A DNA stretch of 33,709 nt from Bacillota bacterium. GTDB taxonomy: Bacteria > Bacillota_I > Bacilli_A > Erysipelotrichales > Erysipelotrichaceae. Shown here one piece after another: positions 1-33,709 of this stretch. A program made the translations under genes and the position numbers. How positions within the stretch are numbered: position 1 is the stretch's first letter; each line of letters begins with the position of its first letter. The stretch spans positions 1-33,709 of the forward strand of contig JAJZTY010000006.1 in NCBI GenBank assembly GCA_021847325.1. Direction: 5' to 3'. Below the pieces are notes generated by a model. That model was not told the origin of the DNA and did no database searches. It saw nothing but the letters and a program-made list of their open reading frames with translations.

Positions 1-1092
1 ATTCTTTTCATCTTTCTTCGCTGTACAAGGCATTATGCTCACAACAACCACATCTTTTGGATCTAAGAATTTTGTCTGTGCATAATATGATTTTAAGATT
101 GCGCCAAACATCATATGTGGGCTTTTACATGTAGATAAATGATTGAGAATTTCAGGGTATTCTTTTTCACAATAGTTTATCCAACCTGGACTACATGATG
201 TAATTAGAGGCAAGTCTTTTTGTTTACTTAAGCGTGATAATAATTCATTTCCTTCTTCAATGATTGTTAAGTCAGCCGCAAAATCAGTATCATAAACACG
301 ATCAAATCCAATTTGCTTAAGCGCTGAAACCATTTTTCCTGTAACTCGAGTTCCTATTGGCAAACCAAATTCTTCACCTAATGATGCTCTAACTGCAGGA
401 GCAGTTTGTACAATCACATGTTTGTATGGATCATTTAGAGCTTGAATGACATCATGAATCTCTTCTTTTTCACTCAATGCACCAACTGGACAGTTCAAGA
501 TACATTGTCCACATTGGATACAGTTTACCTGACTTAAACTTAAGTTCATTACAGGACCTACTTTAGTATTAAATCCACGATCCATAAAGTTTAATACACC
601 TAATCCTTGAACATTCTTACATGTATCAACACATCTTCCACACAAGATACATTTACTACTATCCCTTACTAATCCATTGGATAAATTATCGAAATGGATC
701 TCTGTCTTTGACTTCGTTTGGTCAACTTGACGTACATTAAGTTCTTGAGCTAAGCGTTGTAACTCACATTTTTGGTTTCGTATACACGATAAGCAATCTT
801 GACTGTGATTTGAAAGCAATAGCTCTAATGTCATTTTTCTCGAGCTAATTGCACGTTTAGAATGCGTAAATATTTTCATTCCTTCTTCAACTTTTTGAAC
901 ACAAGAAGGAATACAATTCTTCTTTCCTTCAACTTCTACAACACAAATACGACATGCGCCTTTTACTTCACATCCTTCTAAATGACAGAGTGTTGGAATG
1001 TTAATATGATTTTCTCGGCATGCTTCTAATATACTTAATCCTTCTTTAACTTGAATCGGTTTACGATTAATCTCACAATTTACATGTTTCAT
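1..1092 (-). CDS. hndD: [FeFe]-hydrogenase catalytic subunit, HndD/HydA type (C-terminal part lies beyond window start)
   Basis: Translated by eye from ATG at 1092: MKHVNCEINRKPIQVKEGLSILEACRENHINIPTLCHLEGCEVKGACRICVVEVEG..., a 2Fe-2S N-terminus, then 4Fe-4S motifs (CILCGRCVDTC, CIQCGQCILNCPVGAL) and H-cluster motifs (ITSCSPGWINYCEKEYPEI, VSIMPCTAKKDE). Not in the ORF track because it is partial. Confidence 0.93.
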   Translation of the reverse strand, partial: MKHVNCEINRKPIQVKEGLSILEACRENHINIPTLCHLEGCEVKGACRICVVEVEGKKNCIPSCVQKVEEGMKIFTHSKRAISSRKMTLELLLSNHSQDCLSCIRNQKCELQRLAQELNVRQVDQTKSKTEIHFDNLSNGLVRDSSKCILCGRCVDTCKNVQGLGVLNFMDRGFNTKVGPVMNLSLSQVNCIQCGQCILNCPVGALSEKEEIHDVIQALNDPYKHVIVQTAPAVRASLGEEFGLPIGTRVTGKMVSALKQIGFDRVYDTDFAADLTIIEEGNELLSRLSKQKDLPLITSCSPGWINYCEKEYPEILNHLSTCKSPHMMFGAILKSYYAQTKFLDPKDVVVVSIMPCTAKKDEKN

Positions 1093-1093
1093 A

Positions 1094-2869
1094 TTATGCC
1101 CTCACAATCGCATCAAACTTACAGTTTAGTACACATGCGCCACAACGAATGCATAATTCAGGATCAATCACAAATGGATCTTTTCCAACCGTTCCAGTGA
1201 TGGCATAGGTTGGACATCCACGTGCACAGATACCACATTTCTTACAAAGCTCTACTTTAATCGTGTAATCTAAGAGTGCTTTACATACTTTCGCATCACA
1301 TTTCTTATCTACAACATGTCGAATATACTCTTCTTTAAAATTATGATAGGTTGATAAAAATGGGTTAGATGCGGTTTGTCCAAGTCCACATAATGAGTTT
1401 TCTTTGATATAAACCGCCAATTCTTCCATTTCATCTAATAATTCCAATGTGCCATGACCTTCAGTAATCTGATTTAGCATTTCAAGTAATCGCTTTGTCC
1501 CAATACGGCATGGAGTACATTTCCCACAGGATTCATCAACAATAAAATCCATGTAGAATCGTGCCACATCGACCATGCAATTGTCTTCATCTAGAATAAT
1601 CATTCCACCTGAACCCATCATTGATCCAAGCTTAACGAGTTCATCAAATCCAACAGGTGTTTCTAAATTCGCACTTGTTATACATCCTCCACTTGGTCCA
1701 CCTGTTTGCATTGCCTTAAAACTCTTATTATTAGGACATCCTTTCCCTATATCATAAACAACTTCTTTTAAAGTAATTCCCATACCAACTTCTACTAATC
1801 CTGTTTGTTTTATTTTCCCACCTAATGCGAATACTTTTGTGCCAGGTGAAGTTTCAGTCCCAATACTTCTAAACCATTTATGTCCTTTTAAGATAATTGG
1901 CACAATATTAGCAAGTGTTTCTACATTATTTATAATGGTTGGTTTACCCCATACACCACTTACACTTGGATATGGTGGTCTTGGTTTTGGTGTTCCACGC
2001 TTGCCTTCAATTGATGCGATTAATGCGGTTTCTTCACCACAGACAAATGCTCCTGCGCCAAGTCTAATTTCAACATCAAAATTGAAATTATAACCAAGAA
2101 TATTTTTACCCAGTAAACCATAGTCCTTAGCTTGTTTAATCGCAATCTCTAATCGTTCAACCGCAACAGGATATTCAGCACGAATATAAATATATCCATG
2201 ATGTGCTCCAATCGCATACGCCGCAATCATCATCGCTTCTATAATTGAATGTGGATCACCTTCCAAAACAGATCGATCCATAAAAGCCCCTGGATCCCCC
2301 TCATCCGCATTACATATAACATACTTTTCTTTGGATTCAGAGGTTCTAGCCAATTGCCACTTCATTCCGGTTGAAAAGCCTCCACCACCTCGACCTCTTA
2401 AACCAGATGCGATAATCTCATCGATAACTTCTTGAGGTGTTTTTGTTGATAATACTTTAGCTATAGCTTGATATCCATCATACGCAATGTATTCATCGAT
2501 TGATTCAGGGTTTATTTTCCCACTATTACGTAAAACTATACGAGTTTGTTTATAGTAAAAACGATCATTATCCCATTGATCAAATTTTTCTTTTAATTCT
2601 GGTTTAATCTTCTTAAGCTCAAATTGTTCAATTTTATTATCTTTTAAGAGTTGAATTTCTACGAGTAATCGAATCAAATTTTCATTCATATTTTCGTAGT
2701 AAATTTGATCAGGATAAATCGCACAAATAGATTTCTCGCTCTCTTTTACACTATGACAATATACCTCTACAGCTTGATCACAATGATTTCGTTTAAGTAC
2801 ATTTTTTAATTGATTAACTAAAGATTGGTCCTCTTCTTTTAAGAGTAAATGGATTCTTCTAGCTTTCAT
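1094..2869 (-). CDS. hndC: NADH-binding NuoF-like hydrogenase subunit (HndC/HydB)
   Basis: ORF 1094..2911. Contains SGLRGRGGGGFSTGMKWQ (FMN/NADH site), ESCGKCTPCRIGT, and a C-terminal 2x[4Fe-4S] domain (CKKCGICARGCP, CIRCGACVLNCKFDAI). Start set at MKARRIHLL (2869), overlapping the end of hndB. Confidence 0.93.
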   Translation of the reverse strand: MKARRIHLLLKEEDQSLVNQLKNVLKRNHCDQAVEVYCHSVKESEKSICAIYPDQIYYENMNENLIRLLVEIQLLKDNKIEQFELKKIKPELKEKFDQWDNDRFYYKQTRIVLRNSGKINPESIDEYIAYDGYQAIAKVLSTKTPQEVIDEIIASGLRGRGGGGFSTGMKWQLARTSESKEKYVICNADEGDPGAFMDRSVLEGDPHSIIEAMMIAAYAIGAHHGYIYIRAEYPVAVERLEIAIKQAKDYGLLGKNILGYNFNFDVEIRLGAGAFVCGEETALIASIEGKRGTPKPRPPYPSVSGVWGKPTIINNVETLANIVPIILKGHKWFRSIGTETSPGTKVFALGGKIKQTGLVEVGMGITLKEVVYDIGKGCPNNKSFKAMQTGGPSGGCITSANLETPVGFDELVKLGSMMGSGGMIILDEDNCMVDVARFYMDFIVDESCGKCTPCRIGTKRLLEMLNQITEGHGTLELLDEMEELAVYIKENSLCGLGQTASNPFLSTYHNFKEEYIRHVVDKKCDAKVCKALLDYTIKVELCKKCGICARGCPTYAITGTVGKDPFVIDPELCIRCGACVLNCKFDAIVRA

Positions 2870-3236
2870 AGGTTTCTTTAACTCCATTGATGGTATATTG
2901 ATCCAATACAATGTTTTGTTTGATGTGTTGATGGAGTATTTCTTTCATAATCTGTTCATCAACATTGATATATACAGTATGTTGACCATTGCGATCAATG
3001 ACTTCTACCATAGGTTCCAAGATACACATACCAACACATCCAGTTGGACATATCTGGATAGGATAATGATATTCACGTTTCATTTCAGTTAAATAATCAA
3101 AAATAAGCTTTGCTCCAGCTGCCTTACCACATGTACCCATTCCAATGAGTATTCGATGAGTTTCTTCAGTATTAATCAAATTTATCTGATTAAGTGTATC
3201 TCTTTGAATTTGTTTAAGTGTTTCAAGATTGACCAT
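2859..3236 (-). CDS. hndB: Thioredoxin-like [2Fe-2S] hydrogenase subunit (HndB-like)
   Basis: ORF 2859..3245. GMGTCGKAAGA...CPTGCVGMCILEPMVEV Cys pattern; lies between hndA and hndC. Confidence 0.85.
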   Translation of the reverse strand: MVNLETLKQIQRDTLNQINLINTEETHRILIGMGTCGKAAGAKLIFDYLTEMKREYHYPIQICPTGCVGMCILEPMVEVIDRNGQHTVYINVDEQIMKEILHQHIKQNIVLDQYTINGVKETYES

Positions 3237-3738
3237 AGCTTTCACTTGCCTTTCTTTCTTCTTGATGTAAAATATCTCGAACTTTATACTCTAAGCTTGG
3301 GTTATTGACCGCATTCGCATAGACAACCCCATCTAGAACCGCAACCGGTGCTAGTCCACACGCACCTAAGCAACGAGTGCTATCCAGTGAAAATAATCCA
3401 TTTTCACTTGTACTATTTAACTTAGCACCTGTGAGCTCTTCAAACTTGACAATCAATGCTTGAGCTCCTTTTACATAACAAGCAGTTCCCATGCAAATAT
3501 TGAGAACGTGTTTGCCTTTTGGTTCGAGTGTAAACTGAGTATAAAAACTCACAACACTGTAGATTTCAGAAATTGGAACATCCAGTTCTGAAGACATTTC
3601 TTTCATTGCTTCAAAAGGAATGTATCCAAGTTCATTTTGAATTTCGTGTAAGATTAATTTGATTGGTCCATTATGGTGTTTATGCTCTTCAATGATTCGT
3701 TTAATTGTACCGAAACTACTGGCGTTTAGTTGGCTCAT
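3223..3738 (-). CDS. hndA: NuoE-like [2Fe-2S] hydrogenase subunit (HndA/HydC)
   Basis: YSVVSFYTQFTLEPKGKHVLNICMGTACYVKGA...CLGACGLAPVAVLDG, the NuoE/HndA signature. Confidence 0.92.
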   Translation of the reverse strand: MSQLNASSFGTIKRIIEEHKHHNGPIKLILHEIQNELGYIPFEAMKEMSSELDVPISEIYSVVSFYTQFTLEPKGKHVLNICMGTACYVKGAQALIVKFEELTGAKLNSTSENGLFSLDSTRCLGACGLAPVAVLDGVVYANAVNNPSLEYKVRDILHQEERKASESYGQS

Positions 3739-3754
3739 AAACTCTCCTATTATC

Positions 3755-3772
3755 TTGTTAATTTATTAACAA
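3755..3772. promoter_or_regulatory. Rex-type operator 1 (TTGTTAATTTATTAACAA)
   Basis: Exact match to the TTGTTAA-N4-TTAACAA Rex operator form, between hndA and the divergent GGDEF gene. Confidence 0.82.
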
Positions 3773-3799
3773 TTACCGCTGATATGAGTATATCATATC

Positions 3800-3817
3800 T
3801 TGTTAATAAATTAACAA
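3800..3817. promoter_or_regulatory. Rex-type operator 2 (TTGTTAATAAATTAACAA; extended CTTG...CAAG 3799-3818)
   Basis: Second exact TTGTTAA-N4-TTAACAA, 45 bp from the first. Confidence 0.82.
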
Positions 3818-3900
3818 GTATTTCTATAACTTTATGTAAAATTATTTTATCAATTAATCGAATAAGTGCTATGATAAAAAAGATTAAAAAAGGAGTCGCC

Positions 3901-6129
3901 ATGGAAGATACTAGGATTATCAATAATGAAATCTTAAGAATTGACGAAATTTGTCAAAAAGTTAAACAAATTTTAAGTCAAAATCCAGAGGATGCCCTTT
4001 CACTTGCTCAAGAGAGTTATCATGCTTCTTTACAAATTGATTACACCAAAGGTATATGTGTTAGCCAATATCAAATGGGCTTAGCTTATTGGCGATTGGG
4101 TCAACTCCTTGAAGCATTAGATTATTTACATGAAGCAGATCAGCTAACAAAAGAAGTTGAAGGTACGTTGATTGAAGTTGAGATTTTAAATGCTTTGGGA
4201 AATGTTTACCTTGATTTACAGGTGTATGATTCTGCGTATACCTATTATCAAATTGGTTTACAGTTAGCTATTTCAAAAAATCAAGATTACATGAAATCTT
4301 CGATTTTAAGTAATATTGGTGAGATTTATCGAGAATTAAATGATTATGATTCTGCAATTGAACTTTATCTGATGAGTCTATCTGGGTTAGATAAAGAAGA
4401 GGATATATATCGTAGAATCTATCCCCTTTCAAATATTGCGGCTGTTTACTTAGCACAACGTGAATTTACTAAAGCTGAGGAATATGCAAATCTATCACTT
4501 GAGTTATCTCGTCAATGTCGTGACCGAATTGTAGAATCGGTAAGCTTAAAGTATTTAGGTGTAATTGCACGTGAAAATCACCAATTTGAGAAGGCGGTTA
4601 ATCTACTTCATCAAAGTTTAAGTATTTACAGTGAAACGAAAGAGATATTATTGTCGACAGAAGTATTATTTGAATTACACCAAGTTTATCGTGATCAAAA
4701 TGATATTAATCAAGCTTTAATCTATTTAAATGAAGTTATCTTAAATGCGGAACAAATCAACGCAGATCATATTCTTGCTCAAGCATATAAACGTCTAATT
4801 AAGGACCATGAAAGTCTAGGTAATATACAGAATTCCCTTTTCTTTGCGAATAAATACATTGAAACCGTTGATAAATTAGAGAAGACTAAAATAGCTCAAC
4901 GATTAAGTGGTATAAATCTGCAGAAACAAGCAGAAATTGCTTACCAAGAACGTGAAGCTTACTTTAGATTGTCTCAAGAGCTTGATGAAAAAGCCAAGTT
5001 GATTGAAAAAAATAATGAAGATTTAGATAAAGCTTATCAAAGCGCTAAAGCGATTAGTAAAATTGGTCGAAGTTTAACTGTACAAACGGATTTAGAAGAA
5101 ATCTATGATCTTGTTTATCAAAATGTGACAGTACTAATGGAATCAAGTACGTTTGGTATCGGTATGTACGATCAAGAAAGAGATTCGATCGAATATAAAT
5201 ATTTGATTGTCGATGGTGAGAGAATACAGAATTATTTCATTCCGTTATCGAATCACAATAGCTTAGCCGTAAAGTGTTATATAAATTCTAAGAGTTTCTT
5301 CTTTAATCGCAGAGATGAAATTGAACAATATTTGAACGCAAATATCAATGTTCGTATCGGTCAATTAATGGAATCCATCATGTTTGTCCCACTAACAATT
5401 GAAGAAAAGTGCATTGGAATTATTACCGTACAAAATCATGATCAAGATATTTATTCATCTCAGAGTGTTGAGACCTTAGAAACTCTTTCAGCTTATCTGG
5501 CAATAGCGATTCGTAACGCGCAGAAATCAGAAGCACTAAAAAATGAAATTGAGAAAAGAGAAGTTGTCCAACAAGAACTCAAAAAACTAAATAAAGAACT
5601 CTCTGATTTATCAGAAATCGACGGTTTAACTGGAATCGCTAATCGTAGACATTTTGATGAATTCTTTGAACATGAGTTTAGACATGCGGTTCGATATAAA
5701 ACACCTATCAGTTTAATGATGTTAGATATTGATTTCTTCAAAGAATACAATGATCATTATGGTCATTTAAATGGGGATAAGATTATTATTAAAATTGCGG
5801 AGATTATCAAAAAATATGCAAAACGTAGTAATGATCTTGCCGTACGATTTGGTGGAGATGAGTATATCGTATTATTAAGCGATGCGACCGAAGAATTTTG
5901 TCAAGCAGTTGCGTTTAATATTCAAGAAGAGTTAAAACAACTCAATCTTGTGCATGATTTTAGCTCTATTGTCCCTCGAATAACGTTAAGTATCGGGATA
6001 GCGAGTATTAATCCTGAAAGGGATACAGATCCAATGCGTCTATTAGAGTATGCGGATCATGCATTATATCAATCTAAAGAGAATGGACGTAATCGAATTA
6101 GTATTTATAAAAACAGCTCAGGTCATTAG
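3901..6129 (+). CDS. TPR-GAF-GGDEF diguanylate cyclase (cytosolic)
   Basis: ORF 3730..6129; likely start is MEDTRIINNE at 3901 behind aaaaaaGGAGtcgcc. TPR repeats, GAF-like region, C-terminal GGDEF (RFGGDEYIVLL) with RSND I-site five residues upstream. Confidence 0.88.
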   Translation: MEDTRIINNEILRIDEICQKVKQILSQNPEDALSLAQESYHASLQIDYTKGICVSQYQMGLAYWRLGQLLEALDYLHEADQLTKEVEGTLIEVEILNALGNVYLDLQVYDSAYTYYQIGLQLAISKNQDYMKSSILSNIGEIYRELNDYDSAIELYLMSLSGLDKEEDIYRRIYPLSNIAAVYLAQREFTKAEEYANLSLELSRQCRDRIVESVSLKYLGVIARENHQFEKAVNLLHQSLSIYSETKEILLSTEVLFELHQVYRDQNDINQALIYLNEVILNAEQINADHILAQAYKRLIKDHESLGNIQNSLFFANKYIETVDKLEKTKIAQRLSGINLQKQAEIAYQEREAYFRLSQELDEKAKLIEKNNEDLDKAYQSAKAISKIGRSLTVQTDLEEIYDLVYQNVTVLMESSTFGIGMYDQERDSIEYKYLIVDGERIQNYFIPLSNHNSLAVKCYINSKSFFFNRRDEIEQYLNANINVRIGQLMESIMFVPLTIEEKCIGIITVQNHDQDIYSSQSVETLETLSAYLAIAIRNAQKSEALKNEIEKREVVQQELKKLNKELSDLSEIDGLTGIANRRHFDEFFEHEFRHAVRYKTPISLMMLDIDFFKEYNDHYGHLNGDKIIIKIAEIIKKYAKRSNDLAVRFGGDEYIVLLSDATEEFCQAVAFNIQEELKQLNLVHDFSSIVPRITLSIGIASINPERDTDPMRLLEYADHALYQSKENGRNRISIYKNSSGH

Positions 6130-6138
6130 ACTTGAGCT
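6115..6138. terminator. Bidirectional hairpin spanning both convergent stop codons
   Basis: AGCTCAGGTC-ATTA-GACTTGAGCT inverted repeat with one G/T position, followed by TTTTCTTT on + and a T-rich run on -. Confidence 0.7.
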
Positions 6139-6551
6139 TTTCTTTGGCAATCTTCGCAGATACCTATAATTTCTAAACTATGTGATATGACTTTAAAGTT
6201 TTTTGATTCTTCGATTGAATCAATAATTGAATGCATCGGACAGTTCTCAATAGGTACCATTTTATGACACATCTGGCAGATTAAATAGTGTTGATGATGT
6301 GGTGTATGCAGTTGAATAAGTGTCGCATTATTTATACTACTATAGGTCTTCTCAACAATATGATGATCATAGAGACTATCCACGATTCGATATACTGTTG
6401 ATAAATTCATAGGATGCTTATTTTGTTTCAGTTTTTCTACAATTTGATCAATGGTCATCGGATAATCTTCTTTTTGTAAGAGATTGATTAAAGCTTCACG
6501 TTGTCTTGAATATTTTAGTTGGTTAATCGCTAATAATTCTTTTGCCTTCAT
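6126..6551 (-). CDS. zur: Fur-family metalloregulator, probable Zur
   Basis: Winged helix (TIDQIVEKLKQNKHPMNLSTVYRIVDSLYDHHIVEK) plus HTPHHQHYLICQMCHK and CEDCQ motifs; adjacent to znuBCA. Confidence 0.85.
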   Translation of the reverse strand: MKAKELLAINQLKYSRQREALINLLQKEDYPMTIDQIVEKLKQNKHPMNLSTVYRIVDSLYDHHIVEKTYSSINNATLIQLHTPHHQHYLICQMCHKMVPIENCPMHSIIDSIEESKNFKVISHSLEIIGICEDCQRKAQV

Positions 6552-6552
6552 A

Positions 6553-7374
6553 TTAACCCTCTTTTCTCACAATAGATAACCATGAAGATAATACAAAGAT
6601 TATCGCATTGATTAATACAATACTTGAACCTGTTGGTAAATCAAAGCTTATTGAAACGAATAGACCTAAAACAACACTAAAGCTTGAAATAATAACAGCC
6701 CAAATAATAGTAGATTTAAAGCTATTGGATAATCGTAGTGCACTTACTGTAGGAAAGATAATAAGACTTGAGATTAACATTGTCCCAACTACTCGAATCC
6801 CTAAAACAATCGTAATCGATGTAAGAAATGAAATTATTTGGTTTAATCGTTTTGTTTTACGTCCACTGACTTTTGCATAATCCATATCATATGTCATTGC
6901 GAATAAATCTTGATAAAAATATAAAACGGTACACACGATAATCAATGATAGAATCATTGATAAATAGACATCCATTTCAGAAATAATCAAAATACTACCA
7001 AATAGATAACTGTATAAATCAACACTGAATCCATTGGATAATGAAGATATCATAACCCCTATCGCAACTGCAGTAGAAGATATCAATCCGATTGCCGCAT
7101 CACCACCGATTCTGTTTTCTTCACTTAATTTTAGAATCAATAACGAGGATAAACTAACAATTGGGATTGATAATATAAGTGGAGACTGATTGAAAAGTAA
7201 TGCGAGGGCAACTGTCGCAAACGAAACATGAGCTAATCCATCCCCAATCATGGAGTATTTTCTTAATACAAGAAAAATACCTAAAAATGAACTACTAATC
7301 GAAATAAGTAATCCAACGATTAAAGCTCGTTGCATAAAAGTATATGAAAATAGATTAAATATGGATGTGATGTT
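6553..7374 (-). CDS. znuB: Zinc/metal ABC transporter permease (ZnuB-like)
   Basis: ORF 6553..7419; hydrophobic ABC-3 family permease (FLGIFLVLRKYSMIGDGLAHVSFATVALALL). Start inferred in the MNITSIFNLF region (about 7377). Confidence 0.9.
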   Translation of the reverse strand, partial: NITSIFNLFSYTFMQRALIVGLLISISSSFLGIFLVLRKYSMIGDGLAHVSFATVALALLFNQSPLILSIPIVSLSSLLILKLSEENRIGGDAAIGLISSTAVAIGVMISSLSNGFSVDLYSYLFGSILIISEMDVYLSMILSLIIVCTVLYFYQDLFAMTYDMDYAKVSGRKTKRLNQIISFLTSITIVLGIRVVGTMLISSLIIFPTVSALRLSNSFKSTIIWAVIISSFSVVLGLFVSISFDLPTGSSIVLINAIIFVLSSWLSIVRKEG

Positions 7375-8101
7375 CATGATTTTCCACCTGACATAATGCG
7401 GCTGTTGCTTGAGGGCCAATTTGAGCCATTAACTCTTCTGATTGACAGAGTTGCGTACTTAATCCATAGAAAACAACTTTTTGATCAAGATAAAGAATAT
7501 GTGTTGCATATAAACTTACTGAACTTAAATCATGTGATATTAATATGATACTAACCTTTTCTTCTTGGTGTAATTTTTTTATAAGTTGATAAAACTCTTC
7601 TCGAATGGCAGGATCCAACGCAGAGGTAGGTTCATCTAGTATAAGTAATTTAGGTTTATTGATTAAAGCACGTGCAAGATAAACACGTTGTTGTTGACCA
7701 CCTGATAAATAACCTATACGTTTTTTTAATAGTGTTTCTATCCCTAACTTTTTACTTAGTTCAATTATTTCTTTATTGGCATCTATTTTTTTTAACGCTT
7801 CACGATTTAAACCAGTCATTATGATTTCATATACAGATGCTGGAAAATGTTTATCATGATTGAAACTCTTTTGTGGTAAATACCCAATTTGATTACGGGA
7901 GAAATTAGGCGAGAAAACAAATTCACCACTACTTGTTTCTATAAGTCCTAATAGCGCTCTCATTAATGTAGTTTTACCGGATCCATTTGGTCCAACGATG
8001 GCACAGTAATCATTTTCATCAATTGAGAAATTTATCTTATCTAAGGCAACCATTTTCCCAAAATGAACACTTACATCTTTTGATTCGATTAATTTACTCA
8101 T
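7355..8101 (-). CDS. znuC: Zinc/metal ABC transporter ATPase (ZnuC-like)
   Basis: Walker A GPNGSGKTT, signature YLSGGQQQRV, Walker B LLILDEPTSALD. Confidence 0.93.
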   Translation of the reverse strand: MSKLIESKDVSVHFGKMVALDKINFSIDENDYCAIVGPNGSGKTTLMRALLGLIETSSGEFVFSPNFSRNQIGYLPQKSFNHDKHFPASVYEIIMTGLNREALKKIDANKEIIELSKKLGIETLLKKRIGYLSGGQQQRVYLARALINKPKLLILDEPTSALDPAIREEFYQLIKKLHQEEKVSIILISHDLSSVSLYATHILYLDQKVVFYGLSTQLCQSEELMAQIGPQATAALCQVENHEHHIHI

Positions 8102-9017
8102 AGTTTAAAGCCACCTTTAACTTCTCAATATTAGATCTCATAACATCAAAGTATGTTAATCCTTGTGCCATTTCTTCTAGACTTAGATTATGTGCACCAT
8201 GTAATACCTCAATATTCGCACCCGTTTGTTCAGAGATTGTACGAGCTATCTTTGGATCGACAAGTTCTTCATAAAATATGACTTTTATTTGATTCTCTTG
8301 CATTACATTGATTAATTCTGCTAGAGAACTTACACTCGGTTCTGCATCAGGCGAATACCCCGTATACGGAGATAAGATTTCTATATTAAATCGATTTGAT
8401 AAATAGCCAAACGCAAAATGACCCCCATAAATAATTTTATTAAGCTTCACACGATTAAATAGATCAATAAACTCTTGATCCAATTTATCCAATTCAGATA
8501 AATAGATATTCGCATTCGCTTGATAAAAATCCGCATTCTCTGGATCCATTTCAATTAAACCAGCCGTGATATTTTCTGCCATAATTTTAGCATTTAGTGG
8601 ATCCAACCAAAAATGAGGATCATATTCTTCATCATGATCTTCTTCATCACTATGTTCCTCTTCTAAATGTGTGATTAATTCAACACCATTTGAAGAATTC
8701 ACAACAATCGGACCTTGATCATTTAATTCTGTAAATAAATTACTAATCCATGTTTCCATGATGTCACTGGTATAAACAAATAAATCCGATTCATTTATAC
8801 GAATAATTGTGTTTGGTGTTGGTTCATATGAGTGAGGTTCCACCCCTGCTGGTAATAAAAGTTCTAAATTTACTTTATCCTTTGCGATGGCTCTCACCAT
8901 ATCGTATTGAGGAAATAATGTCACAATAACATTTGGTTTATCAGATTCAGCTTCTATATTTGAACATCCACTTAATAGAATTAAAGTTAATAAAATTGTT
9001 ATAATCGTTTTCTTCAT
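8094..9017 (-). CDS. znuA: Zinc ABC transporter substrate-binding lipoprotein (ZnuA-like)
   Basis: Lipobox LILLSGC, His/Asp/Glu-rich loop (HLEEEHSDEEDHDEEYDPHFWLDP). Start at MKKTII (9017); the upstream ATG belongs to the GGAG Shine-Dalgarno. Confidence 0.93.
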   Translation of the reverse strand: MKKTIITILLTLILLSGCSNIEAESDKPNVIVTLFPQYDMVRAIAKDKVNLELLLPAGVEPHSYEPTPNTIIRINESDLFVYTSDIMETWISNLFTELNDQGPIVVNSSNGVELITHLEEEHSDEEDHDEEYDPHFWLDPLNAKIMAENITAGLIEMDPENADFYQANANIYLSELDKLDQEFIDLFNRVKLNKIIYGGHFAFGYLSNRFNIEILSPYTGYSPDAEPSVSSLAELINVMQENQIKVIFYEELVDPKIARTISEQTGANIEVLHGAHNLSLEEMAQGLTYFDVMRSNIEKLKVALNYE

Positions 9018-9037
9018 AATATTCTCCATTCAATGTG

Positions 9038-9066
9038 ATTATAATCAACACAATAAAAATATGCAA
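9038..9066 (-). promoter_or_regulatory. znuA promoter (-35 TTGCAT, 17 bp spacer, -10 TATAAT)
   Basis: Reverse strand TTGCAT-ATTTTTATTGTGTTGAT-TATAAT, upstream of the znuA SD. Confidence 0.72.
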
Positions 9067-9085
9067 ATGATTTGCATTTGCATAT
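9059..9085. promoter_or_regulatory. Fur/Zur-family operator
   Basis: TGCAAAT-G-ATTTGCA perfect 7-1-7 repeat (9062-9076) nested in ATATGCAAATG-N5-CATTTGCATAT (9059-9085), overlapping the -35. Confidence 0.75.
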
Positions 9086-9696
9086 TATAATATCTCACAT
9101 TTTCTTAAATAGTTATACAGTAACTGATACGTTCCATTATGGATATATCCATCCATATTAAGTTGATTAGCCATAAGTATATTTTGGACTGAATCATCAA
9201 TAAAGAAAGATTCATTCGCATTAATCCCACAAATCTCAAATGCTTTTTGGTAAAAATCATGGCTCGGTTTCGAATATTTAATATCTGCAGAGATTATTTT
9301 TTGATCAAATAAGGATAAGCATTTAATGTTATGTTCATATTGATAGAATCGAGGAGATGCATTTGAGAATAAATAAAGCTTATATCCTCTTTGTTTTAAG
9401 TTTTTTAATAATTCAAACATTTCGATTCTTTCAAATAAGTATTCATGCCAATGATCAAATATTGATTTAGTGATTGTATGATAGGAAGAATCTAAACGTT
9501 TAATAACTTGGGCATATGCTTCATCATCATTGATTAATCCTTGGTCCAAATCAAGCCATTCCTGTTGATAAAATATTTCTTTGACTAATCGATTGATAAT
9601 TGATTCATCTTGAGTAAACTGTGAAACAATCGTATGCGGAGAATAGTCTATTAACACATTCCCCATATCAAAGACTATGTTTTTATACTGTTTCAT
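9085..9696 (-). CDS. HAD-superfamily (subfamily IA) hydrolase
   Basis: FDMGNVLIDYSP motif I, LFSNAS motif II, FIDDSVQN motif IV. Confidence 0.88.
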   Translation of the reverse strand: MKQYKNIVFDMGNVLIDYSPHTIVSQFTQDESIINRLVKEIFYQQEWLDLDQGLINDDEAYAQVIKRLDSSYHTITKSIFDHWHEYLFERIEMFELLKNLKQRGYKLYLFSNASPRFYQYEHNIKCLSLFDQKIISADIKYSKPSHDFYQKAFEICGINANESFFIDDSVQNILMANQLNMDGYIHNGTYQLLYNYLRKCEIL

Positions 9697-10340
9697 TCTT
9701 CAACATCCAAGTCCGTTAATCGTTTTAACATCTTTTCTTTTAATAGTTGTTTATTCAAACCATTTGGATATCGAAGTACAAGTTCAATATTAACTCGATT
9801 TGAATCTGCTTCACCGACTCGATACATCACAATTTCGATATCCAAGCTTTTTATATAGTCAATAATATCGCGTATGGATGCGGTATTACAATTAACCATA
9901 AATGTATCATTTGATCGATCAAAACGACTAAACCATTTTGTATGAAATACTATTTGAACTAAGATAATTAAGACAGCTGTACTCACTCCAATAAAATACA
10001 TTCCAGCTCCAATGGTCATCCCAACTGCAGATGTTGTCCAAATACCAGCTGCTGTAGTTAAACCACTAACTGTGTTTTTACGTACTAAGATCATCCCTGC
10101 ACCTAAAAAGCCTATCCCAGTTACAACTTGTGCCGCTATGCGTGAATGATCCGCGTCCATGGTGTCCATGAATCCATATTTTGAAAGAATCATTAATAAA
10201 CAAGATCCTAACGCAACTATCGCATGTGTACGTATTCCGGCTTCTTTATATCGATTGGTTCGTTCGAAACCAATAAGTACACCTAATAGTACTGAAATAA
10301 GCAATCTAAAAAATAGAATCAATTCGAATTGTGTTGGCAT
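9693..10340 (-). CDS. MgtC/SapB-family membrane protein
   Basis: LLGVLIGFERTNRYKEAGIRTHAIVALGSCLLM...VTGIGFLGAGMI...TTAAGIWTTSAVGM, the MgtC/SapB signature. Confidence 0.92.
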   Translation of the reverse strand: MPTQFELILFFRLLISVLLGVLIGFERTNRYKEAGIRTHAIVALGSCLLMILSKYGFMDTMDADHSRIAAQVVTGIGFLGAGMILVRKNTVSGLTTAAGIWTTSAVGMTIGAGMYFIGVSTAVLIILVQIVFHTKWFSRFDRSNDTFMVNCNTASIRDIIDYIKSLDIEIVMYRVGEADSNRVNIELVLRYPNGLNKQLLKEKMLKRLTDLDVEE

Positions 10341-10463
10341 ATAATACTCCCTATATCGTAGGTATATTATGGCACAATTGTTGAAATACTGTAAACATGT
10401 TCAAATTGAGTCATATTGTTTAATAATCTTTTAATTTTTTTGTATACTAATAAAGAGGTCATT

Positions 10464-10739
10464 ATGGAAATCAAACAAAACACAGAAGCATTTTATATCG
10501 GAGATCGATTTGAAGAAGCACTCGCAAAACTTGAATTTGAAAATACAGACTATGGAATGGTTTTAACACACACTGAGGTTTCTGAAGAACTTAAAGGACA
10601 AGGTGTGGGTCGTGCACTTGTTAAATATGTTGTGGAAATAGCACGTAATGAAAAATTCAAATTGAAATTAGAATGTGAGTATGCAAAGAGAGAATTTGAA
10701 AAACATCCTGAATATCAAGATGTTCTCTTTACTGATTAG
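10464..10739 (+). CDS. YidJ-type GNAT N-acetyltransferase (COG2388-like)
   Basis: LTHTEVSEELKGQGVGRALVKYVVEIARNEKFKLKLECEYAKREFEKHPEYQDVL; start at MEIKQN. Confidence 0.88.
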   Translation: MEIKQNTEAFYIGDRFEEALAKLEFENTDYGMVLTHTEVSEELKGQGVGRALVKYVVEIARNEKFKLKLECEYAKREFEKHPEYQDVLFTD

Positions 10740-12453
10740 ATTGTCTCCTTTTGTCTTCATACATTTTCTTATCACTCATCGCAATGATGGTTTCTAAGTC
10801 ATCTGAGTTAGGTACAAACTGATGGAAACCAATCGCTAAACTTAAGTTTAGTTTTAATTCTCCAATCGCGAAAGGTTCACTAAAGTTATCACGTATACGC
10901 TTGATAACTTTTTCTATGGAATTTCTATCTTTCATATGGGCAATAATGACAAATTCATCTCCGCCCATTCTAAATATCATGTCTGTTTCATGACAACTAT
11001 TTCTTAAGCGACGTGCTGTGATTCTAAGGACTTCATCTCCTATTTTATGCCCATATTCATCATTGATATCTTTGAATCCATTTAAATCGATAAATAACAC
11101 GAAGAATAAATCGTTTGATTCGTATTTGCTCATATCAAATTTAAGTTCATTGAGATAAGAACGATTCCATAGTTTTGTTAGTGGATCAATCTTTACAATA
11201 TTCTCAAGATGGATGGTTCGCTCACTGATAATTGAAAAACGATGGATTACACTTGCCGCAATAAATAACGTAAAAATCATGATCATTAAATAAAATGAGT
11301 AACGAGTATTTTGTATGAAATATATAGATACCATTGCACTTGCGATGGAAGCAATTAGAATAAAGATACTATAAATGTTTAATGTCTGTTTTCGATAAGC
11401 CAAATAAGCATAATATAAGTAATGTATTCCAAATATACCTATTAATACTTGGAAAACAAGATATAAGAACTCTAAACCTGAATGATTCAATAACACAGAG
11501 GCAAAAAGGAAGAAAAGTATGATTGAATATGCAATGGTACGGTATCTTTGATTAAACTTGAAAATACTAAATGTGTTTGATAATAAATTAAAAGTCGGTA
11601 ACATCAAGAAAACAGATAAATATTCGAGTCTAAGTACCCAAATTAATGGCAGATTAAAATATGGATTAAGAAAATATATAATATGACTGCCTGTACTCAT
11701 AATACGAACTGCAAATAAGAAGCATAAGAGTGACATAAACAAGGATCTACGATCTTTTATAATGATATAGATTAATAAGAATAGAACACTAAATGAAAAC
11801 ATGGCAGAAAAAGCAAATAATTCGACAAATATAGATGTTTCATAAAAATAGAGAATATCATCGAAATCACCAAAAAGTGGTGCATAGATAAATCCTGAAT
11901 TTACTTTTTCATAATTTGAGACTTCGATAATTATCTCAGCATTTCCATTCAGATCACTTTTAAAGACATCTTTATCCGTAAAACTCTCACCCATCGTTGT
12001 GAGTGAATTCTTCCCAATAACTCCATTGGATAGTATTTTTTTACCATTTATGGATAAGCGATAGCTCGATCCTGCTTCTTCAAGAAGTAAACCATACTCC
12101 ATCTCTGGATCAAGTCCTGTTAGTAATAAACGATAAGTCGCATATCCATACCCATTTTCAAATGAGTTATCGGTAATCCACTCATGTTCAATATTACGAA
12201 AATCATGTTTGAGTTTAATTTGTGAGAGTTCATCTTCCAAGATAAAAACCTCAGGATAAAATTCCCATTCTCCTTTTAACCGATAGAGAGTATTGGTTTC
12301 GATTTCTTCAATGTTTAGTGTTCCACTTTTACTCTCAAGATCTTTAACTTTTTGAAAATCTTTGTTAAATGACCATATGTAAGTCACAAGTGAAAAGACT
12401 AATAAGAATGTGATAATTTTGAAATTTTTCATAGCACTTTGTTTAAATATCAT
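10729..12453 (-). CDS. 7TM-DISM-like membrane GGDEF diguanylate cyclase
   Basis: Extracellular sensor region, seven or so hydrophobic segments, C-terminal GGDEF (FRMGGDEFVIIAH). The true start may be 12432 (MKNFK). Confidence 0.87.
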   Translation of the reverse strand: MIFKQSAMKNFKIITFLLVFSLVTYIWSFNKDFQKVKDLESKSGTLNIEEIETNTLYRLKGEWEFYPEVFILEDELSQIKLKHDFRNIEHEWITDNSFENGYGYATYRLLLTGLDPEMEYGLLLEEAGSSYRLSINGKKILSNGVIGKNSLTTMGESFTDKDVFKSDLNGNAEIIIEVSNYEKVNSGFIYAPLFGDFDDILYFYETSIFVELFAFSAMFSFSVLFLLIYIIIKDRRSLFMSLLCFLFAVRIMSTGSHIIYFLNPYFNLPLIWVLRLEYLSVFLMLPTFNLLSNTFSIFKFNQRYRTIAYSIILFFLFASVLLNHSGLEFLYLVFQVLIGIFGIHYLYYAYLAYRKQTLNIYSIFILIASIASAMVSIYFIQNTRYSFYLMIMIFTLFIAASVIHRFSIISERTIHLENIVKIDPLTKLWNRSYLNELKFDMSKYESNDLFFVLFIDLNGFKDINDEYGHKIGDEVLRITARRLRNSCHETDMIFRMGGDEFVIIAHMKDRNSIEKVIKRIRDNFSEPFAIGELKLNLSLAIGFHQFVPNSDDLETIIAMSDKKMYEDKRRQSNQ

Positions 12454-12561
12454 ACACTATTCATTTTAAAAACACTATTAGATTAGTACTTATTAGAAGA
12501 GTGTATGATTGTAAAGTCAAAAAATAAGTTATACAATGTTTTTAAATAAAATGAGGAATCT

Positions 12562-13674
12562 ATGTCAAATAATACACAAATTTTGATTCTTGATAATGAT
12601 CTATCTTGTTTAACCACTTTAGAACGTATCCTTCATTCATTGGGTGAGGTTATATGTTTTAATAATGCGATGGACTTTTTAGAACATTTAAAAACAAAAT
12701 CGAGTCCTGGAATCATTTTAATTGATACCAACTCTCATGGATTTAATGGGTATGAAATTCTTAATAAACTTCATAGTCAATCCATTATCAATGATGTGCC
12801 CATCTTGCTTACCATAAAAGAAGATGTTAAGGATGAAAGTACGATACATTTATCCGGAGCACATGATTATTTATTTAAACCTTATCGTTTAAGCATCGTT
12901 CAAAATAGAGTTAAATCCTATCTTGAATTAAAACAAGTAAGAGATCAATTGAAAGATCAGGCTCGTTGGATTGAGAATGAAGTAACAAAACGTATTTATG
13001 ATTTACAACTGACATTTGATTTGTCCATCGATATTGTGACTCAATTGGTTGAGACACGTAATCCTGACGGAGCTACACATATTACACGTACTCGAAATTA
13101 TTATGAAATCATTATGCGTAGACTTCAAAAATCTGAGAAATATCGCTCCGTTATTGATGAAAAGTATATTGTACGTACTGTAAAGGCCAGTCCTTTACAT
13201 GATATTGGTAAAATGGGTATCCCTGAAAATATCTTGATGAAGAATGATAAATTATCTACGGATGAGTTTGATATCGTAAAAACACATACTACTATTGGTT
13301 ATAATACAATTAAGAATGTAGTTGATACGAGTTTTATTACTGATTTATTGAAATCTAATGCTAATAGTGATTCGTCCGAGTTCTTTAAAGAAGCACTTAA
13401 TATCGCGAAATATCACCATGAGTATTGGGATGGTAGTGGTTATCCTGAAGGATTAAAAGAAGATAAAATCCCTTTATCAGCTCGTGTTATGGCGATTGTG
13501 GATGTATTTGATGCCTTGAGTAATAAACGTGTCTACAAAGAAGCTTGGAGTATCGAAAAAACAACTCACTATATCAAGTCTAAGAGTGGAACACAATTTG
13601 ACCCTGATGTAGTTAAAGCTTTCTTACTAGAATCCGATGCGATTCGAAAAATCTGGGAAACAACCCGAAATTAA
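12562..13674 (+). CDS. Response regulator with HD-GYP phosphodiesterase domain (RpfG-like)
   Basis: REC domain (ILILDND..., IILIDTNSHGFNGYEIL), then HDIGKMGIPENIL and YHHEYWDGSGYPEGLKEDKIPLSARVMAIVDVFDAL. Confidence 0.92.
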   Translation: MSNNTQILILDNDLSCLTTLERILHSLGEVICFNNAMDFLEHLKTKSSPGIILIDTNSHGFNGYEILNKLHSQSIINDVPILLTIKEDVKDESTIHLSGAHDYLFKPYRLSIVQNRVKSYLELKQVRDQLKDQARWIENEVTKRIYDLQLTFDLSIDIVTQLVETRNPDGATHITRTRNYYEIIMRRLQKSEKYRSVIDEKYIVRTVKASPLHDIGKMGIPENILMKNDKLSTDEFDIVKTHTTIGYNTIKNVVDTSFITDLLKSNANSDSSEFFKEALNIAKYHHEYWDGSGYPEGLKEDKIPLSARVMAIVDVFDALSNKRVYKEAWSIEKTTHYIKSKSGTQFDPDVVKAFLLESDAIRKIWETTRN

Positions 13675-13692
13675 ATAAGAACCAATAAAATT

Positions 13693-13728
13693 AGCACATA
13701 ATAGTTATACCTTAATTAATTATGTGCT
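13693..13728 (+). terminator. Rho-independent-like terminator after the HD-GYP gene
   Basis: AGCACATAAT ... ATTATGTGCT inverted repeat followed by TTTATATTTAT. Confidence 0.65.
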
Positions 13729-13801
13729 TTTATATTTATAATACAAAACTCAACTTTTAGTTTGCATAATCTTTAACTTCCTCTGTATACTTATAGTGTC
13801 T

Positions 13802-16099
13802 ATGAAATCAATTAGAACCCAAATGATCAGTTTAATCGTAGTCGTATGCGTCATCGTATTTTTTGGGTTAAATTATTCCATTGAACAGAAATTAAATGAA
13901 CTAAAAAATCATACCATTACGCAATATTTAGATATTACAGATTCTCGTGCAAATGAAGTAAGTAAAGAACTTGTTGGAATAATTAATCAAGTAAGAATGA
14001 TATCAAAGTCTACGATTATTCAATCAATGGATTTAAACATAATTAAAGATTATCTAAAGAGTTTGATTGAAGATAGTAATATTCGGAGTATGACATTTTC
14101 TGATATTAATGGGAAAGCTTGGACTACCTATGATTCTGATATTGATATTTCTAATCAGGAACAATACAAATCAATCATTATCGATCAAAAAGAATGGATT
14201 ATTTCTAATCCATTTCATAGCCCTTATTTCTTTGAAGATATCCCTATTATCACAATTTCTCATCAGATAAAAGTAAATGATGAAATTGTTGGTTTACTTA
14301 ATGCCGTTGTGACGACTGAGTTCATGAATAAGATTACTGAATCCATTCAATTTAAGAATTTGAGTTTTGCGTGGATTATTGATTCTAATGGTAAGATTGT
14401 TTCTCATCCAAATAAGTCGATTTCAATCGATCAATCGTATAATAATATCCTTCAATATGAAGGTTCCAATCCTTTTACATACAATAGTGGGTCGTTTAAT
14501 TATCTTGATGAGAATAATCGATCTATGTTAGCTGTATATTCAACGATTCCAAATACATCTGGTTGGAAGCTCATAATTTCAATTGAAAATAGAAATGCGT
14601 TTACCGAATTAACATCTGTCATGAATTATGTGGATTATGCATTGTTAATTAGTTTAGTGATTCTTATCTTATTTGCGTTAGTGTATGCGAATTCAATTTC
14701 TGAGCCTATTTTACGTTTAAGACATGTGTTTGAACGTGCTGAGAAAGGCGATTTAAATGTTAAAGCAGATGAGAGTGTTAAGAATGAGATAGGATTAGCT
14801 GGTGTTAGTTTTAATCATATGTTACAGGAGATTAAGAATTTAACGTATATTGATCCTGTGACGCAAATTGGTAATTATCGAAGTTATTTAAGTGAATCTA
14901 ATTTTATCATTCAATCGAATAAGAATGATACGTATTATGTGGTCGTCATTTCGATTGATGATTTCAAGAAAATAAATAGTTTAGGTGGTTATGGCTTTGG
15001 GAATGAGACATTAAAGAAGTTTGCGGAACTAATTCAAACTCAACTTCATGAGGATGAGATTGTGGCTCGTTATTTTGGGGATGAGATGATTCTTTTACTT
15101 AAAGAGAATGATTTAGAAGTCTTAAGAGAAAGAATTAGTGTCTTACTTAAGGAATGTCAAAGACCATTTATCATTATGGACATCGATATTCATTTGAGTA
15201 TAAGTTGTGGAATTGCTAAGCATATTTCGACTGATACGATTGAAATGAGTATTCATAACTCTACCATTGCGAAGTTAAAAGCTAAGAAGATGGGTGGTAA
15301 TGTTGCGATATTTTATGGGGATGGAATTAATCAAGAGATTAAGCTTGAGCAGGATATTGAGAAAGAACTTTATCATGCGATAGATCGTAATGAGCTCTAT
15401 TTGGTTTATCAGCCTATATTTGATTTAAAGTCTATGAAAATCAGTGGATTTGAAGCTTTATTAAGATGGAATCATCCAATTTATAATTCTCATCGAATTG
15501 ATTCAATTATAAAAATTGCGGAGAATTCTGGTCAAATGCCTAAGATTGGTCGATGGGTTATGAAAGAAGCATGTTATCAGTTAAAAGCACTTAATGAAAC
15601 TTTCCCTGATTTAAGTATTGCGTTAAATGTTTCTATGGTTCAGTTTAATGACAGTTATTTCATTAAGAATGTAGAAGAAATTCTAAAGTATACGAAAATT
15701 AATCGTAATAATCTGATTTTTGAGATTACTGAGTCTTCTGCTATGAATAACGTGGATGAGAATTTAAATGATTTAAGACGTTTAAAGGATTTAGGTATTG
15801 GATTATCGATTGATGATTTTGGGACAGGTTATTCTTCATTAGCTTATTTAAGTCAGTTCCCAATTGATCATATAAAGATTGATCGTAATTTTATCCGTAA
15901 GATGACTGAAGAATCGTCTGATTTAATGTTAGTTAAAACAATGATTACTTTAGCTAAATCACTTCATTTGGAAGTTATTGCGGAGGGTGTAGAAAGCTTA
16001 GAAGAAATGAATATTTTGAAGTCTCTTGAGTGTGATAAGATTCAAGGATATTTGATTAGTAAGCCAAAAAGAATGAAAGATTTAGAAATAGTGAGCTAA
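13802..16099 (+). CDS. Cache-HAMP-GGDEF(degenerate)-EAL protein, probable c-di-GMP phosphodiesterase
   Basis: ORF 13796..16099 (GTG at 13796 or ATG at 13802). Periplasmic Cache-like region between TM helices, HAMP, GGDEF site degenerate (RYFGDEM), EAL intact (GFEALLRWNHP, DDFGTGYSSL, VIAEGVES). Confidence 0.9.
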   Translation: MKSIRTQMISLIVVVCVIVFFGLNYSIEQKLNELKNHTITQYLDITDSRANEVSKELVGIINQVRMISKSTIIQSMDLNIIKDYLKSLIEDSNIRSMTFSDINGKAWTTYDSDIDISNQEQYKSIIIDQKEWIISNPFHSPYFFEDIPIITISHQIKVNDEIVGLLNAVVTTEFMNKITESIQFKNLSFAWIIDSNGKIVSHPNKSISIDQSYNNILQYEGSNPFTYNSGSFNYLDENNRSMLAVYSTIPNTSGWKLIISIENRNAFTELTSVMNYVDYALLISLVILILFALVYANSISEPILRLRHVFERAEKGDLNVKADESVKNEIGLAGVSFNHMLQEIKNLTYIDPVTQIGNYRSYLSESNFIIQSNKNDTYYVVVISIDDFKKINSLGGYGFGNETLKKFAELIQTQLHEDEIVARYFGDEMILLLKENDLEVLRERISVLLKECQRPFIIMDIDIHLSISCGIAKHISTDTIEMSIHNSTIAKLKAKKMGGNVAIFYGDGINQEIKLEQDIEKELYHAIDRNELYLVYQPIFDLKSMKISGFEALLRWNHPIYNSHRIDSIIKIAENSGQMPKIGRWVMKEACYQLKALNETFPDLSIALNVSMVQFNDSYFIKNVEEILKYTKINRNNLIFEITESSAMNNVDENLNDLRRLKDLGIGLSIDDFGTGYSSLAYLSQFPIDHIKIDRNFIRKMTEESSDLMLVKTMITLAKSLHLEVIAEGVESLEEMNILKSLECDKIQGYLISKPKRMKDLEIVS

Positions 16100-16114
16100 A
16101 GTCTCACTTTTTTT
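16090..16114 (+). terminator. Terminator overlapping the stop of the Cache-EAL gene
   Basis: AGTGAG-ctaaagt-CTCACT followed by TTTTTT; the stem starts inside the last codons. Confidence 0.75.
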
Positions 16115-16185
16115 ATGTCTATTTAAGCATTTTCTTTTTATCTTTTGTTTAGAATGGTATCATAATAAAAAAAGGGCTTGATATC

Positions 16186-17781
16186 ATGTTTAAATCGATG
16201 CGACAGTTCTTTCATTCAATTGAGGAACATTTATTTAAGAAAGAGTGGATTGGAAGTCCTGATTATGAGGCTTTACGTTTTACTTTGATTTATATATTTG
16301 TTGGACTCATTTGGATTATATGGTCAGATGATTTATTGGTTATCTTAGTTCAAGATATCGATTTAATCTTGCAGTTTCAGACGTTAAAGGGTTGGTTTTA
16401 TGTCTTTATGTCTGGTTTACTGTTTTCTGTTATTTTAAAAAGAAGAATTAGAATGATTCGTAGCCTCTCTGATAACATTCTTTATCAAAATACGCACGAT
16501 ACATTAACGGAATTACCGAATCGAGCTAAGAGTAGTGAAATTATCAATAATCGAATTAAACAGAATCCTCAGTCTGTATTTGCGTTAGTGAGTTTAGATT
16601 TAGATGATTTCTCGAATGTTAATGAGTTATTGGGATATCATATTGGGGATGAGTTGATTATTTCTTTAACACATAATTTAAGTCAAAAACTGAGTACAGA
16701 TGATTTTATTTCGCGTAATGGAGATGGTTTTATCTTAATTCTTGATCTTACAAATCGTAATAGAACTCAATTAAATCAATACTTAAATATGATTTTGGAT
16801 ATTGTTAATCGAGAGCGTGTTATTGAGAATCAAACCGTATTTATCACTTGTAGTCTAGGTGTTTCTTTATATCCTAAAGATGGGTCTGATTTTAATGAAT
16901 TATTTAAGGCAGCGGATACGGCAATGCGTCATCTTAAAGGATTGCGTAAGAATAGTTATAACTTCTATACTGAGGATTATCATAAAGAACGTGTTAATCG
17001 AGTTAAAATGATTAATGAGTTGAGAAAAGCTATCGAAAGTAATGAATTGTATATGTTGTATCAACCTATTTATGATATGGAAGGTATGAGAGTTCATTCG
17101 TTTGAAGCTTTGATTCGATGGAAATCTCCAACCTTTGGACAAGTGTCTCCTAATGTATTTATCTCTTATGCCGAGAATACCAATTTGATTTCACTGATAG
17201 ATGAGTATGTGTTTGTGACATGTATGAAGTTAAGACGAAAATGGCATGATTTAGGGGATCATTCTACCATTCTTTCTATTAATCTTTCGTCAAAAGGTTT
17301 AGTTGATCCTGGTTTTATGCATACCATTGAACGTTTATGTTTGGAACATTTCTACATTCCAAATGGAATACAGATAGAAATTACTGAAACTGCTTTAATT
17401 TCTAACTTTGATTTAGCAAAATCACATTTATTACGTTTAAAACGACTTGGATTTATTATTGCCTTAGATGATTTTGGGGCTGGTTATTCATCATTGACTT
17501 ACTTACATCAGTTGCCGATTGATTGTATGAAAATTGATCGCTCTTTCTCTCTTAATCCTGGTGTAAATAATAATCAAGATTTAATCTTACAAGCGATTAT
17601 CAACTTAGCTCAGAAGTTACATTTGAAGGTAGTGGCAGAAGGTATTGAGACAAATATACAAAAAGATTTCTTCTTAGAAATGGATTGTAGTTTAGGTCAA
17701 GGGTACTTATTTGCTTATCCTGAGGCTGAGAATCTTGCGACTCAACGAGTTGAAGAGTTATTAGAAAAGGCTAAACTTTAA
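16186..17781 (+). CDS. Membrane GGDEF(degenerate)-EAL protein, probable c-di-GMP phosphodiesterase
   Basis: Two N-terminal TM helices, degenerate GGDEF (SRNGDGFILIL), intact EAL (SFEALIRWKSP, DDFGAGYSSL, VVAEGIET). Confidence 0.9.
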   Translation: MFKSMRQFFHSIEEHLFKKEWIGSPDYEALRFTLIYIFVGLIWIIWSDDLLVILVQDIDLILQFQTLKGWFYVFMSGLLFSVILKRRIRMIRSLSDNILYQNTHDTLTELPNRAKSSEIINNRIKQNPQSVFALVSLDLDDFSNVNELLGYHIGDELIISLTHNLSQKLSTDDFISRNGDGFILILDLTNRNRTQLNQYLNMILDIVNRERVIENQTVFITCSLGVSLYPKDGSDFNELFKAADTAMRHLKGLRKNSYNFYTEDYHKERVNRVKMINELRKAIESNELYMLYQPIYDMEGMRVHSFEALIRWKSPTFGQVSPNVFISYAENTNLISLIDEYVFVTCMKLRRKWHDLGDHSTILSINLSSKGLVDPGFMHTIERLCLEHFYIPNGIQIEITETALISNFDLAKSHLLRLKRLGFIIALDDFGAGYSSLTYLHQLPIDCMKIDRSFSLNPGVNNNQDLILQAIINLAQKLHLKVVAEGIETNIQKDFFLEMDCSLGQGYLFAYPEAENLATQRVEELLEKAKL

Positions 17782-17797
17782 CGTTTAGCCTTCTTTT
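17767..17797. terminator. Bidirectional terminator spanning both convergent stop codons
   Basis: AAGGCTAAAC-TTTAAC-GTTTAGCCTT perfect 10-bp arms, A-rich left flank and CTTTTT right flank. Confidence 0.85.
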
Positions 17798-19052
17798 TAT
17801 GTGGTTTGTTTTGTGGTCCTTTTTCCGTTTTAGCGAAATTAGGATTGTTTGGTCTTTTACCTTTATGTGGTTTTGGTTTATCTTTCTTAGCTTCTAGATA
17901 AGCCTTATCATCAATTCTAATCGCAAATGGATGATTGTGATTTACAGGTATTTCTTGTTGGGTTAGTTTTTGAATATCTTTAAATAGACCATATTCTTCT
18001 GGATCACAGAAAGCATATGATATTCCACCTAAGCCAGCACGACCTGTACGTCCAATACGATGTACATACGTTTCAGGTACTTCAGGTAAATCATAAATAA
18101 TAACATGCGATAATTCGTCAATATCAAGCCCACGAGCCGCAATATCAGTTGCGACAAGTATTCTTATCTTACGATCCTTAAAGTTCTGTAGAGCCAATTG
18201 GCGTGCGTTCTGTGACTTATTACCATGAATTGCCTGAGAATGAAAGTTTGCCGCATTCAATGATTTGACTATTTTATCTGCACCATGCTTAGTACGAGAG
18301 AAAACAAGGACTGAATCAATGACTTCATTACGTAATATATGCATCAATAAGTTAATCTTATTATTCTTTTGTACAAAGTACATTGATTGATGGATAATCT
18401 CAACTGTTGATGATACAGGTGTAACTTCTACTTTTACAGGTTCAGTTAATATTGTGTGTGCTAAGTTAGAAATTTCCTTTGGCATTGTCGCAGAAAATAA
18501 CATAGTCTGTCTAACATGAGGAATATGCGTAATAATCTTACGTACATCATGAATCATACCCATATCCAACATTTGGTCAGCTTCATCTAATACAAAGTAT
18601 TTTACTTTACTCAAATGAACATGTTTCTGATTAATAAGATCGAGTAATCTTCCAGGGGTAGCGACTAAGATATCTAATCCGAGTGCCAACGCATCGGTTT
18701 GTGGTTTTTGTGATACTCCACCAAAAATAACTGCAGATTTTAGATTAAGATGTTTACCATACGTTTTAAAACTATCATGTATTTGAATAGCTAATTCACG
18801 TGTCGGGGCTAAAATTAATGCTTGGATGGATCGCATACTACGTTTTACCGTACTTTGATCACTCAATCCTTGTATGATAGGTAGCGCAAAAGCAGCTGTT
18901 TTACCTGTTCCTGTTTGTGCAACACCTAAAATATCATGACCCTCCAACAATACCGGTATTGCCTTTTCTTGTATTGGTGTTGGGGTTAAATAGCCTTCTT
19001 CACGTAAAGCTTTTTTAATGGGTTCAATTAATAAATTCGATTCAAATAACAT
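17778..19052 (-). CDS. DEAD-box ATP-dependent RNA helicase (RhlE/CshA-like)
   Basis: AQTGTGKT, PTRELA, VATPGR, DEAD, SAT, ARGLDI, HRIGRTGR motifs, basic C-terminal tail. Confidence 0.95.
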   Translation of the reverse strand: MLFESNLLIEPIKKALREEGYLTPTPIQEKAIPVLLEGHDILGVAQTGTGKTAAFALPIIQGLSDQSTVKRSMRSIQALILAPTRELAIQIHDSFKTYGKHLNLKSAVIFGGVSQKPQTDALALGLDILVATPGRLLDLINQKHVHLSKVKYFVLDEADQMLDMGMIHDVRKIITHIPHVRQTMLFSATMPKEISNLAHTILTEPVKVEVTPVSSTVEIIHQSMYFVQKNNKINLLMHILRNEVIDSVLVFSRTKHGADKIVKSLNAANFHSQAIHGNKSQNARQLALQNFKDRKIRILVATDIAARGLDIDELSHVIIYDLPEVPETYVHRIGRTGRAGLGGISYAFCDPEEYGLFKDIQKLTQQEIPVNHNHPFAIRIDDKAYLEAKKDKPKPHKGKRPNNPNFAKTEKGPQNKPHKKKAKR

Positions 19053-19112
19053 TCTTTCTCCTTATGGTATAAATACATACTTGGTAAGTATACGCTTTTT
19101 TAATCAAAAAGA

Positions 19113-19556
19113 CTAATCATTTGTTTTAGAATCACGCGATAATAGATCAATCTTCTCTTCCATCTCACATATTTTCTTATAAAGCTCTTCTATTATTATT
19201 TCTGCCTTTTGATCCACCAAGAAATCATTCTCAGATCTTAATCGATCTTTAGCCTCTTGTCGATTCTGTGACATCATGATAATAGGTGCTTGCAGTGCAG
19301 CGATACAACTTAGAACTAAGTTCAATAGTATAAATGGATATGGGTCAAATGGTTGTGATATGAGTACCCAAGAATTAAGCACAATCCAAAGTAATAATAA
19401 GCACATAAAACTAATAATAAACTTCCAACTGCCCGCAACTTCCGCAATCTTATCTGACACAACTTCCCCAAATGTTAATTGTTCATTATGTACAATATTT
19501 AAATTCTTTACTCTTCGTGTTTCGATTAATTTATCAATTGATTGATTGTGTTTCAT
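19113..19556 (-). CDS. DUF1003-family membrane protein
   Basis: DKIAEVAGSWKFIISFMCLLLLWIVLN...FDPYPFILLNLVLSCIAALQAPIIMMSQNRQEAKDRLRSENDFLVDQKAE. Confidence 0.88.
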   Translation of the reverse strand: MKHNQSIDKLIETRRVKNLNIVHNEQLTFGEVVSDKIAEVAGSWKFIISFMCLLLLWIVLNSWVLISQPFDPYPFILLNLVLSCIAALQAPIIMMSQNRQEAKDRLRSENDFLVDQKAEIIIEELYKKICEMEEKIDLLSRDSKTND

Positions 19557-19631
19557 AGTCTTTCCTCTTATAAGCATATTGTATGACAAATTATTATAAA
19601 AGGTTTAAATTTATTTTAAAGGAGAACTCTT

Positions 19632-20048
19632 ATGGCAAAACGATTATTTGTAAATCTACCCATCAAAGATGTCAATCGTACACGATTTTTCTTTGAATCC
19701 CTTGGGTTTGAATTCAATCCACAATTCTCTGATGAGAAAGCACTATGTTTAGTTTTAGGCGATAATTTTTATGCAATGTTGTTAATGGAAGAGTATTTTC
19801 AGACATTCACCCCAAAACCATTAAGTCTTGGAAAACAAACTACAGAAGTATTGGTTTCCCTTCAAGTCGATACAAAAGATGATGTACATAATATGGTTAA
19901 CAAAGCAGTTGAGTTAGGAGCACATGAATATGCCACTCCTACCGATCATGGTTTTATGTATCTCAGAGTATTTGAAGACCTTGATGGACATCAATGGGAA
20001 ATCTCTTGGATGGGTGAGTCTTATAATTGGGATGATTTAAAACAATAG
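19632..20048 (+). CDS. VOC/glyoxalase-family protein
   Basis: FVNLPIKDVNRTRFFFESLGFEFNPQFSDEKALCLVLGDN...FEDLDGHQWEISWM. Confidence 0.87.
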   Translation: MAKRLFVNLPIKDVNRTRFFFESLGFEFNPQFSDEKALCLVLGDNFYAMLLMEEYFQTFTPKPLSLGKQTTEVLVSLQVDTKDDVHNMVNKAVELGAHEYATPTDHGFMYLRVFEDLDGHQWEISWMGESYNWDDLKQ

Positions 20049-20082
20049 TTTAAAACAGATTAACATTATTATAAGAATTAAA

Positions 20083-20110
20083 AAAACCCAACTCCTGAGT
20101 GTTGGGTTTT
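20083..20110. terminator. Rho-independent terminator between convergent VOC and pilin genes
   Basis: AAAACCCAAC-N8-GTTGGGTTTT with A-run and T-run flanks (bidirectional). Confidence 0.9.
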
Positions 20111-20137
20111 TATATTATAATTTTGAGTTTACTAGGA

Positions 20138-20485
20138 TCAAGGAGCTGTTGGAGCTGTTGGAGCTGTTGGTTTAAATTCGTTAGATGCAGCGTAAGTATA
20201 TCCTGTTCCACCATTAGCAACAGTAAATGTACATGTAAATGTATCCAAATCACCAGCTGTCCCTAATGAACATCCAGTTAAATACACTGGAGTTTGTCCA
20301 GTCGCAAATGCTAACGAAACTTCAGAAAAGTTAGTTCTAGCATTTGCTTGTTCTTTAGAGATATTTGCTTGTTTAATATAATTAGTCAATGAAGGAATCA
20401 AAATAGCAGCTAAGATAGCCAAAATAGCAATAACAACGATTAATTCAATAAGAGTAAACCCTTTTTTAGTGAGAATTTTTTTCAT
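20138..20485 (-). CDS. pilA: Type IV major prepilin (PilA-like)
   Basis: MKKILTKKGFTLIELIVVIAILAILAAILIPSL class III prepilin signal; strong AAAGGAGGGG SD; start 20485. Confidence 0.93.
   Translation of the reverse strand: MKKILTKKGFTLIELIVVIAILAILAAILIPSLTNYIKQANISKEQANARTNFSEVSLAFATGQTPVYLTGCSLGTAGDLDTFTCTFTVANGGTGYTYAASNEFKPTAPTAPTAP
20142..20170. repeat. 9-bp tandem repeat (GGAGCTGTT)x3 encoding a (P-T-A)n pilin C-terminus
   Basis: Direct reading of ggagctgttggagctgttggagctgttgg immediately before the pilin stop. Confidence 0.95.
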
Positions 20486-20575
20486 TAATATTCCCCTCCT
20501 TTTGTTAAATAAATTAAACACCAATTAATAATAATAGTCAATAAACAATTCGATAATAATACATATTATTATTTC

Positions 20576-21631
20576 TTATGGTCTACCAAGATAGCGTTTT
20601 AGTAACTCAGGATTACTGGTTATCTCACTAGCCACTTCAAAAGAGATAATATGATCCGAAACAAGTTTAGCTAAATTGCCATCGAGGGTTTGCATACCGA
20701 CTCTTAAACCTGTTTGAATTGCCGTGTTAATCTGTACAATCTTATTTTCACGAATTAAGTTACCAATAGCGTCTGTCATTAACATAATTTCGTGAACTGC
20801 TGTACGTCCAGAAAAATCCGCTTTAGGGAGTAATGCTTGAGAAATAACAGCCTTTAATACTCCTGCGAGTTGTGTACGTACTTGTGATTGTTGGTGTGGT
20901 GGAAATGCATCTATAATACGGTCGATAGTACTAGCAGCTCCTGTAGTATGGAGTGTTGAAAGTACTAAGTGACCTGTTTCAGCGGCAGTTAGTGCTAAAC
21001 TAATGGTTTCATAGTCTCGCATTTCTCCTACCAGTATAACATCTGGATCCTCACGAAGTGCTGATCTTAATCCGGATTGGAAATCGTGCGCATCTTTATG
21101 AATTTCACGTTGATTTACCATACTCTTCTTGGATTGATGAATGTACTCTATTGGATCTTCTAATGTTAGAATATGATGTTTCTTACTGTCATTGATATAA
21201 TCTATCATAGCAGCAAGTGTGGTCGATTTACCACTTCCAGTAGGACCTGTTACGAGGACTAATCCACGAGGCTGCATCGCAATATCTTTTAATATTGGCG
21301 GCAATTTTAATTCATCAATCGTAGGAATATGATTGTTTAATAGACGCATCGCGATTGCAGGTACACCTTGTTGACGATAGATATTTAGACGATATCTGTG
21401 TCCTGCATCATCTGTATAGGCTGAGTCAACATCCATTCCCTTTTCATACATCTCAAGTTGTTCAGGAGAGATAATACTTTGAATAATATCATATACCTGA
21501 CCATTTTCTAATACGGGCAAATCTAAACTAACCAGTTCTCCTATATGTCGAACAATTGGTCTTCGATTTGCGACTAAATGAATATCTGAACATTCATTTT
21601 TACGTGCATACTGCAATATTGTGAGTAACAT
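20576..21631 (-). CDS. pilT: Twitching motility ATPase PilT
   Basis: GPTGSGKSTTLAAMIDYIN, LTLEDPIEYIH, REDPDVILVGEMRDYETI. Confidence 0.94.
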   Translation of the reverse strand: MLLTILQYARKNECSDIHLVANRRPIVRHIGELVSLDLPVLENGQVYDIIQSIISPEQLEMYEKGMDVDSAYTDDAGHRYRLNIYRQQGVPAIAMRLLNNHIPTIDELKLPPILKDIAMQPRGLVLVTGPTGSGKSTTLAAMIDYINDSKKHHILTLEDPIEYIHQSKKSMVNQREIHKDAHDFQSGLRSALREDPDVILVGEMRDYETISLALTAAETGHLVLSTLHTTGAASTIDRIIDAFPPHQQSQVRTQLAGVLKAVISQALLPKADFSGRTAVHEIMLMTDAIGNLIRENKIVQINTAIQTGLRVGMQTLDGNLAKLVSDHIISFEVASEITSNPELLKRYLGRP

Positions 21632-21640
21632 AAGCCCCCC

Positions 21641-23326
21641 TTAATCTACTGAATAAAGAATTCGGATGCCTTCTTCAACAGTAGTCACTCCTGATGTGAT
21701 TAAATCTAAAACTTCTTCTCTTAACATACGCATTTTCTTTTCTTGTGCGTAATGTTTCAAATCATCCATATTTGCTTTATCTGCAATAAGCTCTTGTAAT
21801 TTTGAATCAATTAGAATAATTTCAAAAACTGCGGTTCTTCCTTGATAACCGGTTTGATTACATTCTGTACATCCATTTCCTTTATAGGCTGATTTCAAAT
21901 GAGTTTGTAATAGTAAATTGTCTGATAATTCAACTTCATGTTCTTTCTTACAGTTAGGACATACTTTCTTTACTAAACGTTGAGAAATTACACATTTTAC
22001 GGAAGATGCGACAAGGAAAGGTTCAACCCCCATATCGACAAGTCTTACTACAGTTGATAATGCGTCGTTGGTATGGATTGTGGATAAGACAAAGTGTCCT
22101 GTAATAGCAGCTCTAATAGCGATTTCAGCTGTTTCTCCATCTCGAATTTCCCCGATCATAATCGTATCTGGGTCTTGACGTAAGATTGATCTTAATCCAT
22201 TCGCAAATGTTAAGCCAGCGCGTGGGTTGACTTGTACTTGAGTAATTCCATTGAATTTACGTTCAATTGGATCTTCAATTGTTACAATTGCTTTTTTAAC
22301 ATCGGCTAACTGAGCTAACATTGAATAAAGGGTGGTAGTCTTACCACTTCCTGTCGGTCCAGTAACTAATAAAATACCATGAGGTAATCTTAATGCTTTA
22401 CGAATAATTTCCTGGGTATATTCTGATAAACCTAAACTCGATAAGTTATAGTCAATATTTCTATCTGCACCTAATAAACGTAAAACAATTTTCTCGCCAT
22501 AAGGTGTAGGAAGAGATGATACACGAATATCAAATGTAAAGAATTCACTTTTAAATTGGAAACTTCCATCTTGAGGAATACGTTTCTCTGCTATATTCAT
22601 ACCACTCACGATTTTGATACGTGTAATAATTAATTGGTGAACATCAGCACTGAATTCATTGTGTAATTGTAAATCTCCATCAATACGATAGCGAACACGT
22701 GTCATATTTTCTTCAGGTTCGATATGGATATCTGAAGCATTTTGTTGGAATGCATCAAATATTAAGTTATTAACAAGTTTGACGACTGGTGCAGAATCAA
22801 CGCGTTCTGCCATACTTTCATCATCGCTTGTATCACCACCAAGAACAGAAGTAACACCATACTCGTCTTTAATGTCATTAATGATTTCATCAGCTGAACG
22901 TCTTGAATAAACACGGTTAATTGCTTTTTCTATTTCACTAGTAGCGGAAACTACTGTTTTGATTTCATAGCCTGTGATAATATTTAAATCTTCTAAACAA
23001 GTAAAATCTAAAGGATCATTTGTCGCAATTGTAATAACACCATTCCTTAAGTTCATAGGAACAATATTATATTTACGAGCTAATTGTTCAGAAATAAGTT
23101 TTACGACATCTAATTCGACCGAAAAAAGTGGAGTATCAACATACTCAACTGATAAACGTTTGGCTAAAGCTTTTAGAATATCACGTTCATTTGCATATCC
23201 CATTTCAGAAATAACAACACCTAGACGTTTTTTAACGATTCTTTGACGATCTAGAGCATTGTTAAGTTGATCTGGCGTAATAATCTTTTCATCTACTAAT
23301 ACTTGTCCTAAACGTACAGCTCTCAT
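21641..23326 (-). CDS. pilB: Type IV pilus assembly ATPase PilB with N-terminal MshEN domain
   Basis: GPTGSGKTTTLYSML, RQDPDTIMIGEIRDGETA, CPNCK/CTEC zinc motif; N-terminal RLGQVLVDEKIITPDQLNNALDRQ. Confidence 0.95.
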   Translation of the reverse strand: MRAVRLGQVLVDEKIITPDQLNNALDRQRIVKKRLGVVISEMGYANERDILKALAKRLSVEYVDTPLFSVELDVVKLISEQLARKYNIVPMNLRNGVITIATNDPLDFTCLEDLNIITGYEIKTVVSATSEIEKAINRVYSRRSADEIINDIKDEYGVTSVLGGDTSDDESMAERVDSAPVVKLVNNLIFDAFQQNASDIHIEPEENMTRVRYRIDGDLQLHNEFSADVHQLIITRIKIVSGMNIAEKRIPQDGSFQFKSEFFTFDIRVSSLPTPYGEKIVLRLLGADRNIDYNLSSLGLSEYTQEIIRKALRLPHGILLVTGPTGSGKTTTLYSMLAQLADVKKAIVTIEDPIERKFNGITQVQVNPRAGLTFANGLRSILRQDPDTIMIGEIRDGETAEIAIRAAITGHFVLSTIHTNDALSTVVRLVDMGVEPFLVASSVKCVISQRLVKKVCPNCKKEHEVELSDNLLLQTHLKSAYKGNGCTECNQTGYQGRTAVFEIILIDSKLQELIADKANMDDLKHYAQEKKMRMLREEVLDLITSGVTTVEEGIRILYSVD

Positions 23327-23391
23327 TAAATTTCCTCCACATATGTTATGAACACTTAAAATCTGTATAATATAAATAAAGAGGATTTCAT

Positions 23392-24141
23392 ATGCAATTA
23401 CCTTACTTTATTCTAGTCTTTGTTTACGGAGCGATATTCGGTTCTTTTTTTAATGTTGTTATCTTAAGATTACCAAAAAACGAATCATTAATCCATCAAT
23501 CTTCTCATTGTCCAAACTGTATGACACCTATTAAAGCATATGATTTAATACCAATCATCAGTTATATTTTCTTAGGTGGTAAATGTAGAAGTTGTAAACA
23601 TAAGATTTCAATTCGATATCCTTTGATTGAACTTTTAACTGCAATTACCTTAACATTTGTATTCTATCGATTTGGATTTAGCTATGAAAGCTTAATAGGA
23701 TTTATACTTACTTCAGTCTTAATCATAGTAGCCATGATTGATATTGATACGATGGAAATCTATGATCGATTCCAAATAATATTATTAGCAATTGCATTAC
23801 TTAATCTGTTTATTTCACCTTTACCAATCCTTGATCATTTTATAGGATTCTTTATCATAAGCATACCATTCTATATCATTGCCTATTTAACAGGTGGTAT
23901 TGGTGGTGGTGATATAAAACTCATCGCTATCGCTGGTTTATTACTTGGATATCAAGCAACATTAGTCGCATTTTTTATCGCAAGTATACTTGGTGGTTGT
24001 ATGGCAATATACCTTCTTTTAACTAAACAGAAGGACCGTAAGTCATTGATTGCTTTTGGTCCTTATCTCTGTATTGGAATCTATATTGCCTACTTATACG
24101 GAAACCAAATATTCATATGGTATTTAAACTTTTTTAGTTAA
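23392..24141 (+). CDS. pilD: Prepilin peptidase PilD
   Basis: GAIFGSFFNVVILRLP, CPNCM...CRSCK, GGGDIKL (A24 peptidase Asp motifs). Confidence 0.94.
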   Translation: MQLPYFILVFVYGAIFGSFFNVVILRLPKNESLIHQSSHCPNCMTPIKAYDLIPIISYIFLGGKCRSCKHKISIRYPLIELLTAITLTFVFYRFGFSYESLIGFILTSVLIIVAMIDIDTMEIYDRFQIILLAIALLNLFISPLPILDHFIGFFIISIPFYIIAYLTGGIGGGDIKLIAIAGLLLGYQATLVAFFIASILGGCMAIYLLLTKQKDRKSLIAFGPYLCIGIYIAYLYGNQIFIWYLNFFS

Positions 24142-24142
24142 A

Positions 24143-24877
24143 CTATTTGCCACCTTCTGGGTGTGGATCTTCATTCGCATCTCCCTTACCTGTACCACCA
24201 GCCGTAATATCTGATGTATAATCTCTAATTATTTCACTGGGAAGTAATTGTTCTATGGTATAAAGTTCAAACGTAAATGTAGCTAATGCATCTTCAAAAT
24301 TGTAATGTGATTCAGTAATAAAGATTGAAGTATCCCAATTTCTTACTTCATCTAAGAAATATACATAACGAGCATACGTTGTATTAACATTATACGTATG
24401 TTTTGATAATAAAACTAACGATTCACTTTCTGGAACAATATACTCTTCTTTAGCTATTGAGTTAAACTTTTCAACTAGCTCACGAATTGTATAGTAAACT
24501 ACTGTGGGTTGAGTTTCTAAAGAAATTGGAGTTGTAAGTTCAACATCTGTGAAGTTTGTTTCAAGAACTTTCATGTTGTACTTAGTCGTTAATGGGAGAA
24601 CCCAACGTTCAAATTGTGCTTCATTGATAGGTGACTCAAATGTATGCAATAAATCTGAAACTTCAATTAGTCTTGTATCTAATTGTTTTTTTAGATTTGC
24701 TTCATTAGGAATCGATGTATCAATAATTAATTTTTGATTATTAAGATCTTCTAAAACTAATTTGTTCGCATTAACTTCATTCATAAGAGGAAGAACAATA
24801 AATGCAATCATCATTCCAACAATACCAACTAAAGCAAGAATGAATAATAAGAAGGCTTCACGTTTTGAAACTCGCAT
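24143..24877 (-). CDS. pilO: PilO-like type IV pilus inner-membrane alignment protein
   Basis: Single N-terminal TM helix followed by coiled-coil and alpha/beta domain; position after PilM and PilN. Confidence 0.7.
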   Translation of the reverse strand: MRVSKREAFLLFILALVGIVGMMIAFIVLPLMNEVNANKLVLEDLNNQKLIIDTSIPNEANLKKQLDTRLIEVSDLLHTFESPINEAQFERWVLPLTTKYNMKVLETNFTDVELTTPISLETQPTVVYYTIRELVEKFNSIAKEEYIVPESESLVLLSKHTYNVNTTYARYVYFLDEVRNWDTSIFITESHYNFEDALATFTFELYTIEQLLPSEIIRDYTSDITAGGTGKGDANEDPHPEGGK

Positions 24878-24878
24878 A

Positions 24879-25457
24879 TTAATTGCCCCCCTTTAATAAA
24901 CAGACAATTGTTCCTGTATACAATTTAAGTTCGTCATCATAGATATAGCCATTATATGAAACATCTGCAAAACTATAGGTGCGTTGAAGTTTAAGAACGT
25001 AGTTAGACACATCTGAAACATTCTTTGCTGTATACTCAAGGCTTACTTGATTTGCTTTATAATCAATGTCAGTAAATTTAATAGTATTGGGGCGTTCGTA
25101 ATAAATTACATCTAAAACTTTAGAATCAAAATGTGGTTTATAATCAATAACATCTTTTAATGTTAAGGCTTCTTTTTCAATATCATCTAGTAATTTTATA
25201 TTTTCATTAATCTTAGACAGTTCAGCCATCTTATTAACAACATTAGGGCTGTTTATGTAATCTTCTACACTCTTAATCTCATCTTTTATTGACATGTTAT
25301 CAAGTGCAAGTTTTACTGCGAATGCACCAACAATTAAGGCAGATGCAATGATAATAACAACATACATTCTAATTGGACTAATTTTATTGGCTTTTCTTTG
25401 TTGCTCAGCTTTATAAGTGAGCAATAAGTTCATATCTTGTTTTTTCATTTCCATCAC
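24879..25457 (-). CDS. pilN: PilN-like protein
   Basis: Short cytoplasmic N-terminus (MNLLTYKAEQQRKANKISPIR; cf. PilN NLLP-type start) then a single TM helix; synteny. Confidence 0.7.
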   Translation of the reverse strand: MMEMKKQDMNLLLTYKAEQQRKANKISPIRMYVVIIIASALIVGAFAVKLALDNMSIKDEIKSVEDYINSPNVVNKMAELSKINENIKLLDDIEKEALTLKDVIDYKPHFDSKVLDVIYYERPNTIKFTDIDYKANQVSLEYTAKNVSDVSNYVLKLQRTYSFADVSYNGYIYDDELKLYTGTIVCLLKGGN

Positions 25458-26350
25458 TTCCTTAATAATGTGCCGATGGCATTCACATAACGATTCTCAT
25501 ACTTCATTCCATTCACAAAATAAGGTTTTTTAAGTATCTCACACTCAATCAAGAGATTTTCACTGACTTGTTTTTGTAAATCTTCAAGTAATTCATCGAT
25601 ACCACATAAAACAACCCTTTTGGAATCAGTACCTAATTTACGAGTGTAAGAAAATTGGACCATTTTATTAATATTATCTACGATTGTGCTTATCATTTCT
25701 TCATTTGAATTATCTTTAAATGAAATTAGTTTATTATTTCTTGATAAAGCATACTGTCCATTTTCATATAAGTATAATTTTAAATGACCATTTCCAACAT
25801 CCGCAATTATTAGTTGATCAGATTCTTGTACTAATTTATTGTCCTGAACTAGCTTCAAGATTGAGTTAGTAGCCGAATCAATTACTTGTAATTGTAAATG
25901 ACAGCGTTTAGCGACTTCAAGAATACTCTCTATTGCAGACTTTAACATCGCGACTCCAAGTACACGATAATACATCGACCCATCGCTTTCAACTTCATTT
26001 AAATAAACATAATCCATAATATAGTCAGGTGTTAAATTTAGTGCACTCATCATTTCTGTGCGCACTAATAGAGGGATCTTTCGATCCTCTACACGAGGTA
26101 AATTTAATTCACGATAAATAACAGATCCATTATTAATACAAACAAAAGCTTTTTTATCGCGAATGTTTTGTTCTCTCATGTGTTGTAAAAGAAGAGATGA
26201 GAAACCTTCAGGATTATTTATACCTGTTTCTGTTACCCATTCTTCAGGAAAACTATAGTAATGAGTTTTTTGAATTGTAACACTTGTTTTGGTAGCTCGC
26301 GCTTCTACCAAATAAACAAAACCATTGCGAATTTCAATTGATAATGCCAT
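25454..26350 (-). CDS. pilM: PilM-like actin-fold pilus assembly protein
   Basis: MALSIEIRNGFVYLVEA..., ADVGNGHLKLYLYENG phosphate-loop-like motif; synteny. Confidence 0.82.
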   Translation of the reverse strand: MALSIEIRNGFVYLVEARATKTSVTIQKTHYYSFPEEWVTETGINNPEGFSSLLLQHMREQNIRDKKAFVCINNGSVIYRELNLPRVEDRKIPLLVRTEMMSALNLTPDYIMDYVYLNEVESDGSMYYRVLGVAMLKSAIESILEVAKRCHLQLQVIDSATNSILKLVQDNKLVQESDQLIIADVGNGHLKLYLYENGQYALSRNNKLISFKDNSNEEMISTIVDNINKMVQFSYTRKLGTDSKRVVLCGIDELLEDLQKQVSENLLIECEILKKPYFVNGMKYENRYVNAIGTLLRK

Positions 26351-26367
26351 TTAAATTCCCCCTTCCA

Positions 26368-27558
26368 TTACTTACCAATGGACTCGTACATCGTAAATAT
26401 AGGCTGAATAATTGAGACAACGATAAAACCTATAATAATACCAAGAATAATTAACATGATTGGTTCAAACATAGCGATCATTCTTTGTAATGCTGCATCA
26501 GCTTCATCATCAAAGTAATCTGCAGTACTATTTAAAATATCTCCCAATGACCCTGACTCTTCACCGATATAAATCATGGATGATAACATTGGATCAAACG
26601 CACCTGTTGCAGAAATAGCTTTCGAAATAAACTCCCCTTTACTTACTTCTGTAATAACATCTATAAAAGCATCTTCTAAATAAGTATTATTTAATACTCT
26701 TGAAGTTGTTTCTAACATCTCAATCGTCTGAACACCACTTGCATAAAGTGAAGCTAATGCTCTTGCACATCTTGCTGAATATATTGTTTGATTAAGTTTA
26801 CCAAAAATAGGTAGAAGTAATTTAAGCTTGTCAAACTCAACTCTCACTGATCTTATGTTTAATAATAATCTTAATCCAACAATTGTAATTAGTATAACTC
26901 CAATGATTGTTAACCAATTTCCTGTTACAAAATTACTAAATCCAAGAATTATTTCAGTAGTCCATGGCAAATTTTCTGCAGGAAACATTCCAGTAATAGT
27001 TGGAAGTACAAAAGTAACTAGCATAAGGATTACAGCAACTGAAACAATACCTAATATTGCTGGATATATACTTGCAGATCGAACTTTATTGGTTAATTTT
27101 TGCTCTTTCTCATAATGCACAGACATCCTTCCTAAGCTTTTGTCTAAAGTCCCGCCAAGCTCACCAGCCATAACCATATTAGTTAATAGCTCTGGAAAAG
27201 CTCCTTTTTGAAGTTGCATAGCCTTTGATAACGAATTACCTTTTTGAACTTCTTCGTAAATATTTCTAAATATTTGTCGTGCTTTTCTATTAACTGCTCT
27301 AGACTGAAGCATATCTAAAGCTTGTACGATAGGAATACCTGAACCAACCATTGTACCTAATTGACGGCAGAAAACTACAATACTCTTAATATTCAGTTTA
27401 GAAATTGATTCTGAAGATGATATGCCTTCTTTAAATTCTAATAAATACAAAGATTTGCTTTTAATAATCTGTGCTAGTTCTTGTGCATCTTCAGCAGCAA
27501 TAATATCTTCAATTGTTTTCCCAGTATTATCTACCGCCGTTACATGATAACTCTTCAT
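26368..27558 (-). CDS. pilC: Type IV pilus inner-membrane platform protein PilC
   Basis: FCRQLGTMVGSGIPIVQALDML, MVMAGELGGTLDKSL, MIYIGEESGSLGDIL, the T2SSF family. Confidence 0.95.
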   Translation of the reverse strand: MKSYHVTAVDNTGKTIEDIIAAEDAQELAQIIKSKSLYLLEFKEGISSSESISKLNIKSIVVFCRQLGTMVGSGIPIVQALDMLQSRAVNRKARQIFRNIYEEVQKGNSLSKAMQLQKGAFPELLTNMVMAGELGGTLDKSLGRMSVHYEKEQKLTNKVRSASIYPAILGIVSVAVILMLVTFVLPTITGMFPAENLPWTTEIILGFSNFVTGNWLTIIGVILITIVGLRLLLNIRSVRVEFDKLKLLLPIFGKLNQTIYSARCARALASLYASGVQTIEMLETTSRVLNNTYLEDAFIDVITEVSKGEFISKAISATGAFDPMLSSMIYIGEESGSLGDILNSTADYFDDEADAALQRMIAMFEPIMLIILGIIIGFIVVSIIQPIFTMYESIGK

Positions 27559-27567
27559 AATACCCCC

Positions 27568-29094
27568 TTAAACTTCTTTAAAGTTAGTGAATTTAAAAGT
27601 AATCCCTACAGGTACTGGTGCACCTCCAATAAATAATGGAAGTGTTAATTCTGGAGGTAAAGGCCCAAGATACTGCATATATTTTAATGTCGCCCCTGAA
27701 GCAAAATCTACTGAATTTGATATGATAGATCCATTGATAACACCATTAGAGGATAAGCTAACATTCGCATAAGGTGCATATACCCACATAGGCCCAGTAA
27801 TATTACTTGTCGATGTAATCGTAAAACTCTTTCCTAAAGAGGCTATAAATCCCTTAAAATCAAAATTCCCAAAAGACAAATTAACATAGTCCATCATTAA
27901 ACTACCTACAAATATATTTGAATTTCCTATAGAGAATGTTGGATACTCACTAGAAGTAAATCCTGTCCCTCTTTTAATTATCAATTGAAATTTAGAAATA
28001 TCTTCTGGATTTGTCGAAGTTAATAAACTTTGATTTATATTAGCATTCCATGTGAATTGATAAGAACTATTCGCATTAACATAATTAGTTTTATTTATAA
28101 TTATATGCATTTTTAGTTTTCCATTGCCAATTACATTTATTGCACCTACGCCAAGATTGGTATTACTTGCGACAGACACATTACTTACAAATAAGTTGTA
28201 AACAGTATTTGATGTACCTGAAGTACCTAAATCGAATGTCACACTTGAGTTTGGCAAATTATCAATGTAATAACCTTGCTGTCCTGAAGTTAAAGCTGGA
28301 AAAGTATATTTTGATGCCGTTGGTGTAATCTTCACTAACACATTTTTTGTAACTCCATCTACAACGACAGTATCTGTTGATTTATAAAAAGTTGGTAAAC
28401 TGAAATCATGAAAAATTATTGTTTCATCAGCATCATATACAGCTTTTGCTCCACCACAATTTCCACCAACACTTACTGTACTTCCAGATGGAAGAGGCAT
28501 AGGATAAAATATTTCACTTATATTTGTTGAACTACTACCATTACAAGTAATCGCAATATCACTTCCAGCGGGGCTAAGTAGACTTGCAATTGGGCCAACA
28601 ATTGTACCATTCTTTGAATCTATATTCCCTTTTGCGATAATAGCTTTAGCTTTATTTTCTAAAATTGGATCAAAACTAAAAGTACCTTCAAGCGTTCGTG
28701 TAATACCATTAACAGTTCCTGATGATCTTAAAATATATGTATTTGATGTTCCAACCGAAGCTTGAATCAAATACGATCCTTGAACTAATACTCCTGTATC
28801 TCCATTAAGATCATCTGTAATAAAGTCGTCTAATAATTCCATTTTTGTAGTATATTGACCCATAGGTATTGAGCTATATCCATTTGTAACAAGATAACTT
28901 CTCAATTTTTCAACTGACACATTCAATCCTGACTCCGCGACATAATAAGCTGATGTATGTTCTTTTGATACAACTGCATTTTTTTGGTTAGTAACAGACG
29001 CAAACATAACCCCTGCTAGTAAAATTACTAGGACAAGGAAAATTAAAACAACTGTTACTAATGCAACACCTTTATTATTTTTGAATGGTTTCAT
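27568..29094 (-). CDS. Large PilX-like pilus-associated protein
   Basis: N-terminus MKPFKNNKGVALVTVVLIFLVLVILLAGVMFASVTNQ...AYYVAESGLN (PilX_N-like), beta-rich C-terminal region (GPMWVYAPYANVSLSSNGVINGSIISNSVDF). Confidence 0.8.
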   Translation of the reverse strand: MKPFKNNKGVALVTVVLIFLVLVILLAGVMFASVTNQKNAVVSKEHTSAYYVAESGLNVSVEKLRSYLVTNGYSSIPMGQYTTKMELLDDFITDDLNGDTGVLVQGSYLIQASVGTSNTYILRSSGTVNGITRTLEGTFSFDPILENKAKAIIAKGNIDSKNGTIVGPIASLLSPAGSDIAITCNGSSSTNISEIFYPMPLPSGSTVSVGGNCGGAKAVYDADETIIFHDFSLPTFYKSTDTVVVDGVTKNVLVKITPTASKYTFPALTSGQQGYYIDNLPNSSVTFDLGTSGTSNTVYNLFVSNVSVASNTNLGVGAINVIGNGKLKMHIIINKTNYVNANSSYQFTWNANINQSLLTSTNPEDISKFQLIIKRGTGFTSSEYPTFSIGNSNIFVGSLMMDYVNLSFGNFDFKGFIASLGKSFTITSTSNITGPMWVYAPYANVSLSSNGVINGSIISNSVDFASGATLKYMQYLGPLPPELTLPLFIGGAPVPVGITFKFTNFKEV

Positions 29095-29095
29095 T

Positions 29096-29545
29096 CTATC
29101 CCGTCCTTTCAGTACGATAATATATATCCATCGTAAGATCATTTGACTGACCTCTTGTATCTTGAATCGTCACAATGTTAAATCGAATAAAAGAAGAATT
29201 AGACAAGTTTAATGAAAAACTTGAAATTCCAGTAGCAACAACAACACTATTTCTAGTAATCTCTTTGTTAGCACTAACATAACAATAAGTTACTGTCGAT
29301 CCTAATGTATAACAATCACCAGACTGTGATACTTTGGTAGAATCCAAAGCATATCTACGAACATCTTTTTCAAAGTTGACTGCTACGAGCCTCAGAGATT
29401 CTTGGGTCGCAACTTGAGTATTCTCATCTCTAAAAAATTCAGTTGAAAAACCTACTAAGTTAGCTAACACACCAAAAACAATTACCACAATCAAAAAAGT
29501 GATGACTAATTCTATTAGAGTGAACCCCTTTTTCCCCTTTAGCAT
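29096..29545 (-). CDS. PilW/GspJ-like minor prepilin
   Basis: MLKGKKGFTLIELVITFLIVVIVFGVLANLVGFSTEFF prepilin signal. Confidence 0.85.
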   Translation of the reverse strand: MLKGKKGFTLIELVITFLIVVIVFGVLANLVGFSTEFFRDENTQVATQESLRLVAVNFEKDVRRYALDSTKVSQSGDCYTLGSTVTYCYVSANKEITRNSVVVATGISSFSLNLSNSSFIRFNIVTIQDTRGQSNDLTMDIYYRTERTG

Positions 29546-29546
29546 A

Positions 29547-29960
29547 TTAATTACCAAACCTTAAATAGAGCTGTAATTCTGCACGATCTTTACCATAATT
29601 TGGATTACCACTTTGATTCGATACCACAATCAAAAGATTCGTAATAGTTGCTACTTGAGCATTCGTACTATAAGTAGCAATATAATGATAATCACCCTCA
29701 TCTTTTGTACATGTAGTTGAAACACAAGTATATCCTAACGATGTTAAAACACTACTTGCAGTAGCACCTGTTGCTTTACTTGCATTATATATTTCTTCCA
29801 TTTCTGTCTGAACATGGAAGTTTGCATCTGTAAATTCTCTTGATGTTATATTCATTAAATTAGTGATAAGAAACGCAGGGAAAAGTGCAACCATGATAAT
29901 TCCAAATAGACCCATGGCAACAACTACTTCTACAAGAGTTAGTCCCTTCTTGTTTCTCAT
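29547..29960 (-). CDS. PilV/GspI-like minor prepilin
   Basis: MRNKKGLTLVEVVVAMGLFGIIMVALFPAFLI prepilin signal. Confidence 0.85.
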   Translation of the reverse strand: MRNKKGLTLVEVVVAMGLFGIIMVALFPAFLITNLMNITSREFTDANFHVQTEMEEIYNASKATGATASSVLTSLGYTCVSTTCTKDEGDYHYIATYSTNAQVATITNLLIVVSNQSGNPNYGKDRAELQLYLRFGN

Positions 29961-30133
29961 ATATTAAAACTCGCTTTCGCTTTTAATAAGATCTTATCTA
30001 ACTTAATACTAATCCAAGTGTTATGTAATTACAACTTTTATCAATTCAAATAATTAAAAAATAATACATAGATATTGAAATTATGCACTGTTTTATTATT
30101 AAGTACTCTATGAGTGAAGTTTATTAATATTAA

Positions 30134-31315
30134 TTAACGATCTTTAACTAAAAGTTTATTTGTAAGAACATCAATCCCAAATGCACCAAGAGGCGCTGTA
30201 ATAAGAATTGCAAGTACTGCCGCAGCTAAAATGATATTGCCTGAACTAAAACCTAAACTAAAAGGAATGGATCCAATAGCCGCTTGAACAGTTGCCTTTG
30301 GAATATATGCAACGCCTGTAAACAACCTTTCTTTAGGGGTTAAATTAGATTTGACCAAACACATTTGGACTCCAATAATACGAGAAATTAATCCTAAAAC
30401 TAAAACTAATGCGATTAACCATGCATACGATTGTAAACTTGATAAGTCGACCACTGCCCCAACCAAAATAAACAAGAAAACTTCAGATGCGACCCATATC
30501 TTTGAAAATTTAGATGTGATTCGATTAGCGAGTTTTGGATAGAAGTAAAGAATGCTTAATCCGATTGATATAACGCTTAATAAAGCGGAATATGGAAAAT
30601 AATTTGTTATTTGATGTTCAAGACCAAGTAATAGAAATGAAATACTTAATATGAGTAATACTTTAATTGTATCTCGCATGTGAATGCGTTTAAATACACT
30701 TACAAAGATCCAACCGATTAAGAAACCTAAACCAATTCCCGTTAAGATTGATATAGGAAGAGATAGAAATAAAGAAAAATCGATTGCTTGACCTTGTCTA
30801 AGTGATACAAAGGAAGTAAATAAAATAATTACGAAGATATCATCTAAACTTGCCCCAGCCATGATAATCTGAGGAATTCGATGTTTGTGACCATAGCCCT
30901 CTTGTATTAGATGGATCATTCTTGGAACGACAACTGCAGGTGAAACAGCTGCTAAGACTGCTCCTAAAATTGCCGCATCTAAGATAGAAATATTTAAAAT
31001 GATAGGCGCAATCAGGATAATCATTCCCATTTCGAATAAAGCAGGAAGAAAACTCATCAGTAAAGCCGGACGACCAATTTTGATTAAATCTTGAATATCT
31101 AAACTTAATCCAGCCCTTAATAATATTACGAGTAATGCGATTTGTCTGAGTTCAGACGCAATATTAAGTAAAGATGGACTAATCAGATTAAACATATGTG
31201 GTCCAAGTAGTATTCCTGCTAAAATCATCCCAATGAGACCAGGTAGTTTTATCAGCTTAAATAAACCACTTAATCCAAATCCAACTAACAACATAAGTGC
31301 TAAACTAACTAACAT
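30134..31315 (-). CDS. Monovalent cation/proton antiporter (CPA superfamily)
   Basis: LPGLIGMILAGILLGPHMFNLI, ELRQIALLVILLRAGLSLDIQDL, AAVSPAVVVPRMI; about 12 TM helices. Confidence 0.88.
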   Translation of the reverse strand: MLVSLALMLLVGFGLSGLFKLIKLPGLIGMILAGILLGPHMFNLISPSLLNIASELRQIALLVILLRAGLSLDIQDLIKIGRPALLMSFLPALFEMGMIILIAPIILNISILDAAILGAVLAAVSPAVVVPRMIHLIQEGYGHKHRIPQIIMAGASLDDIFVIILFTSFVSLRQGQAIDFSLFLSLPISILTGIGLGFLIGWIFVSVFKRIHMRDTIKVLLILSISFLLLGLEHQITNYFPYSALLSVISIGLSILYFYPKLANRITSKFSKIWVASEVFLFILVGAVVDLSSLQSYAWLIALVLVLGLISRIIGVQMCLVKSNLTPKERLFTGVAYIPKATVQAAIGSIPFSLGFSSGNIILAAAVLAILITAPLGAFGIDVLTNKLLVKDR

Positions 31316-31325
31316 ATTTCCTCCT

Positions 31326-31410
31326 AAAAAAAGCTGATGATCTGTTAAAAAGAAACAGAAGTCATCAGCTTTACGCGGTTTTCTTTCGATGGGAGACGCT
31401 CATTCCCTAT
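31326..31410 (-). ncRNA. Probable fluoride riboswitch (crcB motif) with intrinsic terminator
   Basis: Reverse strand ATAGGGAATGAGCGTCTCCCATCGAAAGAAAACCGCGTAAAGCTGATGACTTCTG then AACAGATCATCAGCTTTTTTT. The conserved AUGAG...CCGC...GCUGAUGA elements align with crcB aptamers, and the terminator 3' arm sequesters GCUGAUGA. Confidence 0.78.
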
Positions 31411-31413
31411 AAA

Positions 31414-31442
31414 ACATTATCGTATTTAATCAATTAAGTCAA
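31414..31442 (-). promoter_or_regulatory. Promoter for riboswitch/antiporter, embedded in trpP 3' end
   Basis: Reverse strand TTGACT-N17-TAATGT; the -35 TTGACT is the last Leu-Thr codons of trpP. Predicted +1 is near the aptamer AGGG. Confidence 0.6.
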
Positions 31443-31955
31443 CGAGACTTTCTTCAATCGATCTTTCTTCATAATTAATTGAGCTGTTTGATATAGGATA
31501 ACCGTTAATCCAGTGTTTGCTAAAGCTGTTGGAACTACAATAAGAATAAAAAGACTCGAAAATGACACAGGTAGACCAACCATCAAACTTGCACTTCCAA
31601 GGAAAATAATTCCACTTAATATTGTTCCTACGAACCCTAGTAATGCGACCTTTATACTATTCATAGAAAATTTCATTCCTTTAGTATAGATTAATACAAA
31701 CAAAGCAGTGAATACTTTATCCAATATGGAGGGTATCTGTCCTCCTGGAAATCCAGTTGTTAGTGCTGCCATGATACCTGCCACAATACCTATGACAAGC
31801 ACATTGTTGAGTTTGGGTTGATAAAGAATCGCTATAAAAAGCGTTGCGAGTAAAAAATCTGGTTTTACTGATCCGAATAAACTTGGTGTCACAGTATGTA
31901 GAGTTAAGCCTAATGCGAGTAAAATTCCCGCTAATACAAGTTCTCTTGTTTTCAT
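31434..31955 (-). CDS. trpP: TrpP-like tryptophan transporter (ECF S-component-like)
   Basis: MKTRELVLAGILLALGLTLHTVTPSLFGSVKPDFLLATLFIAILYQP...TGFPGGQIPSILDKVFTALFV; preceded by a T-box. Confidence 0.82.
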   Translation of the reverse strand: MKTRELVLAGILLALGLTLHTVTPSLFGSVKPDFLLATLFIAILYQPKLNNVLVIGIVAGIMAALTTGFPGGQIPSILDKVFTALFVLIYTKGMKFSMNSIKVALLGFVGTILSGIIFLGSASLMVGLPVSFSSLFILIVVPTALANTGLTVILYQTAQLIMKKDRLKKVSLT

Positions 31956-32025
31956 TTAAATTTTCCTTTTCAATTTTTATCAATAATTCAAACAAGTTTG
32001 TTCATGTCATTTGTGCTCACCTCCA

Positions 32026-32270
32026 ATAAAAAAACACCCTTGCCCAATATAGGCGCAAGTGGTGTTCGCGGTGCCATCCTAATTATCACAAAAATGTGAC
32101 ATCTTTCTTCAGATACTAACATATCCTAGCTTCTATAACGGTAAGCATCCGTCTTGGTTACTGTAATTCACCTTGCTCTTATGGACCCATTCAACTTTTT
32201 ACAAGGTTCAGTTCGCACCATCCACTGACTCTCTATACCTTGAATATAAAAGCTTACTACTTTCCAATCA
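32026..32270 (-). ncRNA. T-box leader (tRNA-sensing), probable Trp specificity
   Basis: Reverse strand contains AGAGAGTCAGTGGATGGTGCGAACTG (Stem I distal), GAATGGGTCCATAAGAGC (specifier region, TGG at 32187-32189), AGGATGGCACCGCG (T-box, 32067-32080) and terminator AACACC...GGTGTTTTTTT. Confidence 0.9.
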
Positions 32271-32361
32271 TCGATTTATGTTTCAAGTTTAACATTTAAG
32301 CATGACTAAATCAAGAATAAGTTTTATATGTTAAAATAATGACATTAAAGTGAGGAATTGT

Positions 32362-32871
32362 ATGATACTTTCATTTAGAAACAAAAGTCCAAAATTAGGA
32401 AAAAATGTGTATATTGCGGAAACCGCAACTATTATAGGAGATGTAACATTAGGAGATGATGTGTCCATATGGCCTTCTGCAGTCTTAAGAGGTGATGTTA
32501 ATCCTATCGTGATTGGTAAAGGTACAAATGTACAAGATGGCGCAGTTATTCATGTAGATCCAGATACTAAAGTATTTATAGGTGAGAATGTCACTATAGG
32601 TCATTTAGCTCATGTTCATGGGGCTACCATTCATGATAATGTACTTATAGGTAGTACTTCTACCGTACTGGATAATGCGGTTATTCATTCGAACAACTTG
32701 ATTGCGGCTGGCGCAACCGTATCACCAAGAACGGTAATTGAATCTGGACATTTAGTAGTAGGATTACCAGCAAGTATAAAAAGACCTCTTAAACAATCTG
32801 AAATTGATCATATCGTTTGGAATGCGGAAGAATACGTTAAATTGAAAGATGAGTATCTAAATCAAAAATGA
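32362..32871 (+). CDS. Gamma-carbonic anhydrase-like hexapeptide-repeat protein (YrdA/PaaY family)
   Basis: GDVTLGDDVSIWPSAVLRGDVNPIVIGKGTNVQDGAVIHV...GENVTIGHLAHVHGATI left-handed beta-helix repeats; start at MILSFRN. Confidence 0.92.
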   Translation: MILSFRNKSPKLGKNVYIAETATIIGDVTLGDDVSIWPSAVLRGDVNPIVIGKGTNVQDGAVIHVDPDTKVFIGENVTIGHLAHVHGATIHDNVLIGSTSTVLDNAVIHSNNLIAAGATVSPRTVIESGHLVVGLPASIKRPLKQSEIDHIVWNAEEYVKLKDEYLNQK

Positions 32872-32893
32872 GCGAATAGCTCATTTTATTGTT
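32865..32893. terminator. Bidirectional terminator containing both convergent TGA stop codons
   Basis: AAAATGAGC-gaata-GCTCATTTT; + stop TGA 32869-32871, - stop TGA (tca) 32881-32883. Confidence 0.75.
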
Positions 32894-33243
32894 TTTCGGG
32901 TAATGATATATAAAGTAACTAAACTTGAACTTGTAAGAATTAAACCTCTTAACGGGAATGAATGAACAAAGAAGATAATAGTAGATATAATACTAATCCA
33001 TAGAATCGATAATGCTTTTATCTTAGCTTTTAATGGAATTCCTTCTTTAGAAATATAATCAACTATATAAGGTTTAAATCGAGGATGATTCAAAACTTCT
33101 TCTACTTTTTCAGGATGACCTTTACCAAATAAATAAAGTGATAATAATACAAAAGGAGTTGTTGGTAATACAGGTAAAAACAATCCTACAAAACCAATAC
33201 CCAAACTAATTGTTCCACTTACCAGATAGAATGTCTTAAACAT
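32881..33243 (-). CDS. DUF454 (YbaN-like) small membrane protein
   Basis: GTISLGIGFVGLFLPVLPTTPFVLLSLYLFGKGHPEKVEEVLNHPRFKPYIVDY, the YbaN signature. Confidence 0.9.
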   Translation of the reverse strand: MFKTFYLVSGTISLGIGFVGLFLPVLPTTPFVLLSLYLFGKGHPEKVEEVLNHPRFKPYIVDYISKEGIPLKAKIKALSILWISIISTIIFFVHSFPLRGLILTSSSLVTLYIITRKTIK

Positions 33244-33283
33244 AAATCCTCCAATGTTTAAGCATTATATCAATAATCTTTTT

Positions 33284-33709
33284 CTATTTCATTAAAAGTG
33301 ATGTATACTTCTGATAAAAATTATCTTTGTATAACTTAAAGTATTCTAAAGTTGGTCTTGGAAATTGTTTGGTTTGAATCATATGATTAAACTCATCAAT
33401 CGAGATAAAACGATAATCTATCGTTTCATTTTCAGCTAATCGAATAGACTGATTCTTCATATCAACTTTATGAATATAACTATACCAAATAGAAGTTTGA
33501 CCAAGATACGACTGAATCAAACATAGACTCTCTTTTAAAACTTTAATCCCAGTTTCTTCTTCTAACTCTCTTACTGCAGCACTTAACTCATCTTCACCTT
33601 TAATGACACTTCCAGCCGTTATCTCCCAATAATAACCAAAGTGTTTTAATGGATGTCTCTGTGTAATTAAGATCCGATTCTTTTCATCAATTGTATATAT
33701 TTGGACAAT
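33284..33709 (-). CDS. NUDIX hydrolase (N-terminus beyond window end)
   Basis: The ORF-track frame is open to the window edge; upstream translation gives GSVIKGEDELSAAVRELEEETGI, a full Nudix box (GX5EX7REUXEEXGU). Confidence 0.9.
   Translation of the reverse strand: MVQIYTIDEKNRILITQRHPLKHFGYYWEITAGSVIKGEDELSAAVRELEEETGIKVLKESLCLIQSYLGQTSIWYSYIHKVDMKNQSIRLAENETIDYRFISIDEFNHMIQTKQFPRPTLEYFKLYKDNFYQKYTSLLMK

Follow-up and report, generated by a model that had tools for sequence, protein, structure and literature searches.

Two predicted Rex operators bracket the putative promoter of an NADH-linked [FeFe]-hydrogenase operon in an Erysipelotrichaceae bacterium

The window, i.e., the whole stretch of 33,709 nucleotides analysed here, starts within a hydrogenase operon that is read on the minus strand. 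Its first gene, hndA (3226..3738), encodes a NuoE-like, thioredoxin-like [2Fe-2S] protein (Pfam PF01257) and is followed by a gene for a small HndB-like protein (2859..3245), which has no Pfam or NCBIfam match and whose place in the gene order is conserved in all relatives read, then by hndC (1094..2911) for a NuoF-like NADH-binding subunit (PF01512 and PF10589) and by hndD/hydA (1..1092) for the [FeFe] hydrogenase large subunit (PF02906), cut by the contig end. The best NCBIfam match of HydA is the NADH-dependent group A6, a partial match that stays below the cut-off because the large subunit is incomplete at the contig end. NuoE- and NuoF-like proteins together with an (incomplete) FeFe large subunit in one operon constitute the gene set of an NADH-linked trimeric or tetrameric [FeFe] hydrogenase (Hnd/HydABC). 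Facing the operon, a TPR-GAF-GGDEF diguanylate cyclase is encoded on the plus strand (3901..6129; Pfam), and it also adjoins hnd in three congeners. The cyclase displays a GGDEY motif, with an RxxD five residues before it, i.e., at the I-site position. These Pfam and NCBIfam assignments bear out the flanking genes proposed in an earlier note made from the letters alone (hereafter the sequence-only reading), namely a hydrogenase operon on the minus strand and a TPR-GAF-GGDEF gene on the plus strand.

Several other features of the window and of its relatives should be mentioned. A longer hnd operon was found in relatives without the divergent cyclase (G007, G003, G014 and G059; loci L045, L047, L050 and L053), in which several extra genes, one of them for a PHP-domain protein, separate the NuoE-like gene from the HndB-like one. 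The compact operon is that of the four cyclase-bearing species, and the cyclase may have been gained in connection with the loss of the extra genes. Tail to tail with the cyclase, a minus-strand group (6126-9029) of genes for a Fur-family regulator, a ZnuA-like binding protein and an ABC transporter probably constitutes an operon for the uptake of zinc or manganese; in the three congeners (G004, G005 and G006), the cyclase is likewise followed by a gene of the Fur family. Further along, positions 10729-17781 hold a cluster of c-di-GMP genes: a GGDEF gene (10729-12453, minus), a response regulator with an HD-GYP-type domain (12562-13674, plus), a dCache-HAMP-GGDEF-EAL gene (13796-16099, plus) and a GGDEF-EAL gene (16186-17781, plus). 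Note that no PilZ match was found in the 1.8 Mb genome, against 21 GGDEF and 5 EAL matches. Near the end of the window, a fluoride riboswitch (31349-31416, minus) precedes a sodium/hydrogen-exchanger-family transporter gene (30134-31315, minus), and a T-box leader (32048-32280, minus) precedes the gene of the tryptophan transporter TrpP (31434-31955, minus).

The hnd/cyclase intergenic stretch (162 bp, AT-rich with 23% GC) contains two palindromes, box 1 (TTGTTAATTTATTAACAA, 3755-3772) and box 2 (TTGTTAATAAATTAACAA, 3800-3817), which are spaced 45 bp apart and each display 0 mismatches to TTGTTAANNNNTTAACAA. Indeed, when compared with the two 18-bp palindromic operator forms, i.e., TTGTTAANNNNTTAACAA and the wider published Rex consensus TTGTGAANNNNTTCACAA (PMC6391272), both boxes are exact for the TTGTTAA form. 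The coordinates, consensus and spacing given by the sequence-only reading were all confirmed. In the 1,797,483-base assembly scanned (81% complete, 169 contigs), exact copies of TTGTTAANNNNTTAACAA occur twice, both times in this intergenic region, compared to ~0.095 copies expected per genome from a first-order Markov estimate, and not one exact copy appeared when the 162-bp stretch was shuffled 50,000 times with its dinucleotides preserved. Cooperative binding on the same face was considered and rejected, as a spacing of 45–46 bp (~4.3 turns) gives no hint of it; the distance kept by the boxes is rather that to the -10 element.

This element, an extended -10 of the predicted hnd promoter (TGATATACT, 3787..3795, minus strand), is separated from box 1 by 14 bp and from box 2 by 7 bp. 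No good separate -35 was found for the hnd promoter, and the TTGTTA of box 2 lies 18–19 bp upstream of the extended -10. Computationally, the hnd start site would be near 3780, which places box 2 at ~-21 to -38 and box 1 at ~+8 to +25. The minus-strand extended -10 noted earlier is thus present between the boxes (3795-3787), and with this inferred start the suggested layout holds as well: box 2 overlaps the -35/spacer region, and box 1 lies a few bases downstream of the start.

The same divergent pair was found in the three congeners, in which the boxes read TTGTTAATTTRTTAACAT and TTGTTATTTTTTTAACAA, with one mismatch each, and lie 46 bp apart with TGTTATACT between them. In all four species, TGNTATACT is kept at the -10 and box 1 is 14 bp away from it (4/4), and 7 or 8 bp separate the -10 from box 2. 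Invariant columns over the four species reach 16/18 (89%) in box 1, 14/18 (78%) in box 2 and 8/9 (89%) in the hnd -10, compared to 22–39% elsewhere in the intergenic region (e.g., 4/16 in the hnd leader, 7/18 at the other positions between the boxes and 9/25 in the cyclase leader). As the three congeners are closely related, the four-species comparison is in effect one of two lineages; despite this, the contrast between the boxes and their surroundings is sharp. In the four species, the boxes bracket the predicted promoter of hnd, as expected of Rex operators, which lie in or near promoters of redox or fermentation genes.

The sequence-only reading presupposed a rex gene in the genome, and one such gene was identified (C109), encoding a protein of 211–212 aa that scores above the NCBIfam Rex equivalog cut-off and aligns with crystallised Rex repressors along almost its full length. 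The genome-wide motif scan that it had proposed retrieved three sites with one mismatch. One is found immediately upstream of adhE (C83), where a weaker second box follows at 93 bp, another precedes a group B [FeFe] hydrogenase (C112), and the third separates a TetR regulator from an FMN/FAD-binding protein resembling fumarate reductase (C98). Near-consensus sites other than the hnd pair thus occur at known kinds of Rex target; however, the number of one-mismatch sites is not above that of a reversed-pattern control (3 versus 6 sites in the genome, 4 of these 6 being inside open reading frames), and therefore the support they provide is positional and not numerical. Near-consensus sites also occur in relatives: upstream of the group B hydrogenase in G004, G005 and G006, upstream of a MaoC/acyl-CoA dehydrogenase operon in G001, G002, G006 and G007, and, in G014 (genus g8), upstream of an operon that starts with a NuoE gene. 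A rex gene was found in all the site-bearing relatives (G001, G002, G004, G005, G006 and G014) except G007, a 79% complete genome in which rex was not found although a site precedes its MaoC/acyl-CoA dehydrogenase operon.

Three published cases come closest to the hnd region. The predicted Rex site of the hfsABCD hydrogenase operon of Thermoanaerobacterium saccharolyticum, TTGTTAATAAATTAACTA, shares 17/18 bases with box 2, and both sites lie upstream of an [FeFe]-hydrogenase operon, but one site is listed there and two bracket the predicted promoter here (PMC5886521). At adhE of T. saccharolyticum, where TTGTTAATAAATTAACAC is listed, the double Rex site is similar to the hnd pair, with two boxes in one upstream region; the spacing differs, with ~120 bp at that gene (PMC5886521), 93 bp at adhE of the present genome and 45 bp at hnd. 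In Caldicellulosiruptor bescii, a Rex site also lies upstream of the FeFe hydrogenase operon (Hyd), and gel shifts support Rex repression of [FeFe]-hydrogenase genes (PMC6391272). Binding was thus tested in C. bescii and is predicted at hnd, and the text of that study mentions no divergent cyclase, the term ‘GGDEF’ being absent from it (PMC6391272).

Altogether, we estimate at about 0.88 the probability that, as judged from sequence, the two palindromes are Rex operators controlling the promoter of the NADH-linked [FeFe]-hydrogenase operon located between them. The predicted control of the hydrogenase operon, already put forward by the sequence-only reading, is strongly supported, as rex is present and the boxes have been conserved together with the promoter; the sites at known kinds of Rex target and the near-identical published site support it further.

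It had also been suggested that the cyclase shares this control. The intergenic stretch would then be a common control region in which Rex directly regulates both genes and ties NADH/NAD+ to c-di-GMP, a reading that we consider unlikely. In its favour, the divergent arrangement of the two genes persists in four species, c-di-GMP genes are numerous in the genome, and the plus strand offers a weak promoter here, TTGTTA-19-TATAAC (3800-3830), whose -35 would fall within box 2. However, this alternative is not kept in the congeners, and the best cyclase promoter predicted by consensus scan, TTATCA-17-TATGAT with an extended -10 (3847..3875, plus strand), begins 29 bp past box 2; its position is not conserved, and such plus-strand sites are no commoner than in shuffled sequence. 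With a cyclase start near 3882, box 2 would sit at ~-66 to -83, presumably beyond direct hindrance of RNA polymerase. In addition, 16/49 columns (33%) are invariant from box 2 up to the cyclase -10, and 2/9 (22%) at this -10 itself. Homologues of the cyclase in the sister genus g8 (36–38% identity) have no nearby box with one mismatch or fewer, and where their neighbours were read (G014, G301 and G305), the adjacent gene is not hnd but a small conserved one, named by eye as HIT-type. A profile search of the genome contigs with the cyclase alignment retrieved distant GGDEF genes only, and a search of the open-access literature found no link between Rex and a diguanylate cyclase. Promoter position and conservation do not support the shared control, nor do the homologues elsewhere, and the cyclase is most likely transcribed from a separate promoter further downstream without being a direct Rex target; if it were under Rex, c-di-GMP signalling would receive direct input from the redox state of fermentation. 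It should be noticed that the aligned cyclase of G005 and G006 (L024 and L023) contains one in-frame TAA. In G006, a 718-aa open frame starts at an ATG inside the match (L041:6780), and therefore this TAA probably precedes the true start and does not interrupt the gene.

The binding of a CRP/FNR-family regulator instead of Rex is improbable. The motif TGTTA-N6-TAACA has the spacing of a CRP/FNR site, and two clear CRP/FNR-family proteins with N-terminal cysteines are encoded in the genome; however, compared with TGTGA-N6-TCACA or TTGAT-N4-ATCAA, each half-site is one base off, differing from both TGTGA and TTGAT, and published Rex sites agree with both the outer TTGTTAA arms and the range of target genes. 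We thus rejected a CRP/FNR-family site, the half-site fitting Rex better. Finally, it is hardly credible that the palindromes are RNA hairpins of the hnd leader. Box 1 would be part of the transcript and could fold into a short stem, but this stem is weak (-2.2 to -3.1 kcal/mol), and box 2, upstream of the predicted start, would be outside the transcript.

For the Rex operators at hnd, we infer the following course of binding, NADH response and repression around the predicted start site. At low NADH/NAD+, one Rex dimer would cover the -35 and spacer at box 2, another would occupy box 1 immediately downstream of the start, and transcription of hndABCD would be blocked; when NADH rises, Rex would be released, the hydrogenase would be made and electrons would be disposed of as H2. 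Two boxes around a hydrogenase promoter are a textbook arrangement of a known kind, since Rex sites have been published at the [FeFe]-hydrogenase operons of T. saccharolyticum and C. bescii. The locus provides a clean and conserved example of predicted Rex control of an NADH-linked hydrogenase, with a tidy two-box layout.
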